In this document: piece by piece, positions 1 to 64,000 of the stretch
How the letters are laid out: each line of letters opens with the position of its first letter
Position numbering within the stretch: the stretch's first letter is position 1
Made by a program: the position numbers and the translations under genes
From: Plantibacter flavus
GTDB taxonomy: Bacteria > Actinomycetota > Actinomycetes > Actinomycetales > Microbacteriaceae
NCBI RefSeq assembly: GCF_002024505.1
Contig: NZ_CP019402.1
Coordinates: 3,286,001-3,350,000, forward strand
Reading direction: 5' to 3'
Length of the DNA: 64,000 nt
Notes under the pieces: generated by a model
What the model saw: only the letters and a program-made list of their open reading frames with translations
What the model was told of the DNA's origin: nothing
The model's database searches: none

Positions 1-2
1 TC

Positions 3-1130
3 CAGAAGAAGTATCCGAACATCACCGTCAAGGGCCAGTCCACCGAGTGGGGTGGCTACTGGGACAAACTCGCCACCACGGTCGCCGGCGGAGACGCCCC
101 CGACGTCATGCAGTTCGACCAGCTCTACCTCGCCTCCTACGCCCAGCGCGGCGCCCTTGCCGACCTCGGCGAACTCGACGAGTTCCTCGACACCTCCGAC
201 CTCAGCGCCGAGGTGCTCGACCAGGGCAAGGTCAAGGACGAGCTGTACGGCGTGCCGATCGGCGTGGGCACCGTCGGCCTCATGGTCAACCGGTCCATCT
301 TCGAGCAGTACGGGATCCAGCTGCCCGACGCGACGACGTGGACCTGGGATGAGCTCAACGACGTCGCCCTGCAGGTGACCGAGGCCTCGGGCGGTGCGGT
401 CCATGGCATGTCCCCGTTCGGCGGCGACATGCCGACCCTCACGCTCTGGGCGCGTCAGCACGGCAACGACATCTACGACAAAGACGGCAAGGTCATCCTG
501 AAACCCGAGGTCGTGGAGAGCTATTGGCAGTACGCACTCGACCAGATCGAGAGCGGCGCGGCCCCGAGCGCTTCGCAGCTGGCCGAGGGCAACGGTGTGG
601 CGATCGACCTCATGGACATGAGCACGGGCAAGGTCGCGATGACCTTCCAGCCGTCGTCGGTGCTCACCGCGTTCCAGGCTGCCGCACCCGACCACCAGCT
701 CGACATGCTCCCGTTCCCCGCGGCGAAGGACGCCTCCGAGGGATACCAGTACCTCAAGCCGTCGATGTACTGGTCGGTCTCGTCGAAGTCCGAGCACCCC
801 GCCGAGGCGGCACTGCTGGTGGACTTCCTCACGACCGACACCGAGGTCGCGAAGCTCTTCAGCACCGAACGCGGCATGCCCGCGAACCCGGACTTCCAGA
901 AGGCCATCGAACCCGACCTGACACCGACGGACCAGATCGTGGCGGGCGTCGTCGACGCCGCGCGCGAGGAGTCCGGCACCCCGCCGGCGATCACCCCCGT
1001 CGGCGGTGGTGACAGCGAGAAGATCCTCGGCCGCTACAACCAGGACGTCCAGTTCGGCAAGACCACCCCCAAGGAGGCCGCTGAAGCGTTCGTCGCCGAG
1101 CTGACGAAGGCCGTCGACGACGCCCGGTAG
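3..1130 (+). CDS. ABC sugar transporter solute-binding protein (5' end outside window)
   Basis: C-terminal 375 residues of an extracellular solute-binding protein of the carbohydrate (SBP_bac_1) type. These are lipid-anchored receptors that hand sugars or oligosaccharides to an ABC permease. The frame is open from the first bases (QKKYPNITVKGQ...), so the signal peptide and lipobox lie upstream of the window. Family-like features are the 'GGDAPDVMQFD' stretch near the start of the visible part, the aromatic-rich middle, and the lobe-closing region around 'YLKPSMYWSVSSKSEHPAEAALLVDFL'-like sequence near residues 247-275. No permease gene follows; the next gene is a GH2 glycosidase in the same direction, separated by a block of repeats. 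The substrate is not predictable, though the neighbour suggests a glycoside. Confidence 0.88.
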   Translation, partial: QKKYPNITVKGQSTEWGGYWDKLATTVAGGDAPDVMQFDQLYLASYAQRGALADLGELDEFLDTSDLSAEVLDQGKVKDELYGVPIGVGTVGLMVNRSIFEQYGIQLPDATTWTWDELNDVALQVTEASGGAVHGMSPFGGDMPTLTLWARQHGNDIYDKDGKVILKPEVVESYWQYALDQIESGAAPSASQLAEGNGVAIDLMDMSTGKVAMTFQPSSVLTAFQAAAPDHQLDMLPFPAAKDASEGYQYLKPSMYWSVSSKSEHPAEAALLVDFLTTDTEVAKLFSTERGMPANPDFQKAIEPDLTPTDQIVAGVVDAAREESGTPPAITPVGGGDSEKILGRYNQDVQFGKTTPKEAAEAFVAELTKAVDDAR

Positions 1131-1135
1131 CGACT

Positions 1136-1352
1136 CCCCGCCCTTCGACAGGCTCAGCCCGTTCGGTCCCTGAGCCGAACTCCCGGTCCCTGAGCCGAAC
1201 TCCCGGTCCCTGAGCCGAACTCCCGGTCCCTGAGCCTGTCGAAGGGCCACCCCGGTCCCTGAGCAACCTCCCCGGTCCCTGAGCTTGTCGAAGGGCCACC
1301 CCGGTCCCTAAGCAACCTCCCCGGTTCCTGAGCCTGTCGAAGGGCCGACGAC
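1136..1352. repeat. Family-1 repeat array (CCCTGAGCCTGTCGAAGGG type)
   Basis: Begins 10 bases after the binding-protein stop. One inverted copy of the core (CCCTTCGACAGGCTCAG) is followed by three tandem copies of a ~20-bp unit, CGGTCCCTGAGCCGAACTCC. Full cores (CGGTCCCTGAGCCTGTCGAAGGG) then alternate with truncated derivatives (CGGTCCCTGAGCAACC). The array fills the whole gap to the GH2 gene. Opposite-facing cores can form hairpins, so it may act as a transcription attenuator between the two genes. Confidence 0.85.
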
Positions 1353-1387
1353 ACCTCCACCCACCACCACGCATCGGAACGACATCC

Positions 1388-3250
1388 ATGACGCACCCTC
1401 TCCGCTTCCCCGCCCCGCTGCCGACCGGCCGCGCCGACACCGCGCCGCAGCCGCGCCCGGAGTACCCCCGGCCGCAGCTCGTCCGTGACGGCTGGATCAA
1501 TCTCAACGGCCTGTGGGAGTTCGAGATCGACGCCGGCGACAGCGGGCTCGAGCGCGGGCTCCTCGGCCGCGAACTGACCGACCGCATCCTCGTCCCGTTC
1601 GCGCCGGAGTCGGCCGCATCGGGCGTCGAGCACACGGACTTCATGGAGGCCGTCTGGTACCGCACGCGGTTCACGGTGCCATCGACGTGGCAGGGGAAGC
1701 ACGGTGTGCTGCACTTCGGTGCCGTCGACCACGATACGACCGTGTGGGTGGACGGGGTCGAGGCGATGCGGCATCGGGGTGGCTTCACGCCGATCCGGGT
1801 GCCGCTCGGTGCGGTCGAGCCGGGGCAGGAACTCGAGATCGTGGTGCGCGCCCGCGACACCCGTCACGAGCCGAAGGCCGGTGGGAAGCAGGCGACCTGG
1901 TACGGCAACACCGACTGCTACTACACCCGAACGACCGGGATCTGGCAGACGGTCTGGGTGGAGGCCGTCGACGAGCTGCACCTGCGTCGGTTCACCGTGG
2001 TCCCCGATGCGGACGCCGGGCGGTTCGACTGCACGCTCGTCCCGAGTCGGAACGCCGCCGGCTCGACCGCGACGGTGACCCTGTCCGCGGACGGAGTCGT
2101 CGTTTCGAGCGAGACCGCACAGCTCGGGTCGACGATGTCGCCGTCGGTGCGGCTCGAGGTCCCGGCGGACCAGCAGCGGCTCTGGAGTCCCGCCGACCCG
2201 TTCCTCTACACCCTCGACATCGAGATCCGCGATGGTGCGGGCGACGTCACCGACCGCGTCTCGAGCTACGCGGGGCTGCGGAGTGTCGCGATCGACGGCA
2301 CCGCGGTGCTGATCAACGGCGAGCACGTCTTCCAGCGGCTCGTGCTCGACCAGGGGTACTGGCCGTCCTCGCTCATGACCGCGCCGGACGATGACGCGCT
2401 CGTGGCCGACATCACGCTCGGTCTGGACGCCGGGTTCAACGGTGCGCGGCTCCACCAGAAGGTGTTCGAGGAGCGGTACCTCTATCACGCGGACCGGCTC
2501 GGGTATCTGGTGTGGGGCGAGTTCGGCGACTGGGGGGTGTCGGGTGCCGGCACGGTCGGTCACAACCAGGGCCCGACGGCTTCCTTCATCACGCAGTGGG
2601 TCGAGGCCTTGGAGCGCGACGTCAACCATCCCTCGATCATCGGCTGGTGCCCGTTGAACGAGACGCACCAGACGCTGCACGACCGGGTGACCGTCCTCGA
2701 CGACGTCACGCGGGGCATGTTCCTCGCGACGAAGCTCATCGACCCGAGTCGGCCGGTGATCGACGCCTCGGGCTACGCGCACCGGGTGCGGGAGACCGAC
2801 GTGTGGGACGCGCACTCCTACGAACAGGACCCGGCGGCGTTCGCTGTGGAGCAGGCTGGGATCGCGGACGGAGAGCCGTTCACGAACCTCGAGGACGGAC
2901 GCACCATCTCCCTGGCGTACGAGGGGCAGCCGTTCTTCGTGTCGGAGTTCGGCGGCATCTGGTGGAACGCGGAGCTCGCGGCGGCGGACACCGGTGGTGA
3001 CTCCTGGGGCTATGGTGCGCGGGTGGCGTCGGTCGAGGAGTTCCACGAGCGCTTCGCGGGGCTCGTCCGCGTGCTGACCGACGACGAGAACATGTTCGGC
3101 TACTGCTACACGCAGCTCACCGACACGTTCCAGGAGCAGAACGGCATCTACGACTTCGACCGCAGGCCGAAGTTCGACCTCGCCCGCGTGCGTGCGGTGC
3201 TCGCGGCCGACGCCGCCTACGAACGCCGAGTCCGCCCCTCCGCCTCCTGA
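1388..3250 (+). CDS. Glycoside hydrolase family 2 protein (beta-galactosidase/glucuronidase-like)
   Basis: A 620-residue exo-glycosidase of family GH2. It shows the family order: an N-terminal jelly-roll sugar-binding domain (about 40-190, with 'LNGLWEFEID' and 'VWVDGVEA'), an immunoglobulin-like domain (about 190-290), and a TIM-barrel catalytic domain from about 300. The likely acid/base is Glu425 in 'GWCPLNETH' and the nucleophile Glu520 in 'FFVSEFGG', matching the retaining GH2 mechanism. There is no signal peptide, so it acts in the cytosol, presumably on an oligosaccharide imported by the transporter whose binding protein is encoded just upstream. It is shorter than LacZ (about 1,000 aa) and closer to beta-glucuronidase-size members. 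Exact sugar specificity cannot be read from the sequence. Confidence 0.9.
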   Translation: MTHPLRFPAPLPTGRADTAPQPRPEYPRPQLVRDGWINLNGLWEFEIDAGDSGLERGLLGRELTDRILVPFAPESAASGVEHTDFMEAVWYRTRFTVPSTWQGKHGVLHFGAVDHDTTVWVDGVEAMRHRGGFTPIRVPLGAVEPGQELEIVVRARDTRHEPKAGGKQATWYGNTDCYYTRTTGIWQTVWVEAVDELHLRRFTVVPDADAGRFDCTLVPSRNAAGSTATVTLSADGVVVSSETAQLGSTMSPSVRLEVPADQQRLWSPADPFLYTLDIEIRDGAGDVTDRVSSYAGLRSVAIDGTAVLINGEHVFQRLVLDQGYWPSSLMTAPDDDALVADITLGLDAGFNGARLHQKVFEERYLYHADRLGYLVWGEFGDWGVSGAGTVGHNQGPTASFITQWVEALERDVNHPSIIGWCPLNETHQTLHDRVTVLDDVTRGMFLATKLIDPSRPVIDASGYAHRVRETDVWDAHSYEQDPAAFAVEQAGIADGEPFTNLEDGRTISLAYEGQPFFVSEFGGIWWNAELAAADTGGDSWGYGARVASVEEFHERFAGLVRVLTDDENMFGYCYTQLTDTFQEQNGIYDFDRRPKFDLARVRAVLAADAAYERRVRPSAS

Positions 3251-3255
3251 CCGCG

Positions 3256-3294
3256 CGGTCCCTGAGCCCCGCCCTTCGACAGGCTCAGGGACCG
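3256..3294. terminator. Hairpin between convergent genes built from a family-1 repeat
   Basis: Perfect 12-bp inverted repeat CGGTCCCTGAGC (3256-3267) / GCTCAGGGACCG (3283-3294) with a 15-base loop. It sits between the stop of the GH2 gene (+) and the stop of the CPBP gene (-). There is no T-run, so a bidirectional terminator role is inferred from position and pairing only. Confidence 0.55.
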
Positions 3295-3304
3295 ATGGCG
3301 CCGA

Positions 3305-4165
3305 TCAACCAGCGGTGCGCCCCAGCATCACCAGAACCGTGATCCCGTTGAAGAACACATGCGTCCAGATGCCCGGTCCGAGGCGTCGGGTTGCCGCGGC
3401 GTAGACACCGTTGACCGTGCCGAGCACGAAGATGGTGAGGCCGAGGGCAACCATTGTGGGCGGACTGCCCCAGCCCTCGTAGAGGTGGACGACGGCGAAG
3501 ATGAGCGCACTCGCCCCGACCGAGACGACCGCCGCCGCGCGGCGACGTGCGGTGGAGGGTGTCGACGACGCGCCGCGGCGCACGCCTCCGACCGCGCGTC
3601 CGCGGAGGATCGAGTTCCGGAAGCCGCGCAGGAGCAGTCCGCGGAACAGAAGCTCCTCGCAGAAGGGCGCGACGATCGCGGCGGCGAAGACGGTGTTCAG
3701 GAGCACCCACAGGAGTTCGGGTGAGGGTGCCGCGATGTTCGACTTCGGCGCTTCACCGGAGACGGCGGTCACGAACTCGGTGACGATCGCGCCGATCATC
3801 TGGATACCGATCGCTGAACCCAGGCCGATGAACACGTCGAACCAGCGGAAGCGGAGGCCGAAGTCCTTCACCCACGAACCGCTCCCGCGGTTGCGGCACA
3901 CGACCGCCAGGGCGACGAGGATCCCGCCGTCGAAGATGACCCACTGGAGCATCCGGCCGATGTCCCCGGACAGGATTCCGAAGGCGCGGGCGAGCTCGAC
4001 GACGACGAGCAACCCGATGATCGCGATGAAGGTCACGATCGCGGTCGGCGTCCCCCACCGGGTGTCCGGTGCGGGGGCGTACGGCAGGCGGGCCTCGGCG
4101 CGCCTGGCTTCGGCTCGTTCCTGACGGGATCCCGGGCGCGGCGAGGTCGAGGTCGGACCGGTCAT
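3305..4165 (-). CDS. CPBP family intramembrane glutamic protease
   Basis: A 286-residue polytopic membrane protein of the CPBP (CaaX protease / bacteriocin-processing, Rce1-like) family. The signature is present: Glu170-Glu171 with Arg175 (CEELLFRG), His227 in 'FAVVHLY' and His269 in 'THVFFNG', the catalytic glutamate/histidine set of this glutamic protease group. About eight hydrophobic segments follow a basic N-terminal tail of ~38 residues. The chosen ATG overlaps the stop of the upstream membrane-protein gene (ATGA), so the two are translationally coupled; longer in-frame extensions would run through that gene. Substrate unknown; in other bacteria such proteins act in bacteriocin immunity, protein sorting or membrane proteostasis. 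A second CPBP gene lies at 7927-8676. Confidence 0.88.
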   Translation of the reverse strand: MTGPTSTSPRPGSRQERAEARRAEARLPYAPAPDTRWGTPTAIVTFIAIIGLLVVVELARAFGILSGDIGRMLQWVIFDGGILVALAVVCRNRGSGSWVKDFGLRFRWFDVFIGLGSAIGIQMIGAIVTEFVTAVSGEAPKSNIAAPSPELLWVLLNTVFAAAIVAPFCEELLFRGLLLRGFRNSILRGRAVGGVRRGASSTPSTARRRAAAVVSVGASALIFAVVHLYEGWGSPPTMVALGLTIFVLGTVNGVYAAATRRLGPGIWTHVFFNGITVLVMLGRTAG

Positions 4166-4596
4166 CGCTTGTTCGCGGCGATGTAGGCGCGTGCCGCCGG
4201 CACGTACATCTGGACGATGGCGACGACGGTCACGACGACGAAGATGAAGGCGAGCGGGTTCAGGGCGATCATCCCGACGATGGAACCGAGGACGGAGAGG
4301 ACGCCGAGCACCGTGAGCACCACTCGCGCCCAGTTGCGGCCGCGGAGGAGGAAGAAGGCGAACAGCACATGGAGTGCGCCGACGATGAACGCTCCGACGG
4401 CCGTCGAGATGACGAGCACGCCCGCGGAGAGCGCCCCTCCGGTGGACGCTTGCTCGGAGGTGGCCTGCGCGAGCGTGCCGGCTGACAGGGCCGTCGTGAT
4501 CCCCGAGATCACGGAGAGGATCGCGGACACGACCCACAGCCAGAACGAGATGACGATGGGCTTCGGCGCGGTCGTGGCGGCGGAGGACGTGGGCAT
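4162..4596 (-). CDS. Small four-helix membrane protein
   Basis: A 144-residue protein with four hydrophobic segments (roughly residues 15-37, 55-85, 88-110 and 112-135). It has a short N-terminal tail rich in Ser/Ala and a basic C-terminus (AAANKR-like). No catalytic motif is visible and the family is not recognised beyond 'small integral membrane protein'. The ATG at 4596 follows a purine-rich stretch (CCAGGAAC), and its TGA overlaps the ATG of the CPBP protease, making a two-gene operon. A role as partner or substrate of the protease is possible but only inferred from coupling. The repeat block begins about 130 bp upstream. Confidence 0.75.
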   Translation of the reverse strand: MPTSSAATTAPKPIVISFWLWVVSAILSVISGITTALSAGTLAQATSEQASTGGALSAGVLVISTAVGAFIVGALHVLFAFFLLRGRNWARVVLTVLGVLSVLGSIVGMIALNPLAFIFVVVTVVAIVQMYVPAARAYIAANKR

Positions 4597-4724
4597 GATG
4601 CTCGTTTCGTTCCTGGAGGATCCGACGGCCGGACCCAGGCTGCTGGAACTGTATTGCCCGTCACCTGTCCCCCGGAAGGGAGGTATATCCCGACCTATCC
4701 GTTTTCCGCAAGAAGCGTCGGTTC

Positions 4725-5009
4725 GCCCGGTCCCCGAGCCCCCTCCTTCCTGTCCCTGAGCCCCCTTCCTCCGGTCCCTGACCCCCCCCTTCCTCCGGTC
4801 CCTGAGCCCCCTCCCTCCGGTGCCCGAGCCCCCTCCCTCCGGTCCCCGAGCCTTCTTCCGGTCCCTGAGCCCCTTCTTCCGGTCCCTGAGCCTGTCGAAG
4901 GGCCCGATCCGCGAGCACCCCACCCGGTCCCGGGGCAACCCCACCGGTCCCGGAGCAACCCCACCGGCCACTAAGCAACCCCACCGGTCCCTGAGCTTGT
5001 CGAAGGGTC
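4725..5009. repeat. Family-1 repeat array with long pyrimidine-rich tract
   Basis: About 285 bp of family-1 material. The 5' part (4735-4890) is an almost pure C/T tract on the + strand, made of degenerate units of the form CCCTCCTTCCGGTCCCTGAGC. The 3' part contains two complete cores (CCCTGAGCCTGTCGAAGGG near 4874-4900 and CCCTGAGCTTGTCGAAGGG near 4989-5008) and shortened CGGTCCCGGAGCAACCCCAC units. It fills most of the 480-bp gap between divergently read genes at 4596 (-) and 5078 (+). No gene was found in it. Confidence 0.8.
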
Positions 5010-5077
5010 AGAACCTCCGCCCGGACCCCCTGTCAAGCCCGCTCACCCGCGCCGCCCTACCTCTTAACGTGTTCCCC

Positions 5078-5257
5078 ATGACGAACGACACGAACGACAC
5101 CGACCAGAACAGCAGCGAGGGAACGCCGAAGCCGGGCGGCCTGGGCGAGAACCAGACCATCCCCAACAGCGAGGACGGCCTCGCGGTCGGCCACGACCCC
5201 GACGCCTCGAACTTCAACCAGGAGGAAGACCCCGACCACCCGAGCGACGACGCGTAG
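5078..5257 (+). CDS. Small acidic hypothetical protein (59 aa)
   Basis: A 59-residue soluble protein, strongly acidic and rich in Asp, Asn, Glu and Gly, with no cysteine and no hydrophobic segment. It ends in an acidic tail (EEDPDHPSDDA). The ATG at 5078 is chosen because the earlier part of the open frame is repeat DNA. A strong hairpin terminator begins 16 bases after the stop, which supports it as an expressed unit. The composition suggests an intrinsically disordered protein. Family not recognised. Confidence 0.6.
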   Translation: MTNDTNDTDQNSSEGTPKPGGLGENQTIPNSEDGLAVGHDPDASNFNQEEDPDHPSDDA

Positions 5258-5272
5258 GGCTCGGACACAAAC

Positions 5273-5306
5273 AAGAACGGCCGGTGCAGATGCACCGGCC
5301 GTTCTT
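5273..5306. terminator. Strong bidirectional hairpin terminator
   Basis: Perfect 16-bp inverted repeat AAGAACGGCCGGTGCA (5273-5288) / TGCACCGGCCGTTCTT (5291-5306) with a 2-base gap. The outer A/T ends give a short T-run in both directions. It lies between the convergent 59-aa gene and the LADTG surface protein gene and can serve both. Confidence 0.85.
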
Positions 5307-5331
5307 ATTGACCCGAAGGTCGAGAAACTTG

Positions 5332-5874
5332 TTACGCTGCGACGCCTGCGCGCTGGCGGCGGATCATCACGAAGACCGCGATGAGCGCTGCGCCGAGGAC
5401 GACTGCGCCGGCAGCACCCCACACGAGGAACGCCGGGGTGTTGAAACCGGTGTCGGCGAGGCCGCCGTTGCCGGAGCCGCCACCTGCAGCAGCAGCCTTC
5501 ACCGTGACGGTGGTGGTGCCGATGATCTGCGAGGAGAGGCCGGTGCCGGTGACCGTGTAGGTGCCGGTCGCGTTCGTGGGCAGCGTGACGGTCAGGGAGA
5601 CCGAGCCGGTCGCCGAGGCGGTCTTCACGAGCGTCTTGGTGTCGACGGCGGCGAGCGTGGCGCCGGTCGCGTTCTCACCGGTCAGGGCGAGCGAGACGTC
5701 CTCGTTCGGCTGGAAGGCACCGTCCGTGAAGGTCACGACGAAGGTGCCGCCGGGAGCAACGTCGCCGGTGACGACGATGTCGGCGCCGGGAACGTACGAA
5801 GCGTTCGCGGCGACCGGAGCGATGAACAGGCCAGCGAGGGCCAGCGCGAAGACCGCGGTGATTTTCTTGAGCAT
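5332..5874 (-). CDS. LADTG-anchored surface protein (180 aa)
   Basis: Secreted protein with a clear Sec signal peptide (MLKKITAVFALALAGLF..., cleavage likely after 'VAANA' near residue 24). One immunoglobulin-like beta-rich domain follows (about 30-125), then a Gly/Ala linker. The C-terminal sorting signal has LADTG at 139-143, a hydrophobic helix and a basic tail (RRQR). LAxTG is the motif cut by class E sortases in high-GC Gram-positives, so it is probably linked to the cell wall. No sortase gene lies in the window. The Shine-Dalgarno AAGGGGAA precedes the ATG. Function is unknown; its place next to a polysaccharide locus suggests an envelope role. Confidence 0.82.
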   Translation of the reverse strand: MLKKITAVFALALAGLFIAPVAANASYVPGADIVVTGDVAPGGTFVVTFTDGAFQPNEDVSLALTGENATGATLAAVDTKTLVKTASATGSVSLTVTLPTNATGTYTVTGTGLSSQIIGTTTVTVKAAAAGGGSGNGGLADTGFNTPAFLVWGAAGAVVLGAALIAVFVMIRRQRAGVAA

Positions 5875-6016
5875 GTGGGTTCCCCTTGGAGACTGGTCGT
5901 TGATCAGTGCAGTACTGGCATAGCTGTAGCTACCGTCACAACCAGCGGTGTTGCGACGAAGAATATTGCGCCGGCGCTGATACCCCCCGAAAACGGCTCA
6001 AACCCGACAACACGCA

Positions 6017-7921
6017 TCACTGTACGGCAAATTTGCAGGTAAGCGCCAGTTGTTGTGTTTCAGAAAGATGAAGTTTGGGGGTCGAAACGACAAAAGGTTG
6101 CTTCGACACGCCGGATGTCGACACCGCCACGTCGATCGTCGTGCTTTCACCAGGCGCCAGTTCGAGTCTGAACTGCGAGAGCGGGAAGTCACCGTCGAGT
6201 GCTGGCTGGACTGGAAGATCCGCACCATCACGCTGGATTCCCTCGGTGTACGACCCTGGAGGAGAGTAGACCGCGACCTTGAAGTTGAAATTGCCAGGCG
6301 TGACGCCGTATATCCCAGCACCGGTGATGTAGTCACTCAGCGACGTTGCGGCGTCGGCCGGAGCCGTGTTCGTAATCTTCAGACGCAAACCCAAGACCTG
6401 TCCTCCGGCACCACACTGTGCTATGCCGCTCTGGGTCTCCACATCGAGGTAGTAGCCCATCTTGCTGCCGGTCGTGTCGTTGATGTACACGCCGAAGGCG
6501 TCGGCCCGCTGCTCCTCCGTCGGGAGCATGTCCGTCAACGTGGTGCCGGCCAGGAGCACTTGTTCCGCGTCAGCGGCGTTCCACACCAGGACACGTCGCT
6601 CGTCGCCCGACTTGGCGAGTGCCGCCACCAGCTTCGTGGCATCGAAGTTGCCGGTTGAGATGCGGTCGAAGACCGCCGCAGAAGCTGCCGCGAAGAAGGC
6701 ATCCTGCTCTGCCCCGGCCGGGTAGCGCTGGTACACCTGATTCAACAACAGATCCGCGGCGTTCTCGGTCGTGAGCTGATCACCCGAGGGGAGGTCGATC
6801 GGTCCCGTCGCTGCGAGCAGGTATCCCAGGGCGACCGGGTCGATGCTGAGCACGCCATCGACGCGGGTCCCGAACCGTTGTAACCACATCTCCGAGGCAA
6901 GCTCGGCGGACACGTCGAACCGCGGCGTCAACGTCACGTCCTGGATGAAGCGCCCAGTGATGTTGCCGTAGATGCCTGCGGTCTCCGTCGACAGCGGCAG
7001 GACCGGTTCTGGAAAACGCGGGAAATCACCTGATGTCGCCTGCTGTAGGAGCGAGATGCGGCCCCCGTCCGTGCCGATCAGGGCCAGAGCACCCGGATTG
7101 CCTCCGCTCGCGCGCGGCTCGGCCGGGTTCTGGAACATGATCAGGTAATTGCGGGGCCCGTCGGCGCCGAGCATCGTCGGCAGCAGATCGATCGCGCGCC
7201 GTGCCGCATCGACCGTGTCGGCGGTCTCGGTGAGGACCGGTCCGAGCTGGTCGACCGCCGACGACACCTGGCTGATGAGGCGGGACTGGTCGATTCCTCG
7301 GACGCGCTTGGCCGCGCCCTCGAGAGCATCGTCGGCAGAGCGGAGGTCCTGCTGAGCATCGATCATCGGCTGCAGCGGTACCGCACCGTCGACAGGTTTG
7401 AACAGGTCGGGGCGAAGCGATCCGGAGAGGTTCACCAGCGGAGCGATCGCTCCGACGGCGACCTCGTCGGTCGCGCCTGCCAAGTTCCGGACGGCTGCGA
7501 GGTTCGGTCCGATCCACGGCACGATCTCGGCGGCACGCCAGATCGGGTCGCTCGTCAGTGCAGCAGCCTCGCGGGCGTGGGCTGCGAGCTCACGAGCGGT
7601 CTTACCTGCAGCAGCTGCGTCTCCGCCGAGCACTTGCTCGCGGACCTGTTGGGCAAGGGGCACTGCCGCTTCCAGTTCCCCCTTGGCGAGGAGTGCGCGC
7701 ACACCGATCCACGCGACAGCCGCCAACAACAGGACGAGTACTCCGGAGACGATGAGCGCGGTCCTGCGGCGCCGAGAACGCAGTCGCTCGGGGTTCGCGT
7801 TCTCCCGTCGTCGGGCACGGGAGCGCGCGGTCGTGCTCCGCCGACTTCCGGACCCTTTGGAGGAGGTTCGCGATGGGCCTGAGGAAGACGAGCGACGTTT
7901 GTCGGATTCGGGTGCCGGCAT
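6017..7921 (-). CDS. DUF4012 domain envelope protein
   Basis: A 634-residue protein with a ~50-residue basic, Ser/Arg-rich cytoplasmic tail, one transmembrane helix (about 55-75) and a large extracytoplasmic region that reads as DUF4012. DUF4012 proteins are often encoded beside actinobacterial polysaccharide genes, and their biochemical role is not established. The central part has the typical 'NYLIMFQNPAEPRASGG' stretch (near 250-270) and a later beta-rich region. The gene starts 5 bases after the stop of the CPBP protease gene, so both form one transcript. The last ~600 bp (encoding the C-terminus) is noticeably richer in A/T than the rest. Confidence 0.82.
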   Translation of the reverse strand: MPAPESDKRRSSSSGPSRTSSKGSGSRRSTTARSRARRRENANPERLRSRRRRTALIVSGVLVLLLAAVAWIGVRALLAKGELEAAVPLAQQVREQVLGGDAAAAGKTARELAAHAREAAALTSDPIWRAAEIVPWIGPNLAAVRNLAGATDEVAVGAIAPLVNLSGSLRPDLFKPVDGAVPLQPMIDAQQDLRSADDALEGAAKRVRGIDQSRLISQVSSAVDQLGPVLTETADTVDAARRAIDLLPTMLGADGPRNYLIMFQNPAEPRASGGNPGALALIGTDGGRISLLQQATSGDFPRFPEPVLPLSTETAGIYGNITGRFIQDVTLTPRFDVSAELASEMWLQRFGTRVDGVLSIDPVALGYLLAATGPIDLPSGDQLTTENAADLLLNQVYQRYPAGAEQDAFFAAASAAVFDRISTGNFDATKLVAALAKSGDERRVLVWNAADAEQVLLAGTTLTDMLPTEEQRADAFGVYINDTTGSKMGYYLDVETQSGIAQCGAGGQVLGLRLKITNTAPADAATSLSDYITGAGIYGVTPGNFNFKVAVYSPPGSYTEGIQRDGADLPVQPALDGDFPLSQFRLELAPGESTTIDVAVSTSGVSKQPFVVSTPKLHLSETQQLALTCKFAVQ

Positions 7922-7926
7922 GGGGG

Positions 7927-8676
7927 TTATTCAATCACGACGCCGGTGCCACCGGTTACGGCGGACAGACCGAGCGCGAGGATCGACGCGTTGAACACGA
8001 CATGCGCGACGATCGCGGGCCCCAGCCGGCCGGTCAGAACGGCGAGGCTTCCCGCGCCCAGTCCGACGAGCAGGGTTCCGACCCCGACGACGACCACTTG
8101 GGCGGCGGTGGTGACGGCGAGGAGGTGCAAGATCGCAAAGAGCAATGCGCTGATCGCGACTGCTGTCCATCGCCCGCCGCGGAGCATCCCGATGATCGAC
8201 GGGAGGACAAGCCCGCGGAAGAAGGTCTCCTCGATCACCGGCGCGATGAGGATCACCGAGAGCAACGCGACGACGACGTACACCACCTCGTCTGCGGTCG
8301 CGAGGGGCACGGCGTTCCCAGCGGTGGCGGGAAGCCCGCCGTAACAGAGGATCTCGAGCGAGCTCACGACGATCCGCAGAAGGAGGCCCGCCGCAGCACC
8401 CCAGAGGAGGTCGATGGGGCGGACGCTCCACCGCACTGCCATCGGAACCGTCGGGCGCAGGCCCGGAACCAGCAGGACGATGAGGAGCGCGACCACCAGG
8501 GGAAGCCACACGAGCACGTAGCCACCGAGCGGTGAGAACGGTCCGACGATCCGCACACCACCTGGGAACCCCAGCGCGATCACGACGGTCGCGACGAATC
8601 CGATCGTCGCGATGACGAGACGCGCCCGCGTCGTCTGTCGATCGTCGCGCGGCGTGGTCTCGTGTGGCATCGTCAC
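7927..8676 (-). CDS. CPBP family intramembrane protease (second copy)
   Basis: A 249-residue polytopic membrane protein with the CPBP signature: Glu149-Glu150 and Arg154 (IEETFFRG), His184 in 'AILHLL' and His225 in 'AHVVFNAS'. About eight membrane segments. The GTG at 8676 is preferred over the ATG two codons later because a TAGTTT box lies 6 bases upstream, the spacing expected for a leaderless mRNA. It is cotranscribed with the DUF4012 gene. It is not closely similar to the first CPBP protein outside the motifs. Substrate unknown; a role in processing an envelope protein of the adjacent polysaccharide locus is only a guess. Confidence 0.88.
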   Translation of the reverse strand: MTMPHETTPRDDRQTTRARLVIATIGFVATVVIALGFPGGVRIVGPFSPLGGYVLVWLPLVVALLIVLLVPGLRPTVPMAVRWSVRPIDLLWGAAAGLLLRIVVSSLEILCYGGLPATAGNAVPLATADEVVYVVVALLSVILIAPVIEETFFRGLVLPSIIGMLRGGRWTAVAISALLFAILHLLAVTTAAQVVVVGVGTLLVGLGAGSLAVLTGRLGPAIVAHVVFNASILALGLSAVTGGTGVVIE

Positions 8677-8682
8677 GAGAGC

Positions 8683-8688
8683 AAACTA
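8683..8688 (-). promoter_or_regulatory. -10 box of CPBP-DUF4012 operon
   Basis: TAGTTT on the minus strand, 6 bases before the GTG at 8676; no Shine-Dalgarno is present, so the mRNA is probably leaderless. Confidence 0.45.
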
Positions 8689-8824
8689 CGGCAATCGGCC
8701 ATGCTCATGACACGGACGCTCTGGAACAGGCGTCGGTTTATGGCAGCATGGCTCCCAACGCCCTGTTCGGGGCACGCCTTGGCAGCAGGGTGAACCGCTC
8801 TCCTCATCGAACGGAAGCCACCGC

Positions 8825-10207
8825 GTGGAGCTCACCGACTATCTCCGTGTCCTTCGCAAGTACTGGGTGCTGATCGTCGCGCTCGTGCTCGTCGGCGTTG
8901 CCGCAGCCGCTGCCTACTCTCTTGCGAAGACGCCCGAATACAGCTCATCGGCCAAGGTCTTCGTGTCGACACAATCGAGTGACAACGTGTCGGACCTCAC
9001 GCAGGGGAACACGTACTCGCAACAGCGGGTCAAAACCTACGTCAACCTCGTGAGCACACCGATCGTGCTCCAGCCGGTCATCGCCGCGCTCGAACTCAAC
9101 ATCACCGCCGGCCAGCTCGGTGGGCAAGTGTCCGCTGTAGCCACGCCCGACACCACGATCATCCAGATCACCGCGACGAGCGAGGACCCCGTACTCGCCG
9201 CCGAGCTTGCGAACACCACCGCTGAGAGCTTGACCGGGGTCGTCGCGAAGATCGAGAGCACTGACGACGGTGCGACGAGCCCCGTGAAACTGACCCGTGT
9301 ACAAGAGGCGAACGTGCCAACGACGCCGGGGAGCCCGAACGTGCCCCTCAATCTTGCTCTCGGTGTTCTCGTCGGCCTCGCTCTCGGGGTTGCTTTCGCG
9401 GTCCTCCGTGAGACGCTCGACACCCGCATTCGGAACGAGCGCGACATCGAGGGCCTCACCGAGATCCCGATCATGGGCGGCATCGCCTTCGACCCGAAGG
9501 CGAAGCAGCGCCCGCTGATCGTCCAAGCCGACCCGAAGAGTCCGCGCGCCGAATCGTTCCGCAGCCTCCGAACGAACCTCCAGTTCCTCGACGTCAGTGA
9601 CCAACCCCGCAGCTACGTCGTCACCTCCTCGATCCAGAGCGAGGGGAAGAGCACGACAGCGGCGAACCTCGCAATCGCCCTCGCCGATGCCGGTCACCGC
9701 GTCATCATCATCGACGCCGACCTTCGTCGGCCGAAGCTCGCCACCTATTTCGACCTTGAAGGAGCCGTCGGTTTGAGCGACGTCCTCATCCGTCGCGCGA
9801 CGCTCGAGGACACCATGCAGCCGTGGGGCCGCGGCGCGCTCACCGTCCTCCCCGCTGGCGCGATCCCGCCGAACCCGAGCGAGTTGCTCGGCTCCAGCGT
9901 GATGCAGAAACTCATCTCCGGTCTCGAGAAGCAGTTCGACTACGTGCTCATCGACGCACCGCCGCTCCTGCCCGTCACGGATGGTGCCCTGCTGGCCCGC
10001 CACACGGGCGGCGCATTGGTCGTCGTCGCTGCCGGGCGGACCCACAAGAACCAGCTGAAGGGCGCCCTTGAAGCGCTCGTCCACGTGAACGCCTCGGTCG
10101 CCGGTCTCGTCATGACCATGGTCCCGACCAAGGGCCCAGACGCTTACGGATACGCACGCTACGGCTATGGTGCCGGCTACGGCTACACCGAGGACGTGAA
10201 GGCGTGA
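8825..10207 (+). CDS. Polysaccharide co-polymerase / tyrosine autokinase (Wzz-BY-kinase)
   Basis: A 460-residue fusion of a Wzz-type chain-length domain and a bacterial tyrosine kinase. TM1 is at 13-33, the extracytoplasmic Wzz region at about 35-170 and TM2 at 173-194. The cytoplasmic ATPase carries Walker A (SSIQSEGKSTT, Lys275), Walker A' (IIIDADLRRP, 294-303) and Walker B (VLIDAP, 374-379). The C-terminus holds a cluster of six tyrosines (441, 443, 446, 448, 452, 454), the usual autophosphorylation tail. It controls polymer length and export through cycles of phosphorylation. GTG start. The stop overlaps the start of the cognate phosphatase gene (GTGA), tying kinase and phosphatase output together. 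First gene of the polysaccharide locus. Confidence 0.93.
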   Translation: MELTDYLRVLRKYWVLIVALVLVGVAAAAAYSLAKTPEYSSSAKVFVSTQSSDNVSDLTQGNTYSQQRVKTYVNLVSTPIVLQPVIAALELNITAGQLGGQVSAVATPDTTIIQITATSEDPVLAAELANTTAESLTGVVAKIESTDDGATSPVKLTRVQEANVPTTPGSPNVPLNLALGVLVGLALGVAFAVLRETLDTRIRNERDIEGLTEIPIMGGIAFDPKAKQRPLIVQADPKSPRAESFRSLRTNLQFLDVSDQPRSYVVTSSIQSEGKSTTAANLAIALADAGHRVIIIDADLRRPKLATYFDLEGAVGLSDVLIRRATLEDTMQPWGRGALTVLPAGAIPPNPSELLGSSVMQKLISGLEKQFDYVLIDAPPLLPVTDGALLARHTGGALVVVAAGRTHKNQLKGALEALVHVNASVAGLVMTMVPTKGPDAYGYARYGYGAGYGYTEDVKA

Positions 10208-10803
10208 CCGACGCCACGGCGGCGGCTACACGTCCGTTCTCGGTGCTGTTCGTCTGCACTGGGAACATCTGCCGGTCGGCGCTCGGTGCGCAGCTCCTGA
10301 AGGCTCGGCTCGATGCCGCAGGCGTTACCGCAGGTGGCCATCTGATCCGCGTGTCAAGCGCCGGGACGGGCATGCAGCCCGAACTCGTCATGCCACCGGA
10401 AGTCGTCGAGCAGTCGCGTCGGTTCGGCGGAGACCCGAGCGGCCACGTCCCGCGACAGTTGAACCGAGACATCGTCGCCGATGCGGACCTGATCCTCACC
10501 GCGACGCGTGAGCACCGGAGCGATGTCGCCCGTCTCCTCCCCCGTGCCTCGCGAGTGACGTTCACCGTTCCTCAGTTTGCGCGCTTGATCGCGGAGACCG
10601 AGCCCGCCGCCGATCTCTGGGAGCTCGTCGCGTCGGCCGCGGCGGAACGCGGCCTGGTACCGCCTCCTGCGAACCCTGAGGACGACGACATCGAAGACCC
10701 GTACCGTCGCAGCTCGGAGACGTACAACCGGGTCGGTGCGCAGATCAATGAGTTCATCGACATCATCGCAAAAAACTTGGACCAGTCGGGCGATCGGCGG
10801 TGA
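10204..10803 (+). CDS. Low-molecular-weight protein tyrosine phosphatase
   Basis: A 199-residue LMW-PTP with the P-loop C-X5-R at Cys18-Arg24 (VCTGNICRS) and the distal acid motif 'DIEDPY' (Asp before Pro-Tyr) near residue 163, which supplies the general acid. It should dephosphorylate the tyrosine cluster of the BY-kinase encoded immediately upstream. Both neighbours overlap by 4 bases (GTGA at each end), indicating tight translational coupling. It is longer than the usual ~150 residues because of an insertion between the P-loop domain and the DPY loop. GTG start. Confidence 0.92.
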   Translation: MTDATAAATRPFSVLFVCTGNICRSALGAQLLKARLDAAGVTAGGHLIRVSSAGTGMQPELVMPPEVVEQSRRFGGDPSGHVPRQLNRDIVADADLILTATREHRSDVARLLPRASRVTFTVPQFARLIAETEPAADLWELVASAAAERGLVPPPANPEDDDIEDPYRRSSETYNRVGAQINEFIDIIAKNLDQSGDRR

Positions 10804-11786
10804 GCACGAAGCGCGGACGCTCCACATACCGATCGGCGAACGTCCGGTCGCGGTGGCGCGATTCTCTGAGTTCCAGCCAACGTGTGCTGGTCGTCGTCGG
10901 TCTGGTGCTGTTCCTCATCGTCGATGTGATCCTCGTCGGGCTCGCTCTCACAGCGAATAGCGCACCGACGGCTGACCGCACGCCGCGGCCACTCGTCACC
11001 TTCAACACGACACCGGAGCCGGAATCCACGCCCGGCGCATCGGCAGAACCGACGGGCGACGCAGCAGCGGACGGCAGGCGCTTCATCACCACGGTCGACG
11101 GCCAGACCCTCTGGCGTGCCACTGCGGGCGCCTGCTCTTCGACGCCGGCAGTCGTCGAGCGGAGCGTCGACGCCGGGGCGACCTGGACGCCGCTGGCGAC
11201 GAACGCATTCGACCTCCGTCAGGTGCTCGCTCTCACGGCCGGCGACGATGGGGAAATCGAGATCATCGGTGCAACCGGTGATGCCTGCGCGGTCGGAGGC
11301 TTCTCGTCCTCGGATGCCGGTGACTCTTGGGCACCGGATGCCGCTCTGCCGGGCGAGATCAGCTACCTGACCCCTGATGACGCTGCCGTCGTCGTGGCGG
11401 GCCAAGGAGTCGGGCTCCCCTGCCCGACCGTCGACGTCATGAGCGCGACGACCGACAGGACCGTGGCTGCTTGTGCCGCCGTCCTGGCGGAATGGGACCC
11501 GACCACCGGGTCGTGGGTCACCACCCCGTACGCCGGTGTGCACGCGCTGGCCTCCGAGGGCGAGCGCCTTATGTTCGTAGCCCGTGGTGTTCCCGGGTGC
11601 AACGGCCTGGGCGCGCTGGCGATCAACGGGGTTCCCGCGGCGTTCGCGAGCGCCCCGCTCGTCGGCTGCATCGACGGAGCCGACGCGTCCGCACCAGCCG
11701 CTCTCACGATCGCTGGCCAGGGCGCATGGCTCTGGGTCGGCGACCAGCTGTACCGCTCGGCGGACGGCGGCGTCACCTGGGGCTAG
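10800..11786 (+). CDS. Membrane-anchored Asp-box (BNR) protein
   Basis: A 328-residue protein with a basic cytoplasmic tail, one transmembrane helix (about 29-50), a Thr/Pro/Ala-rich linker and an extracytoplasmic beta-propeller-like domain. Three Asp-box type motifs are visible (SVDAGATW, SSDAGDSW, and SADGGVTW at the extreme C-terminus), as in BNR/sialidase-like propellers. The catalytic residues of a sialidase are not evident, so it is more likely a structural or binding propeller. GTG start overlaps the phosphatase stop (GTGA). Its coupling to the kinase/phosphatase pair suggests a part in polymer assembly at the outer face; function not established. Confidence 0.72.
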   Translation: MSTKRGRSTYRSANVRSRWRDSLSSSQRVLVVVGLVLFLIVDVILVGLALTANSAPTADRTPRPLVTFNTTPEPESTPGASAEPTGDAAADGRRFITTVDGQTLWRATAGACSSTPAVVERSVDAGATWTPLATNAFDLRQVLALTAGDDGEIEIIGATGDACAVGGFSSSDAGDSWAPDAALPGEISYLTPDDAAVVVAGQGVGLPCPTVDVMSATTDRTVAACAAVLAEWDPTTGSWVTTPYAGVHALASEGERLMFVARGVPGCNGLGALAINGVPAAFASAPLVGCIDGADASAPAALTIAGQGAWLWVGDQLYRSADGGVTWG

Positions 11787-11840
11787 GGTTATCCCTACAT
11801 TTGTCACCAATCCGGGGGTCACCCGCAAAAAGGAGGACAG

Positions 11841-11927
11841 ATGTTGCACATTTTCACCGATAGTCTCAGCAGCAGTCCCGATACATCCCCGTATCGAAGC
11901 ACCAAGCTCTTCCCTCGTCACCCGTAG
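11841..11927 (+). CDS. Candidate 28-residue small ORF with perfect Shine-Dalgarno
   Basis: ATG at 11841 preceded by AAAAAGGAGGACAG, the strongest ribosome binding site seen in the window, at a good spacing. It encodes 28 residues beginning MLHIFTDSLSSSPDTSP, then TAG; polar, Ser/Pro-rich, with no membrane helix. The gap to the sugar-transferase start is 28 bases. It could be a leader peptide for the downstream sugar transferase operon or an independent small protein. Lack of any homology information keeps confidence low. Confidence 0.42.
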   Translation: MLHIFTDSLSSSPDTSPYRSTKLFPRHP

Positions 11928-11955
11928 TACTTACGTGTTCCACCACGGAGACCGC

Positions 11956-13464
11956 ATGCTGTCGCAGCCTTCCGTGCCGCTGCCAATGACGCCTGCGAGC
12001 ACTCCCCCCGACCCAGCTCGCGTTGTCGTGCGCGATTGGCGCCGGGTCTACGCCCGGCGCCTCGCGGTCACCGACGCGATCGTCCTCATCTGGATCGTCT
12101 TCGGAACCCAACTGTTCTGGTTCGATTTCGATCAGGAGACGACCTCAGTCGGCTTCGACATGACACGCGTCGTCGTGAACTACACCGTCATCTCGATCAC
12201 CCTCATCGTCGCCTGGCTCGTGACGCTTCGCATCTTCGGCACCCGGGAGTACCGGGTGGTCGGAAGTGGAAACGCGGAGTACCGGCTCATCGCCGACGCG
12301 AGTATCCGCTTGTTCGGCATCATCGCGATCATCGCATTCCTCGTGAAGCTCGATCTCGCGCGCGGATACTTCCTGCTGGCCTTCCCCTTGGGGATCCTCG
12401 TCCTGCTGCTGTCACGGTGGATGTGGCGCCAGTGGCTGTCCGTGCAGCGCGCCCACGGTCGCTACGCGTCGCTGGTACTGCTCGTGGGATCGGCCGATTC
12501 GGCCGAGCACATCGCCAAAGAACTCACCCGCAACACGGACGCCGGTTATCGAGTGGTCGGTGCCTGCGTTCCGACGGGCAAGATCGGCGGAACGCTCGGC
12601 GACACGGGCATCCCCGTGTCCGGAACAGTGGACACCGTCCTCGAGGCGCTCGCGGCGACACGGGCCGATACGGTCATCATCACCAGCTCGGACGAGTTGA
12701 CGCCGGTGCGTGTCCGCGAATTGAGCTGGAGTCTCGAACCGGGGCGCCAGCATCTCATCGTCGCGCCGAGCCTCACCGACGTCGGCGGCCCGCGCATTCA
12801 CACCCGCCCGGTGGCCGGCCTTCCACTCATCCACGTGGAGACTCCTCGATACGAAGGGCGCAAGCGCTTCTCCAAGCGCGCCTTCGACATCCTCGGCTCC
12901 GGCCTCATCCTGCTCGTCGCCTCGCCCATCCTGCTGGTGGTCGCCCTCCTGGTGAAGTTCACCAGCCCCGGACCGGTCCTGTACCGCCAGGAACGCATCG
13001 GCCTGAACGGCGAGCCCTTCAACATGCTCAAGTTCCGATCCATGCGGGTGAACGCGGACGCCGAGCTCGCCGCGTTGCTCGCCCAACAGGGCACGAGCGA
13101 TCGCCCGCTGTTCAAGGTGCAGAACGATCCACGCCTGACCCGCGTCGGCGCCACCCTGCGGAAGTTCTCGCTCGACGAGTTCCCTCAGCTCATCAACGTC
13201 TTCCGCGGCGACATGAGCCTCGTCGGCCCGCGTCCGCAGCGCGAGGGCGAGGTCGCGCTCTACGACTCCGCGGCGAAGCGTCGCCTCATCGTGCAGCCCG
13301 GCATGACGGGCCTCTGGCAGGTCAGCGGTCGGTCCGCGCTCAGCTGGGAGGACGCGATCCGCCTCGATCTGTACTACGTCGAGAACTGGTCGTTGACAGG
13401 CGACGTCATCATCCTCTGGCGCACCATCCGGGCCGTCGTGGCTCCGGGCAAGGAAGCCCACTGA
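11956..13464 (+). CDS. Initiating undecaprenyl-phosphate sugar phosphotransferase
   Basis: A 502-residue WbaP/CpsE-type polyisoprenyl-phosphate hexose-1-phosphate transferase that starts repeat-unit synthesis on the lipid carrier. The N-terminal half has four to five membrane segments and a Rossmann-like CoA_binding_3 region. From about residue 307 the bacterial sugar transferase domain follows: 'KRAFDILGSG', a long membrane hairpin, 'RQERIGLNGEPF', 'KFRSMR', 'LDEFPQLINVFRGDMSLVGPRP'-type core, and 'PGMTGLWQVSGRS'. The ATG at 11956 is preferred because the upstream frame overlaps the previous gene and the small ORF. The stop overlaps the next start (TGATG). The transferred sugar (Gal, Glc or other) cannot be inferred. 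Confidence 0.93.
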   Translation: MLSQPSVPLPMTPASTPPDPARVVVRDWRRVYARRLAVTDAIVLIWIVFGTQLFWFDFDQETTSVGFDMTRVVVNYTVISITLIVAWLVTLRIFGTREYRVVGSGNAEYRLIADASIRLFGIIAIIAFLVKLDLARGYFLLAFPLGILVLLLSRWMWRQWLSVQRAHGRYASLVLLVGSADSAEHIAKELTRNTDAGYRVVGACVPTGKIGGTLGDTGIPVSGTVDTVLEALAATRADTVIITSSDELTPVRVRELSWSLEPGRQHLIVAPSLTDVGGPRIHTRPVAGLPLIHVETPRYEGRKRFSKRAFDILGSGLILLVASPILLVVALLVKFTSPGPVLYRQERIGLNGEPFNMLKFRSMRVNADAELAALLAQQGTSDRPLFKVQNDPRLTRVGATLRKFSLDEFPQLINVFRGDMSLVGPRPQREGEVALYDSAAKRRLIVQPGMTGLWQVSGRSALSWEDAIRLDLYYVENWSLTGDVIILWRTIRAVVAPGKEAH

Positions 13465-14609
13465 TGGCGGGGCTCATCATCCACGAGTGGATCGAGCGGC
13501 ACGGTGGCTCCGAAAACGTCGTCGATGCGATGGCCGCCGCCTATCCCGACGCCGACATCCACTGCCTGTGGAGTAACGCGCCAGACCGCTTTCCCGGCCA
13601 CACCGTGAGTGAGTCCTGGATCGCGCGGACACCACTTCGTCGGAGCAAGGCGGCCGCGCTGCCGTTCATGCCGACCACCTGGGCCCGGACCGACGTCTCC
13701 GCCGCCGACTTCGTCCTCATCAGCTCGCACGCGTTCGCGCATCACGCCGGCGGACGGCAGGAATCGGACGGCCCGCAGCGCTTCGTCTACGTCCACACGC
13801 CTGCTCGATACCTCTGGGCCCCCGAGCTGGACGTCCGTGGCGGCAACCTCGCGGCGCGGGCCCTCGCCCCCGCACTCCGTCGAGTCGACCGCAAGCGCGC
13901 GCAGGACGGCGCGACCTTCGCCGCCAACAGCGATTACATCCGCCAGCGGATGGAGCGCTCGTGGGGCGTCGAGGCGGAAGTCATCCACCCGCCGGTCCGT
14001 GTCGAGTACCTCCAGAGCGTGCCGTCTTGGGCTGACCGTCTGAGCGCCGAGGACGCGTACCTGTTCTCGACCCTGCCGTCCGAGTACGTCCTCGGTGCCT
14101 CCCGCTTCGTCGACTACAAACGGCTCGACGTCGCCATCCGCGCCGGCGAACTCGCCGGCCTGCCGGTCGTGCTCGCGGGCGCTGGTCCGCAGCACGCCGA
14201 GCTACAAGCCCTCGCGGATGCCGCGACGGTGCCGGTCATCATCATGACGAGACCGAGCGACGAGCTGCTCTTCGCGCTCTACCAGGCGGCGTCACTCCTC
14301 GTGTTCGCGGCCGTCGAGGACTTCGGCATCATGCCCGTCGAGGCGATGGCCCTGGGTACGCCCGCGCTCGTGCTCTCCGAAGGTGGCGCGTCCGAGAGCG
14401 TGCTCGCCATCGACGGCGGTGTCGTCGTCGACGCGCTCGACGACGCGACGCTGCGCGAAGCGGTCCAGCGCGCCCTCCTCGTCGACATGGCACCGGCTCA
14501 GGAACGCGTCAACGCGCTGTTCGGCTCCGCTGCCTTCGCCACCAAGCTCACGGACTGGGTCGGTCACTCCGCCCGCACAGACGGAACCGATCGGACCCTC
14601 GCCTCATGA
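13464..14609 (+). CDS. Glycosyltransferase family 4 (WbaZ-like)
   Basis: A 381-residue GT-B glycosyltransferase for polysaccharide repeat-unit assembly. The N-terminal domain contains 'VHTPARYLW' (near 108-116), a feature of WbaZ-like mannosyl/other transferases. The C-terminal nucleotide-sugar-binding domain includes 'VLGASRFVDYKRLDVAI' and the E-x7-E element 'EDFGIMPVEAMALGTPA'. Coupled to the sugar transferase (TGATG) and to the following glycosyltransferase (ATGA), so it acts early in the chain. Donor and acceptor unknown. Confidence 0.9.
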   Translation: MAGLIIHEWIERHGGSENVVDAMAAAYPDADIHCLWSNAPDRFPGHTVSESWIARTPLRRSKAAALPFMPTTWARTDVSAADFVLISSHAFAHHAGGRQESDGPQRFVYVHTPARYLWAPELDVRGGNLAARALAPALRRVDRKRAQDGATFAANSDYIRQRMERSWGVEAEVIHPPVRVEYLQSVPSWADRLSAEDAYLFSTLPSEYVLGASRFVDYKRLDVAIRAGELAGLPVVLAGAGPQHAELQALADAATVPVIIMTRPSDELLFALYQAASLLVFAAVEDFGIMPVEAMALGTPALVLSEGGASESVLAIDGGVVVDALDDATLREAVQRALLVDMAPAQERVNALFGSAAFATKLTDWVGHSARTDGTDRTLAS

Positions 14610-15556
14610 TCCTTGCCGACACCAGGTGGAGCGGCGTCCACGGCATCGGTCGTTACGCGTCCGAAGTGCTCCCGCGGTTGAGCGTCGAGTGGTCGGCGCT
14701 CGAGGTCGGCGGCAAGCCGTCCGATCCGCAGGACTTCCTTCGCGTGCGCCGGACACCCGGCGGCGAGACGATCTACTCCCCCGGCTACAACGGCTTCCTC
14801 GCGCGCTCGCCACAGGTGGTGACCGTCCACGACCTGATCCATCTGCACCCGACAACGAATCGTCGTGCCGTGTACCTCGCGCACTATTCGGCCGTCCTGC
14901 GCCCGATCATCCGCAGGAACCGACTGGTGCTGACCGTGTCTGAGACGTCGAAGCGAGCGATCGAGGAATGGGTCGACGACGATCGCGTCCAGGTCGTCAA
15001 CGCCGGCAACGGGCTGTCGGAGGCGTTCCACCCGGGTGAGGCCCCGTCCACCGAAGACTCCGCGCCCTACTTCCTCTACGTCGGCAACCTGCGGGCACAT
15101 AAAAACGTCGACGTGGTGTTCCGCGCCTTAGCTCGCGTTCCCGAAGCGAAGCTCGTCGTCGTCATGAACGACCGTGAGGGCGCCGAGCGTCGTGCGGCGG
15201 AACTCGGTGTCGCCGATCGCGTCGAGGTGCGGAGCGGGCTGACGGATCCGGAGCTGGCCGACCTCTACCGGGGCGCAGTCGCCACCGTCTTCCCGTCGCT
15301 GGTCGAAGGTTTCGGGCTTCCGGCGGTCGAGAGCATCGCCTGTGGAACCCCGGTGATCTTCTGGAAGGGCTGCGAGTCGATCGCCGAGATCTCGAGCGGA
15401 CAGGGGATCCCGGTCGGTGACGCGCACGACGACCTGGCCTGGGCCGAAGCCCTCCGCGCAGCACTCGCTGGGCGGCCCCGTGCCACGGCTCCGGCGGCGA
15501 GCTACAGCTGGGACCGGACGGCCGAGATCGTCTCGAACGTGCTGCGAGAGCGTTGA
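14606..15556 (+). CDS. Glycosyltransferase family 4
   Basis: A 316-residue GT-B enzyme. An N-terminal acceptor domain starts 'MILADTRWSGVHGIGRYASEV' (the Gly-rich first loop typical of GT4), with 'VVTVHDLIHLHP' around residue 71. The donor-binding half has 'YVGNLRAHKNVDVVFRAL' and the E-x7-E motif in 'EGFGLPAVESIACGTPV'. Start chosen from the ATGA overlap with the preceding gene; its stop overlaps the next gene (TGATG). It is slightly shorter than the average GT4 (350-400 aa) but has both halves. Confidence 0.9.
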   Translation: MILADTRWSGVHGIGRYASEVLPRLSVEWSALEVGGKPSDPQDFLRVRRTPGGETIYSPGYNGFLARSPQVVTVHDLIHLHPTTNRRAVYLAHYSAVLRPIIRRNRLVLTVSETSKRAIEEWVDDDRVQVVNAGNGLSEAFHPGEAPSTEDSAPYFLYVGNLRAHKNVDVVFRALARVPEAKLVVVMNDREGAERRAAELGVADRVEVRSGLTDPELADLYRGAVATVFPSLVEGFGLPAVESIACGTPVIFWKGCESIAEISSGQGIPVGDAHDDLAWAEALRAALAGRPRATAPAASYSWDRTAEIVSNVLRER

Positions 15557-16452
15557 TGGATCTTCCTGAAGCGGTCTCATCGCCACAACCGTCGATCACC
15601 GCTGTCGTCCTGAACTGGCGCGACGCCGTGAATACGACTGCGTGCATCGCCTCGCTCGCACAGGACGGTGGCCTGAACCAGATCGTCATCGTCGACAACG
15701 AGGCTGACGGCACGCTTCGGCAAGCGCTCGACACGTCGAACGCTCCGGATCACGTCCTGCTCGAACGGTCGGAGAACGGTGGTTTCTCCGCTGGAGTCAA
15801 CATCGGTTTGCGCTATGCCCTCGACGCTGGCGCAGACTTCATGCTCGTCATCAACAACGACGCGCGGCTGCACGAGGGGGCTTTGTCCGCGATGCTGGCC
15901 GCGGTCGAACGCGATGCGAGTGTGGGGATCGTCGGCCCGGCGATCCTCAACGAGGACGGCTCGCTCCAGGCGCTCGGTCCGAGCATCGGGTTCCCCTTGC
16001 GGATCGACGAGACGGCGGGATCGACGAGCCCCGACTTCGTGACCTGGGCGTGCGTCCTGGTCTCCCGACGACTTCTGGAGACGATCGGCCTGCTGGACGA
16101 GACCTTCTTCATGTACTGGGAGGACGTGGAGTTCGGCTACCGCGCCCGCGCCGCTGGTTTCGGGATTGCGACCGCACCCGACGCGACCGTCGCTCATGCG
16201 GTCTCGTCGTCGCACAGCATCGCCGGCGACCGAGTCCAGCTCTACTCGGCGTATGGACTCGGCCGTATCGCTGCGCGTCAGCGGCACTTCCTCCTGGCGT
16301 CCGCCATCCGCGCGACGCTGCGTGTGGGCAAACGCGTCGCCGCAGGCCGATTCCGCTTCGCTGGTGACCTCTGGCTGGCGTATCGAGACGGCCTACGCCA
16401 GACGGAACGGCCTGCTTTCGAACGTGTGACGAAGGACGCTTGGCCCCGATGA
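15556..16452 (+). CDS. Glycosyltransferase family 2 (rhamnosyltransferase-like)
   Basis: A 298-residue GT-A enzyme. The N-terminal strand 'ITAVVLNWRDAVNTTACIASL' and 'NNDARLHEGAL' (the Asp-x-Asp-equivalent metal/UDP motif, NDA) are typical of GT2 proteins of the WcaA/rhamnosyltransferase type, as is 'FFMYWEDVEFGYRARAAGF' (ED base motif). The ATG at 15556 overlaps the upstream stop; a TTG one codon earlier is less likely. The stop overlaps the next start (ATGA). Adds one sugar of the repeat unit; specificity unknown. Confidence 0.9.
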   Translation: MDLPEAVSSPQPSITAVVLNWRDAVNTTACIASLAQDGGLNQIVIVDNEADGTLRQALDTSNAPDHVLLERSENGGFSAGVNIGLRYALDAGADFMLVINNDARLHEGALSAMLAAVERDASVGIVGPAILNEDGSLQALGPSIGFPLRIDETAGSTSPDFVTWACVLVSRRLLETIGLLDETFFMYWEDVEFGYRARAAGFGIATAPDATVAHAVSSSHSIAGDRVQLYSAYGLGRIAARQRHFLLASAIRATLRVGKRVAAGRFRFAGDLWLAYRDGLRQTERPAFERVTKDAWPR

Positions 16453-17552
16453 CTCAGAGACCCATCGCCCGGTACTACCGCGGCGCGCGAACGACGCACC
16501 TCGAGCGGCTGCACGACAGTGCCCCGGGCGACTTCTTCTATCAGAAACCGATGTACGACTTCGATATGACCCGAGCTCCTGCAGGGGTCCGGGTCGAACA
16601 GACCTCATTCCTGCACATCGCGGCGCTGGTTCTCAAAGGCACCTACTCGAAGCTGGAGATCGTCGAACCGTACGCTCCGAGCGCTCTGCCGCAGAACCTG
16701 GTTCTCTCGATGGCAGCGCGAATCGGCCGACTGTTCCATCGTCAGCCGACCCAGCTCGTGACCTACGCGATCGAGAATGCCGACCTGCCGAGAAAGGTCG
16801 CCGCGAGCACACATCTGCCAGTTGCCGTCACCCGAGCCCTGCTGCGTCTGACGGTCGGATTCTGCTACCGATCGCTGACTCGGGTCGTCTTCGGCACCGC
16901 CGACGCGGAGACGAACTACGAAGCCCTCCTTGGCGCCCGGATGAAGCGTCGTCCTCCGGAGACGACCTTGATCTGGGGCCTGCCGACGGCCCACCCGTCC
17001 GCACTCACCGTCGACAGCGACGGGCCGGCATCGAAGGTGCTGTTCGTGGGTGCGCTTGACGAGCGGAAGGGTATCCGGCAGCTCATGGACAGCTGGTCGG
17101 ACGTGTTGGCCGCCGCACCGGACGCCGAACTGCAGATCCTCGGCAAGGGACCGCTTGAAGCGGTGGTGCTCACCTGGGCGGAGACCGCTCCGCGTACGAC
17201 CGTCATCATCGACCCCACCCGTGACGTCATCTTCGAGGCGCAGCGTCACGCCGACGTGGCCGTCCTGCTGTCGCAACCCTTCACCAACTGGAAGGAGCAG
17301 ATCGGCCTTCCGATCGTCGAGGGCCTCAGCGTCGGAACCGAGATCGTCGCGAGCACGGAAACCGGCATAGCTGGCTGGCTCGAGAATCACGGGCATCAGG
17401 TGCTGGCACCTCACGCTCCGCGAAGCGCCCTAGCGTCCGCAGTCGTCCACGCCCTCCAGTCCCGGCGGGTGCGCTCGGCAGTACTAGCTGACCTTCCTGA
17501 CATCGACGGCCGGCTTGCCGCCGATCGGTGGTTGTTCATCCCGGCGATCTGA
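16449..17552 (+). CDS. Putative glycosyltransferase (GT-B fold)
   Basis: A 367-residue protein of the polysaccharide locus with a C-terminal half resembling GT4 enzymes: 'KVLFVGALDERKGIRQLMDSW' (near 195-215), 'LQILGKGPLEAVV' and 'IGLPIVEGLSVGTEIVAS', where Glu and Gly replace the usual E-x7-E element. The N-terminal half is less typical. Start at the ATG in the ATGA overlap with the GT2 gene; a TTG three codons earlier also exists. Last gene of the coupled run that begins at 11956. The neighbouring polymerase gene is on the opposite strand and its stop lies about 75 bp away. Confidence 0.82.
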   Translation: MTQRPIARYYRGARTTHLERLHDSAPGDFFYQKPMYDFDMTRAPAGVRVEQTSFLHIAALVLKGTYSKLEIVEPYAPSALPQNLVLSMAARIGRLFHRQPTQLVTYAIENADLPRKVAASTHLPVAVTRALLRLTVGFCYRSLTRVVFGTADAETNYEALLGARMKRRPPETTLIWGLPTAHPSALTVDSDGPASKVLFVGALDERKGIRQLMDSWSDVLAAAPDAELQILGKGPLEAVVLTWAETAPRTTVIIDPTRDVIFEAQRHADVAVLLSQPFTNWKEQIGLPIVEGLSVGTEIVASTETGIAGWLENHGHQVLAPHAPRSALASAVVHALQSRRVRSAVLADLPDIDGRLAADRWLFIPAI

Positions 17553-17627
17553 TCGCGGCAGGAGACTCGGTTGCATCCGCCGGCCGTCACCTGACATCAA
17601 GGTGGCAGGTCTGTGGCGAGGCGAATC

Positions 17628-18992
17628 TCAGACCGAGGGTGTCCGGGTCACAGCTTGGGACGGGCCTATCGCCCTGGTCGAAGACGTCGACTGCCGCGTT
17701 GCCAGCTGCACCTGATCCTCAGCACGGGCCGGGACCGTCACCGCTGCGGCCGCGAGCGCTGCGGGGATGAACCAGGTCGGAAAGAGCATGTAGCTGGAAT
17801 CGATGCTCGCTCCGATGGCGAGCGTCAACCACACGACCCACATGCCGCTTCGGCGAGAGATGGAACGCGCGATGATGGCGACGAGCAGGATCATCCCGAA
17901 GATGCCGATCTGCATCATCATCCCGATGACCCCCTCTGCGGGAGTTCGCCAGGTCGCCATCCCGAAGAAGTACTCGAGCGGTGTCAGCTGCGACAACACC
18001 ATCGACCAGACATCGCTTCTGCCGGCGCCTCCCGATGCGAGGATGTTGTCAATGGAATACCGCTCGATGAAGCCTGGCTGGATCGTGACCACGGTCATCA
18101 CGACGCCCACTGCCACGGCGGAGATGGCGAGTTTGCGACTGAGGCTTCCTCCTCGCAGGAACACGACAAGCGTCACGATCGCGGCAGCGAGGATAGCCGT
18201 CCTTGAGCCAGAAAGCGCGATCGCCGCGAGCGCCCCCAGGAGGACGACGACGTCTTGCACGCTGGATTGCTTCTTCGCGATCCGCAGCAGTGCGGCTGAG
18301 AAGAACACCGCGGCCGCCAGCCCGAAGATATTGCCGTTCTGGTAGGTGGACGGGATCTTCGAGAAGTCGGCGACGGTGCTTGAGTAGATGACGTTGTTCT
18401 TCTCCAGGATGTCATCGCCAAGTGCGTAGGACAGGCCGGGAATCGCCGTCTCGACGACTCCACCGACGAACTGGACGAGCGCGTACACGCAGGCAACCAG
18501 GAATCCTCGCTCCAAGCTCTTTCGGATGGGCGTCCCGTCACCCTTGAGATGAGTCGTGATGACGAGGAGGACGACGGGGATCGCCGACCAGGCGAGCAAC
18601 TGGAATGCAGGTGTGAAACCGGCCGGGAGTCCGACTGCGACGACCCGGCACAGGACCCAGACCAGGTAGATCAGCAGCAAGATGTCCATCGTCGGGGCGC
18701 GACGCTTCCATCCGAGTGCGATCGTGGCGAGAGCGATGGCGAGGATGAGCCCGAACAAGAACACAGGGAAGGGGAATCCGTCGACCTTGATTCCGGCTTT
18801 CGGGAACGCTGCCGTCAAGAAGGCGAGGACGCACGCCGCTTGGAGCGGCTTGAACAGCGCCCACACGATCAGCAGACCAGCCCCAAGGAGCAGCAGGGAG
18901 ATCACCGGTGAGAGAAAACGAAGGCAGGCAAGCACGAGGACCGCAGTGGCGATAGCACCGCCGATCCCCCAGACCACCCCGCGATTGTTCAC
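17628..18992 (-). CDS. Wzy-like polysaccharide polymerase / O-antigen ligase family protein
   Basis: A 454-residue polytopic membrane protein with about ten to twelve hydrophobic segments and a large extracytoplasmic loop in the middle (around residues 210-250, 'YSLGDDILEKNNVIYSS'-like). This is the layout of Wzy polymerases and WaaL-type ligases. It also has the short 'LSGSRTAILAA' segment near the second half, typical of the O-antigen ligase Pfam group. It should join repeat units on the outer face of the membrane. GTG start at 18992 after GGTGAG; another GTG six codons upstream (19010) is possible. It is the only gene of the locus between 8.8 and 21.6 kb on the minus strand. Confidence 0.85.
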   Translation of the reverse strand: MNNRGVVWGIGGAIATAVLVLACLRFLSPVISLLLLGAGLLIVWALFKPLQAACVLAFLTAAFPKAGIKVDGFPFPVFLFGLILAIALATIALGWKRRAPTMDILLLIYLVWVLCRVVAVGLPAGFTPAFQLLAWSAIPVVLLVITTHLKGDGTPIRKSLERGFLVACVYALVQFVGGVVETAIPGLSYALGDDILEKNNVIYSSTVADFSKIPSTYQNGNIFGLAAAVFFSAALLRIAKKQSSVQDVVVLLGALAAIALSGSRTAILAAAIVTLVVFLRGGSLSRKLAISAVAVGVVMTVVTIQPGFIERYSIDNILASGGAGRSDVWSMVLSQLTPLEYFFGMATWRTPAEGVIGMMMQIGIFGMILLVAIIARSISRRSGMWVVWLTLAIGASIDSSYMLFPTWFIPAALAAAAVTVPARAEDQVQLATRQSTSSTRAIGPSQAVTRTPSV

Positions 18993-19249
18993 GGGTCCAG
19001 TATGACTCACCTGACCAGTGGCCCCGGGAGTTCTCTCCGATATCGCGCGCACGAGTGACGCTTCGCAGAATGACAGGCGCTCCGAACGAGCAATGCGACG
19101 TTCAATGATGTACCCCGTTGGTAGTCTGAGACGCACCATCACGCTCAGGACAGTGCTGAGATCATGCCGTTTCTTTCCGCTTCGCCCTGAAAGGCATCTT
19201 GTATGGGTCGGCTGCGCTTCCCGGAGCTCTCGCGACGTGAGAACGACGC

Positions 19250-20320
19250 ATGAGAATCGCGATCTTCACCCCCGACATCACGTCGAACTCACTTGGACGC
19301 ACCTACTGCCTCTGGCTGCTCATGCGGGCCAACGGCTGGGAGACGCAGGTGTTCGCACCACGCGGTGGCGAGATCTGGGGTCCACTCCGCGGCGGGGACT
19401 TTGCCGCGAACTGTCGCACGGTCGACGAAGACGACCCAGAACTTCTTGCGGCGGTCGAAGCTGCCGACCTGGTCCTCGCGGTCAAGCCGGTGGAGACGTC
19501 CTTCGGGCGCGCAAGACGGCTCGCACGCGCCGCGCAACGGCCACTTCTCCTCGATGTCGATGACCCGGACCTCGAAGCCGCGTTGTCGTGGCGGCGCCCG
19601 TTGCGCCGCTTCGCGAAGGGCATCCTGAAATTCAGCGCCGTGCGGAAGAACACGGAGCTGAAACGGCTCGCTCTGCAGGCGGACACCATCGTGAGCAATC
19701 CGGTCCTCCAAGCCATTTACGGCGGGCCCGTCGTCCCCCATGTTCGCGACGACCGCGGTTTCGGCGCACCGCACACCAGCTCCAAGCCCTCCATCGCATT
19801 CGTCGGAACGAATCGGAAGCACAAGGGCGTCGACATCCTGCGTGAGGCGGTCGCGAACCGCCAGGACCTTGGCATCACGCTCAAGCTCACCGACGAAGCA
19901 CCCGAGGACGCTCGGCCCTGGGAGCAGTGGGTCGGAATGACCTCCTTCGACGAGGGCCTCGCGCTGGTCGAGAACGCTGACATCGTCGTGATCCCGAGCA
20001 AAGACGACGGATACGCCCATGGTCAGCTCCCGGCGAAGTTGATGGACGCCATGCTCGCCGGTCGCGCGGTCATTGTGAGCGACATCGAGCCCATGACCTG
20101 GGCAGTGGGGTCCGGCGGTCTGACGGTTGAACCATCGTCGGTGCCTGCCCTTGCCAACGCGTTGGAGAAGTTAGCTGATCCTCTCGTTCGCCAAGAGCTG
20201 GGCTCTCGTGCGCGCCGCAAAGCGCTCGACCTCTTCACGATTGAGGCCAACCGCGAGCCTTTCCGCGAAGTCTGCGAGCAGGTGGTGTCATCTTTTCGGC
20301 GGCCAGTAAGCGAGCAATGA
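19250..20320 (+). CDS. Glycosyltransferase family 4
   Basis: A 356-residue GT-B glycosyltransferase. N-terminus 'MRIAIFTPDITSNSLGRTYCLW' gives the acceptor domain. The donor domain shows 'SIAFVGTNRKHKGVDILREA', 'VVIPSKDDGYAHGQLPAKLMDAMLAGRAV' (a variant of the E-x7-E region with Gln/Lys at the first position) and 'GSGGLTVEPSSVPAL'. ATG at 19250 follows GTGAGAAC. The ~240-bp leader before it, shared divergently with the polymerase gene, probably contains both promoters but no clear consensus stands out. Contributes a sugar to the repeat unit; donor unknown. Confidence 0.87.
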   Translation: MRIAIFTPDITSNSLGRTYCLWLLMRANGWETQVFAPRGGEIWGPLRGGDFAANCRTVDEDDPELLAAVEAADLVLAVKPVETSFGRARRLARAAQRPLLLDVDDPDLEAALSWRRPLRRFAKGILKFSAVRKNTELKRLALQADTIVSNPVLQAIYGGPVVPHVRDDRGFGAPHTSSKPSIAFVGTNRKHKGVDILREAVANRQDLGITLKLTDEAPEDARPWEQWVGMTSFDEGLALVENADIVVIPSKDDGYAHGQLPAKLMDAMLAGRAVIVSDIEPMTWAVGSGGLTVEPSSVPALANALEKLADPLVRQELGSRARRKALDLFTIEANREPFREVCEQVVSSFRRPVSEQ

Positions 20321-20360
20321 GATTCGCACAGACACGTCATCTGCCGGAAGACAAGCGCCG

Positions 20361-21575
20361 ATGAACGCGAAGACGTTCCGTCGACTCTTCGGATTTCTGG
20401 TTCTCCCGATGCTTGGCGCGATCAGTCCGCTGATCGCGCTACCCGCGATCACTTCCAACTTCGGGGCCCTCGCATGGGCAGCAGTCGCGATCGCTCAATC
20501 AGTCGGCGCAGCCGGCGGCGTCCTCGTCGAATTGGGCTGGGGTCTCAACGGACCGCAGAGGGTGGCACGAGCACGAGCGACGAATCAGCGTCAGATCTTG
20601 GCGACCTCGCTTGCGACGAAGGGCCTTGCCTTTGTCGTCATAGGGCCGATCGCTGCAGTTGTTTCGGTGCTACTGGCGCCGGGCTACGAGATCGCCGCGG
20701 CTCTTGTCGCAGTCGGAGCAACCGGAGTTGGGCTGACGGCGTCTTGGTTCTTCGTCGGGACCGGTTCACCTTCGAAGATCATGATCACGGACTCCTTGCC
20801 TCGGATCATCGCTGTGATCATCGCAACTGTGGCGATCAGCCTCGGTGCGCCGCTGTTGGTCTATGGCCTGGCGATCCTCATTCCATCCGTCGCTTCACCG
20901 GTCCTGGCGCTCCTGCTGACACGAGTGAGGTTCGGTGATTTCCGGACCGTTCGCGGAAGTCGGATCCTCATCGCTATCCGCCTCCAGATGGTTGCCCTCT
21001 CAGGACGAGCGGTCAGCGCTCTCTACATCGCTCTACCCATCACCCTTGTGAGCATTGTCTCTCCGCAATCGGTCGCGGTATTTGCCTCGATCGAGCGACT
21101 GCAGCGGATGACCTTGACTGTCCTGCAATCGATCCCAAACTTCATGCAGGGCTGGGTCGGTCGTGCGCCAGATCGCGAACTCAGACTCAGGCGCGCTACT
21201 CGCTCCATACTCCTGAACGCAATCATGGGGGCCGCTGCGGGAGCGGTGTTTGCGGCGCTAGCCCCGTGGGCCAGTTCGGTACTCTTCTCGGGAGTCGTCA
21301 CCGTATCCTTCACCCTGAGCGCCCTTGGCGGCTGCATGATTTTCATCGTTTGCGTGTCCCGCGCCACCGGGAACATCGCCCTTGTCGCCTTACGTAACAT
21401 CCGCGCAATCAGCCTCAGTGCACTCGCAGGCGCGCTGGTCGGCGTTCCAGCAATCCTTCTACTGGCCTTCCATTTCGGACCGCTCGGGGCTCTCCTCGGA
21501 GAGATCGGTGCGGAGGCAACAGTTCTCCTCATTCAGCTCTCGGCGGTCAGACGAGCATTCAAGTCACGCCGATAG
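20361..21575 (+). CDS. Wzx-like polysaccharide flippase
   Basis: A 404-residue membrane protein with about twelve hydrophobic helices and few charged loops, matching the polysaccharide-flippase branch (Polysacc_synt / MOP superfamily) that turns lipid-linked repeat units to the outer face. The first helices (residues 8-55) and the conserved 'LVELGWGLNGPQRVA' stretch after helix 2 are typical. Base composition is clearly more A/T-rich than the kinase and glycosyltransferase genes upstream. Located 40 bp after the GT4 gene, likely in one transcript. Confidence 0.87.
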   Translation: MNAKTFRRLFGFLVLPMLGAISPLIALPAITSNFGALAWAAVAIAQSVGAAGGVLVELGWGLNGPQRVARARATNQRQILATSLATKGLAFVVIGPIAAVVSVLLAPGYEIAAALVAVGATGVGLTASWFFVGTGSPSKIMITDSLPRIIAVIIATVAISLGAPLLVYGLAILIPSVASPVLALLLTRVRFGDFRTVRGSRILIAIRLQMVALSGRAVSALYIALPITLVSIVSPQSVAVFASIERLQRMTLTVLQSIPNFMQGWVGRAPDRELRLRRATRSILLNAIMGAAAGAVFAALAPWASSVLFSGVVTVSFTLSALGGCMIFIVCVSRATGNIALVALRNIRAISLSALAGALVGVPAILLLAFHFGPLGALLGEIGAEATVLLIQLSAVRRAFKSRR

Positions 21576-21736
21576 ATACCCTCGCCGTTCTCGGCCGATC
21601 TGCCCCATTCTCCTGAAACGACAGCCGCGCGACGCGCACCTCGCCTGAGGTTGCCTCCGCGGCCCATCCAGCTACGTCCGCGCAGCTCGAGACGGGCGCC
21701 ACAGCGCGCATGGTGCGCCGCGACCGAGAGCGCACT

Positions 21737-22864
21737 CTAGCGAGGTTCGCCTGTCGCAGACGACAGTGGTCCAACGGTTGGTGCCAGATCCGGCTTCCGT
21801 CGGGTGAAGAGTCTTGATGACGGCTTTTCCACGAAGAACCAACTTGCCGCAGCCAACGGAATGGTGAAAGCCACAGCGAGACCGGCGAACGCCGCGACCG
21901 GCAAGCTCGCGAGGATTGTTCCAGCCATTACTTGCTGAATCGGAAAGGCGTAAATATAAAGACCGTACGAGAGGTCGTTCCTCATCGTGAGCCACCGCAC
22001 TTTCGTCAGTGCGCCGACGGAGACCAAGAGGTACGCGTACGGCCAAACCCCAAGAGTCCGATAGTCAGGCAGAAACAGGGATCCGACGAATAACGCAGCA
22101 GCCAAAGTAACGATCGGCCAGGTCACAGGCAATCGTCGGCCGATCTTGAAGATCAAGACACCAGCTAGAAACAGCAGGGCAAACCGAAGGCCGTCTGCCA
22201 GACGGCTCAGCACGAATGAGTCTGCATCGAGTCGGCCCTGCAGAGCCATGTAGAGCGCCCAGCAGCCGACAGTGAGCACTGGCACGACCCATTTGCGCGC
22301 GAGCAACCCGGTGAGGCCGAGGGCAAGCAGCCCCAAGTAGCAGAATGCCTCCCATTGGAGCGTCCACAACGACCCGTTCCAGACGCCCGGGTACGGTACG
22401 CCGCTCGGAGTGCTCCCGATGGAGTGTTGGAATATGTAGAGCGCCGCATTCTGCGCGACGTATGAAATTGACTCTCCAGAGGAAATCAGCTTCCATCCGT
22501 TACCCCCATGCAGCGCAACTCCGACTGGCGCCAGCACGAAAGCGGTAACGAGGAGCGCAACCCAGAAGCCAGGAAGGATGCGCCGCGCGCGCGCGAGGAG
22601 GAACGCCCGCCAATCTGGCCGACGGGCCCAGCTGCCCGCAATCAGATATCCCGACAGGATGAAGAATCCGTCCACCCCGAGCGTGATGAGGGGTCCCGAG
22701 AACTCTCTTCCGGTGAGCGGCCACGAGTGCGCAACGATGACGCTCGCGGCAAGAAGCAAACGAATCGCGTTTAAGGCGTTGAGCTTGGGGTTGAACACGA
22801 GCTCAAGTGTTGGCAAAGCGGCATTGCGCGACAAGTGGAACTCCCCAGGTTTCGTTTGCGTCAC
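21737..22864 (-). CDS. Acyltransferase family 3 membrane protein (OafA/WecH type)
   Basis: A 375-residue integral membrane acyltransferase with about ten helices. The family signature R-x10-H is at Arg35-His46 (RLLLAASVIVAH), followed by 'VDGFFILSGYLIAGSW' and 'ARARRILPGFWVALL'. Such enzymes O-acetylate (or otherwise acylate) exopolysaccharides and lipid-linked sugars at the membrane, so it probably decorates the polymer made by this locus. GTG at 22864 is the longest start; a GTG near 22797 just before 'FNPKLNALNAIR' is an alternative. The gene is among the most A/T-rich in the window (some 60-base stretches below 50% GC), a sign of separate ancestry. Confidence 0.88.
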   Translation of the reverse strand: MTQTKPGEFHLSRNAALPTLELVFNPKLNALNAIRLLLAASVIVAHSWPLTGREFSGPLITLGVDGFFILSGYLIAGSWARRPDWRAFLLARARRILPGFWVALLVTAFVLAPVGVALHGGNGWKLISSGESISYVAQNAALYIFQHSIGSTPSGVPYPGVWNGSLWTLQWEAFCYLGLLALGLTGLLARKWVVPVLTVGCWALYMALQGRLDADSFVLSRLADGLRFALLFLAGVLIFKIGRRLPVTWPIVTLAAALFVGSLFLPDYRTLGVWPYAYLLVSVGALTKVRWLTMRNDLSYGLYIYAFPIQQVMAGTILASLPVAAFAGLAVAFTIPLAAASWFFVEKPSSRLFTRRKPDLAPTVGPLSSATGEPR

Positions 22865-23096
22865 CGGAGGCTACCGCACGAGCAGTTGAATTACGGTGCT
22901 ATCAGCCATCGGCGGGTAGCCGGCTGCAGCGGTTTCTCACGGTGCGGAGCTCTGACAAACCGGATTCGCACCGGCGTGCAACCTGGCCACAAGATCGCCC
23001 CCAGCCAGCGCGAAGCGCCGGCGCTCTCACGTGGATCTCTTCGAAGCGGCCTACGCTATTGGGAGCACGGTAGTGCCGTCGAGAGTGAGGGCAAGA
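22865..23096. other. Divergent intergenic region
   Basis: About 230 bp between the divergent acyltransferase and phosphoesterase genes. It marks the sharp change from A/T-richer DNA to ~70% GC DNA and so may be the right edge of the polysaccharide locus. No tRNA, repeat pair or attachment-like duplication was seen. Confidence 0.4.
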
Positions 23097-24857
23097 ATGG
23101 CAGTAGGCAGAGATTCCACGCCGGCAGCCGAGGATGCCCCGGATCCCAACCCCAAACGCCCCACCTCCCGCCGCGACTTCTTCCGCGCCGCGGGCTTCGG
23201 CGTCGCAGGTCTCGCAGCGGGCGGAGCGGTCGCCGGCGGGATCGCGGCCGCCACCGCGTCCAACCCCCAGGAGGACTACGGCTTCACGCCGCTCCCCAAG
23301 CGCAGCGAACCGGGGTTCGACCACGTCGTCGTCGTGATGTTCGAGAACCGCTCGTTCGACCACATGCTCGGATGGCTGTACCCCGCGGGAGGCGAACCGG
23401 CCGGCCAGACCTTCGACGGCCTCGCCCAGGGCGACTACAGCAACCCCGGCGAGTCCGGCGAAGCCGTCCCCGCCCACGTCTACACGGGCCCCACCGACCA
23501 GATCATGGCCCAGCCCGACCCGGACCCCGGCGAGTTCTACCCGCACGTCAACACGCAGCTCTTCGGCACCATCGACCCCGAGAGCAACGGCGACCTCCGC
23601 AACCCGCTGCAGCCGCCGTGGAACCTCCCGGCCGACACCTCCTCCCCCAAGAACGACGGCTTCGTCAAGGACTACATCGTCAACTCGACGCTCGCCCGCG
23701 GACGCAAGCCGACGCCCGAGGAGTACTCCACCGTCATGGGCGGCTTCTCCCCCGAGATGCTGCCGGTGCTGTCCACGCTCGCCAAGAACTTCGGCGTCTA
23801 TGACCACTGGTATGCGGCGGTCCCCTCACAGACCTTTTGCAACCGCTCCTTCTTCCACGCGAGCACCTCCCACGGGTACGTCACCAACATCGAGGGCGAC
23901 GGCATCGGCAAATGGCTGAGCGCACCTGCCGTCCCCACCGTGTTCAACCGGCTCGAGGCGGCCGGCAAGACCTGGCGCGTCTACTACGACGCCCAACAGG
24001 TCGTCTCCCTCACCGGTCTCCTGAGCGCACCGTCGATCGAGCAGTACTGGAAGAGCAACTTCCGCAGCATGGAGCAGTTCCACGAGGACGCAGCCAACGG
24101 TGACCTGCCCGACTACGCCTTCGTCGAACCACGCATGGTGTTCGACCACAACGACATGCACCCGCCGGTCGTCCGCCCCGACAACCCGAGCCGGGACGAC
24201 CTCGACCCGGAGCTCGACTCCGCCTACTCCGACATGCGCGCCGGCGAGCAACTCCTCGGCGAGGTCTACACGGCGATCAAGCACGGGGCGTCGACCACCG
24301 GCTCGAACGCGATGAACACGGTCATGCTCGTCACCTTCGACGAACACGGCGGCATCTACGACCACGTTGCGCCACCTGAGGCGACCCCGCCGTCTGGCAA
24401 GCCGGAGGCGGGCGAGATGGGCTTCACCTTCGACCGCCTCGGACTGCGGGTGCCGACCATCGTCATCTCCGCGTACACGAAGGCCGGCAGCGTCATCAAC
24501 GAGGAGATGCATCACGGCTCACTCATGAAGACCCTCGCCGAGCTGCACGGACTCGACCCGCTGACCGAACGCGACCGCACCGCCACGAGCATCTTCAACG
24601 CCGTGAACCTCACCTCACCGAGGCAACCCGTGCTGTGGCCGACGGTGACGCCCGCTTACGTGCCGCCGAACCCCGAGGCGAACGCCCGTACCGACAAGGA
24701 CAAGGACCGCAAGCGACCGCTCACGCCGCCGGCACTCGGACTGATCGGGATCCTCCTCGCGAAGTACGAGCCCGGCGCCCCGCTGCCGGACAACTACGCC
24801 GACGCGTACGAGGTGCTGACGAAGCACGGCGAAGGCCTGTTCGGCACGCGGGACTGA
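23097..24857 (+). CDS. Tat-exported phosphoesterase (phospholipase C / acid phosphatase family)
   Basis: A 586-residue member of the Phosphoesterase family (PF04185). Twin-arginine signal at residues 24-29 (SRRDFF) followed by a Gly/Ala-rich helix, so it is exported folded. The catalytic domain starts with 'VVVMFENRSFDHMLGW' and later has 'TFDEHGGIYDHVAPP', the two metal/phosphate-binding motifs of bacterial phospholipases C and AcpA-type acid phosphatases. ATG at 23097 follows GTGAGGG; a longer frame upstream lacks this. Substrate could be a phospholipid, a phosphate monoester or a teichoic-acid component; the sequence does not decide. A family-1 repeat begins 12 bases after the stop. Confidence 0.9.
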   Translation: MAVGRDSTPAAEDAPDPNPKRPTSRRDFFRAAGFGVAGLAAGGAVAGGIAAATASNPQEDYGFTPLPKRSEPGFDHVVVVMFENRSFDHMLGWLYPAGGEPAGQTFDGLAQGDYSNPGESGEAVPAHVYTGPTDQIMAQPDPDPGEFYPHVNTQLFGTIDPESNGDLRNPLQPPWNLPADTSSPKNDGFVKDYIVNSTLARGRKPTPEEYSTVMGGFSPEMLPVLSTLAKNFGVYDHWYAAVPSQTFCNRSFFHASTSHGYVTNIEGDGIGKWLSAPAVPTVFNRLEAAGKTWRVYYDAQQVVSLTGLLSAPSIEQYWKSNFRSMEQFHEDAANGDLPDYAFVEPRMVFDHNDMHPPVVRPDNPSRDDLDPELDSAYSDMRAGEQLLGEVYTAIKHGASTTGSNAMNTVMLVTFDEHGGIYDHVAPPEATPPSGKPEAGEMGFTFDRLGLRVPTIVISAYTKAGSVINEEMHHGSLMKTLAELHGLDPLTERDRTATSIFNAVNLTSPRQPVLWPTVTPAYVPPNPEANARTDKDKDRKRPLTPPALGLIGILLAKYEPGAPLPDNYADAYEVLTKHGEGLFGTRD

Positions 24858-24868
24858 TTCGGGCGGTG

Positions 24869-25023
24869 GTGCCCTTCGACAGGCTCAGGGACCGAACCGG
24901 ATCGTGACGGATGCGAAGGCTTCGGTCTTTCGCACCGCTCCCTGTCCCCGAGCACCCCACCCGGTCCCCGAGCACCTTTCCCGGTCCCTGAGCCCCCTAC
25001 GGTCCCTGAGCCTGTCGAAGGGT
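24869..25023. repeat. Family-1 repeat cluster
   Basis: Complete inverted core CCCTTCGACAGGCTCAGGGACCG right after the phosphoesterase stop. Degenerate CGGTCCCCGAGCACC units follow, then a core in the other orientation (CCCTGAGCCTGTCGAAGGG) ending near 25022. The two opposite cores could pair across the cluster. It occupies the space between convergent genes. Confidence 0.8.
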
Positions 25024-25065
25024 GGCGACCCCCGTCGAGAGGTGCGAGCCCACCGACGCGCGACC

Positions 25066-25419
25066 TCAGAACTGGACGTCCTCCACCGGCGGGAATTCGG
25101 TGATCGGTTCATCGCAGAACGGGGCGAGTTCCAGATAGGTCGGCCGGTCGTCCTCGATGAAGAGGAGGAGGAACGCATTCGACGTGCTCGCCTCGAGGAC
25201 CGTCTGACGCGTCGGGGTCGGCCGATCGCCGCTGTCGGGAGTCAGGTCGATCGAGGGACACGTGCCGCAGCCGCACGTCCCGTGCACCATGACGCCCGGG
25301 AGCTGTCCCGCCCACCGTTCTCGATCGGAGGCGGCGACGGCCCGGTCGGCACCCGGCTCCGTTCCGCGGGCGATCAGGGCGACCAGGAGGTCACGCTCAC
25401 GGTCGGCGAGGGGGCGCAT
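25066..25419 (-). CDS. Conserved-looking small protein with CxCxxC motif (117 aa)
   Basis: A 117-residue soluble acidic protein. The centre carries 'GTCGCGTCPSIDL' (Cys at two-residue spacing and then C-x2-C), which could bind a metal, and the C-terminus is rich in Glu/Pro/Phe. No signal peptide or membrane helix. The ATG is placed 6 bases downstream of a TACACT box with no Shine-Dalgarno, consistent with a leaderless mRNA. Family not recognised; possibly a small zinc- or iron-binding protein. Confidence 0.7.
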   Translation of the reverse strand: MRPLADRERDLLVALIARGTEPGADRAVAASDRERWAGQLPGVMVHGTCGCGTCPSIDLTPDSGDRPTPTRQTVLEASTSNAFLLLFIEDDRPTYLELAPFCDEPITEFPPVEDVQF

Positions 25420-25425
25420 ATGGCG

Positions 25426-25431
25426 AGTGTA
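25426..25431 (-). promoter_or_regulatory. -10 box for CxCxxC protein gene
   Basis: TACACT on the minus strand, 6 bases before the ATG at 25419; leaderless spacing. Confidence 0.45.
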
Positions 25432-25571
25432 CGCGGGCCACGCGAGAACTCCCTCGCCGCTCGCAGAGCCCGGCGAGGCATCTGAACGCAACAGACGTTG
25501 GCTAAATATCCCAGATCAGCGGTGGAATCGGTCGGCGTTCGAATGTCAGTGGCTCATGTTTGGATGGTCCC

Positions 25572-27170
25572 ATGTCCAGCAGCCCACGCGATCCCCTCGG
25601 TCCGGTCTCCGCCGACCCCTTGGGCACGCTGCGCGAGACGGTGTCCGAGCTCCTCCGTACCTGGTCGGGCGCGCTCGACCCGATCCGACCGGGCGACGAC
25701 GCCATCGAGCAACTCGCCGGCATGAACGACGCAGGCGTGGTCCGCGTCCTCGACCAGCTGGGTGCCGTGCAGCACGTGGTCGAAGTCCTGGCCGCTCGCG
25801 TCATGGGTTCGGTGTCGGAGCGCTCCCGCGGCGGCATCGTCGGCCACGACCCGTTGGCCCGCAGCCACGGGTACGCGACACCGGCCGTCATGCTCTCGGA
25901 ACGTTGGCGCATCCCTCGCGGACGCGCCGCCACGATCACCTCGGTCGCCCAGGCGATCACCCCCAAGCGCGCCCTCACCGGCGACGTCATCGAGTGCGAC
26001 CGCCCCGAGATCGCCGCCGCCATCGAACCCCGGCGCGCTGCCGACACCCACTGCCTGCCGCTGTCCGAAGGCGACAACCCGACGTGCACGGTCGACCACG
26101 ACGAGACGGCCGCCCCATCCCGCTTCGTCCGGTCCGCACTCAGTGTCGAGGGCGCGGGCATCCTGCTGCGCGAGCTGCGACTGGTGGGCTCCGGTGTCGA
26201 CGACGAACGCGTCCACCGTGCCGTCAGCGCCGGCATCGAGCACTGCGACGGTGCACCGCTCGCCGAGGTCAACAGCCTCGCCAAGCTCGTCCGCACCAGC
26301 CTCGACCAAGACGGCCCCGTGCCGCGCGAGATCGCGCTCCGGAGGCAACAGCGCTGCACCCTCCGCGAACTCCCCGACGGCATGACCGAGCTCCGCGCCT
26401 TCCTCGCGCCCGAGGCGGCGGGATGGGTCCGCGCCACGATGGACGCCGTCGTCGGCAAGCAGCTGCGGCAGGTCCGGTTCGTCGATCCCTCCGATGAAAC
26501 GGCCGCGGCGGCAGCGACCAGCGGTGAGCTGCCCTCCGCGGATCCGCTCGACGACGCCTACGTCCCGCCGGCAGAGATGCCCGACACCCGCACGATGGAC
26601 GAACGCCGCGTGGAAGCCCTCGTCGGGGTCTTCCGTCACGCCGCGGGTTGCGAGTCGGCGGTCATGGAACTGGCACCCGTCTCCCTCATCATCCGCATGG
26701 ACGAACCCGATCTGGCCGACGACGGCCAGTGGTCCGACGGCAGGGCCTACATCGACGGCGTCTCCGAACCGATCTCCGCCGGCACCGCACGGTGCATGGC
26801 AGCCGATGGCCGGATCATCCCGATGGTGCTCGGCGGGCCGTCCCAGGTGCTCGACCTCGGAGTCGGCACACGATTGTTCACCAAGAACCAGAAGATCGCC
26901 CTCGCTGAGCGCGATGGTGGCTGCGCCTGGACCGGCTGTACCCATCCACCGTCGTATACCGAGGCCCATCACCTCGTCTGGTGGTCACGGGGCGGACCGA
27001 CCGACCTGTCCAACGGCATCCTGTTGTGCAGTTTCCATCACCATCGCATCCACAACGACGGATGGGAGGTCATCGTGCGCGACCACGTGCCCTGGTTCAT
27101 CCCGCCCGCGCACATCGACCCGCATCGCATCCCGCGACGCGGCGGCAAGCCGAGGCTGCGCGCTGCGTGA
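25572..27170 (+). CDS. DUF222 / HNH endonuclease domain protein (13E12-like)
   Basis: A 532-residue protein of the actinobacterial DUF222-HNH group (REP13E12-like). The long helical N-terminal DUF222 region (about 20-400) is followed by a C-terminal HNH module: 'CAWTGCTHPPSYTEAHHLVWWSRGG'-type sequence near residue 450 onward, with paired Cys, the 'AHH' catalytic histidine, Asn, and 'LCSFHHHRIHNDGW'. These features indicate a metal-dependent DNA nuclease fold. Members occur in many copies in such genomes; their role is not established, and a link to mobile DNA has been proposed for the mycobacterial 13E12 repeat. ATG at 25572 (MSSSPRD) is preferred over one four codons upstream. Confidence 0.88.
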   Translation: MSSSPRDPLGPVSADPLGTLRETVSELLRTWSGALDPIRPGDDAIEQLAGMNDAGVVRVLDQLGAVQHVVEVLAARVMGSVSERSRGGIVGHDPLARSHGYATPAVMLSERWRIPRGRAATITSVAQAITPKRALTGDVIECDRPEIAAAIEPRRAADTHCLPLSEGDNPTCTVDHDETAAPSRFVRSALSVEGAGILLRELRLVGSGVDDERVHRAVSAGIEHCDGAPLAEVNSLAKLVRTSLDQDGPVPREIALRRQQRCTLRELPDGMTELRAFLAPEAAGWVRATMDAVVGKQLRQVRFVDPSDETAAAAATSGELPSADPLDDAYVPPAEMPDTRTMDERRVEALVGVFRHAAGCESAVMELAPVSLIIRMDEPDLADDGQWSDGRAYIDGVSEPISAGTARCMAADGRIIPMVLGGPSQVLDLGVGTRLFTKNQKIALAERDGGCAWTGCTHPPSYTEAHHLVWWSRGGPTDLSNGILLCSFHHHRIHNDGWEVIVRDHVPWFIPPAHIDPHRIPRRGGKPRLRAA

Positions 27171-27322
27171 CGCGCTCAGCACGACCGGACGATTATCTCG
27201 ACGTCAAACCAATCCACGCCGCCGGACGCTCCGAAGCACTGTTTCCGGTCATTTTCGTTACCCGAACGCGCAAATGGCCGGCGCGCATGGCCCGGGCCAA
27301 GCGGTCCCGGCACGTGCGACCG

Positions 27323-27355
27323 GGCGGAGTGCAGCAACGGAGCTGCCGCTCCGCC
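27323..27355. terminator. Possible hairpin terminator after HNH gene
   Basis: GGCGGAG-t-GCAGC / GCTGC-cg-CTCCGCC with a 6-base loop, 150 bp past the HNH stop, followed by TTCCTCC. No clean T-run. Confidence 0.35.
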
Positions 27356-27387
27356 TTCCTCCCCGCCGCGCTCGAGCCAGGAAGTCT

Positions 27388-27700
27388 CCCGTGTGCCCTT
27401 CGGCAAGCTCAGGGACCGGGGGGCGGTATCGGTCACTGAGCTTGTCGAAGCGCACACGAGAAACCTTGCCCTTCGACAGGCTCAGGGACCGGGGGAAGCG
27501 CTCCGGAACGGAGACCGGTCATTGAGCTTGTCGAAATGCACCACGGACAACCCTTCGACAAGGTGAGGGAACGGGGGGGTACGGGTCGCTGAGCCTGTCG
27601 AAGTGCGCCACGCGGAACCGAACCGGTCGCAGGAGTCATCCGTGGGCGCTTCGACAAGCTCAGGGAACGGGAACGGTCGCTGTGTCTGTCGAAGTGTCAG
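27388..27700. repeat. Family-1 repeat cluster, several diverged copies
   Basis: At least eight copies of the TTCGACAAGCTCAGGGA / TCACTGAGCTTGTCGAA type in alternating orientation. The cores are separated by 20-45 bp of GGGACCGGGGGG-like filler. Many carry substitutions (e.g. CATTGAGCTTGTCGAAATG), so this looks like an old, decaying array. The whole 595-bp gap between the HNH gene and the first surface protein holds only this, the hairpin at 27323 and unremarkable sequence; no gene was found. Confidence 0.8.
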
Positions 27701-27716
27701 CGCCCCGGCGGCAGCA

Positions 27717-27756
27717 CGAAGCCCCGCCCTCGACCGGGGTCGTGGACGGGGCTTCG
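27717..27756 (-). terminator. Terminator of surface protein gene 1
   Basis: Long hairpin CGAAGCCCCGCCCTCGAC / GTCGTGGACGGGGCTTCG (two mismatches) 10 bases past the stop. The same hairpin with one change follows the second paralogue (28986-29025), showing the terminator was duplicated with the gene. Confidence 0.75.
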
Positions 27757-27765
27757 AAGGTGAGA

Positions 27766-28860
27766 CTAGGCCGTGACCTGCGCGCCCTTGCGACGAGCAG
27801 CTGCGAACAGCATGCCGGCAGCACCGAGGAGGAGCAGCGCGGCAGCGCCACCGACGAGGACACCCGAGTCCGAACCGGTGTCAGCCAGCGTCGGAACGGC
27901 CGGGGCGCCAGCGGCGACCGGGTCGGCGATGACGGCGATGGAGTCAGCAGCAACCCGTCCAGCGGTGTCGGTCACCGAGAAGATGTACGTACCGACCTGG
28001 ATCCCTTCGCCCTCGAGGGTCAGGCCCGAAGCTGCGAAGCCACCGTTCTCATCGGCGATGATCGTGTTGGCACCGTCGGCAGAGCCGAAGATCTCGCCAT
28101 TGGGGTCGGTGACCGCGATCGACAGCGTGTCGCCAGGCGTGAAGCCGAAGGCGTTCACGCTGAAGCCAGCGCCGCCCGGGCGCACGTCGGAGAAGAAGAT
28201 CGTGTCAGGGTCGACGAGCACGGTCGGGACCGCGGGTGCCGGAGCAGCGAAGGTGTAGGTGTCGTTGAGGTAGGTGATCGACTGAACCACGTCGTCGCTG
28301 CCCGCGACAACCTTCACACCGAAACCGAGGATCTCGTAGTCGTTACCGAGCGCGGCACTGACCTCTTCGATCGACGCTGGCGTGTTCGCTGCCAGGCCAG
28401 GAAGGTCGTCGGTGCTCGCCTGCCACGGTGGTCCGGGGATGTTCGCAGGACCCGCGAGCGAAGCGCTCAGGGTGGTGGTCGAGTCCACATCTCCTGGCAC
28501 GACACGGACCTGCACCTGGAAGTACGCGGACTTGACCGACGAGACGAAGCCCGCGGAGGTCAAGAGCGTCTGGAACGGGATGGTGGCGGCCTTCGGGGCA
28601 TCGTACGCGTACATGATCTGCGAGTCGCCGGTCAGCACGAGCCCAGCGTCGGTGATCTCAGCGGGCGCGCCCACCTGATCGGCCGGGAGAGCCTCGTACC
28701 AGCCGGTTGCGGTCGCGGGGTCGATGCTGCCCTGCAGCTGATCCGGGGTGACCTGGTAGTCGAATGCGGACGCAGGGCCCGCGAAGAGAAGCGTGGATCC
28801 GGCGACAACTGCGAGGCCGGTGGCGAGAGCCGCGATGCGGCGTGACGTCTTCAATTTCAC
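27766..28860 (-). CDS. LADTG-anchored surface protein, tandem paralogue 1
   Basis: A 364-residue secreted protein. Signal peptide of ~32 residues ending 'AGPASA', an N-terminal domain (about 35-195), a second beta-rich Ig-like domain (about 215-315, with 'VTDPNGEIFGSADGANT'), then LADTG at 325-329, a Leu/Ala/Gly-rich helix and a basic tail. Probably attached to the wall by a class E-type sortase encoded elsewhere. The GTG at 28860 is preferred to the ATG at 28878 because the second paralogue keeps the GTG but has ACG where this copy has ATG. The last ~75 codons are nearly identical in DNA to the neighbour, while the N-terminal domains differ widely. Function unknown. Confidence 0.83.
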   Translation of the reverse strand: MKLKTSRRIAALATGLAVVAGSTLLFAGPASAFDYQVTPDQLQGSIDPATATGWYEALPADQVGAPAEITDAGLVLTGDSQIMYAYDAPKAATIPFQTLLTSAGFVSSVKSAYFQVQVRVVPGDVDSTTTLSASLAGPANIPGPPWQASTDDLPGLAANTPASIEEVSAALGNDYEILGFGVKVVAGSDDVVQSITYLNDTYTFAAPAPAVPTVLVDPDTIFFSDVRPGGAGFSVNAFGFTPGDTLSIAVTDPNGEIFGSADGANTIIADENGGFAASGLTLEGEGIQVGTYIFSVTDTAGRVAADSIAVIADPVAAGAPAVPTLADTGSDSGVLVGGAAALLLLGAAGMLFAAARRKGAQVTA

Positions 28861-28875
28861 TGAGGTGAGGACTTT

Positions 28876-28961
28876 CATCTAGGGGTCCGGCAGGCACGAT
28901 GCACCTGTTGGTTCTCTGAGACTAAGGGAACTCACAGGGAAAGGTAATTAGGGGAACCACT
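28876..28961 (-). promoter_or_regulatory. Conserved leader of surface protein gene 1
   Basis: About 86 bp upstream of the coding region that is closely matched upstream of paralogue 2 (30138-30223). Shared blocks include CTTAGTCTCAGA, ACCAACAGGT and CGGACCCCTAG, and a TAATTA / TATTAA box lies at the far end. Conservation beyond the coding region suggests a promoter and an mRNA leader kept by selection or recent duplication. Confidence 0.55.
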
Positions 28962-28985
28962 TATTTCCTCGCCTCAGCGACAGCA

Positions 28986-29025
28986 CGAAGCCCCGCCCTC
29001 GACCGGAGTCGAGGACGGGGCTTCG
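28986..29025 (-). terminator. Terminator of surface protein gene 2
   Basis: Hairpin CGAAGCCCCGCCCTCGAC / GTCGAGGACGGGGCTTCG with loop CGGA (one mismatched pair), 10 bases after the stop of paralogue 2; near-copy of the hairpin at 27717. Confidence 0.78.
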
Positions 29026-29034
29026 AAGGTGAGA

Positions 29035-30123
29035 CTAGGCCGTGACCTGCGCGCCCTTGCGACGAGCAGCTGCGAACAGCATGCCTGCAGCACCGAGGAG
29101 CAGCAGCGCGGCAGCGCCACCGACGAGGACACCCGAGTCCGAACCGGTGTCAGCCAGCGTCGGAACGGCCGGGGCGCCAGCGGCGACCGGGTCGGCGATG
29201 ACGGCGATGGAGTCAGCGCGAGCGTTGCCGGCGGTGTCGGTCACGGTGAACGTGTAGGTACCGACCTGGATACCCTCGCCCTGCAGGGTGAGGCCCGAAG
29301 CCGCGAAGCCACCGGTCTCGTCAGCGATGACCGTGTTGGCGCCGTCGGCGGAACCGAAGATCTCACCGTTCGGGTCGGTCACGGCGAACGACAGGGTGTC
29401 GCCCGGGGTGAAGCCAGTGACGGTCACGCTGAAGCCGGCGCCGCCGGGGCGGACGTCGGAGAAGTAGATCGTGTCGGGGTCGACGAGGACCTTCGGGTCG
29501 AAGACCGGAGCGACGACCGGGGCGGCGAAGTTGTACGTGTCAGCGCCAAAGGTCACCGACTGCAGCGTGTCGATCGTGCCGGCGTTGGCGAAGACACCGA
29601 ACGCGAGCAGGTTGAAGTCGCCGAGCGCTTCGCTGAGCTCTGCCGGCGTGTAGGTCGCGTCGGTCGCGAGACCCGGAACGTTCCGGCTGACGACCCAGTC
29701 GCCACCGAGGTTCTCGACGCCCGGCGCCACAGGACGCAGGGTGGTGAAGGTGTCGGAAGTGCCGTCTGCGAAAACGGGGATCTGGAAGTAGAGGTCGTCT
29801 TCGACAGACGCGTAGCTGATGCTCGCCGCTGCTTCGAGGAAGCCGCCAGCCGCGACCGGGACACCGCCGGTGTTGTTGAAGCCGTAGATGATCTGCGAGT
29901 CACCCGTCATGGTGAGGCCGGCGTCGCTCAGGACGGCCGGGGCACCGGGCGTGTCGACACCCTCGTGCCAGCCCGCGTAGGTCGCCTCGTTCGGAGCGAT
30001 CTGATCTGCAGTGACCTGGATCTCCGCTGCGGAAGCGGGTCCGGCGATGAGGAGCGTGGATCCGGCGACAACTGCGAGGCCGGTGGCGAGAGCCGCAGTG
30101 CGGCGTGACGTCTTCAAATTCAC
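29035..30123 (-). CDS. LADTG-anchored surface protein, tandem paralogue 2
   Basis: A 362-residue paralogue of the adjacent downstream gene, same strand and same layout: signal peptide ending 'AGPASA', a variable N-terminal domain, an Ig-like domain ('VTVTGFTPGDTLSFAV', 'VTDPNGEIFGSADGANT'), and a sorting signal with LADTG at 323-327. Only a GTG start is available (MNLKTSRR...). The C-terminal third and the 3' hairpin are almost identical to paralogue 1, whereas the middle differs. This fits gene conversion or selection for a constant anchor with a changing exposed domain. Role unknown; adhesion or surface-layer function is a guess. Confidence 0.83.
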   Translation of the reverse strand: MNLKTSRRTAALATGLAVVAGSTLLIAGPASAAEIQVTADQIAPNEATYAGWHEGVDTPGAPAVLSDAGLTMTGDSQIIYGFNNTGGVPVAAGGFLEAAASISYASVEDDLYFQIPVFADGTSDTFTTLRPVAPGVENLGGDWVVSRNVPGLATDATYTPAELSEALGDFNLLAFGVFANAGTIDTLQSVTFGADTYNFAAPVVAPVFDPKVLVDPDTIYFSDVRPGGAGFSVTVTGFTPGDTLSFAVTDPNGEIFGSADGANTVIADETGGFAASGLTLQGEGIQVGTYTFTVTDTAGNARADSIAVIADPVAAGAPAVPTLADTGSDSGVLVGGAAALLLLGAAGMLFAAARRKGAQVTA

Positions 30124-30137
30124 GGAGTTGAGTACTT

Positions 30138-30223
30138 TCGTCTAGGGGTCCGACAGGCGCGACGTACCTGTTGGTTTTCTGAGACTAAGCGGATTCCCAG
30201 GGAAAGTTAATAGGGGGAACCAC
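30138..30223 (-). promoter_or_regulatory. Conserved leader of surface protein gene 2
   Basis: Counterpart of the block at 28876-28961, with the same order of conserved segments (CTTAGTCTCAGA, ACCAACAGGT, CGGACCCCTAG). It ends just before the coding region. Confidence 0.5.
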
Positions 30224-30269
30224 TGATTCTTTTGTCCTCCGCAGAGGGGACAGGAGCGTGAGGTCAGCC

Positions 30270-30345
30270 CGTGAGCCCTTCGACAAGCTCAGGGGCCGGC
30301 AGAGGTGCTCAGGGACCAGAGGAGGTGCTCAGGGGCCGAAGGGTC
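30270..30345. repeat. Family-1 repeat remnants
   Basis: One recognisable core (CCCTTCGACAAGCTCAGGGGCCGG) followed by truncated GGTGCTCAGGGACCAGAGGAGGTGCTCAGGGGCCG units, between the surface protein leader and the end of ackA. Confidence 0.7.
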
Positions 30346-30357
30346 GGCGACTCGCGG

Positions 30358-31581
30358 CTACGCCAATGCGGCGACCGTCTGGCGGGCGATCTCGAGCTCC
30401 TCGTTGGTGGGGACGACGAGGACGGTTACCGGGGAGTCGTCCGTCGAGATCACCCGGATGCCACGCCCACGCTCGGTGTTGCGGTCCTCGTCGAGGATGA
30501 TGCCGAGCCCCTCGAGCCCCTGCACCGCACCCGCGCGGATCAGCGGCGCGTTCTCGCCGACACCGGCGGTGAACACGACCACGTCGAGACCGCCGAGGAC
30601 CGCGAGGTACGCCCCGAGGTAGTGCCGCAAGCGGTGGACGGTCACGTCGAGCGCGAGCTGCGCCGCTTCGTCGCCCTTCGATGCCGACTCGGTGACGTCG
30701 CGCATGTCCCCGGTACCCGACAGCCCCAGCAGACCACTGCGGCGGTTGAGCAGCGTGTCGAGCTCGTCGAACCCGAGCCCCGCCTTGCGATGCAGGTGGA
30801 ACAGCACCGCGGGGTCGAGGTCACCGGAGCGCGTGCCCATGACGAGTCCTTCGAGGGGCGTCATGCCCATCGAGGTGTCGACCGAGCGGCCTCCGTCGAT
30901 CGCGCACGCCGACGCACCGTTGCCGAGGTGGAAGACGATCTGCTTCAGCTCACCGAGCGGGCGGTCGAGGAACGCCGCCGCAGCCTCCGACACGAACTTG
31001 TGCGAGGTGCCGTGGAAGCCGTACCGACGCACGCGGTGCTTCGCGGCGAGCTCCGCGTCGATCGCGTAGGTGTACGCCGCAGCCGGGATGGTCTGGTGGA
31101 ACGCCGTGTCGAACACCGCCACGTGCGGGACGTCGGGGAACGCGACCTGCGCCGCGTTGATGCCCTGCAGGTTCGCCGGGTTGTGCAGCGGCGCCAGCTC
31201 GGAGATGTCCTCGATGTTGATCTTCACGAGGTCCGTCACCACGGTCGGCTCGAAGAAGCGCTTCCCGCCGTGCACCACCCGGTGACCGACCGCGATCGGC
31301 GCGTGCTCATCGAGTGACGGCCCGTGCTCGGCAAACGCGTCGAGCATGACCCGGAACCCGGCTGTGTGGTCGGGGATCTCACGCTCGATGACCCAGCGCT
31401 CCTCGATGGGCGGGGTCGTCGCGCCGGCGGCGTCCGGGAGGTAGGACCGGTGCTCGGCGGCACCCGTCGCGTCGCCGATGCGTTCGACGAGTCCGCTGGC
31501 GAGCGTCCGCTCCGTCTCGACATCGATGAGCTGGTACTTGAACGACGAGGAACCGGAGTTCACCACGAGGACGGTGGGCAT
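30358..31581 (-). CDS. ackA: Acetate kinase
   Basis: A 407-residue acetate kinase (ASKHA fold), interconverting acetyl phosphate + ADP and acetate + ATP in the cytosol. The N-terminus 'VLVVNSGSSSFKYQLID' holds the conserved Asn/Ser phosphate-binding loop. 'VGHRVVHGGKRF', 'VFDTAFHQTIP', 'RRYGFHGTSHKFV' (catalytic His/Arg region), 'HLGNGASACAIDGGRSVDTSMG' and 'FTAGVGENAPLIR' are textbook family motifs. Length is normal (about 400). It follows pta with a 12-bp gap on the same strand, the usual pta-ackA overflow/acetate-assimilation operon. Confidence 0.97.
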   Translation of the reverse strand: MPTVLVVNSGSSSFKYQLIDVETERTLASGLVERIGDATGAAEHRSYLPDAAGATTPPIEERWVIEREIPDHTAGFRVMLDAFAEHGPSLDEHAPIAVGHRVVHGGKRFFEPTVVTDLVKINIEDISELAPLHNPANLQGINAAQVAFPDVPHVAVFDTAFHQTIPAAAYTYAIDAELAAKHRVRRYGFHGTSHKFVSEAAAAFLDRPLGELKQIVFHLGNGASACAIDGGRSVDTSMGMTPLEGLVMGTRSGDLDPAVLFHLHRKAGLGFDELDTLLNRRSGLLGLSGTGDMRDVTESASKGDEAAQLALDVTVHRLRHYLGAYLAVLGGLDVVVFTAGVGENAPLIRAGAVQGLEGLGIILDEDRNTERGRGIRVISTDDSPVTVLVVPTNEELEIARQTVAALA

Positions 31582-31593
31582 GTGTGTCTGGAC

Positions 31594-33762
31594 CTATTCC
31601 TGTTCCTGCGCCTGGATGGCGGTGATCGCGACGGTGTTGACGATGTCCTGCACGAGCGCGCCACGCGACAGGTCGTTGATCGGCTTGTTGAGGCCCTGCA
31701 GCACCGGACCGATCGCGACGGCGCCAGCCGAACGCTGCACCGCCTTGTACGTGTTGTTGCCGGTGTTGAGGTCGGGGAAGATGAACACCGTCGCACGGCC
31801 GGCGACCTGCGAGTCGGGCATCTTCGTCGCGGCCACCGCGGCGTCGGCAGCGGCGTCGTACTGGATCGGCCCCTCGACGAGGAGGTCGGGCCGACGCTCA
31901 CGCACCTGCCGTGTCGCCGAGCGGACCTTCTCGACGTCGGCACCAGCACCGGAGTCACCGGTGGAATACGACAGCATCGCGATGCGCTGCTCGATCCCGA
32001 ACTGCTCCGCCGTCTCGGCCGAGGAGATCGCGATGTCGGCGAGCTGGGCGTCGGTCGGGTCGGGGTTCACCGCGCAGTCGCCGTAGACGAGCACGCGGTC
32101 GGCGAGCGCCATGAGGAACACGCTCGACACCACGGAGACGCCGGGCTTCGTCTTGATGATCTCGAACGACGGCCGGATCGTGTGCGCCGTCGTGTGGGCG
32201 GCGCCTGAGACCATGCCGTCGGCGAGCCCGAGGTGCACCATCATCGTGCCGAAGTAGGAGACGTCGGTGACGGCGTCGCTCGCCATGTCGATCGTGACGC
32301 CCTTGTGGGCCCGCAACCGGGCGTACTCCTCGGCGAACTTGAGGCGCAGCACCGCGTCGAAGGGGCTGACGATGGTCGCCTTGCTGAGGTCAATGCCGAG
32401 CTCGATGGCCCGCGACCGCACCTCGATCTCCTCACCGAGGATGGTGAGGTCGGCGACCTCACGGGCCAGCAGGGTGCCGGCCGCGCGGAGGATGCGGTCG
32501 TCGTCGCCCTCCGGCAGCACGATGTGCTTGCGGTTCGACCGCGCGCGCTCCAGCAGCCCGTACTCGAACATGAGGGGCGTCACGACGTCGGCGCGCGCCA
32601 CGTTGAGCAGCTCGAGCAGGAGCGGCGCGTCGACGTTCTGCTCGAACAGTGCGAGTGCGGTGTCGTACTTGCGCTGCGAGTCGGCAGCCAGACGACCACG
32701 GGTGTTCATGACGCGGACCGCGGTGTCGTAGGTGCCGAGGTCGGTGCTGACGATCGGCGGGATCTCACCGAGACCGGAGATGAGCTCCTCCACCACCTCG
32801 GGCAGCGGGAACCCACCGTTGAGCACGATGCCCGCGATCGACGGGAACGTACCGGAGGCGTTGGCCATGAGCGCGGCGAGCAGCACCTCCGTGCGGTCTG
32901 CCGGGATGACGATGACGGATCCCTCGGTGATGCGCGGGAGCACGTTCACCATGGACATGCCCGCCACGACGACGCCGAGCGCCTCGCGGGTGAGCAGCTC
33001 CTCGCTGCCCTTCACCAGGGTGCCGTCGACGGCCTCGAGGATGCTGTCCATCGTCGGGGCGATGAGGAAGGTGTCTTCGGGGATGGCCCAGACGGGGACC
33101 ATCGCGGCTCCGGCGGCGTGGCCGGCCGGCGCGACGACGGAACCGTTCGCGGAACCGTTCGGGTGGATGGCGTCGCTGATCGCGGCGGTGATCTCGAGGA
33201 GCTTGTCGGGATCGGCACGGTTCGCGACCACCGCCAGCAACTGGGCGTGTGCGTCGGCGAGTTCGCCCAGGGCGAGTTCGGCGATGTTGCGCATGTCGTC
33301 GGGCGTGCGGGCGACGGACTGGCCGAGCTGCTCCCCCGCACCCTGACCGGCGCGACCGCCGAGCACGAGGAGGACGGGTGCGCCGAGGTTGGTGGCGATC
33401 CGGGCGTTGTAGCCGAGCTCCGTCGGGCTGCCGACGTCGGTGTAGTCGGATCCGAGGATCACGACCGCGTCGCACTGCGCCTCGATGTGCTTGTACCGCT
33501 GGACGATGCGCGAGAGCGCCGCCTCGGGATCGGTGTGCACGTCGTCGTAGCTGACGCCGATGCAGTCCTCGTAGGCGAGGTCGACGCCGTCATGCTCGAG
33601 CAGCAGCTGCAGCACGTAGTCGGGTTTCGTGGTGGACCGTGCGATGGGGCGGAACACCCCGATCCGCTCGATCTGATGACTCAGGGTGTCGAGGACCCCG
33701 AGGGCCACCGTCGACTTCCCGGAGTGTCCTTCGGCAGAGATGATGTAAATGCTTCGCGCCAC
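31594..33762 (-). CDS. pta: Phosphate acetyltransferase
   Basis: A 722-residue long-form phosphate acetyltransferase (acetyl-CoA + Pi to acetyl-P + CoA). An N-terminal P-loop/BioD-like domain ('SAEGHSGKST', residues 9-18), a DRTGG-type middle region, and the C-terminal PTA_PTB catalytic domain from about 400 ('VLPEGDDDRILRAAG', 'DCAVNPDPTDAQLADIAI', 'PDLNTGNNTYKAVQR'). The GTG at 33762 is preferred: a TAGGCT box lies 7 bases upstream and earlier in-frame codons lack family similarity. Operon with ackA. SRP RNA is encoded upstream on the same strand. Confidence 0.96.
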   Translation of the reverse strand: MARSIYIISAEGHSGKSTVALGVLDTLSHQIERIGVFRPIARSTTKPDYVLQLLLEHDGVDLAYEDCIGVSYDDVHTDPEAALSRIVQRYKHIEAQCDAVVILGSDYTDVGSPTELGYNARIATNLGAPVLLVLGGRAGQGAGEQLGQSVARTPDDMRNIAELALGELADAHAQLLAVVANRADPDKLLEITAAISDAIHPNGSANGSVVAPAGHAAGAAMVPVWAIPEDTFLIAPTMDSILEAVDGTLVKGSEELLTREALGVVVAGMSMVNVLPRITEGSVIVIPADRTEVLLAALMANASGTFPSIAGIVLNGGFPLPEVVEELISGLGEIPPIVSTDLGTYDTAVRVMNTRGRLAADSQRKYDTALALFEQNVDAPLLLELLNVARADVVTPLMFEYGLLERARSNRKHIVLPEGDDDRILRAAGTLLAREVADLTILGEEIEVRSRAIELGIDLSKATIVSPFDAVLRLKFAEEYARLRAHKGVTIDMASDAVTDVSYFGTMMVHLGLADGMVSGAAHTTAHTIRPSFEIIKTKPGVSVVSSVFLMALADRVLVYGDCAVNPDPTDAQLADIAISSAETAEQFGIEQRIAMLSYSTGDSGAGADVEKVRSATRQVRERRPDLLVEGPIQYDAAADAAVAATKMPDSQVAGRATVFIFPDLNTGNNTYKAVQRSAGAVAIGPVLQGLNKPINDLSRGALVQDIVNTVAITAIQAQEQE

Positions 33763-33769
33763 GGTTTCC

Positions 33770-33775
33770 AGCCTA
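33770..33775 (-). promoter_or_regulatory. -10 box of pta-ackA operon
   Basis: TAGGCT on the minus strand, 7 bases before the GTG of pta; leaderless spacing, same hexamer as at three other genes in the window. Confidence 0.45.
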
Positions 33776-33944
33776 CGGGGGCGACGTCTGCGGGGGCTGG
33801 GTAAGCGCACAATGTCGTGGTTGCAGGGCGAGCGCAGGAGATCGGCGCGAGAGCAGAAGGAACGGGCGCCGGATGTCCTGCTGCCAGGCGGATGTCCTGC
33901 TGCGGCGCCGGCGGCCAGGGAGCAGGGCGGCGCGGGCACGAAAA

Positions 33945-34034
33945 GACTCCCCGCGCACCCGCCAGAGCCCGGTTACCCTTGCTGCGTTTCCGCCCTGGGG
34001 GAGTTGGCCTGGATGGCGCCACGCGGGGAGCCGT
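33945..34034 (-). ncRNA. ffs: Bacterial small signal recognition particle RNA (4.5S)
   Basis: About 90 nt. The apical domain reads CAGGGCGGAAACGCAGCAAGGGTAACC on the minus strand in two parts: the GGAA tetraloop region (CAGGGCGGAAAC) and the GCAGCAAGGG asymmetric-bulge side bound by Ffh. The long helix closes at the base with GGCTCCCCGCG pairing with CGCGGGGAGTC, followed by TTTT. A TACACT box lies 6-7 bases before the 5' end. Guides membrane-protein translation together with Ffh. 5' and 3' ends are estimated from helix pairing. Confidence 0.88.
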
Positions 34035-34039
34035 CACCT

Positions 34040-34045
34040 AGTGTA
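34040..34045 (-). promoter_or_regulatory. -10 box of SRP RNA
   Basis: TACACT on the minus strand, about 6 bases before the predicted 5' end of the SRP RNA; no clear -35. Confidence 0.5.
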
Positions 34046-34189
34046 CCCGAGCCGCGACCGGGTTGCGTACGCCACGGTTGAGGCGTTGACTGGCGGATCT
34101 GGGACCACTGGCCCCAGACCACCGATCGACCGCCGTCCCCACGAACGGGCGGCGCACCGACCGGGACCGCATCGAACGAGAGGACTCAC

Positions 34190-34840
34190 ATGACCGACGT
34201 CGTCATCGCCGGAGGACACGGACAGATCGCCCTGCACCTGCAGCGACTGCTCGCCGAAGCAGGACACTCCCCCGCCGGCATCATCCGCAACCCCGAGCAG
34301 GTCGGCGAGCTCCAGGGCATCGGCTCACGAGCCATCGTCCTCGACCTCGAGCACTCCTCGGCGGCAGAACTGGCCGACGAACTCGCCGGAGCCGACGTCG
34401 TCGTGTTTGCGGCGGGAGCCGGCCCGAACAGCGGCGCCGACCGCAAGCTCACCCTCGACCGCGACGGCGCCATCCTCCTCGCCGAGGCCGCCGAGCTCGC
34501 CAAGGTCCCGCGCTACGTGATGGTCTCGTCGATGGGTGCCGACGACTTCGACCCCGACTCGGACGAGGTGTTCCAGGTCTACCTGCGGGCGAAGTCCGAG
34601 GCCGACGCCGACCTCCGCGGGCGCGACCTCGACTGGACGATCGTGCGCCCCGGTGGCCTGACGGACGACGCCCCGACCGGAACGATCACCGCCGCGACGA
34701 CCACCGACCGCGGCTCGATCCCGCGTGCCGACGTCGCCGCCGTGCTGTTCGCGCTCGTCGAGTCGGGCGCGGCGTCCCGCACGCAGTTCGAGGTCATCGG
34801 CGGCGAGATGCCGATCCGCGAGGCGCTCGCGGCGCTGTAG
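34190..34840 (+). CDS. NAD(P)H-binding SDR-like protein (YwnB/YtfG-type)
   Basis: A 216-residue atypical short-chain dehydrogenase with an N-terminal Rossmann motif (VVIAGGHGQIALHL, residues 3-16), 'VVFAAGAGPNSGADR' and 'YVMVSSMGADD' (Ser of the active-site strand, with no following Tyr-x3-Lys), and 'RDLDWTIVRPGGLTDD'. The missing YxxxK suggests an NAD(P)-binding reductase or regulator of the NmrA-like/NAD(P)H-binding group rather than a classical SDR. ATG follows GAGAGGAC. Stands alone between the SRP RNA and the MoxR operon. Substrate unknown. Confidence 0.85.
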   Translation: MTDVVIAGGHGQIALHLQRLLAEAGHSPAGIIRNPEQVGELQGIGSRAIVLDLEHSSAAELADELAGADVVVFAAGAGPNSGADRKLTLDRDGAILLAEAAELAKVPRYVMVSSMGADDFDPDSDEVFQVYLRAKSEADADLRGRDLDWTIVRPGGLTDDAPTGTITAATTTDRGSIPRADVAAVLFALVESGAASRTQFEVIGGEMPIREALAAL

Positions 34841-34847
34841 GCCCCTG

Positions 34848-34990
34848 CGCCTCGACAGGCTCGGTGAACGGACCCCCGTTCCCGGGCCTGTCGTCGTCTC
34901 CGCAGAACACCCCACCCTTCGACAAGCTCAGGGACCAGAACGGGACGGGCAACGAACACCGCTCCCTGCGCTTGTCGAAGGGCCGCACAA
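34848..34990. repeat. Family-1 repeat cluster
   Basis: A decayed core (GCCTCGACAGGCTCGGTGAACGG) 10 bases after the SDR stop, a better core (CCCTTCGACAAGCTCAGGGACC) near 34915, and a CGCTTGTCGAAGGGCCG copy near 34970. The rest of the 334-bp gap to the next gene (34991-35174) contains a possible TAGGAT -10 box around 35116 and nothing else recognised. Confidence 0.75.
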
Positions 34991-35174
34991 CCGTTGGGCA
35001 CGTCGGCTCCGAAGAGTTCCCTGACCCGCAGCGGCACCGTGTGTGCGCGACCTGGCGCACATATGGAGTTCCTGTGGGCGACACGTCCAGGGGTGTTACC
35101 TGTTCGTTATCAGTCCTAGGATCGGGCAACGGGTTCCGGCCCGGACGATGTACGCAGCGCGACGGAGGCCGACG

Positions 35175-35801
35175 ATGGACCAACGCTACGACCCCGCGTT
35201 CCAGCGCGGACACACCGACGAGCGCACGCGCCCGAACGCCTCCGACACCGGCCGCCGCAGCCGCCTCGCCTCGCTCGAGGAGATCGCCCCGCAGCTCATC
35301 CAGCCGCCCACCGACGGTCGCCCCGTCCGCCCGCCGACCGACGACCGGTTCGACGACGGCCCGCGCGCCCGGCCGTCCCGCGGCATGCCCTCGCAGACCG
35401 ATCGTCGCATCCACCCGTTCGAAGCCCGGGCCGGCGACACCGCGGCGGTCGCCGATCAGCCTGGGGTGGCGGGTCCCGACGCGCAGCAGACCCAGCTCGA
35501 CCAGCAGCGATACGAGGAGTACCTCGACGCCGCCGACGCCCACCGGGTCCGCGCCGTCGTCTGGGAGCGAGGCCTCTGGATCGTCGGTGTCGTCCTCACC
35601 CTGGGCGGCGGCGTGGGGCTGTGGCAGTCGTTCACCCTGCTGTACCGCGGCTTCGTCGGCGACAGCGGCCCGACCGACAACTACCTCTGGATGCAGTTCC
35701 TCGGAGCACTCGCCCCGACCCTCATCACGATCGGCCTCGCCACCATCGTCGCGCTGCTGTTCAAGCGCATGCTCGACCACGACCGCAGGAGCCGACCATG
35801 A
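35175..35801 (+). CDS. Two-helix membrane protein of the MoxR operon
   Basis: A 208-residue protein: a ~120-residue hydrophilic N-terminal part rich in Arg, Asp and Pro (probably disordered), then two transmembrane helices (about 135-155 and 180-200). It ends with a short basic cytoplasmic tail (DHDRRSRP). ATG at 35175 has GGAGG seven bases upstream. Its stop overlaps the moxR start (ATGA), so it is the first gene of the MoxR / DUF58 / transglutaminase operon. Family not recognised. Confidence 0.75.
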   Translation: MDQRYDPAFQRGHTDERTRPNASDTGRRSRLASLEEIAPQLIQPPTDGRPVRPPTDDRFDDGPRARPSRGMPSQTDRRIHPFEARAGDTAAVADQPGVAGPDAQQTQLDQQRYEEYLDAADAHRVRAVVWERGLWIVGVVLTLGGGVGLWQSFTLLYRGFVGDSGPTDNYLWMQFLGALAPTLITIGLATIVALLFKRMLDHDRRSRP

Positions 35802-36841
35802 CCGAGCAGAGCAACACCAGCCGCGCCCCACGGGACACCGTCGCCGAACTGAAGCCGGCATTGAACGCCGAGGAGTTCCAGGTGCTGGCCGAGCGCATCC
35901 TCGACAACGTCGAGCGCGTCCTCGACGGCAAGCCGTTCGCCGCGCGGATGGCGCTCATCGTGATGCTCGCCGAGGGCCACCTGCTCATCGAGGACGTCCC
36001 CGGCGTCGGCAAGACCGTCCTCGCGAAGGCCCTCGCCGCGTCCGTCGGCAGCACCGTCCGCCGCATCCAGTTCACGCCCGACCTGCTCCCGTCGGACGTC
36101 ACCGGCGTCTCGATCTTCAACCAGGTCGACCGCGAGTTCGAGTTCAAGCCCGGCGCGGTGTTCGCGAACATCGTCATCGCCGACGAGATCAACCGCTCCT
36201 CGCCGAAGACCCAGTCGGCGTTGCTCGAGTCGATGGAAGAGCGTCAGGTGACGGTCGACGGCGAGACGCACGCCCTGCCGTCGCCGTTCACGGTCGTCGC
36301 CACACAGAACCCGCTCGAGATGGAGGGCACCTACGCTCTGCCGGAGGCCCAGCGCGACCGCTTCATGGCGCGCATCTCGATGGGATACCCGGACGCGTCC
36401 GCGGAGCTCGCGATGCTCCGCCAGCGCGACACGGTCAACCCGCTCGACACCATCGGTCCGGTCGCGTCACGCGGCGACGTCGAGCGCCTCATAGCCTGGG
36501 CCCGCGGCGTCTTCGTGTCGCCGATCGTCGAGCAGTACTGCGTCTCGCTCGTGCAGGCGACCCGTGTGCACCCCGAACTCCGCCTCGGCGCGAGCCCGCG
36601 TGCCACCCTGCAACTCGTCCGTGCGGCCAAGGTCCTCGCAGCGCTCGACGGCCGCGAGTTCGTCCTCCCCGACGACATCGACCAGCTGCTGGCACCGGTC
36701 CTCGCCCACCGGCTCATCCCCACCCGCCGCGCGGTGAGCGCCCACGACCGCTCGGGCGTCCAGGCGGTCTCCGAAGTGCTCGCCGAGCTGCTGGAGCGGA
36801 CACCCGTGCCGCACTCCGGTCGCACCGAGCTGAGGTCCTGA
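35798..36841 (+). CDS. MoxR-family AAA ATPase
   Basis: A 347-residue MoxR ATPase. Walker A 'EDVPGVGKT' (65-73), Walker B 'IVIADEINR' with the MoxR-type 'SSPKTQSALLESMEERQVT', sensor 1 'VVATQNPLEMEGTYALPEAQRDRF', and a C-terminal lid with 'GASPRATLQLVRAAKVLA'. MoxR proteins act as chaperones with von Willebrand or DUF58 partners, often for envelope or metal-cofactor assembly. Here the next genes encode exactly a DUF58 protein and a transglutaminase, the common cluster in Actinobacteria. ATGA overlap with the preceding gene fixes the start. Confidence 0.95.
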   Translation: MTEQSNTSRAPRDTVAELKPALNAEEFQVLAERILDNVERVLDGKPFAARMALIVMLAEGHLLIEDVPGVGKTVLAKALAASVGSTVRRIQFTPDLLPSDVTGVSIFNQVDREFEFKPGAVFANIVIADEINRSSPKTQSALLESMEERQVTVDGETHALPSPFTVVATQNPLEMEGTYALPEAQRDRFMARISMGYPDASAELAMLRQRDTVNPLDTIGPVASRGDVERLIAWARGVFVSPIVEQYCVSLVQATRVHPELRLGASPRATLQLVRAAKVLAALDGREFVLPDDIDQLLAPVLAHRLIPTRRAVSAHDRSGVQAVSEVLAELLERTPVPHSGRTELRS

Positions 36842-36903
36842 ACCGATGGCCCCGCACCGCGACCGCCGGATCGCCGTGATCCGGCACCGGAGGTTCTGAG
36901 CCC

Positions 36904-38298
36904 ATGAAGCGTCGCGTGCCGTTGACGAGACGCGCGGTCGGCGTGCTCGTCGCGGCCGGCGTGTGCCTCATCTTCGCGCGCGGGATCGGCTCTCCGGAGC
37001 TGCTCGCCGCCGCCGGACTGCTCGTCGCGCTCGTCGCCGCCAGCTTCGGCGCGGTCTACCTCGAACGGCCGTCGCTCCGGGTCGACCGCACCACCCGGCC
37101 CGACCTCGTCGCGGTCGGCGGGCGGATCGCCGTCGAGGTCACGATCGCCGAGACGAGCGCGCTCCCCCACGTCCACACGGAGTGGAAGGACCGTGTGCCG
37201 CCCGGACTCGCCGGCAGCGCCGAGGGCACCCTGCCGAGTACCGGCGTCGCGGGCATCGGATCGCGCCGGCGAACGGCCGAGTACACCGTGACGGCACTGC
37301 GTCGCGGAGAGCACGAGCTCGGCCCGCTCGGACTCACCGTGAGCGACCCGTTCGGACTCGTCGTCCGTCGGCGCGACGTCGGCGGGACGCATGCGGTCGT
37401 CGTCCTACCGGAGGTCGTGGTCCTGCCCGAGATCCCCGCGCTCACCGCCAGCCGCGACGGTTCCACGCGTCCGTCGTCGCTGCACGTCGGCGCTGGCGAG
37501 GACGACATCATCGCGCGCCCCTATCTGCCGGGAGACGCGATCCGCCGACTGCACTGGCGGGCGAGCGCGCACCACGGTGAGCTGATGGTGCGGCAGGAGG
37601 AGCAGCAGAACGACCCCGAGGCGACGGTCCTCCTCGACACCGCCGCGGCCCACTGGGCCTGGCCCGACGACGATCCGTCGTACCTGCCGGCGTTCGAGCA
37701 GGCCGTGTCGCTCGCGGCCTCGATCACCGCCCACCTCGTCGACGCCGACAACCGCGTCAACCTGGTCGGCGCCGGAACCGAGGAGCTCTCCCGGGAGATC
37801 AGTGCGAGATCCGCGGCCGGTGGCCTGCGGTCCAGCCCCGTCGGCGACATGGGCGACGCGCTCGCCCGCGGCGGGCAGCATCTCGAGGAGGACGATCTCG
37901 ATGCCGCGCTGCTCGACCTGGCCCTCCTGCGTCCGTCGGTCCGACCCGATCGGTTCCTCGACCTCTCACCCGTCATCGCCGCACGCCGGTCGCAGCCGGT
38001 CATCGCGATCCTCGGCGACGTGGAGGAGGGCGACCTCGGTGAACTGACCGCGGTCGCGCACCTCTCACCACTCCCCGTCGCACTGCTCCCGGCCGGCGGT
38101 CGGCGTCGGTCCATCGAGCTCCTGGAATCGGCCGGGTGGCGCTGCCACGTCGGCGAGCGCGGCGCATCGTTCCAGGCCCTGTGGTCCGGCACGAGCGGTC
38201 CGGTGACCACCACGCTGGCGCCGCAGTCTTCCGGCCGGGGCGGTCGTGGTGGTCGGGGTGGGCGCCAGGGTGCCGGAGGTGCGTATGTCCGTCGCTGA
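36904..38298 (+). CDS. DUF58 domain membrane protein
   Basis: A 464-residue protein with two N-terminal transmembrane helices (about 10-30 and 33-55), a beta-rich periplasm-like stretch and the DUF58 core 'DDIIARPYLPGDAIRRLHWRASAHHGELMVRQEE' (in parts; near residues 200-235), which contains the R-x-Y-x2-G-D-x3-R-x2-H-W signature. A von Willebrand-like region follows. The C-terminus is Gly/Arg-rich (GRGGRGGRGGRQGAGG), probably flexible. Its 3' end overlaps the next gene by 14 bases. Likely works with the MoxR ATPase; molecular role unknown. Confidence 0.9.
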   Translation: MKRRVPLTRRAVGVLVAAGVCLIFARGIGSPELLAAAGLLVALVAASFGAVYLERPSLRVDRTTRPDLVAVGGRIAVEVTIAETSALPHVHTEWKDRVPPGLAGSAEGTLPSTGVAGIGSRRRTAEYTVTALRRGEHELGPLGLTVSDPFGLVVRRRDVGGTHAVVVLPEVVVLPEIPALTASRDGSTRPSSLHVGAGEDDIIARPYLPGDAIRRLHWRASAHHGELMVRQEEQQNDPEATVLLDTAAAHWAWPDDDPSYLPAFEQAVSLAASITAHLVDADNRVNLVGAGTEELSREISARSAAGGLRSSPVGDMGDALARGGQHLEEDDLDAALLDLALLRPSVRPDRFLDLSPVIAARRSQPVIAILGDVEEGDLGELTAVAHLSPLPVALLPAGGRRRSIELLESAGWRCHVGERGASFQALWSGTSGPVTTTLAPQSSGRGGRGGRGGRQGAGGAYVRR

Positions 38299-40822
38299 GG
38301 ATCGCCGCGCGGCGGCCGCCGCCCGTGGCCGAGTGTCGTCTCGCGGAGGCGTGCCGGCGGGGGTCCGTCCTGGTGTCGGCTCGTCGAACCCACGGCGACC
38401 GTCCCTCGGCGGAACCAGTGGCGGCTCCTGGTCGGGAGGCGCCGGCGGACGCAGAGAGGACCCGCGCGACACCGCGAACGTCGGCGACCTGCGTCTGGGA
38501 CTCGCCGCCTTCCTGCTCCTCGCGACGGGTGGCCTCGGATTCGGGCGGGTGCTCGACGCGCTCGACTGGTGGTTCGTCACGAACCTCGTCATCGCGATCG
38601 TCCTCGCCACGGCGATCCTCCTCCGCCGCACGAGACTGCCGGCGGTGTTCGTGTGGCTCGGCGCCGGCATCGCATGGCTGCTGACGATCACGCTGTTCTT
38701 CGCCAGTGAGACGGCGATCATCGGCATCGTCCCGACCCCGACGACGCTCGGCGCCTTCGAGCGATTGCGTGACGCCGGGTTCCAGACCTTCCACGACGGC
38801 TCGGCCCCACTCGACACCGACGCCGGCGTGGTCTTCGTCATGGCCGCGGGCGGCAGCCTCGTCGCGCTGGCGGTCGCGTGGCTCGTGCTCGGCCGCCACG
38901 CACCGGTGCTCGCGGCCGTCCTCGTCTTCGCCGTGTACGCCGGGCCGACGGTCGCCGTGTCGTTCCCGCTCGATCCGTGGGTGTTCGCGCTCGTCGCCCT
39001 CTCCTTCCTCTGGCTGCTCCGCGAGGACGTCCGGCGCCGCGAGGTGCTGCGAGCGCTCGCCTCGGCCCGGGCTGCCGGCGACGGACGCGGCGCCGGACCG
39101 TCGGCGATGACCGGTGCCGGTCGCTTCGGAGGCCTCGGTCCGGCCGTCCTCGTCAGTGCCGTCGCGGTGGTCGTCGCGCTCCTCACACCGGCCGTGCTCC
39201 CGGACCTCGCCGTCCGGGACGTGACCGCCGGCGCCCGCGGGAGCGGTCCGTTCGTGAACGGCATCAACCCGCTCATCTCACTCGGCCAGAGTCTGCGGCG
39301 CCCCGCGAACACCACCGCGCTCGAGTACACGACCACCGCGGACGAACCGCCGTACCTCAAGGTCACCGATCTCAACGAGTTCACCGGCACCGTCTGGGGA
39401 CCGGACAACTCGGGCTACAACGACGGCAACACGCTCGACGCCTTCCCCGCGCCGGCCGGACTCAGCGAGGCGATCCCGGTGGAGACCTTCGAGACGACGG
39501 TCACGGTGGACTCGCTGTCGAGCCCGTGGCTGCCGTTGCCGTATCCGACGCAGCAGGTCGACGGGCTCCGCGGTGATTGGCGGTTCGAGGCCGCCGGGCT
39601 GACGGCGATGGCGGAGCGTGGATCCACCCGCGGGCAGACCTACACGGCGACGAGTACCGCGATCCTGCCGACCGCACAGCAGATGCGCGACGTCCCGCCG
39701 GTCGCCGACCCGGCGTCAGCCGCCCCCTATCTCGAGCTGCCCGACGACCTGCCGCAGATCATCCGTGACACCGCTGCGGACGTGACGGCGACCGCCTCCA
39801 CCGACTACGACCGCGCGATCGCCCTGCAGCGCTACTTCCGCAGCACCTTCGAGTACTCGGAGTCGGCACCCGTCGAGGAGGGCTTCGACGGCAGCGGCGC
39901 CGAGGTCATCGCGACGTTCCTGGAGCGCAAGGCCGGCTATTGCATCCACTTCTCGTCCGCGATGGCCGTGATGTCGCGCGTCCTCGGCATCCCCGCGCGC
40001 ATCGCCATCGGGTACCTGCCGGGCACGACGATCGACAACACCCCGGCGAACCGCGACACCTACATCGTCACCTCGGACCAGTTGCACGCCTGGCCGGAGC
40101 TGTACTTCGAGGGCGTGGGCTGGGTGCCGTTCGAGCCGACGGCCAGCCGCGGGGTCGTGACGCAGTTCAGCGACGCGAGCACGGCGACGCCCGGCAGCGG
40201 ATCGGTGAGTCCCGACAGCCGTCCGGCTCCGACCGCGGCGCCGACCCCCACCCCCACCGCGGACGCGCTCGGCGGACCGACCTCGACCCGGTCCGACGGG
40301 GCGTTCACCGCCGCCCTCGTCCCGCTCGCGATCCTGCTCGGCGTGCTCGTGCTGCTCGCCACCCCGTCGATCGCCCGGGGTCTCCGGCGTGCGGCCGGGC
40401 GTCGGCGTGCACTGGGCGACGGGACCTCGGCGGGCTGGGCCTGGGCGGAGTTCCTCGACACCGCCCGCGACCTCGGTTTCCCCGTGACGTCGGCGGAGTC
40501 ACCCCGTGGGTTCGCGTCGAGGCTGCGCGGGCAGTTCCGGATCGAGTCACCGGCCGTCGACCGGCTCGTGGCGGCGGTCGAGCGGGAGAGCTATGCGCCG
40601 AGTGCTGGAGAGCGACGCGACATCGGGGGCGATCCCCGGGTCGGTTCCTCGGCTGGTGGTGCGGCGAGCGCCGGTTCGGTCGACGCGGTGTTGGATGACG
40701 CGAAGGCGGCCCTGCGGTCGGCGAGTCAACCGCTCGAACGCGTGCTCGCGGCAGTCCTCCCCCGGTCGCTCGTGCTGCGGCGTGATCAACGGGTCGACTG
40801 GCGGCCGCCTGCCGCGAGCTGA
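38285..40822 (+). CDS. TgpA-like transmembrane transglutaminase
   Basis: An 845-residue protein. A ~65-residue Arg/Gly-rich tail precedes about seven transmembrane helices (roughly 75-310). A large extracytoplasmic part carries the transglutaminase/protease core with Cys553 in 'RKAGYCIHFSSAMAVMSR', His601 in 'SDQLHAWPELYF', and the following 'EGVGWVPFEPT'. A further helix (about 675-695) and a cytoplasmic C-terminal domain follow. Same architecture as the DUF3488/TgpA group. ATG at 38285 lies inside the end of the DUF58 gene; an upstream GTG is possible. The reaction (crosslinking or proteolysis of envelope proteins) is not proven for this group. Confidence 0.92.
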   Translation: MSVAEDRRAAAAARGRVSSRGGVPAGVRPGVGSSNPRRPSLGGTSGGSWSGGAGGRREDPRDTANVGDLRLGLAAFLLLATGGLGFGRVLDALDWWFVTNLVIAIVLATAILLRRTRLPAVFVWLGAGIAWLLTITLFFASETAIIGIVPTPTTLGAFERLRDAGFQTFHDGSAPLDTDAGVVFVMAAGGSLVALAVAWLVLGRHAPVLAAVLVFAVYAGPTVAVSFPLDPWVFALVALSFLWLLREDVRRREVLRALASARAAGDGRGAGPSAMTGAGRFGGLGPAVLVSAVAVVVALLTPAVLPDLAVRDVTAGARGSGPFVNGINPLISLGQSLRRPANTTALEYTTTADEPPYLKVTDLNEFTGTVWGPDNSGYNDGNTLDAFPAPAGLSEAIPVETFETTVTVDSLSSPWLPLPYPTQQVDGLRGDWRFEAAGLTAMAERGSTRGQTYTATSTAILPTAQQMRDVPPVADPASAAPYLELPDDLPQIIRDTAADVTATASTDYDRAIALQRYFRSTFEYSESAPVEEGFDGSGAEVIATFLERKAGYCIHFSSAMAVMSRVLGIPARIAIGYLPGTTIDNTPANRDTYIVTSDQLHAWPELYFEGVGWVPFEPTASRGVVTQFSDASTATPGSGSVSPDSRPAPTAAPTPTPTADALGGPTSTRSDGAFTAALVPLAILLGVLVLLATPSIARGLRRAAGRRRALGDGTSAGWAWAEFLDTARDLGFPVTSAESPRGFASRLRGQFRIESPAVDRLVAAVERESYAPSAGERRDIGGDPRVGSSAGGAASAGSVDAVLDDAKAALRSASQPLERVLAAVLPRSLVLRRDQRVDWRPPAAS

Positions 40823-40870
40823 CACGAGTGGTGCTCCGTGCCGGTGTGTTCGACCGCTCGCGTTCGTGGT

Positions 40871-40910
40871 CGGCCGGGCTCGGCCGGGCTCGGCCGGGCT
40901 CGGCCGGGCT
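40871..40910. repeat. Four perfect 10-bp tandem repeats
   Basis: CGGCCGGGCT repeated four times without change in the leader before tRNA-Ser. Perfect copies imply recent slippage. Together with flanking GC-rich sequence it may slow transcription coming from the transglutaminase gene. Confidence 0.8.
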
Positions 40911-40959
40911 CGGAGCGCGGCGGCGGGGCCGGGTGGCGCGCGGCGGTCCGGGAACCAGG

Positions 40960-40965
40960 TATGCT
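40960..40965 (+). promoter_or_regulatory. Possible -10 box of tRNA-Ser
   Basis: TATGCT 30 bases before the mature 5' end of the tRNA; the -35 region is not convincing. Confidence 0.3.
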
Positions 40966-40995
40966 GCTATCTGGCCGTTTTTCACAAACTGCCTT

Positions 40996-41083
40996 GGAGA
41001 ATTCGCCTAGTGGCCTATGGCGCACGCTTGGAAAGCGTGTTGGGTTAACGCCCTCGGGGGTTCGAATCCCCCATTCTCCGCCA
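40996..41083 (+). tRNA. tRNA-Ser (anticodon GGA)
   Basis: 88 nt with encoded CCA. Acceptor stem GGAGAAT pairs with ATTCTCC. The anticodon stem CACGC/GCGTG encloses the loop TTGGAAA, anticodon GGA. A long variable arm (TTGGGTTAACGCCCTC) is the class II feature of serine tRNAs, and the T arm GGGGGTTCGAATCCCCC is perfect. Reads UCC and UCU codons. Confidence 0.97.
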
Positions 41084-41093
41084 GCTGCACCAT

Positions 41094-41124
41094 GAACGCC
41101 CCGCCTCGTGCGGGGCGTTCTGCG
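41094..41124 (+). terminator. Terminator of tRNA-Ser
   Basis: Perfect 11-bp hairpin GAACGCCCCGC / GCGGGGCGTTC with a 5-base loop (41094-41120), 10 bases after the tRNA, followed by TGCGTTTG. Confidence 0.8.
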
Positions 41125-41160
41125 TTTGCGGGCCTCCCCAGCGACGTCTCTCCGTGGTGC

Positions 41161-41323
41161 CAGCGCGGTGCGCTGGCGTGAGCGCGGGTCACACGCGTGA
41201 GCGCGGGTCTCCGGAGGGGCGCGCTCAGGGCTACGACCCGCGCCCACGCCGAACTCGTTGGTTTCGTGTCAGCGCACCGCGCTGACGCCGAGTCCGCCCA
41301 ACTCACGTCAGCGCACCGCGCCG
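41161..41323. repeat. Family-2 palindromic repeat, copy A
   Basis: Nested inverted repeat: outer arms CAGCGCGGTGCGCTGG and GTCAGCGCACCGCGCTGAC; inner arms GTGAGCGCGGGTC (two tandem copies) and GACCCGCGCCCAC; loop around CTCCGGAGGGGCGCGCTC. A second copy of the outer right arm follows (TCAGCGCACCGCG at ~41309). It fills the gap between the tRNA terminator and the marR promoter. Confidence 0.85.
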
Positions 41324-41344
41324 AGCAGATCGATAATTCGATGG

Positions 41345-41379
41345 TTGACAGTTAGAACTCGAAGCGTTAGCGTTCTAAC
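41345..41379 (+). promoter_or_regulatory. marR promoter with embedded palindromic operator
   Basis: TTGACA (41345-41350), 17-bp spacer and TAGCGT (41368-41373), then 7 bases to the ATG, so transcription should begin at or next to the start codon. A perfect inverted repeat GTTAGAAC (41351-41358) / GTTCTAAC (41372-41379) spans the spacer and -10 box; the arm centres are 21 bp apart (two helical turns). This is the expected design of a MarR autorepression site. Confidence 0.72.
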
Positions 41380-41380
41380 C

Positions 41381-41824
41381 ATGGATGACGAGACGCCCGA
41401 TTTCAGCAGCACACTCCAACTGCTCCGCTGGATCGCGTGGGCACAACGCAAAGCCGGCGAAGACTGGATCCGCGCTCGCGAACTCACGCACGAGCAGGCC
41501 TTCGTCCTCGGGTACCTCGTCCAGCATCCAGGCTCCATCCAACGCGACATCGCCGAGGTGAGCCGGACGAGCGCCGCCAGCGTCTCGAGTCTTCTGCAGG
41601 GACTCGAACGCCGAGCGCTCGTGGAACGACGCGCCGAAGCGGGGAACGCCCGCACCAAGCGGGTCTTCGCCACGCAGCGCGGCACCGACCTGATCGCCGG
41701 GTTCGAGACCGCGATGGCCGAGGCCGACGACAGCATCCTCACCCCGTTGGACCAGAGCGAACGCGACACCCTGCACGCTCTGCTCACGAAGCTCACGGCG
41801 CACCTGCCGCAGCCGACCCGCTGA
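41381..41824 (+). CDS. MarR family transcriptional regulator
   Basis: A 147-residue winged-helix regulator: N-terminal dimerisation helix, then the MarR DNA-binding region 'LTHEQAFVLGYLVQHPGSIQRDIAEVSRTSAASVSSLLQGLERRALVERR'-like (residues 35-85; HTH around 55-75), the wing 'AGNARTKRVFATQRG', and a C-terminal dimer helix. It starts directly at the predicted transcription start with no ribosome binding site. The operator overlapping its promoter implies autorepression, released by a ligand. The next gene on the same strand is a MATE multidrug exporter, the usual partner for such a repressor. Confidence 0.9.
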   Translation: MDDETPDFSSTLQLLRWIAWAQRKAGEDWIRARELTHEQAFVLGYLVQHPGSIQRDIAEVSRTSAASVSSLLQGLERRALVERRAEAGNARTKRVFATQRGTDLIAGFETAMAEADDSILTPLDQSERDTLHALLTKLTAHLPQPTR

Positions 41825-42057
41825 TCACCGCTCGGGAACCCGAGCTCACTGACCACGCGCCGAGACCACTCGCCGCGTCATCCGCCGACCGCCGCACGCG
41901 ATGGCGACCGCGAATGCCACGACGGCGCTGTCCGTCGCGCCCGGACGCCTGCTGAGCCCGACCGCTCGGCCCGCGCCGGACGACCACCCCACCAACGAAC
42001 CCTCGCCGCGCCGGCGCTCATCGTCGCGCCCGGAACCTGCCCGAAACGGAGCCTGCC

Positions 42058-43626
42058 ATGCACCCCGAAGACCACATCGATCCCACAACCGGAACGCCCC
42101 TCCCCAGCAGCACCGCACCGTCGACGGCCACCGCGCCACCGACCGTCACCACAGCCTCGACCGACACCGCACCCTCGACCGACACCGCGACATCGGCCGA
42201 CAACGCACCATCGACCGCCGCCGACACGGTCGGCAGCAACCGCTGGTACCTCGCGACCGCCCCGATCATCCGGGCACTCATCCATCTGTGTGTCCCGATG
42301 GCGGCGGCCCTGGTCGTCAGCGCCGTCTACAACCTCATCAACGCGGGTGTCGTCGGCTCGCTGCACGACACCTCGCTCCTCGCCGCGATCACCCTCGGAG
42401 CCCCGATCCTCGGACTGATCATGGCGATCGGCGACCTGTTCGGCGTCGGCGGCGGCGCGCTCATCTCCAGGCTCCTGGGCGCCTCCGAACACGACCCGGC
42501 ACAGGCCGGAGACATCAAACGGGCCGCCTCCTTCTCCGTCTGGGGCGCGTTCCTGACGGGCGCCGTCCTGGGCGGGATCGGCCTCGTGTTCCTCGGCCCG
42601 CTCGTGTCGCTGCTCGGGGCGGACGCGGTCACCGCACCCGCGACCTCGGCGTTCATCGGCGTCATACTCGCGTTCGTCCCCGTCATGGCGACCGCGTTCT
42701 GCCTGGAACAGCTCGTGCGGGCCGAGGGTGCCGCCCGTCAGGTGATGATCGCCCTCATCGCGTCGGCCATGGCGAACCTCGTCCTCGATCTCGTCTTCAT
42801 CCTCGGGTTCGGCTGGGGCGTCGCCGGCGCGGCACTCGCGATGGGACTGGCGAACCTCGGCGTCCTCGTCTACTTCGTGGCGTGGCTGCAGCGCAACAGC
42901 GAGCACGTCAGCCTGGCACCGCGCTGGTTCACCCTGTCGCCGACGATCCTCAAGCCGGTCCTCGGTGTCGGGGTCAGCACGCTCCTGCAGTCGGGGTTCC
43001 TCATCGTCACCGCGCTCGTGTTGAACACGCTGGCCGCGGCCTACGGAGACGCCCCGCTGGCCGCCATGGGCGTCGCGGTCCGGATCGCCCAGGTGCCCGA
43101 GTTCCTGGTCATGGGCGTCACCTTCGGTGTGCTCCCGCTGCTCGCCTACGCGTTCGGCAAGGGCGACGGCGCGCGCCTCCGGTCGGCTCTCCGCGCCTCG
43201 GCACTCACCGTCGGCGGGATCTCGGTCCTCTTCGCCGGCGTCGTCCTCGTCCTGCGCGAACCGATCGTCTCCGCGTTCATCGCCGACCCCGCCGTCCTCG
43301 GTCTCGGCGTCACGATCCTCGTCGCCCAGCTCACCGCCATGATCGCCAACGGGTTCACCGGACTCATCACCTCGCTCTTCCAAGCGACCGGGCGAGCGCT
43401 CCCCGCGGCGGTCATGGCCGTCACCCAGGGCGTGTTGTTCGTCCCGATCGTCCTCCTCGGCAACCTGTGGTTCGGACTCGGTGGCATCGTCTGGTCGCTC
43501 ACCGTCACGGAGGTCATCGTCTTCCTGGTCGGTGTCCTGCTCTGGCTCGGCTCGCGACGCGCCATCGACCGCGGGCTCGCAGCCGGTTCGCCGGAGCGTG
43601 CCGAGGCCCAACTCGCCGACGCCTGA
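42058..43626 (+). CDS. MATE family efflux transporter
   Basis: A 522-residue transporter of the MATE family (Na+ or H+ antiport of drugs and other cationic compounds). A Thr/Ala/Ser-rich N-terminal tail of ~61 residues, encoded by short DNA repeats of the form ACCGACACCGC, precedes twelve membrane helices (first at about 68-90). The two six-helix halves are visible ('NLINAGVVGSLHDTS' and 'NTLAAAYGDAPLAAMGVAVRIAQ' are the equivalent helix 2 regions). The tail is unusual; translation may start closer to residue 60, but no better site was seen. Lies 233 bp after the marR gene on the same strand; drug specificity unknown. Confidence 0.9.
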   Translation: MHPEDHIDPTTGTPLPSSTAPSTATAPPTVTTASTDTAPSTDTATSADNAPSTAADTVGSNRWYLATAPIIRALIHLCVPMAAALVVSAVYNLINAGVVGSLHDTSLLAAITLGAPILGLIMAIGDLFGVGGGALISRLLGASEHDPAQAGDIKRAASFSVWGAFLTGAVLGGIGLVFLGPLVSLLGADAVTAPATSAFIGVILAFVPVMATAFCLEQLVRAEGAARQVMIALIASAMANLVLDLVFILGFGWGVAGAALAMGLANLGVLVYFVAWLQRNSEHVSLAPRWFTLSPTILKPVLGVGVSTLLQSGFLIVTALVLNTLAAAYGDAPLAAMGVAVRIAQVPEFLVMGVTFGVLPLLAYAFGKGDGARLRSALRASALTVGGISVLFAGVVLVLREPIVSAFIADPAVLGLGVTILVAQLTAMIANGFTGLITSLFQATGRALPAAVMAVTQGVLFVPIVLLGNLWFGLGGIVWSLTVTEVIVFLVGVLLWLGSRRAIDRGLAAGSPERAEAQLADA

Positions 43627-43634
43627 CGGACTGC

Positions 43635-43800
43635 CAGCGCGGTGCGCTGACGCGAGCGCGGGTCACACGCGTGGGCGCGGGTCTCCGAAGGGCCGCGCCC
43701 ACGTCCATGACCCGCGCTCGCGCCGATTGCAGCGATCTCACGTCGGCGCACCGCGCCGGCACCCACACCACCGCGCTCGGGTCGGCGCACCGCGCTGGCG
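43635..43800. repeat. Family-2 palindromic repeat, copy B
   Basis: Same plan as copy A: CAGCGCGGTGCGCTGACGCG and GCGCGGGTC on the left, GACCCGCGCTCGCGCC and two GTCGGCGCACCGCGC arms on the right. It starts 8 bases after the MATE stop and separates it from the convergent GNAT gene, so it probably works as a two-way terminator. Confidence 0.85.
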
Positions 43801-43835
43801 ACACCCCGCCGGGCGCGCGGGCCGTCTCGGGAGCA

Positions 43836-44336
43836 TCACCCCGTCGAGGCGTCCAGGGGTATCCGCATCACCGCGTTCTCGATGAGCACCCCACGACGCT
43901 CGACCCGCTGCTCGCGGACCACGACGAAGCCGTGGCGCTCGAACACCGGCTGCGCCGTCCGACTCGCCTGCACGGTCACCTCGTGGAGCCCCACCGCCCG
44001 GGCTTCGTCGAGCACCTGACGGATGAGCGCGGACCCGACGCCGTGTCGTCCCGCGTCCGGATCGACGAACAGCATGTCGAGGTAGCCGATCTCGACGTCC
44101 AGATCGGTGAAACCGACCACCGCGTCGTCGAGCTCGGCCACCCACGTCGTCACCGCGGCACGTCGGTCGGCCCAGTCGTCCAGCACGGCGACTGCCGGTT
44201 CGTCCGGCACCCATGCGGCGAGCTGCTCGGCCGTGTAGTGAGCGGCTGCGGTCACCCGCACCGCGCGTTCGAAGATCGACCTGGTCGCCCGCGCATCGGT
44301 GTCGCGGTAGCGGCGGATCCTGAGGTCGTCGAGCAC
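43836..44336 (-). CDS. GNAT family N-acetyltransferase
   Basis: A 166-residue GNAT enzyme. The acetyl-CoA binding loop 'GRHGVGSALIRQVL' follows the beta4 strand 'YLDMLFVDPDA', and the C-terminal 'ARAVGLHEVTVQASRTAQPVFERHGFVVVRE' is typical. GTG at 44336 chosen because TAGGCT lies 7 bases upstream. Acceptor unknown. Convergent with the MATE gene, and upstream of it on the same strand is the DUF4406 gene. Confidence 0.88.
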   Translation of the reverse strand: MLDDLRIRRYRDTDARATRSIFERAVRVTAAAHYTAEQLAAWVPDEPAVAVLDDWADRRAAVTTWVAELDDAVVGFTDLDVEIGYLDMLFVDPDAGRHGVGSALIRQVLDEARAVGLHEVTVQASRTAQPVFERHGFVVVREQRVERRGVLIENAVMRIPLDASTG

Positions 44337-44343
44337 GCGCGTC

Positions 44344-44349
44344 AGCCTA
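44344..44349 (-). promoter_or_regulatory. -10 box of GNAT gene
   Basis: TAGGCT on the minus strand, 7 bases before the GTG at 44336; leaderless spacing. Confidence 0.45.
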
Positions 44350-44381
44350 GCCGAGCGCCGGGACTCCGCGAGCAAGCGACC

Positions 44382-44741
44382 TCAGCCCTCGAGCGCTGGA
44401 ATCTCCGAGAGGTCGGTGTACACGGGGATCCCGCGCTCACGGGCGATCGCGACGTCGGTGTCGGCACCGGACGACTCCCCCGGCAACCGGAGCACGGCGT
44501 CGCAGTGCTGGAGCAGCCGCCTCGCCGTCTCGTACATCACGTCGCCGTCACCCGACGCGGTGTCGATCCCCCGCAGGATCGGCAGCGCGACCCACTCCCC
44601 GATCATCGGGACGTGACCGAGCGCGTAGATCGGCGCCGCAGCAGCTTCGAGTCGTTCCAGGTTGCGGGCGATGGCGTCGGGATCACCGCCGGTCCCGGAA
44701 CGGTAGGGGCCGGCGATGAGGATGAGGAGTGGCGTTGTCAT
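44382..44741 (-). CDS. DUF4406 / nucleoside deoxyribosyltransferase-like protein
   Basis: A 119-residue Rossmann-like protein. 'LILIAGPYRSGTGGDPDAIARNLERLEAAA' and 'CDAVLRLPGESSGADTDVAIARERGIPVYTDL' (in parts) match the DUF4406 / nucleoside 2-deoxyribosyltransferase-like fold, in which Gly-Pro-Tyr and the late 'SxGAxxEvxxA' segment bind a nucleoside or nucleotide; here the second motif reads 'SSGADTDVAIA', with Asp where the catalytic Glu is usual. It may bind or hydrolyse a nucleoside. Divergent from the DeoR regulator with only 56 bp between starts. Confidence 0.75.
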   Translation of the reverse strand: MTTPLLILIAGPYRSGTGGDPDAIARNLERLEAAAAPIYALGHVPMIGEWVALPILRGIDTASGDGDVMYETARRLLQHCDAVLRLPGESSGADTDVAIARERGIPVYTDLSEIPALEG

Positions 44742-44748
44742 GTCCAGC

Positions 44749-44754
44749 ACTGTA
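44749..44754 (-). promoter_or_regulatory. -10 box of DUF4406 gene
   Basis: TACAGT on the minus strand, 7 bases before the ATG at 44741. Confidence 0.42.
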
Positions 44755-44764
44755 GCGTTAACCG

Positions 44765-44778
44765 TGCACAATCGTGCA
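44765..44778. promoter_or_regulatory. Putative DeoR operator in divergent promoter
   Basis: TGCACAATCGTGCA: inverted arms TGCAC / GTGCA around AATC, between the divergent DUF4406 and deoR genes. It sits about where the -35 of the minus-strand promoter should be and 20 bases before the deoR start, so one bound dimer could affect both genes. Confidence 0.5.
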
Positions 44779-44797
44779 ACATCATGAAGGAGCACGC

Positions 44798-45505
44798 ATG
44801 TTGAGCGCCCAACGCCGATCGCACCTGATCGACCTCCTCGACCGCGACGGGCGGATCGTCGCGAAGGACGCCGCCGCTGCGCTCGGACTCTCCGAGGACT
44901 CGATCCGCCGAGACCTCCGCGAGCTGGCCGAAGCCGGCCTCTGCGTCCGCGTCTACGGCGGTGCACTCCCGGTCCCCGCGGCCGACCGCTCGTTCCACGA
45001 TCGGCTGTCCCTCGGGACGGCGAGCAAGGAGCGCGTCGCCCGCATCGCCGTCGAACGGATCCGACCAGGCAGCACCGTCATCATCGACGCCGGCACCACC
45101 GCGCTCGCCCTCGCGCGACTCCTCCCGGACGACCCCACCCTCACCGTCATCACCCCGAGCCCGGCGGTCGCCCTCGCCGTGGCGGAGCACTCGCCGGCGC
45201 GCGTCATCATGATCGGGGGCGAACTCGGACGTCACTCCATGGTCGCGGGCGGCGCTCTCGCCGCGGAGGCCATCCGTCACCTGAGCGCCGATGCCTGCTT
45301 CCTCGGCGTCACGGGCTTCCATCCCGAACACGGCCTCACCACCGGCGACCTCGACGACGCCGCGACGAAACGCGCCCTCGCCGAACGCAGCACCGACGTG
45401 TACGTGCTGGCGAGCGAGGAGAAGGTCGGGGCCGTCTCCCGGTACCCGGTGCTCGACCTCGGCGAGGTCACCGAGGTCATCGTCGATCCACAGACGCGCG
45501 GATAG
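44798..45505 (+). CDS. DeoR/GlpR family transcriptional regulator
   Basis: A 235-residue DeoR-type repressor. N-terminal winged helix (residues 1-60) with 'RIVAKDAAAALGLSEDSIRRDLRELAEAG', then the DeoR C-terminal sensor with 'VIIDAGTTALALARLL', 'LTVITPSPAVALAVAEH' and 'ADACFLGVTGF', the sugar-phosphate-binding (ISOCOT) fold. ATG at 44798 follows AAGGAG. Target probably includes its own promoter and the divergent DUF4406 gene. The inducing phosphosugar is unknown. Confidence 0.92.
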   Translation: MLSAQRRSHLIDLLDRDGRIVAKDAAAALGLSEDSIRRDLRELAEAGLCVRVYGGALPVPAADRSFHDRLSLGTASKERVARIAVERIRPGSTVIIDAGTTALALARLLPDDPTLTVITPSPAVALAVAEHSPARVIMIGGELGRHSMVAGGALAAEAIRHLSADACFLGVTGFHPEHGLTTGDLDDAATKRALAERSTDVYVLASEEKVGAVSRYPVLDLGEVTEVIVDPQTRG

Positions 45506-45546
45506 GACCGGTCGACGCGGGCCGGGGGTTCAGACGCGCGGGATCG

Positions 45547-46275
45547 TCAGGATCGCGGGTAGGTCTCGGCGAGGAACGCGGCGTAGCCACCCGGGGTCCG
45601 GCCACGTCGCCGACCCGAAGTCTCGACGGGTGCATCCGGCGTCGGCACGACCCTCAGACCCGCCGCGCGGGCGCGCTCGACCAGATCGACGTCCTCGTGC
45701 TCGGCCAGCTCACGGAAGCCGCCGAGTTCGTCGAGCCGATCGGCACGGACACCCAGGTTGGCCCCATGCACGTTGCCCGGCAGATGTCCGGGCGGGTGGG
45801 TCTCCATCCAGCGCTCGATGTCGCGCTCGGAGAAGTCCGTGAAGTCGGGACGGACGGTCCCGAGGAGGACGTCGACACCGTCGTCGAAGGCACGGGCGTG
45901 CACGGAGAACCAGTCCTCCGGAACGCGCGAGTCGGCGTCGGTGTTGGCGATCCAACGTTCTGAGACGCCTGCAGCATCCGACCCGGCATCACCCGATCGC
46001 CCAGCGGCCGCGACACCGGCCCGCCGGGCCGCCCCGACACTGCGCTCGTCGATGACGACGGTGACCGCCTCCTCGGGATCGAAGCCTGCCAACCGCTCCC
46101 GGACGATCCGCGCCGTGTCGTCGCGACAGTCGTCGAGCACCACGACGATCCCCACCTGCAGCTCGGGACGAGGACGCAGCACGGCGGCACGCGCGACGAG
46201 CAGCGCATCGAGGCACGCCCCGATCAGCTCCTCCTCGTCGTGTGCGGGCACGACGGCATCGATCCGTCGCAGCAT
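45547..46275 (-). CDS. Glycosyltransferase family 2
   Basis: A 242-residue GT-A glycosyltransferase. 'RIDAVVPAHDEEELIGACLDALL' is the N-terminal nucleotide-binding strand, 'IVVVLDDCRDDTARIV' follows, the metal-binding D-x-D is 'NTDADSRVP' (Asp113, Asp115), and 'GGFRELAEHEDVDLVERARAAG' provides the ED acid/base region (194-195). There is no membrane helix, so it works in the cytosol on a soluble or membrane-surface acceptor. Third gene of a coupled operon; its ATG overlaps the stop of the deacetylase-methyltransferase gene (TGATG). Donor and acceptor unknown. Confidence 0.9.
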   Translation of the reverse strand: MLRRIDAVVPAHDEEELIGACLDALLVARAAVLRPRPELQVGIVVVLDDCRDDTARIVRERLAGFDPEEAVTVVIDERSVGAARRAGVAAAGRSGDAGSDAAGVSERWIANTDADSRVPEDWFSVHARAFDDGVDVLLGTVRPDFTDFSERDIERWMETHPPGHLPGNVHGANLGVRADRLDELGGFRELAEHEDVDLVERARAAGLRVVPTPDAPVETSGRRRGRTPGGYAAFLAETYPRS

Positions 46276-47741
46276 CAGCCCGTCAGACCGTCCACCGTAG
46301 CGACGCTCGCCTCATCGGCGGGCACGAGGACGTCGAGCAGGAAGTCGTCCTCGACGTGCTGGACCGACCGACGGCCGGGCCAGCTTTCGAGCAACCGGCG
46401 ATGGACGAACTCGGCCGAGGTCGTGGCGTGGTCGTCGGGGTGCCGCCAGTGACACGCGACGATACTCCCGCCGGGCGTGAGTGAGCCGAGGAGGTGGTCG
46501 ATGACCCGGTCGAGGTCGGTCGCGGACAGGTAGTAGCCGACCTCAGACATCACCACGAGGTCGAAGACACCACTCGGCCAGTCGTCCGGGAGCGTCCCCC
46601 GTTCGAACCGGGCAGCGGGCACCCGTCGACGGGCGATCTCGAGGGGCGCCTCGGCGATGTCGACACCGAGCACGTCGTCGCTGCGGTCCGCGAGCCGCTC
46701 CGTCAGGACACCCGTCGCGCAGCCGAGTTCGAGCACCGAGCCGTAGCGCTGGCGCGGCAGGGCGGCGAGGAGGACCCGACGTTTGCGCTCCTCATACCAG
46801 GACCCGAAGTCCCAGCCGTCGGGGTGGTCGCGGTAGTGGTCCTCGAACGACTCCTTCGAGCGCGAGGTGGTGTCGGCAGTCACGACGGTGTCCGTCGCGG
46901 TGGCGTTGTCGGTGGCGACGTCGGTGTCGGAGTCCGCTGCCGCACCCGCATCCGGGTCGGAACCCGGCGCGAGATCCAGCGCACGCCCGTTCGGGAACAG
47001 CACCTCGAACCGCCGTGCGTAGTGCTGCAGGTGGTGGTGGTCGACGATCGCCTCGTCGCCCGGCGCATCCGAGAGCGGCTCCGTCTGCGAGGGGTAGGCG
47101 TCCATCGCGGCGATCTTCGCCCCGTGCGCCGCGGCGTCAAGCGGGACGATCCGCGCCTCGGCCCACGGCAGGGTCGCGTCGTCGGTGTCGGCCCAGTGCC
47201 AGAGCCAGATGGGGAACTCCACGAGCGCGAGGTCGAGCTCGGTCGCGAGGGCCGTGGTGAGTTCGCCCGCGATCCGGTGGTCGCGGTGCCCGTCGCCGCG
47301 CCAGGGGGCGACGATGAGCGGTCGTGATCCGGCAGTGGCGACGGCTGCCCGCAGTCGCTGCGCGATGCGCGCGCGTTCGGCGTCGAGGCCGCCGTCCGGG
47401 ATGTGCAGGACGTCGAACCCGACCGTCGGGTGGAGACGACCGACCGCGTCGACGAACTCCGCCTCCCGGCGCGGGGCGAGTTCCTCGGGGGTGGTGGTCG
47501 GCGAGTCGGGGTGCGATCCCTCGCCGAGGGTCACGAGGAGGACCTCGACCGGGATCCCGGCGGCCGCGGCGGCCGCGATCAGCCCGCCGGCTCCGAGCGA
47601 CTCGTCGTCGGGGTGCGGCGACAGCGCGACGACGCCCGTGGCATGTCGCCAGCCGTCCCAGACGGGCAGGTCGAGCTCGTGCAAGCGGGTCGCCCAGGCG
47701 GCTGCCGACGTGCCGGGGTCGCGGTGGTCGAAGGCGGGCAT
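46275..47741 (-). CDS. Fusion of PIG-L deacetylase and NodS-like SAM methyltransferase
   Basis: A 488-residue two-domain enzyme. Residues 30-250 are a PIG-L/LmbE zinc N-deacetylase with 'SPHPDDESLGAGG' (His43, Asp46) and 'GDGHRDHRIAGE' (His155) as the zinc site. A ~45-residue Asp/Thr/Ala-rich linker (255-297) joins it to a class I methyltransferase: 'SFEDHYRDHPDGWDFGSWYEERK' at the front, the SAM loop 'VLELGCATG' (336-344), 'VLGVDIAEAPLEIARRR', and 'VVMSEVGYYLSATDLDRV'. The last segments resemble NodS, the N-methyltransferase of Nod factor synthesis. Together the domains could remove an N-acetyl group and methylate the exposed amine. Overlaps both neighbours by one base of start/stop (TGATG at each end). 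Confidence 0.9.
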   Translation of the reverse strand: MPAFDHRDPGTSAAAWATRLHELDLPVWDGWRHATGVVALSPHPDDESLGAGGLIAAAAAAGIPVEVLLVTLGEGSHPDSPTTTPEELAPRREAEFVDAVGRLHPTVGFDVLHIPDGGLDAERARIAQRLRAAVATAGSRPLIVAPWRGDGHRDHRIAGELTTALATELDLALVEFPIWLWHWADTDDATLPWAEARIVPLDAAAHGAKIAAMDAYPSQTEPLSDAPGDEAIVDHHHLQHYARRFEVLFPNGRALDLAPGSDPDAGAAADSDTDVATDNATATDTVVTADTTSRSKESFEDHYRDHPDGWDFGSWYEERKRRVLLAALPRQRYGSVLELGCATGVLTERLADRSDDVLGVDIAEAPLEIARRRVPAARFERGTLPDDWPSGVFDLVVMSEVGYYLSATDLDRVIDHLLGSLTPGGSIVACHWRHPDDHATTSAEFVHRRLLESWPGRRSVQHVEDDFLLDVLVPADEASVATVDGLTG

Positions 47742-48763
47742 CAGTCGGCCTCCACCAGCATGCGGCCGTAGCGCGCGAGGTCGCGGTCGCCGTGGTCCTG
47801 CTGGACGTAGAGCTCGAGGTCGGACATCCGAGCGAGGTAGGCGGGTTCGGAGGTGAGCGGGCCGGGGCCGAGCGCTCCGAGCACCCCGGCGCGGATGGCG
47901 TCGACCCGACCGCGGACCGTCGACCGCACGCGCTGGGCGAGGCGCGGGCCGGCCGTGTCGTCGGCGTGGCCGTGCTCGATGGCCTGGGCCGCGTCGGCGA
48001 TCGCCTGCTCGGCGATCGAGAGGTCGATGGCCGCGGCGCCGAGCGTGCGTAGGAGGAGGTCGGCGTCGGGTCGCGTGCGTGCCGCGGCGAGCAGGCGGTC
48101 GACGAGCGTGATCGCGCCGCCCCACCAGCAGGCGGCGACGCCGATCCCGCCCCAGGAGAAGCCGGGGCGTCGCAGGTACCACCCGTCGTCGCCGACCGGA
48201 GACGCCGGGACGCCGTCGAAGCCGACGGGGCCACTCGGGACGAGCGGCAGTCCGCGGGCGAGCCAGGCGCTGTCGTCGGTCGTGACCCCGGGATCGGTGA
48301 GTGCGACGGCGAACAGCCGCCGCTCGCCCGGCGCGGTGTGGGCGGTGACGAGGGCGTCGCTCAGGTGGGAGGCGAGGGAGCACCACGGCTTGGTGCCGGT
48401 CAGCTGCCAGGCGTCGTCGACCAGGGTCGCGTCGAGACGCAGCCCGGGTGCTTCGGCCGCGAAGACGCCCCAGGTGGAGACGGTCGGCGGTTCGAGGTCG
48501 GCCTGATGCAGGATGGCCAGTGCGTCGAGGTGCGGTTCGACGACGCGTGCGAGCGTGACGTCGGCCGCCGCGATCGCGCCGAGTCCTGCGAAGACGCGCC
48601 CGGCGGTGTGCTGTTCGAGCGGACCGATGAGTCGCACGGCTGTGGAGGTGAACGCCAGGCGCGACTCGATGCTCGCCAACGATTCCGTGGCCGCGTCGTG
48701 CAGAGCGTCGAGGTCGAGGGAGGTGCCGCTGGAAGGCCAGGCGGTCGACTGCAGACGGATCAT
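47741..48763 (-). CDS. Acyl-CoA dehydrogenase-like flavoprotein
   Basis: A 340-residue protein of the acyl-CoA dehydrogenase superfamily, slightly shorter than the usual 380. Recognisable parts are the flavin/middle domain 'WGVFAAEAPGLRLDATLVDDAWQLTGTKPWCSLASHLSDALVTA' (in parts, around 95-140) and a C-terminal helical domain with 'AAIDLSIAEQAIADAAQAIE' and 'LYVQQDHGDRDLARYGRML'. The catalytic glutamate of true acyl-CoA dehydrogenases was not identified by eye. First gene of the coupled operon with the deacetylase-methyltransferase and glycosyltransferase, so its substrate is probably a sugar-linked or lipid precursor of that pathway rather than a beta-oxidation intermediate. Confidence 0.82.
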   Translation of the reverse strand: MIRLQSTAWPSSGTSLDLDALHDAATESLASIESRLAFTSTAVRLIGPLEQHTAGRVFAGLGAIAAADVTLARVVEPHLDALAILHQADLEPPTVSTWGVFAAEAPGLRLDATLVDDAWQLTGTKPWCSLASHLSDALVTAHTAPGERRLFAVALTDPGVTTDDSAWLARGLPLVPSGPVGFDGVPASPVGDDGWYLRRPGFSWGGIGVAACWWGGAITLVDRLLAAARTRPDADLLLRTLGAAAIDLSIAEQAIADAAQAIEHGHADDTAGPRLAQRVRSTVRGRVDAIRAGVLGALGPGPLTSEPAYLARMSDLELYVQQDHGDRDLARYGRMLVEAD

Positions 48764-48893
48764 GCGATCCTCGTCTGGTGTCGGGGTTCCATCGGTGCGC
48801 GCATGCGACCTCCTCGCGTCGTGGAGGTCCAAGTCTCGCACCGCCGCGCGCCGCCGCCCGACCCTGGACCGCGACCATCGACCCTGGTAGTGC

Positions 48894-49126
48894 GTCAGCG
48901 CGGTGCGCTGACGCGAGCGCGGGTCTCCGGACGGATGCCAGCGCGGTGCGCTGACGCGAGCGCGGGTCATGGACGTGAGCGCGGGTCATGGACGTGAGCG
49001 CGGGTCTCCAGAGGGGCGCGCTCGTTCGCCTGACCCGCGCTCACGCCGATTCCCCTGGGTTCGCATCAGCGCACCGCGCTGACACCGGTTACCGGCACCT
49101 CGGCTCAGCGCACCGCGCCGGCACCT
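48894..49126. repeat. Family-2 palindromic repeat, copy C (extended)
   Basis: The longest copy. The left arm CAGCGCGGTGCGCTGACGCGAG occurs twice (48896 and 48949), the inner GTGAGCGCGGGTC unit occurs in tandem with GGAC spacers, and the right side has GACCCGCGCTCACGCC, then TCAGCGCACCGCGCTGAC and a further TCAGCGCACCGCGCC. Internal duplications indicate that the element grows by unit copying. The 390-bp gap between the acyl-CoA dehydrogenase start and the acdS stop contains nothing else recognised. Confidence 0.85.
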
Positions 49127-49153
49127 CGCTCGGGCGGGACACCCGGCACCGGC

Positions 49154-50164
49154 TCAGTCGCGGAAGAGGGCGCTGTAGGCGTTGATCGCCGGCTGCCCAC
49201 CGAGGTGCGCATAGAGGACGTTGCTGGACGCCGGGATGTCACCACTCGTCACGAGGTCGATGAGGCCCGCCATCGACTTCCCCTCGTAGACCGGGTCGAT
49301 GATGACGCCCTCGAGCCGACCGGTCAGGCGGATCGCCTCCATCGTCGACTCGACCGGGATCCCGTAGAGGTCGCCGGCCCATCCTTCCAACACCGTGATC
49401 TCGTCATCGCGGAGCTCGCGTTCGAGGCCGATGAGCTCCGCCGTGTTGCGGGCGATGCGTGCGACCTGGTCGCGGGTCTCCTGGATCTTCGCCGACGCGT
49501 CGATGCCGATCACCCGGCGCGGTCGGTCCTGCCCGGCGAACCCGGCGATCATACCGGCGTGCGTGGACCCGGTGACGCTGCAGACGACGATCGTGTCGAA
49601 GAACACCCCGAGTTCACGCTCCTGCTGTTCGACCTCGGCGGCCCAGTTCGCGAAGCCGAGACCACCGAGCCGGTGGTCCGACGCACCGGCCGGGATCGCG
49701 TACGGGGTGCCGCCGCGTTCGCGCACGTCGTCGAGGGCGCGCTCCCAGCTCGACTTGAAGCCGATGCCGAAGCCCGCGGGATCGAGACGGACCTCGGCAC
49801 CCATGATCCGCGACAGCATGATGTTGCCGACCCGGTCGTTCACGGAGTCTGGCCAGTCCACCCAGTTCTCCTGCACGAGCACCGCCTGCATTCCGAGCTT
49901 CGCCGCGACCGCCGCGACCTGACGCGTGTGGTTGGACTGGTAGCCGCCGATCGACACGAGCGTGTCGGCACCCTGCGCGATCGCATCGGGGATGAGGTAC
50001 TCCAGCTTGCGGGTCTTGTTGCCGCCGTAGGCGAGACCGCTGTTGACGTCCTCGCGCTTGGCCCAAATGGTCGCGCCGCCGAGGTGGGCGGTGAGGCGGT
50101 TGAGTTCGTGGACGGGACTCGGTCCGAAGGTGAGCGGGTAGCGGGCGAAGTCGCTGAGGGACAT
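49154..50164 (-). CDS. acdS: 1-aminocyclopropane-1-carboxylate deaminase
   Basis: A 336-residue PLP enzyme cleaving ACC, the plant ethylene precursor, to 2-oxobutyrate and ammonia. The PLP lysine is Lys50 in '[12 protein letters not shown]'; Ser77 sits in 'GGYQSNHTR'. The residues that separate true ACC deaminases from the similar D-cysteine desulfhydrases are present: Tyr293-Glu294 in 'PVYEGKSM' and Leu321 in 'YAHLGGQ', each exactly one lower than the reference Tyr294, Glu295 and Leu322. Length matches the family (about 338). Follows the GntR/FCD regulator gene by 66 bp on the same strand. Indicates life on or in plants, with ACC used as a nitrogen source and plant ethylene lowered. Confidence 0.96.
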
Positions 50165-50230
50165 GTGGTGGCTCCTGGGTCTCGGTGGTGCGGCGGGATG
50201 TCGGGGAACGGGTCGGGTGGTGGGCGCTGC

Positions 50231-50899
50231 TCAGTCCTCGTCGAGGTGGGCGAGGACGAGGTCGGCGAGGGTCGTCCAGTTGCCTCGGACAAGGGCAGCC
50301 GCCGCGTCGACGTCCCCCTCCGCACAGCGCTCGATGACGGCGTCGTGCTGCGCGATCGACCCACGTGCCGCGACCGAGGAGAACCGCAACCGTTCTATCC
50401 GTCGCAGCAGCGGGGTGACCGCCTCGAGCGCATCACGGATGAACGGATTCCCGGCGACGTCCACAGCCACGGCGTGGAAGGCGTCGTCGGCCGCGAGCGC
50501 GGCCTCGGCATCGTCACGCTGGAGGGCGGCTGCGAAGTCACGGTTCGCCGCGCGCATGCGGTCCAGGTCGGACGAACTCAGGTGCGGTACCGCCTCACGG
50601 ACGGCGAGTTCGTGCATGGCGGCGGCGACCGCCTGTGCCTGCAACGTCGCCCGGCTGTCGAGTGGGGCGACGACGGTCGACCGTCCGGGTTTCGCGATGA
50701 CGAGCCCGCTCCGGGCGAGACGCAGGACGGCCTCGCGGATGGGCGTGCGGCTCACGCCGAGCCAGCGTTCGAGTTCGGTGTCGACGAGCTTCTCGCCCGG
50801 AGTGAAGGTCCCGTCGACGATCGCATTGCGCAGCGACTGGTAGACGTCGTCGCGGAGGAGCGCTCGGCGATGCGGGTTGGCTTGAGCGGGAGCGGGCAT
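50231..50899 (-). CDS. GntR family (FadR/FCD) regulator of acdS
   Basis: A 222-residue FadR-subfamily regulator: winged helix at 15-80 ('DVYQSLRNAIVDGTFTPGEKLVDTELERWLGVSRTPIREAVLRLARSGLV' in parts), then a helical FCD effector domain with metal-binding histidines ('DAFHAVAVDVAGN', 'SIAQHDAVIERC'). It precedes acdS in one operon. A 14-bp perfect palindrome overlaps its start codon, which fits autoregulation of both genes by an amino-acid- or organic-acid-type ligand, possibly ACC itself. Proteobacterial acdS genes are usually controlled by an Lrp-type activator, so this is a different control plan. Confidence 0.9.
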   Translation of the reverse strand: MPAPAQANPHRRALLRDDVYQSLRNAIVDGTFTPGEKLVDTELERWLGVSRTPIREAVLRLARSGLVIAKPGRSTVVAPLDSRATLQAQAVAAAMHELAVREAVPHLSSSDLDRMRAANRDFAAALQRDDAEAALAADDAFHAVAVDVAGNPFIRDALEAVTPLLRRIERLRFSSVAARGSIAQHDAVIERCAEGDVDAAAALVRGNWTTLADLVLAHLDED

Positions 50900-50912
50900 G
50901 CAATATATTGCA
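50899..50912. promoter_or_regulatory. Palindromic operator of the gntR-acdS operon
   Basis: TGCAATATATTGCA, a perfect 14-bp palindrome. It covers the -10 box and first base of the gntR start codon, so a bound dimer would block initiation of the leaderless mRNA. Confidence 0.65.
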
Positions 50913-50934
50913 CATCGCGGGAGCGAGAAGTCAA
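50905..50934 (-). promoter_or_regulatory. Promoter of the gntR-acdS operon
   Basis: On the minus strand TTGACT (-35, 50934-50929), 18-bp spacer, CAATAT (-10, 50910-50905), then 5 bases to the ATG at 50899. No ribosome binding site, so the transcript is probably leaderless. Confidence 0.6.
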
Positions 50935-51033
50935 GTGTTCCGGGGCAACCGGGCGCACCGCGTCGAAGAGTGGGGCATTCGTCCTACTTGTCCCCCAGAT
51001 GGCGGATTGTCCGCCCACTGAAAGCAGGCCACG

Positions 51034-51612
51034 ATGGTCGGCGGGGGTGAGTGCGTGGTGCAACGGGGTGATGAACCGGTGACGGTCAGACCGCATCCTC
51101 GCGTGCTCTGGAGCGCCGTCCTGAGCGCCGCCATCGTCGTCCTCCCCGTCTGGGGCGTCTCGCTCTGGCTCGTCGGCCCGGCCCCGAGCGTCGAACGCAC
51201 GTGGGTCATCACGCTCGGCATCATCGGCATGATCGTGCTGCTCGGCGTCGCCGTCCTGTCCCGTCGCCAACGCATCGTCGTGCGGCACGACGGGTTCGTC
51301 GAGCAGCCCATCGTCGGGCGGCAGCGGTTCGTTCCACGGAAGGCGATCGGCCGCAGCCTGCTCTTCGAATTCCGTGGTCGAGGTCTGCATGCGAGCTCGC
51401 AGTTCTTCGTCTGCGACGCCGAGAACCGCCCGCTCCTCCGCATGCGCAGCAACCGATGGAGCACGGACAGCATCGCGGCCGTCGTCGCCGCCTACGACGG
51501 CCCGGTGGAGCGACCTCGCCAGCCGGTCTCGCTCGACGATCTCCGCGAGGACCACCCCGACCTCCTCACCCCGCTCGAGCGCCTGCGCTGGGCGCGCGCC
51601 GAACTGCTCTAG
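51034..51612 (+). CDS. Membrane protein with PH-like domain (hypothetical)
   Basis: A 192-residue protein (or 177 from the GTG at 51079, which has GGGGTGATG eight bases upstream and may be the true start). Two transmembrane helices at about 26-45 and 58-76, then a soluble beta-rich region 'RIVVRHDGFVEQPIVGRQRFVPRKAIGRSLLFEF' (in parts) resembling bacterial PH-like domains in small membrane proteins, ending with a helical, Leu/Arg-rich tail. Divergent from gntR. Function not recognised. Confidence 0.68.
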   Translation: MVGGGECVVQRGDEPVTVRPHPRVLWSAVLSAAIVVLPVWGVSLWLVGPAPSVERTWVITLGIIGMIVLLGVAVLSRRQRIVVRHDGFVEQPIVGRQRFVPRKAIGRSLLFEFRGRGLHASSQFFVCDAENRPLLRMRSNRWSTDSIAAVVAAYDGPVERPRQPVSLDDLREDHPDLLTPLERLRWARAELL

Positions 51613-51714
51613 CCGAACTGCTGTCGCTGAGTCGGCCTGGCCCGGCTACCGCGACGGAGCGCGAGGGCGTCGTCGCACCACCCGGCATCCGGCTCGGGCG
51701 GGATGCAGCTCGAG

Positions 51715-52317
51715 TCAGAGCGTCTTCGCGTACCAGTGGGCCCCGGGACCGCCCTCGACCCGGGTGAATCCCGTCCGCTGGTAGAACTGCTGCGCACCGG
51801 TGTTCGAGACGCCGACGCCGAGGTGCACGCCCGGGACGCCGCGCTCCGCGAGGAGCTCGCAGAACGCGTCGATGAGCCGTCTGCCGACACCCATCCCCTG
51901 CGTCTCCGGCAGCAGGTCGATGTGCAGGTGGGCCGGATACTGCGCGAGGAGCTCCGGGGCCAGGCCGCCGCGATCGGTCGCGGATCGGACGATGCCGCGT
52001 TCCCCCTCCGAGGCGGCACCGGAGGCCGCGGCCGCCGCGTACTTCCCCTCGACGGTCGGCCACCAGCGCTCGATGAACCAGCGGTCGAAGGCGGTCGTGT
52101 CCGCGGTGCCCAGGATGTACCCGATCGGACCCGAGCCGGCGTCGACGAGCAGCGCCAACTCGGGCTCGTGCTCGACGTAGGGCAAGGCGTAGATGTCGGG
52201 CAGGAGGTCGTCCGTGCTGAACTGCCCGGTCGCGTCCGCCCCTGAGTCGCCCGTTCGGGTGCAGATCGCCGCCACGGCGGCGCGGTCGGACGGTCGGTAC
52301 GCGCGGATCTCGGTCAC
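51715..52317 (-). CDS. GNAT family N-acetyltransferase
   Basis: A 200-residue GNAT protein. N-terminus 'MTEIRAYRPSDRAAVAAICTRTGD' is typical of the beta1-alpha1 start. 'HLHIDLLPETQGMGVGRRLIDAFCELLAERG' contains the acetyl-CoA pyrophosphate loop (Q-x-M-G-V-G-R), and 'GVHLGVGVSNTGAQQFYQRTGFTRV' the C-terminal substrate side. It is longer than an average GNAT because of an insertion around residues 40-110. GTG start with TAGGCT 6 bases upstream. Acceptor unknown. Confidence 0.88.
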   Translation of the reverse strand: MTEIRAYRPSDRAAVAAICTRTGDSGADATGQFSTDDLLPDIYALPYVEHEPELALLVDAGSGPIGYILGTADTTAFDRWFIERWWPTVEGKYAAAAASGAASEGERGIVRSATDRGGLAPELLAQYPAHLHIDLLPETQGMGVGRRLIDAFCELLAERGVPGVHLGVGVSNTGAQQFYQRTGFTRVEGGPGAHWYAKTL

Positions 52318-52323
52318 CGCGCC

Positions 52324-52329
52324 AGCCTA
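52324..52329 (-). promoter_or_regulatory. -10 box of GNAT gene
   Basis: TAGGCT on the minus strand, 6 bases before the GTG at 52317; leaderless spacing. Confidence 0.45.
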
Positions 52330-52364
52330 ACCGGCGTTCCCCGGTGCCGGAGCCCCATCCTCGC

Positions 52365-52500
52365 CGTTCCTGAGCCCCACCTTCCCGGTCCCTGAGGCCC
52401 ACCCTCCCCGACCCCTGAGGCACACCCTCCCCGGTCCCTGAGCCTGTCGAAGGGCGACGTTCCTTCGTGTGCCCTTCGACAAGCTCAGGGACCGATCGAG
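52365..52500. repeat. Family-1 repeat cluster
   Basis: Degenerate units GTTCCTGAGCCCCACC, GGTCCCTGAGGCCCACC and CCCCTGAGGCACACC, then two full cores in opposite orientation (CCCTGAGCCTGTCGAAGGG near 52435 and CCCTTCGACAAGCTCAGGG near 52471) that can form a hairpin. Lies between divergent genes. Confidence 0.8.
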
Positions 52501-52593
52501 GCGGCGATCGACGCGGCGATCGAGGCGCGACCCAGCGACCACCCCAGGGACCGCCCGAGGCGCGACCCAGGCACCGGGTCCGATCGGGTTGCC

Positions 52594-52599
52594 TAGGCT
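52594..52599 (+). promoter_or_regulatory. -10 box of phosphotransferase gene
   Basis: TAGGCT 7 bases before the GTG at 52607; leaderless spacing and same hexamer as other genes here. Confidence 0.45.
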
Positions 52600-52606
52600 G
52601 AGTCCC

Positions 52607-53482
52607 GTGACATGGCGACCAGGAGGCATCGAAGCGGCCGTCGAGCAGTGGCGGCTCGTGCCCGACGGCGAGCTCATCGTGACGCCGTCGAGCCGCTTGC
52701 TCCCCGTGACGCACCACGGACGACCGGCGATGCTCAAGGTTCCCCTCGTCGAGGAAGAAGCACTCGGCGGTCAGCTGCTCGCGGCATGGGGCGGTGGCGG
52801 GTGTGCAGCGGTGTTCGCGGGCGATGACCACGCGATCGTCCTGGAACGCGCGACCGGCGGCCGAGATCTCGCCTCGCTGACCCGCGCAGGCGACGACCTC
52901 GGAGCCGTCGCGATCCTGTGCTCCGTGCTCGACACCCTGCACACGGCGATCCCCACACCGGCGCAGATCGATGCCGGTGGCGTCATCGCCGAGCTCCCGA
53001 CGCTCCGCCGGTGGTTCCGCGAGCTGCTCGCCGACGACGCGTCCACCCTCGGCACCCTCCTCGGCGATCCGGCGAGCGCCGCGTTCCTCGAGCGTGGGCG
53101 GGAGCTCGCCGGTCGACTGCTCGACACCACGACGCCTGCCGACGTCGTCGTGCTCCACGGCGACCTCCACCACATGAACGTGCTCGAGTTCGCACCCGGC
53201 GACTGGCGGGCGATCGACCCCAAGGGCATCGTGGGCCACCGCGCCTTCGACGCCACCGCGCTGTTCAGCAACCCCGATCCAGCGACGGCGCGGAACCCAC
53301 GGCTGTTCGCCGAGCGGGTGGACGTCGTGCGTCGATCGCTCGGCCTGCCGCGAACCGTCCTCCTCGAGTGGGTGGTCGCGCGCTCCGCACTGTCCGCCGT
53401 GTGGTCGCTGCAGGACGGGCTGCTCGACGACGCCCGCGCCACCATCGAGATCGGTCGCCTCGCCGAGGACGGCCTCCGGTAG
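52607..53482 (+). CDS. Aminoglycoside/streptomycin 6-kinase-like phosphotransferase
   Basis: A 291-residue kinase-like protein of the aminoglycoside/hydroxyurea antibiotic resistance (APH(6)) group. 'VLHGDLHHMNVL' is the catalytic loop (H-G-D-x-H-x3-N, Asp near 184), and 'WRAIDPKGIVGHRAFDATALF' contains the D-P-K-G metal/ATP motif that replaces DFG. The GTG at 52607 is preferred because a TAGGCT box sits 7 bases upstream; the longer frame would be translated from repeat DNA. Members phosphorylate streptomycin or related sugars, but many actinobacterial copies have no proven drug target, so resistance should not be assumed. Confidence 0.85.
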   Translation: MTWRPGGIEAAVEQWRLVPDGELIVTPSSRLLPVTHHGRPAMLKVPLVEEEALGGQLLAAWGGGGCAAVFAGDDHAIVLERATGGRDLASLTRAGDDLGAVAILCSVLDTLHTAIPTPAQIDAGGVIAELPTLRRWFRELLADDASTLGTLLGDPASAAFLERGRELAGRLLDTTTPADVVVLHGDLHHMNVLEFAPGDWRAIDPKGIVGHRAFDATALFSNPDPATARNPRLFAERVDVVRRSLGLPRTVLLEWVVARSALSAVWSLQDGLLDDARATIEIGRLAEDGLR

Positions 53483-53720
53483 GCCCTTCGACAAGCTCAG
53501 GGACCGGAAATCCGCTCCGGGGATCGGAAGGCCGCTCCGAGACGAGAGGTAGTCGCTCGCGGGACCGGAAAACCGCTCGGGAACTGGGTCACCGCTCGGA
53601 GACCAGGACACCGCTCGCAGGACCAGGACACCACTCCGGGACCGGGACACCGCTCCCGGGGCGAGACACCGCTCCGGACCGGGACACCGCTCAGAGACCT
53701 GGGCGTCGATGAACAGACGG
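53483..53720. repeat. Degenerate ~19-bp tandem array plus family-1 core
   Basis: A family-1 core (CCCTTCGACAAGCTCAGGGACCGG) starts 1 base after the phosphotransferase stop. It continues into about ten imperfect units of the type GGACCGGGACACCGCTCC (e.g. near 53640, 53657, 53680). The array reaches almost to the stop of the convergent HerA-like gene. Confidence 0.75.
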
Positions 53721-53729
53721 AGCCGCAGC

Positions 53730-55709
53730 TCAGCGGCGGCGACGCGTCCCGAAGATGCCCTCGACGACCCCGGTGAGGATCGACCGCGTCGCCTTCGACC
53801 CGAGGATCTCCTCGAGCGGACTCTTCGACGACGTCGACGACGACCTCGTCGACGTCCGGCGGGTCGTGCCGGCGGTCTTCCGGAGCAACCGTTCGTACTC
53901 GGCGTCGGCCTTCTTCTGCGCCGCAGCCTGGGCCTTGTCGGCAGCGGCCTGCTGCTTCGCGAGTTCCGCCGCGATGCGCTGCCGCTCGAGTTCGGCCTCG
54001 GCGGCGAGCGCGGCCTGGTTGGCCTCCTCGAGCTTCGCGGTCAGGATCTCCCTCGCCGACTCACGGTCGACGGGCGTCCCGTACCGCGCGAGCAGCGGTG
54101 ACGCCGCGATCGCCGCGTCGATCGCCGTGTCGGCACTGGGCGACATGAGTCCCTGCGGCGCCCGCAGTCTCGTCCACGCGACCGGCGACGGCGCCCCCTT
54201 CTCGTTCATCACGGTGACGACCGCCTCACCCGTACCGAGCGAGGTGAGGACCTCGCCGAGCTCGTAGCCGGAGGTCGGGTAGGTCGACACGGTCGCCTTG
54301 AGCGCCTTGGCGTCATCCGGGGTGAACGCACGGAGGGCGTGCTGCACGCGGGACCCGAGCTGCGCGAGCACCTCGCCCGGGACGTCCTTCGGCGTCTGGG
54401 TGACGAAGAAGATGCCGACACCCTTGGACCGGATGAGCCGGACCGTCTGCGTGATCTGCGCGAGGAAGTCCTTCGACGCGTCGCGGAACAGCAGGTGCGC
54501 CTCGTCGAAGAAGAACACGAGCTTCGGCTTCTCGGGGTCGCCAACCTCGGGGAGGGTGTTGAAGAGGTCGGCGAGCAACCACATGAGGAACGTCGAGTAG
54601 AGGGCCGGCTGATTCTGGACGCCCGGCACCTCGAGCAGACTGACGATGCCCTTGCCGGTCGGGTCGAGGCGGATGAAGTCGGCGGTGTCGATCTCGGGTT
54701 CGCCGAAGAAGACGTCGGCGCCCTGGTCGGCGAAGGTGATGAGCTCCCGCAGGATCACCCCGACGGTGGCGCCCGACAGCCCGCCGAGCTCCTGCAGTTC
54801 GCCCTTGCCCTCATCACTCGCGAGGTAGGTGAGGACCGCGCGCAGGTCGCTCAGGTCGAGGAGTGGCAGACCCGCCTGATCGGCGTAGTGGAAGACGAGA
54901 CCGAGGCTGGACTCCTGCGTGGCGTTGAGACCGAGGACCTTGCTCAACAGCAGCGGGCCGAAAGCGGCGATGGTGGCGCGGACCGGGACGCCCTTGCCGA
55001 CGCCGCCGAGCGCGAAGTACTCCGTCGGCGTGGCGGCCGGCGTCCAGTCCTGGCCGATGCCGCGGGTGCGGTCGAGGAGCTTCTCGTTCGACTCCCCCGG
55101 GGTCGCGATGCCCGAGAGGTCACCTTTGATGTCAGCGGCGAACACGGGGACGCCGGCGGCCGAGAGCTGCTCGACGAGGCCCTGGAGCGTGCGGGTCTTC
55201 CCGGTTCCGGTGGCGCCGGCGACGAGCCCGTGCCGGTTCATGACGCTGAGCGGGATGCGGACCTGCACCGCGGGCACCGGTTCCCCGTTGACCAGTGCTC
55301 CCATCTCGAGCGCCGGGCCGTGCACGACGTAGCCGTCGCGGATCTTCAGCACGTCGTCGAGGCCGAGCGGTCCCGGGCCGATGGTGTCGGCGCTGAGGTC
55401 ATCGGTGCTGGGCGCGGTGCTGCTGGCGTCGCCATCGACCGCGTCGTCGGTCGGAACGTCCGCCCGGACATCGGCTGGGGCCTCGGCGGCCGCCGCGTCA
55501 CTCGCGGAACCGGAGCCCGCCGCCACCGTGGCCCCGCCCGACGCGGTGATCCCGGCCCCGGCGAGCGCCGCTGCCGCCTCGGCCGCCTTCACTTTGGCTG
55601 CGGCGAGTGCCGCCTGCGCCTGGGCGGCTTCGAGCTCGGCCTGGGCTTGGGCGGCGGCAGCCTGGAGTGCGGCGATCTGCGGGTCTGATGCTGCATCACT
55701 GGGCGTCAT
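53730..55709 (-). CDS. HerA-like ATPase (DUF853 family)
   Basis: A 659-residue ATPase of the DUF853/HerA-like helicase group. An N-terminal coiled coil rich in Ala/Glu/Gln (residues 8-50) and a disordered acidic segment precede the ATPase: Walker A 'VAGATGTGKTRTLQ' (near 166-178), 'PVFAADIKGDLSGIA', Walker B 'KLVFFFDEAHLLF', and 'GVGIFFVTQTPKDVPGEVLAQLGSRVQHALRAF' (sensor/arginine region). Another coiled-coil stretch at ~560-610 is followed by a Ser/Thr/Arg-rich tail. Predicted hexameric DNA or protein translocase; the true role of DUF853 proteins is not known. ATG is 6 bases after a TAGGCT box. Confidence 0.9.
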   Translation of the reverse strand: MTPSDAASDPQIAALQAAAAQAQAELEAAQAQAALAAAKVKAAEAAAALAGAGITASGGATVAAGSGSASDAAAAEAPADVRADVPTDDAVDGDASSTAPSTDDLSADTIGPGPLGLDDVLKIRDGYVVHGPALEMGALVNGEPVPAVQVRIPLSVMNRHGLVAGATGTGKTRTLQGLVEQLSAAGVPVFAADIKGDLSGIATPGESNEKLLDRTRGIGQDWTPAATPTEYFALGGVGKGVPVRATIAAFGPLLLSKVLGLNATQESSLGLVFHYADQAGLPLLDLSDLRAVLTYLASDEGKGELQELGGLSGATVGVILRELITFADQGADVFFGEPEIDTADFIRLDPTGKGIVSLLEVPGVQNQPALYSTFLMWLLADLFNTLPEVGDPEKPKLVFFFDEAHLLFRDASKDFLAQITQTVRLIRSKGVGIFFVTQTPKDVPGEVLAQLGSRVQHALRAFTPDDAKALKATVSTYPTSGYELGEVLTSLGTGEAVVTVMNEKGAPSPVAWTRLRAPQGLMSPSADTAIDAAIAASPLLARYGTPVDRESAREILTAKLEEANQAALAAEAELERQRIAAELAKQQAAADKAQAAAQKKADAEYERLLRKTAGTTRRTSTRSSSTSSKSPLEEILGSKATRSILTGVVEGIFGTRRRR

Positions 55710-55715
55710 GTGCCG

Positions 55716-55721
55716 AGCCTA
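55716..55721 (-). promoter_or_regulatory. -10 box of HerA-like gene
   Basis: TAGGCT on the minus strand, 6 bases before the ATG at 55709. Confidence 0.45.
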
Positions 55722-55775
55722 GCGACGCGTCCCCCACCGGTCGAGGGGTCGCGCGGGGCTGGACGACTGCTCCGA

Positions 55776-57287
55776 TCACCACTGTTCGCGGGTGCGCTCC
55801 TGGTCGACGACGGCGCGGAGGTCGGACAGTCGGCGCATCCCGGCCAGCGGTTGCGCCATACGGGTGTTGTGCCGGATGCGCGGTTCCACGCGGTCGAGGA
55901 AGGCCCAGTATCCGGCGGTGAAGGGGCAGGCGTCCTCGCCCAGCCGCACCTTGGGATCGAAGACGCACCCACCGCAGTAGTCGGACATCTTGTCGATGTA
56001 CGCACCGCCTGAGGCGTAGGGCTTCGTCGCGACGATGCCGCCGTCCGCGTGCTGCGACATGCCGATGACGTTCGCGGGCATCACCCAGGGGGTGCCGTCG
56101 ACGAACATGTCGATGAACCAGTCGTTGAGTGCGACCGGGTCGTACCCGTGCTGCATGGCCCAGTTGCCGAGCACCATGAGCCGCTGGATGTGATGCGCCC
56201 AACCGTGGCGACGCATCCCGTCGATCGTCTCGCGGAGGCAGTTGGACTGAATGGCGGCGGCGTCGAGTTCGCGGAACTGACGTGGGAGCGGCTCGTGTGC
56301 TCCGAGGGCGTTGTGACTCGTCCGGTACGGCTCGCCGAGGTGCCAGTAGAGATGCCAGACGTAGTCGCGCCAGCCGATGATCTGGCGGGTGAAGCCCTCG
56401 ACGCTCGACAGCGGCGCGCGACCGGCGTGGTACTCGGCGACCACGGTCTCGACGGCGTCGCGCGGGTCGAGCAGGCCGAGGTTGAGCGGCGCGCTCAGCA
56501 GGGAGTGCGCCATCGTCCAGTCGCCGCCGAGCATGGCGTCCTCGAACGGGCCGAAGTCGCCGAGCCTGGTCTCGATGAAGTCCGCCAGCGCCGCCTCCGC
56601 CTCGGCCGCCGTGGCCGCGAAGCGCCGGGGCCCGTCGTCGCCGACCAGCTGCACCAGTCCGTCGCGCTGCCACCGGTCGAGGTCCTCCCGGACCTGCGCG
56701 TCGATGTCGTCCTCGTCAGGCCAGAGCGGCTCGGGCAGACCGAGCCGGGCGGCTCCCTTCGGCGGCGGGTTGCGGTTGTCGTGGTCGTAGTTCCAGCGGC
56801 CGCCCTCCGGCTGGTCGCCGCGCATGAGGATCCCGGTCCGCTCCCGCACCGTGCGGTAGAAGTCCTCCAGGAGGAGCCGCTTGCCGTCCCGCGTCGACGC
56901 CCAGGCCGCGAAGTCCGGCTCCGAGGTCACGAAGCCGCGGCTCGGGAGCACCCGGAGGCCGCGCTCACGGACGAAGCGCCGAGCCGTCCACGAGGTCGGG
57001 TCGATCACCTCGAGGTCGGCGCCGAACTCGACGACCTCCTCGTAGCGGTCGACCTGGTGGAACTCCGCCCGGTCGCCGAGTTCCGCCGCACGATGTCGGA
57101 TGGCCGAGAGGAAGATGTGCGCCTTCGCCCGGTGCATCGGTCGCTTCGTGAAGGTGGACCTCGATTCGATGAGCAGGATCGGTCCGCCGTCGTCGAACGC
57201 CGGACCGAGCTGGCCGGTGAGGATCCATCGCCGACGAGGAGTCGCGTCAGCGTCGTGCTCGGTGCTTCGCCGACCGGTGGTGTCCAT
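55776..57287 (-). CDS. phrB: FeS-type (6-4) photolyase / bacterial cryptochrome (PhrB class)
   Basis: A 503-residue member of the FeS-BCP photolyase class, which repairs (6-4) photoproducts in DNA using FAD, a lumazine-type antenna and a 4Fe-4S cluster. All four cluster cysteines are in place: 'SNCLRETIDGM', then 'YCGGC' and, 13 residues on, 'DACPF'. This is exactly the Cys spacing (C-x2-C-x12-C) of Agrobacterium PhrB. 'HGWAHHIQRLMVLGNWAMQHGYDP' is the active-site His-rich helix. The N-terminal residues 20-130 form the Rossmann-like antenna domain. ATG is 6 bases after a TACGCT box. Fits a leaf-surface or otherwise sunlit habitat. Confidence 0.95.
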   Translation of the reverse strand: MDTTGRRSTEHDADATPRRRWILTGQLGPAFDDGGPILLIESRSTFTKRPMHRAKAHIFLSAIRHRAAELGDRAEFHQVDRYEEVVEFGADLEVIDPTSWTARRFVRERGLRVLPSRGFVTSEPDFAAWASTRDGKRLLLEDFYRTVRERTGILMRGDQPEGGRWNYDHDNRNPPPKGAARLGLPEPLWPDEDDIDAQVREDLDRWQRDGLVQLVGDDGPRRFAATAAEAEAALADFIETRLGDFGPFEDAMLGGDWTMAHSLLSAPLNLGLLDPRDAVETVVAEYHAGRAPLSSVEGFTRQIIGWRDYVWHLYWHLGEPYRTSHNALGAHEPLPRQFRELDAAAIQSNCLRETIDGMRRHGWAHHIQRLMVLGNWAMQHGYDPVALNDWFIDMFVDGTPWVMPANVIGMSQHADGGIVATKPYASGGAYIDKMSDYCGGCVFDPKVRLGEDACPFTAGYWAFLDRVEPRIRHNTRMAQPLAGMRRLSDLRAVVDQERTREQW

Positions 57288-57293
57288 CGCCTC

Positions 57294-57299
57294 AGCGTA
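57294..57299 (-). promoter_or_regulatory. -10 box of photolyase gene
   Basis: TACGCT on the minus strand, 6 bases before the ATG at 57287; leaderless spacing. Confidence 0.42.
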
Positions 57300-57389
57300 C
57301 GTGGGGCGACGGACACCACCGGGGGCTTGCTCAGCCTGGTCCGATACTGCTCGGTTCTGTTCGGCTCGTGACCTATCGGCTCACAGCGC

Positions 57390-58577
57390 TCAGAGTGTGG
57401 CGGCGAACGGGTCCCAGTCCTCGGCGACGAGCGGAACCGGCGCGACCCGGCTCGCCACGTCGACGGTCTGGCCGGACACCACGGACTCGTCGATCGAGAC
57501 GAGCGTGTCGAGCACGTGGTAGCCGAGGGCGCCCGAGGCGAGCGGCGTGCCGCCGGAACGGATCGCCCGGGCGAGGTCGAGGACCCCGGTCCCGCGGCCG
57601 GCGAGGACACCCTCGGTCGGCACGACCTCCCACTCCGGGTCCTGCTGCATCCGCTCGATGGGCGCCGCACGGGTGATCCGCACCTCGCCCGTGAACATGT
57701 TCGGGTCGGGGATCACGAGCGTCCCCTCGGTGCCGGTGATCTCGACGACGCCCATCTTCGCGAGCGGCGACTCGAAGCTGAAGACGCTCTGGCTCACGCC
57801 GCCTTCCACGAAGCGGGCGATGGCGCTCACGTGCGTCGGCACCTCGACGGCGAACTCGGTGCCGACGCGGTCGCCCTGCTGGATCGTCCGCGTCGCACGC
57901 CCGCGGGAGCCGGCCGCCGACACCGAGGCGACCGAACCGAACACCTGCACGAGCGTCGTCAGGTAGTACGGCCCCATGTCGAAGAGCGGCCCGCCACCCT
58001 TCGCGAACAGGAACTCCGGGTTCGGGTGGAAGATGTCCGGCCCGGCGTACTGCATGACGGTCTGGGCGGTGAGCGGCCGACCGATGTCGCCGCGGGTGAT
58101 GGCGCGACGCGCGGACTGGACGCCCGGGCCGAGCACCGTGTCCGGCGCGATGCCGACGAGGAGTCCTGCGGCGTCGGCCTGCTCGAGGAGCGCGAGCCCG
58201 CTCGCACGGTCGACGCTGATCGGCTTCTCCGTCCACACGTGCTTCCCGGCGGCGAGCACCTGCGACGCGACCTGTGCGTGGACGGCGGGGATCGTGAGGT
58301 TCACGACGAGCTCGACGTCCGGGTGCGCGAGGACGTCGTCGGCGGTCCCCCACTCGCCGACGCCCCACTTCTCGGCCTGGGCCTTCGCGCGGTCGACGTC
58401 GAGGTCGCCGAGGATCACGACGCGGACGTCGGGGAACGAGGTGAGGTGCTCGAGGTAGGTGTCGCTGATCATGCCGGTGCCGATGAACCCGACACCGACC
58501 GGGCCGCTGCCCTGCGGTGCGCGCGCCGTCGCGCCCTGCGCTGCCGCGGCCGCCGTGCCGTGCGCTGCCGCGGCCAT
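57390..58577 (-). CDS. Gfo/Idh/MocA family oxidoreductase
   Basis: A 395-residue NAD(P)-dependent sugar or inositol dehydrogenase of the Gfo/Idh/MocA family. Rossmann motif 'VGFIGTGMISDTYLEHL' (about residues 26-42), 'VILGDLDVDRAKAQAEKWG' and the catalytic 'WTEKPISVDRASGL' (E-K-P) are present, followed by the alpha/beta C-terminal domain. The first 23 residues are Ala/Gly-rich and not part of the domain. Start overlaps the stop of the isomerase gene (TGATG). Works in the same catabolic pathway as the isomerase and transporter; substrate not determined. Confidence 0.93.
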   Translation of the reverse strand: MAAAAHGTAAAAAQGATARAPQGSGPVGVGFIGTGMISDTYLEHLTSFPDVRVVILGDLDVDRAKAQAEKWGVGEWGTADDVLAHPDVELVVNLTIPAVHAQVASQVLAAGKHVWTEKPISVDRASGLALLEQADAAGLLVGIAPDTVLGPGVQSARRAITRGDIGRPLTAQTVMQYAGPDIFHPNPEFLFAKGGGPLFDMGPYYLTTLVQVFGSVASVSAAGSRGRATRTIQQGDRVGTEFAVEVPTHVSAIARFVEGGVSQSVFSFESPLAKMGVVEITGTEGTLVIPDPNMFTGEVRITRAAPIERMQQDPEWEVVPTEGVLAGRGTGVLDLARAIRSGGTPLASGALGYHVLDTLVSIDESVVSGQTVDVASRVAPVPLVAEDWDPFAATL

Positions 58578-59419
58578 CAGCGGACCACCGCTTCGGTCGA
58601 GACGAGCTGCTCGGCGACGAGCGCGTCGACGCTCGCCTGGATGCCGTCGAAGATGTCGCCGGCACCGTAGTGGTCGAACTCGATGATCGCGAAGCGTGCC
58701 GAGGGGGCCGCTGCGATGGACTCGCGCAGCGGGACCTCGCCCTGCCCGAACGGTCGCTGGTCGAGACTCGTCGGCACGAAGGGTGCGGCGCCCGGTGCGA
58801 ACGGGTCGGCGGGCAGCAGGCCGTCCTTGACGTGGAGCGCCTGCACGCGGTCGCCGAGGCGGCCGAGCAGCGCGGGGACGTCCTGACCGGCGGTCGCCGC
58901 CCAGAACAGGTCGACCTCGAGCGCGACGTCGTCACGCAGCTGATCGGCGAAGACCTCGAACGCGCTGCGTCCGCCGAACGATGCGACGAACTCCTGGGAA
59001 TGGTTGTGGTAGCCGACGCGGAGGCCGTGGTCGGCGGCGCGCTCCGCTGCGGCGTTCAGGCGGGACGCCGTGTCGGCGACGGCGGCTTCGTCGAGCCAGC
59101 GGTCGGGGCTCACGAAGGAGTCGATGACGATCTCGAGGCCGAGTGTGGTCGCGGCGGCGAAGACGTCCTCCTGTGAGGCGACCGGCATGACCTGGTCGCC
59201 GAAGCGGATCTCGTCGGAGAGGAGGGTCGCGTGCCCGGTGCGGGCGGCGAGACCGTGGCGGTCGAAGGCCTCACGGAGTTCGGGCGCACGGGAGACGAAG
59301 TCGAACGCCTCGACCTCGCGCAGGCCCATGCCGGCGAGCCGGGCGAGTGCGTCGTCGAGGCCCTGGTCGAGGTGCTCCTTGATGCTGTAGAGCTGCACGG
59401 AGAGCGCTGGTGCGGTCAT
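58577..59419 (-). CDS. Sugar phosphate isomerase/epimerase (xylose-isomerase-like TIM barrel)
   Basis: A 280-residue AP_endonuc_2 / xylose-isomerase-like TIM barrel. 'SVQLYSIKEHLDQGLDDALARLAGMGLREVEAF' (in parts) is the N-terminal strand pair. Metal ligands are expected in 'VGYHNHSQEF', 'VALEVDLFWAATAG', 'ALHVKDG' and 'FAIIEFDHYG' (Glu/His/Asp set). ATG at 59419 lies 88 bp after the MFS gene on the same strand, and the stop overlaps the Gfo/Idh start. Likely isomerises or dehydrates an intermediate handed on by the dehydrogenase. Confidence 0.92.
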   Translation of the reverse strand: MTAPALSVQLYSIKEHLDQGLDDALARLAGMGLREVEAFDFVSRAPELREAFDRHGLAARTGHATLLSDEIRFGDQVMPVASQEDVFAAATTLGLEIVIDSFVSPDRWLDEAAVADTASRLNAAAERAADHGLRVGYHNHSQEFVASFGGRSAFEVFADQLRDDVALEVDLFWAATAGQDVPALLGRLGDRVQALHVKDGLLPADPFAPGAAPFVPTSLDQRPFGQGEVPLRESIAAAPSARFAIIEFDHYGAGDIFDGIQASVDALVAEQLVSTEAVVR

Positions 59420-59507
59420 GGTGTTGTCGTCCGTTCTGACGCCGTCGTTGGCATCGCTGGTGGTGGAGTGGAGCTGGTGATCGGGGTGCGGGAGGCTGTG
59501 ACCTGGT

Positions 59508-60869
59508 TCACCCACGGGTCGCGATCGATCCGGTGATGGTCCCGTCGGCGTTCCGGGTCATGCGGTGTCGGACCGGCAGGATCGTCAGCGCGCCGAGCAC
59601 GGCGATGACACCGGCGCCCCAGAACAGGGCCGTGTAGTTGTTGCCGACCGCGCCGAGTCCGAGGAGGAACGCGCCCACCGCGCCGGCGAGCGACTGCGGC
59701 AGGGCGTTCGCGATGTTGAGGACGCCGAGGTCCTTCGCTGCGTCGTCGGGGTTCGGCAGGACGTCCACGACGAGGGCGGTGTCGACCGCGACGTACACGC
59801 CGTACGCCGCTCCCATGATCGCCTCGACGACGTAGAACATGGGCACCGTCGTGGTGTGGGCGAGCAGGATGAGTCCGACCGCGAACACCGCCGTCGACCC
59901 GATGACGAACACCTTGCGGTTGAGCATCCGGTCCGACAGCCAGCCGCCGAACTTCGCGGTGATGACGAGCGCGATCGTGTAGATCAGCACACCCATGGTC
60001 AGGGTGTCGACCGCGCCCTGCTGCGACAGCCCGACCTCCTCCTGCAGGAAGAACAGGCGGAACGCGACGAAGAGGAACGAGGCGAGCGTCAGGAGGAACC
60101 GCGAGAGCCAGACCCAGCCGAAGTCGGGGTGCTTGAGCGGGTTCACCCAGAAGGTGAAGAGCAGGCCCTTCCACCCGCCGACGTCCGGACGGGTGGTGAT
60201 CGCGCGGTCGGGCAGGACGAAGCAGTACAGCCACACGGTGATGAGCGCGAAGACGGCCGGAGCGACGAAGAGCAGCAGCATGTCGGTGACGAACCAGCTG
60301 GCCACGAACGCCGCCGCGAGGATGCCGACGTTCTGCATGACTCCGACGTTCGCGGAGACGCTCCCCCGCTGCTCCGGCGGGACCTGGTCGGCGATCGTCG
60401 CGAGGAGCGGGCCGAGGATGGCGTTGCCGGTCAGCTGGGCGAGGCACCACCCGGCGATGAGGACCGGGACGTTCGGTGCGAGGGCGACGATGGTGAGCGA
60501 GGCGACGAAGCCGATGGCGCCGAGGAACATCCACGGGCGACGGCGACCGAAGCGAGAGAGCGTGAGGTCGGAGAGTCGGCCGATCACCGGGTTCGCGACG
60601 AGGGCGAACAGGGCGGCGATGGAGAGGACGTTGCCGTTGACGACCGCCGCCTGATCCCCCGGGACGAGCTGCTGCGTCTTGAGGGCGAGGCTGACGGTGA
60701 CCGGGGCGAGCAAGGCCACGAACAGACCGAATTGGGCGAGCGCCATGGTGGTGACGACCCGTTTCGACGCCCGTTCCGTCGGTCCCGACGGGCCGGTGAC
60801 GAGGCTGACGTAGGGGCCGCTCGAGGCACGCTGACCGGTGGGCTTGGGGCGGCGGGGTGGGTTGGACAT
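59508..60869 (-). CDS. MFS sugar transporter
   Basis: A 453-residue major facilitator with twelve helices. The helix 2-3 loop reads 'NPVIGRLSDLTLSRFGRRRPWMF', i.e. the D-x4-R-x-G-R-R-R-P form found in sugar carriers related to the sucrose/maltose and glycoside-pentoside-hexuronide groups. The ATG at 60869 has GAGAGGAAC upstream; an ATG five codons earlier sits within that site and is less likely. First gene of an operon with the isomerase and Gfo/Idh dehydrogenase, so it should import their substrate, probably a sugar or inositol-like compound. A good promoter lies ~95 bp upstream. Confidence 0.9.
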   Translation of the reverse strand: MSNPPRRPKPTGQRASSGPYVSLVTGPSGPTERASKRVVTTMALAQFGLFVALLAPVTVSLALKTQQLVPGDQAAVVNGNVLSIAALFALVANPVIGRLSDLTLSRFGRRRPWMFLGAIGFVASLTIVALAPNVPVLIAGWCLAQLTGNAILGPLLATIADQVPPEQRGSVSANVGVMQNVGILAAAFVASWFVTDMLLLFVAPAVFALITVWLYCFVLPDRAITTRPDVGGWKGLLFTFWVNPLKHPDFGWVWLSRFLLTLASFLFVAFRLFFLQEEVGLSQQGAVDTLTMGVLIYTIALVITAKFGGWLSDRMLNRKVFVIGSTAVFAVGLILLAHTTTVPMFYVVEAIMGAAYGVYVAVDTALVVDVLPNPDDAAKDLGVLNIANALPQSLAGAVGAFLLGLGAVGNNYTALFWGAGVIAVLGALTILPVRHRMTRNADGTITGSIATRG

Positions 60870-60963
60870 CCGAGTTCCTCTCAACGCTGAGCTGCGGACC
60901 GGCTCTGGCCCGCGGGTGGTGCTGTCCTGGCAGGATCAGGAAACCGATCACTGCACGGCTTTG

Positions 60964-60991
60964 AGTATAGGCGCGAAACCCGAGTGGTCAA
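60964..60991 (-). promoter_or_regulatory. Promoter of the MFS-isomerase-Gfo/Idh operon
   Basis: On the minus strand TTGACC (60991-60986), 16-bp spacer, TATACT (60969-60964). Directly upstream of the -35 (60993-61007) is GGTTTTCAAAAATCC, an imperfect dyad that could bind a regulator such as the TetR protein encoded nearby. About 95 bases of leader precede the ATG. Confidence 0.6.
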
Positions 60992-61026
60992 TAGGTTTTC
61001 AAAAATCCCGTCGGTGGGACTGCTGC

Positions 61027-61192
61027 CAGCGCGGTGCGCTGACGCGAGCGAGGCCCAGTCGCGTGAACGCGGGTCTCCGGAGGGTCGCGCTCACGCGGCC
61101 GGGGCGCGCCCACGCCGATTCAGCAGCACTCGCGTCACCGCACCGCGCCGGGCCCCTCAGACCCGCGCCCGGGTCAGCGCACCGCGCCGGCG
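61027..61192. repeat. Family-2 palindromic repeat, copy D
   Basis: CAGCGCGGTGCGCTGACGCGAG on the left, a diverged inner part (GTGAACGCGGGTC, GCGCCCACGCC) and GTCAGCGCACCGCGCCGGCGTCAC on the right. Its right end overlaps the 3' end of the tetR gene and supplies its stop codon (61174-61176). Confidence 0.82.
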
Positions 61193-61767
61193 TCACCGAC
61201 GAGGAGCACCCAGGCGCGCTCGAGGTCACCGGCCATGTCGACGGAGGGGTCGAGCGTCCACTGCACCTGCAGACCGTCGGCGAGGGCGACCATGACACGC
61301 GCCACGTGATCAGGGTCGAGGCCCGCGGCGACCCGCCCGGAGGCCTGGCGATCCCGGACGACGTCGGCGATGCTCCGACGCACCGCTGTGACGTGATCGA
61401 CGAAGAACCCGCGCACCGGGTGCTCCGCATCACCGGCGGCGGCCGCCATGGTCAGGTACAGCTCGACGAGACCCGGGACATCGCTGTTGTGGCGCATGAC
61501 CGCGACCAGGCCCTCGATCGCGTCCTGCGACCCGGCCGCGGCGAACTCCTCGTAGTCGACGGCGTCGCGCTCCCGCAGGATCGCCGCGAACAGGTGCTCC
61601 TTGGATTCGAAGTAGTGCATGAGCCCCGGCAGGCTGACGCCGACCTCACGCGCGACCTCGCGGAGCGACGTGCCGCGGTACCCCTCGCGCGCGAACACCG
61701 CGAGCGCGACGCGCAGGATCTCCTCCCGACGCGCGACGCCCTTCGCGTAGGAGCCCCGTGCCGTCAT
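61174..61767 (-). CDS. TetR family transcriptional regulator
   Basis: A 197-residue TetR repressor: N-terminal HTH 'REEILRVALAVFAREGYRGTSLREVAREVGVSLPGLMHYFESKEHLFAAIL' (in parts, residues 12-60) and a helical ligand/dimer domain. ATG is 6 bases after a TACAAT box, no ribosome site. The last residues (GDAGAVR) and the stop are encoded by the family-2 repeat, so the C-terminus was altered by its insertion. Probably controls the sugar operon downstream on the same strand, or itself. Confidence 0.9.
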   Translation of the reverse strand: MTARGSYAKGVARREEILRVALAVFAREGYRGTSLREVAREVGVSLPGLMHYFESKEHLFAAILRERDAVDYEEFAAAGSQDAIEGLVAVMRHNSDVPGLVELYLTMAAAAGDAEHPVRGFFVDHVTAVRRSIADVVRDRQASGRVAAGLDPDHVARVMVALADGLQVQWTLDPSVDMAGDLERAWVLLVGDAGAVR

Positions 61768-61773
61768 GTGCCG

Positions 61774-61779
61774 ATTGTA
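61774..61779 (-). promoter_or_regulatory. -10 box of tetR
   Basis: TACAAT on the minus strand, 6 bases before the ATG at 61767; leaderless spacing. Confidence 0.45.
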
Positions 61780-61969
61780 GGGCCGCGCGACGACGGCGGC
61801 GGGAGGGATTCCCCACCCGCCGTCGACGTCGACACGTCCACAACGCAGGACGGGTCCGGCGCGCCGCCCCGCGATCGCCTCGAGCGCGGCAGACCCGCCG
61901 TGATCGTCCTGCGTTGCGAACGTCGAAACCACTGACTCGCAGACCGGGGCCCGCAGCCCGCTTCCCGAC

Positions 61970-63478
61970 TCAGGCGCCGAGCGCGACCGCCGTCCACGAC
62001 ACGGGCGGGAGCGTGATCGTCAGGGTGCCGTCGGCGAGCGACGCGCTCTCGTTCGCGACGAGGCCGACGCGCTCGCGGTCGTCGATCGTGTTCTTCGCGT
62101 AGACGTCCTCGTCGTGGATGCCGTTCGCCTCGACGATCGAACCGACGCCGAGCGCCGAGACGTCGACGGTCACCGTGATGGCCTCGTCCTGATGACGGTT
62201 CACGAGGAACACGGCCGCGGTCCCGGCCTCGGCGTCGTAGGTCGCGACCGAGTCGACGAGCGGTGCGTCGCCGTGGACCTTCGTGGCGTAACTGCCGACC
62301 TCGATGCGCGGCGAGAGCACGACACCCGATGCGAGCCGGCTGGTGACCGAGAACGGGAAGAACGTCGTCTGCCGCCAGGCGCCGCCGCCCGGCTCGGTCA
62401 TGATCGGGGCGATGACGTTCACGAGCTGCGCGAGGCTCGCCGACCCGACGCGGTCGCTGTGCTTGAGGAGCGTCATCAGGAGGTTGCCAAACACGACCGC
62501 GTCGGCGACCGAGTAGACGTCCTCGATGAGTCGGGGCGCGTAGGCCCACTCCTCGATCGTGCCCTCGATCGCGTTCCACTCGTCGAGGTACCAGACGTTC
62601 CACTCGTCGAACGAGAGCTGGATCTGCTTGTCGGAGTGACGCTTGTGCTGCACGTGATCGGCGGCCGCGACGACCGTGCGGATGAAGTACTCCATGTTGA
62701 GGGACGACGCGAGGAACGACCCGAGGTCGCCGTCGCGCTCCTGGTAGTACGCGTGGCAGGAGATGTAGTCCACCGAGTCGAAGCTGTGCTCGAGGACGGT
62801 GCGCTCCCAGTCGCCGAAGGTCGGCATCGACGAGCTCGACGAACCGCAGACGACGAGTTCGAGCTTCGGGTCGACCATCTTCATCGCCGACGCGGTCCGC
62901 GCGGCCAGCTTGCCGTAGTCGTCGGCAGACATCGCGCCGACCTGCCACGGCCCGTCCATCTCGTTGCCGAGACACCACATGCTGATGCCGTAAGGCTCGG
63001 GTGCGCCGTTCGCGATCCGCTGGTCGGACAGCGCCGTTCCGCTCGGGTGGTTCGTGTACTCGAGGAGGTCGAGCGCTTCGAGCACCCCGCGCGTACCGAG
63101 GTTGACGGCCATCATCATCTCGCTGCCGGTGAGCTTGCACCACTTGGCGAACTCGTCGACGCCGACCTGGTTGGTCTCGAGCGAGTGCCAGGCCAGGTCG
63201 CGGCGCACGGGACGGTGCTCGCGCGGCCCGACGCCGTCCTCCCAGCGGTAGCCGGAGACGAAGTTGCCGCCGGGGTAGCGGATGGTGCTCGTGCCGAGTT
63301 CCGTGACAAGGTCCACCACATCGCCGCGGAAGCCGTCGGCGTCGGCGGTGGGGTGGTCGGGCTCGTAGATGCCGTCGTAGACGCAGCGGCCCAGGTGCTC
63401 CACGAACGAGCCGAAGATCCGGCGGTTGACGGGGGCGACCGTGACGTTCGGGTCGATGGCGATGCGTGCGGTGGTCAT
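61970..63478 (-). CDS. GH51 alpha-L-arabinofuranosidase
   Basis: A 502-residue family GH51 enzyme releasing L-arabinofuranose from arabinan/arabinoxylan oligosaccharides. The TIM barrel has the acid/base Glu in 'MWCLGNEMDGPWQ' and the nucleophile Glu in 'QLSFDEWNVWY'. 'RRIFGSFVEHLGRCVYDGIYEPDH' near the N-terminus (residues 18-41) and 'IRYPGGNFVSGYRWEDG' are family landmarks. C-terminal beta-sandwich from about 390. No signal peptide: cytosolic. Controlled by the twin LacI-type operator just upstream (63513-63543). Shine-Dalgarno GGAGAGGA. Confidence 0.95.
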   Translation of the reverse strand: MTTARIAIDPNVTVAPVNRRIFGSFVEHLGRCVYDGIYEPDHPTADADGFRGDVVDLVTELGTSTIRYPGGNFVSGYRWEDGVGPREHRPVRRDLAWHSLETNQVGVDEFAKWCKLTGSEMMMAVNLGTRGVLEALDLLEYTNHPSGTALSDQRIANGAPEPYGISMWCLGNEMDGPWQVGAMSADDYGKLAARTASAMKMVDPKLELVVCGSSSSSMPTFGDWERTVLEHSFDSVDYISCHAYYQERDGDLGSFLASSLNMEYFIRTVVAAADHVQHKRHSDKQIQLSFDEWNVWYLDEWNAIEGTIEEWAYAPRLIEDVYSVADAVVFGNLLMTLLKHSDRVGSASLAQLVNVIAPIMTEPGGGAWRQTTFFPFSVTSRLASGVVLSPRIEVGSYATKVHGDAPLVDSVATYDAEAGTAAVFLVNRHQDEAITVTVDVSALGVGSIVEANGIHDEDVYAKNTIDDRERVGLVANESASLADGTLTITLPPVSWTAVALGA

Positions 63479-63512
63479 GCGTGATCCTCTCCGGGGACGT
63501 CGTCGTCCAGAC

Positions 63513-63543
63513 TTCTACAACGTTGAAGGTAAACGTTGTAGAA
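63513..63543. promoter_or_regulatory. Twin LacI-type operator of the arabinofuranosidase gene
   Basis: Perfect 12-bp inverted repeat TTCTACAACGTT (63513-63524) / AACGTTGTAGAA (63532-63543) with a 7-bp gap. Each arm holds a palindromic AACGTT core typical of LacI-family sites, with centres 13 bp apart. It lies just downstream of the -10 box, over the start of transcription. Confidence 0.8.
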
Positions 63544-63545
63544 AC

Positions 63546-63574
63546 AGTCTCGTGTGCCGATCGACAGCTGTCAA
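63546..63574 (-). promoter_or_regulatory. Promoter of the arabinofuranosidase gene
   Basis: On the minus strand TTGACA (63574-63569), exact 17-bp spacer, GAGACT (63551-63546). The -35 overlaps the stop codon of the lacI-type gene. The weak -10 and downstream operator suggest tight control. Confidence 0.6.
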
Positions 63575-64000
63575 GACACGTTCGGAGATGGGGATTCAGC
63601 TCTGACGGACGAGGGCGTGGTCGACTCACGTCGTACCAGTTCGAAGTCCGCGTAGACCCGACGGGGTGGCACGTCGTCGACACCCCCGGCGATCCGCTCG
63701 ACGAGCAGCGACACGGCGGTCCGGGCGATCTGCTCCCGCCCAGGTGCGATCGTCGACAGCGACGGCAGGGAGTACCGACCCTCGTCGATGTCGTCGAAGC
63801 CGATGACCGCGACCTCGTCGGGCATGGCGACGCCTCGTTCGCTCAGGACGCGCATGGCTCCGAGCGCCAGGGCGTCGTTGAACGCGACGATGCCGTCGAA
63901 CGCGACACCCTCGTCGAGCATCTCGCGCATCGCGAGCGCTCCGTCGAAGCGACCCCAGACCGGGACCTCCCGGACGAGCGCCGGATCGAACACCATGCCG
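63571..64000 (-). CDS. LacI family transcriptional regulator (5' end outside window)
   Basis: C-terminal ~142 residues of a LacI/GalR repressor; the HTH and the first half of the sensor domain lie beyond the window. Visible family features are 'FDGIVAFNDALALGAMRVLSERGVAMPDEVAVIGFDDID' (in parts) and 'PSLSTIAPGREQIARTAVSLLVERI', the second subdomain of the periplasmic-binding-like fold. It lies next to the arabinofuranosidase gene, whose promoter carries a strong LacI-type operator, so it probably represses that gene and is released by arabinose or an arabino-oligosaccharide. Confidence 0.92.
   Translation of the reverse strand, partial: GMVFDPALVREVPVWGRFDGALAMREMLDEGVAFDGIVAFNDALALGAMRVLSERGVAMPDEVAVIGFDDIDEGRYSLPSLSTIAPGREQIARTAVSLLVERIAGGVDDVPPRRVYADFELVRRESTTPSSVRAESPSPNVS

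Follow-up and report, generated by a model that had tools for sequence, protein, structure and literature searches.

The window analysed here is a stretch of 64,000 nucleotides from Plantibacter flavus, in which three adjoining genes and their neighbourhood contain the following features (positions within the window):

47741..48763, minus strand: gene 1 (340 aa), flavoenzyme of the ACAD superfamily, DszC-like by sequence profile, with a putative oxidation step
47739..47743, minus strand: TGATG overlap of gene 1 and gene 2
46275..47741, minus strand: gene 2 (488 aa), PIG-L N-deacetylase fused to a NodS-like class I SAM methyltransferase
47247..47627, minus strand: PIG-L domain of gene 2 (residues 39-165), with zinc-site residues H43, D46 and H155
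46875..46946, minus strand: low-confidence linker of gene 2 (residues 266-289, pLDDT <50)
46467..46823, minus strand: NodS-family methyltransferase match in gene 2 (residues 307-425)
46273..46277, minus strand: TGATG overlap of gene 2 and gene 3
45547..46275, minus strand: gene 3 (242 aa), GT2 glycosyltransferase with motifs D113-A-D115 and E194-D195
49154-50164: acdS (TIGR01274, 549.6 bits, cut-off 392)

A preliminary description of this DNA had reported three open reading frames that overlap twice by their start and stop codons; the coordinates proved right and translation gave no internal stops. Such overlap exceeds chance: 130 of 153 adjacent same-strand pairs of module genes (gap <300) overlap in 72 other wide loci. 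Among 38 close relatives overlap was found at all 28 measurable junctions of the flavoenzyme gene with the fusion gene and at 33 of 38 junctions of the fusion gene with the GT2 gene, counts that rest on a gene caller written for the present analysis. A scan of positions 45400-49200 for promoters and terminators found neither.

Judged from its sequence, the P. flavus operon represents a widespread module of four enzymes in its fused form. Its gene order is kept in 38/38 orthologous loci from named genomes, and the loss of synteny that the preliminary description had named as refuting it was not seen. Flavoenzyme genes alone were used as bait in Actinomycetota (at 1e-15, matches in 40 of 296 genomes; 20 of the 30 loci given were taken wide) and Pseudomonadota (22 of 299 genomes matched at 1e-25; 20 of 22 loci taken wide), and presence was scored over all six-frame ORFs of at least 60 aa. 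A NodS-like methyltransferase was found nearby in 38 of the 40 loci, a deacetylase in 34 and a GT2 enzyme in 31; all four genes were present in 29/40, against 0/34 control stretches, the ones that existed out of 40 sought, one of which was shortened. One locus (L177) was scored as being without a deacetylase; a diverged PIG-L gene (37.1 bits) adjoins its GT2 gene, and the total was kept at 34. Since seven of the 20 actinobacterial loci come from a single family (f34), the sampled loci are not all independent. The profiles were built from sequences of other loci (ACAD 28, methyltransferase 30, PIG-L 27, GT2 22). The weakest actinobacterial matches at 1e-15 are probably ordinary ACADs. Genes predicted to encode a GT2 enzyme, an N-deacetylase, a NodS-like methyltransferase and an ACAD-superfamily flavoenzyme are co-encoded in Actinomycetota, Pseudomonadota and Deinococcota, usually with overlaps; for Deinococcus, Acinetobacter, Rubrobacter and further hosts no link to plants is evident. 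A long cluster in Janibacter additionally encodes a Zn-alcohol dehydrogenase, an SDR and a class-III aminotransferase.

The PIG-L domain of gene 2 passes in Pfam (81.1 bits, cut-off 28.2), and the proposed zinc residues His43, Asp46 and His155 are, together with D45, E47, H152 and D154, invariant in 27/27 aligned PIG-L sequences. Over this part, the profile of the fusion protein matches TT1542, diacetylchitobiose deacetylase and MshB. At eight of the 40 sampled loci, among them a plasmid of Rubrobacter indicoceani, a NodB-like CE4 deacetylase stands in for PIG-L, which supports deacetylation of an N-acetyl sugar. The one CE4 enzyme that was tested comes from Rubrobacter; of the NCBIfam models, NodB matches it best (113 bits, cut-off 240). 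The CE4 profile was made from these same eight loci and L164, and the eight had first been retrieved with the single L164 query. Gene 3 was likewise correctly described as a GT2 enzyme with DxD and ED motifs: it passes PF00535 (44.7 bits, cut-off 23.3), and D113, D115, E194 and D195 are invariant in 22/22 aligned GT2 sequences.

The methyltransferase had been likened to NodS. Gene 2 does pass the NodS family of Pfam (PF05401, 35.9 bits, cut-off 24), a lax test since the same cut-off is passed in 6/14 control genomes, and the generic Methyltransf_25 scores higher (53.2). In NCBIfam, the NodS model NF041650 gives 45.3 bits, far from its equivalog cut-off of 300 and almost equalled by the corrinoid-associated CpaM model (44.5); three other module methyltransferases score 73.8-76.3 bits, a NodS from a nodABCSUI locus 342 and another NodS 293. 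Against solved structures, the family profile matches NodS with 100 bits and the next methyltransferase of known function with 67.6, and in Foldseek an uncharacterised Pseudomonas syringae enzyme at rank 1 is followed by NodS at ranks 2-6. NodS is therefore the closest characterised relative by profile and fold; on the question whether the domain scores closer to unrelated families, the generic Pfam score and the near tie with CpaM go against the likeness, the family-level profile and the fold for it, and the equivalog assignment falls. In the maximum likelihood tree NodS is nested among the module enzymes (95/95) on a long branch. A topology with NodS outside was not rejected by the AU test (p 0.197), and with this result and the long branch a firm claim that NodS originated inside the module family was dropped despite the nesting.

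Gene 1 belongs to the ACAD superfamily in the sense of its fold, and is a diverged member: the Pfam scores for the C-terminal (20.2 bits, cut-off 22.4) and middle (19.5 bits, cut-off 33.3) domains both stay below their cut-offs. The family profile matches DszC best (74.4 bits), followed by KijD3 (63), the top ACADs (54-56) and MCAD (26), and gene 1 shares with DszC the motif K-x-[WF]-C-S, although its identity to DszC/TdsC and KijD3/DnmZ is <20%. In Foldseek, DszC/TdsC form the top rows and KijD3 and DnmZ appear at ranks 15-18; by structural Z score DszC comes lower, and the DszC types are not separated from the acyl-CoA dehydrogenases. A gene for an NAD(P)H-FAD oxidoreductase lies inside 8/8 of the CE4-type modules.

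From this gene content we infer, with a probability of roughly 0.5, that the module encodes a pathway for a modified amino-sugar glycoside or glycoconjugate that most likely serves stress survival. The GT2 enzyme would transfer an N-acetylated sugar to an acceptor, PIG-L (elsewhere CE4) would strip the acetyl group, and the NodS-like enzyme would then methylate the freed amine. The flavoenzyme, presumably closer to the flavin-dependent monooxygenases (DszC, amino-sugar nitrososynthases) than to fatty-acyl dehydrogenases, may oxidise the same sugar or its amine, and in some genomes additional glycosyltransferases could lengthen the product.

A small molecule is an unlikely product by comparison, yet the most serious competitor: a low-molecular-weight thiol, an aminoglycoside-like pseudosaccharide or an arsenosugar-like compound, with glycosyltransferase and PIG-L working the way they do in the synthesis of mycothiol or bacillithiol and the aglycone as target of the methyltransferase. 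In those two pathways a glycosyltransferase acts first and the deacetylase second, and gene 2 shares with MshB and BshB the PIG-L family and the zinc site. Both models match its PIG-L domain, gene 3 matches the "arsenosugar" glycosyltransferase family TIGR04283 (29.9 bits, cut-off 182), and the extra enzymes of the Janibacter cluster would suit such a product. However, every one of these equivalog matches, including those of MshB and BshB, is far below its cut-off, PIG-L of this branch is fused to a methyltransferase, and the module has a GT2 enzyme, whereas mycothiol and bacillithiol synthesis use a GT4-type transferase.

Less likely still is that the flavoenzyme is a true acyl-CoA or acyl-ACP dehydrogenase and the product a glycolipid whose acyl chain is unsaturated, which would be nearer to the lipo-oligosaccharide idea. 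Acyl-CoA dehydrogenases carry a conserved Glu base at the position of MCAD E376 or of IVD E254. Among 53 aligned flavoenzymes, the first position holds Glu in none and Asp in three, including P. flavus gene 1 (Asp323), and the second, placed by eye, holds Gly in 45 and Asp in eight, so that neither has a conserved acid across the family. The sequence profile favours the DszC-type monooxygenases, and NodA, the sole acyltransferase family searched, matched at none of the 72 module loci. A simple acyl-CoA dehydrogenase was rejected for the missing Glu and the weak Pfam scores, a rejection that does not extend to the P. flavus copy with its Asp323.

A plant-directed lipo-chitooligosaccharide signal resembling Nod factors is highly improbable in spite of a GT2 enzyme accompanied by NodS-like enzymes and, in a single lineage, by NodB-like ones, given the NodA result, a NodC match at a single locus, the widely missed NodS cut-off, and hosts and neighbours that do not suggest plants. 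With one Agrobacterium query each, NodA matched 0/72, NodC 1/72 (L160, which encodes a trifunctional protein) and NodB 9/72 module loci, eight of them distinct; the 72 include one duplicate, since L127 and L164 represent one and the same plasmid from Rubrobacter. In the P. flavus window NodS alone matched among the Nod queries, and the neighbourhood does not qualify as nodABC(S)UIJ. As these queries turned up neither NodA nor a NodC-type synthase, the product is not a Nod factor, and a Nod-factor operon proper was rejected on these counts and the NodS cut-off. The reasoning behind the proposed chemistry stands, backed by the methyltransferase and by the CE4 enzyme of one lineage. As in rhizobial nod loci, the gene for the methyltransferase has those for an N-deacetylase and a GT2-type enzyme as neighbours; the module differs in that its GT2 does not match NodC, NodA has no match, the deacetylase is mostly PIG-L and a flavoenzyme is added. 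A protein annotated as trifunctional GT2/NodS-like methyltransferase/polysaccharide deacetylase (Sulfitobacter L160, Gloeothece, Rhizobium) likewise unites the three activities, and in the tree of module enzymes its methyltransferase part falls together with NodS. It differs in its CE4 deacetylase and fusion order, its GT2 part scores 46 bits with the module profile, and at L160 the flavoenzyme is absent within the 16.6 kb read.

Returning to the amino-sugar glycoconjugate, we tentatively suggest, with the odds against it, that several phyla make a common unnamed stress-protective compound of this kind via the module, and that the NodB/NodS-type tailoring of rhizobial Nod factors, deacetylation followed by N-methylation, is derived from this older non-symbiotic pathway or goes back to a common ancestor with it. 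Should this hold, a compound of Actinomycetota, Pseudomonadota and Deinococcota, including Acinetobacter and Deinococcus, be it a metabolite or a surface glycan, would have been overlooked even though catalase, trehalose or DNA-repair genes adjoin its genes in many of them; the tailoring enzymes of Nod factors would belong to a wider, non-symbiotic pathway, and the annotation "SAM methyltransferase / PIG-L / acyl-CoA dehydrogenase" would become a testable four-step route.

The neighbours of the module bear on the proposed role in stress. Stress-type genes are enriched near it in Pseudomonadota (9/20 versus 0/19), enrichment is not clear in Actinomycetota, and none lies near the P. flavus copy; in some bacteria the annotated neighbours are catalase, trehalose or DNA-repair genes. 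The acdS gene, which the preliminary description had mentioned alongside the operon, is only a local neighbour: within the stretches covered, it adjoins the module together with its GntR regulator in 4/38 relatives, all Plantibacter, and a functional link was rejected.

Among the matches listed in an open-access literature search (titles and openings of abstracts), none describes a function of the module. The passages considered from PMC8092242 do not mention it. In a study of UV and desiccation in Curtobacterium, an acyl-CoA dehydrogenase is reported to rise on drying, as are glycosyltransferases that it does not name; locus names are not given, and the word "deacetylase" is absent from its main text (PMC12029717). 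In Acinetobacter baumannii, an expression table prints ACICU_02432-02435 as one operon, annotated as glycosyltransferase, SAM methyltransferase, LmbE and acyl-CoA dehydrogenase-related, and these module-like genes drop in expression jointly with catalase and OtsA/OtsB genes (PMC5660220, Table 2); the section considered assigns them no function. Another A. baumannii record has the module genes in the same order; by order and names the four, which are unfused, would be the same module genes. In Sphingomonas melonis, the EcfG-dependent glycosyltransferases #3505-3509 (PMC6599016) might represent a long form of the module.

The window carries, on its minus strand, the three genes proposed in the preliminary description, with TGATG at both gene junctions as read from its sequence. 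The genome measures 4.21 Mb in one contig, and its closest relatives among named genomes belong to Plantibacter.

45547-46275, minus strand: gene 3, GT2
46275-47741, minus strand: gene 2, PIG-L domain fused to a class I SAM methyltransferase
47741-48763, minus strand: gene 1, 340 aa, Pfam acyl-CoA dehydrogenase (ACAD) domain matches, all sub-threshold

The module to which these genes belong is real, widely shared and biosynthetic; its product and role we infer. With gene 2 as the query, a pattern scan of named genomes yielded 40 loci, two of which (L041 and L042) were dropped because the match was limited to the methyltransferase. The order ACAD, fusion, GT2 is kept on a single strand in all 38 remaining loci (four from Plantibacter, one from Janibacter, the remainder from Curtobacterium or other Microbacteriaceae). 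The fusion of one Curtobacterium locus (L039) aligns to the query over residues 3-83 and 227-486 only, which looks like a partial loss of the PIG-L domain. Among 60 relatives searched, 13 strong-match genomes outside the genus were examined; 12 contain all three gene kinds, and in the thirteenth (L071) the locus is interrupted by a contig end. Gene order is altered in L067, L069, L073 and L074, and L069 encodes methyltransferase and deacetylase as two separate genes.

Unfused ACAD, PIG-L, methyltransferase and GT2 genes were found in plasmid-collection records of Acinetobacter, Bradyrhizobium, Pandoraea, two Deinococcus, Kitasatospora (GT2 detected by profile), Sphingomonas, Sulfitobacter, Komagataeibacter and Novosphingobium. 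No GT2 was found in the stretch read around the D. radiodurans or Roseomonas sets. The stretches read hold an incomplete set with a diverged PIG-L nearby in Cupriavidus, methyltransferase and GT2 only in Paraburkholderia, and ACAD only in Methylobacterium. The D. radiodurans flavoenzyme (L159:3190-5529) has 779 aa, about 420 N-terminal residues of which lack a Pfam match, and an opposite-strand helicase gene lies between the flavoenzyme and PIG-L genes and the methyltransferase gene. At another homologous locus (L068:7608-9161) a HAD-family phosphatase domain is fused to the module GT2.

Used alone as bait, the flavoenzyme profile found matches at E<=1e-15 in 40 of 296 genomes of Actinomycetota and, at E<=1e-25, in 22 of 299 from the phylum of a Burkholderiales genome (Pseudomonadota). 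Wide stretches were taken around 20 loci per phylum (40 in total), with 34 stretches from the same genomes as controls. The ACAD, PIG-L, methyltransferase and GT2 profiles were trained without the 40 sampled loci. Near the flavoenzyme we found a methyltransferase in 38/40 loci, a deacetylase in 34/40 (PIG-L 26, CE4 8; the CE4 profile was derived from these same CE4 loci, first detected by one Rubrobacter protein), GT2 in 31/40 and all four module genes in 29/40, against 0/34 controls in each case. In 130 of the 153 pairs of neighbouring module genes on one strand the frames overlap, and the genes of 14 other pairs are at most 30 bases apart.

The strongest chemical clue is the replacement of PIG-L by CE4. 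The PIG-L zinc-site residues are invariant (27/27 sequences). Eight of the 20 Actinomycetota loci in the sample (7 from one family) lack PIG-L and have, within the operon, a CE4 polysaccharide deacetylase gene (L164, identical to L127; L125; L126; L128-L132), together with an additional NAD(P)H-FAD oxidoreductase gene. One of the eight is a Rubrobacter indicoceani plasmid (L164), whose CE4 protein matches PF01522 with 92 bits and has NodB as its top NCBIfam model (113 bits, cut-off 240); the only match of the adjoining methyltransferase at E<=1e-8 is NodS. That two unrelated deacetylase families share one slot argues, from the usual activity of both, that the step is removal of an N-acetyl group from a sugar.

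The methyltransferase of gene 2 (METHYLTRANSFERASE) is NodS-like rather than NodS. A profile of 15 fusions scores 225 bits against the uncharacterised Pseudomonas syringae structure 4isc, 100 against NodS and 67.6 against the next methyltransferase of known function, and Foldseek with the predicted fusion structure (mean pLDDT 87.5) places 4isc at rank 1 and NodS at ranks 2 to 6. Yet gene 2 reaches only 45.3 bits on the NodS equivalog (cut-off 300; CpaM 44.5), on which two genuine NodS proteins reach 342 and 293. A tree was built from 80 rows (5 NodS, 1 trifunctional protein, 4 outgroups and 70 from modules), 78 of them different. In it, NodS and the trifunctional protein nest within the module methyltransferases (95/95), near those of CE4-type, Deinococcus and alphaproteobacterial modules; an alternative tree grouping all 70 module rows is not rejected (p-AU 0.197). 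The analogy drawn earlier with GT2, N-deacetylase and NodS-like chemistry is a good one; the accompanying interpretation as a signal or in relation to plants is unsupported. A Sulfitobacter locus (L160:6396-9476) encodes a trifunctional GT2, NodS-like methyltransferase and polysaccharide deacetylase, with relatives in Gloeothece and Rhizobium.

A longer form of the cluster is found in Janibacter, as a plus-strand run of catalase, Zn-alcohol dehydrogenase, SDR, flavoenzyme, fusion, GT2, GT4, GT28-like, GT7C-like (22.4 bits, cut-off 23) and class-III aminotransferase genes. Relatives of the three extra glycosyltransferases co-occur in L038, L124, L167, L182 and L186 (two phyla) and together in none of the 34 control stretches, so that the product may bear several sugars in some organisms.

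Among 17 hand-picked annotated stretches around module-type genes, six contain a catalase gene, and others OtsA/OtsB, Ku/LigD, Dps or ferritin-like proteins, DUF72, CsbD or RpoH. With 13 stress-type proteins from these stretches as references (RpoH left out), at least one such neighbour was found in 12/40 sampled loci versus 1/34 controls (Fisher p 0.002): 9/20 versus 0/19 in Pseudomonadota (p 0.0008) and 3/20 versus 1/15 in Actinomycetota. For catalase, Ku, LigD, OtsA and OtsB alone the counts are 7/40 versus 1/34 (p 0.047), and 6/20 versus 0/19 in Pseudomonadota (p 0.012). None of the reference proteins was found in the window.

No description of the module's function was found among the literature matches listed. 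An excerpt of one study (PMC5660220, Table 2) reports that ACICU_02432-02435 are down 31- to 62-fold in two colistin-dependent Acinetobacter baumannii mutants; the four genes, printed as a single operon, are annotated as glycosyltransferase, SAM methyltransferase, LmbE and ACAD-related. The same excerpt gives a drop of more than 10-fold for 33 genes, these four among them, including a catalase and trehalose-6-phosphate synthase and phosphatase. The gene order of this operon recurs, with frames that overlap, on another A. baumannii record, and order and the annotation in that excerpt suggest that ACICU_02432-02435 are module genes.

The surroundings of the operon in the window contain further features:

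42058-43626, plus strand: MATE efflux transporter gene (top NCBIfam model MepA, 245 bits, cut-off 850)
49154-50899, minus strand: adjoining pair of acdS (ACC deaminase) and an FCD-type GntR regulator gene
41266-41320, 43638, 48899-49078 and 61030-61186: sites of the short interspersed repeat CGCGGTGCGCTGACGC

AcdS scores 549.6 bits on TIGR01274 (cut-off 392), and the pair adjoins the module in 4 of the 38 relatives, in Plantibacter only. The repeat, at most one mismatch allowed, has nine copies versus 0.05 expected, three of them between acdS and gene 1.
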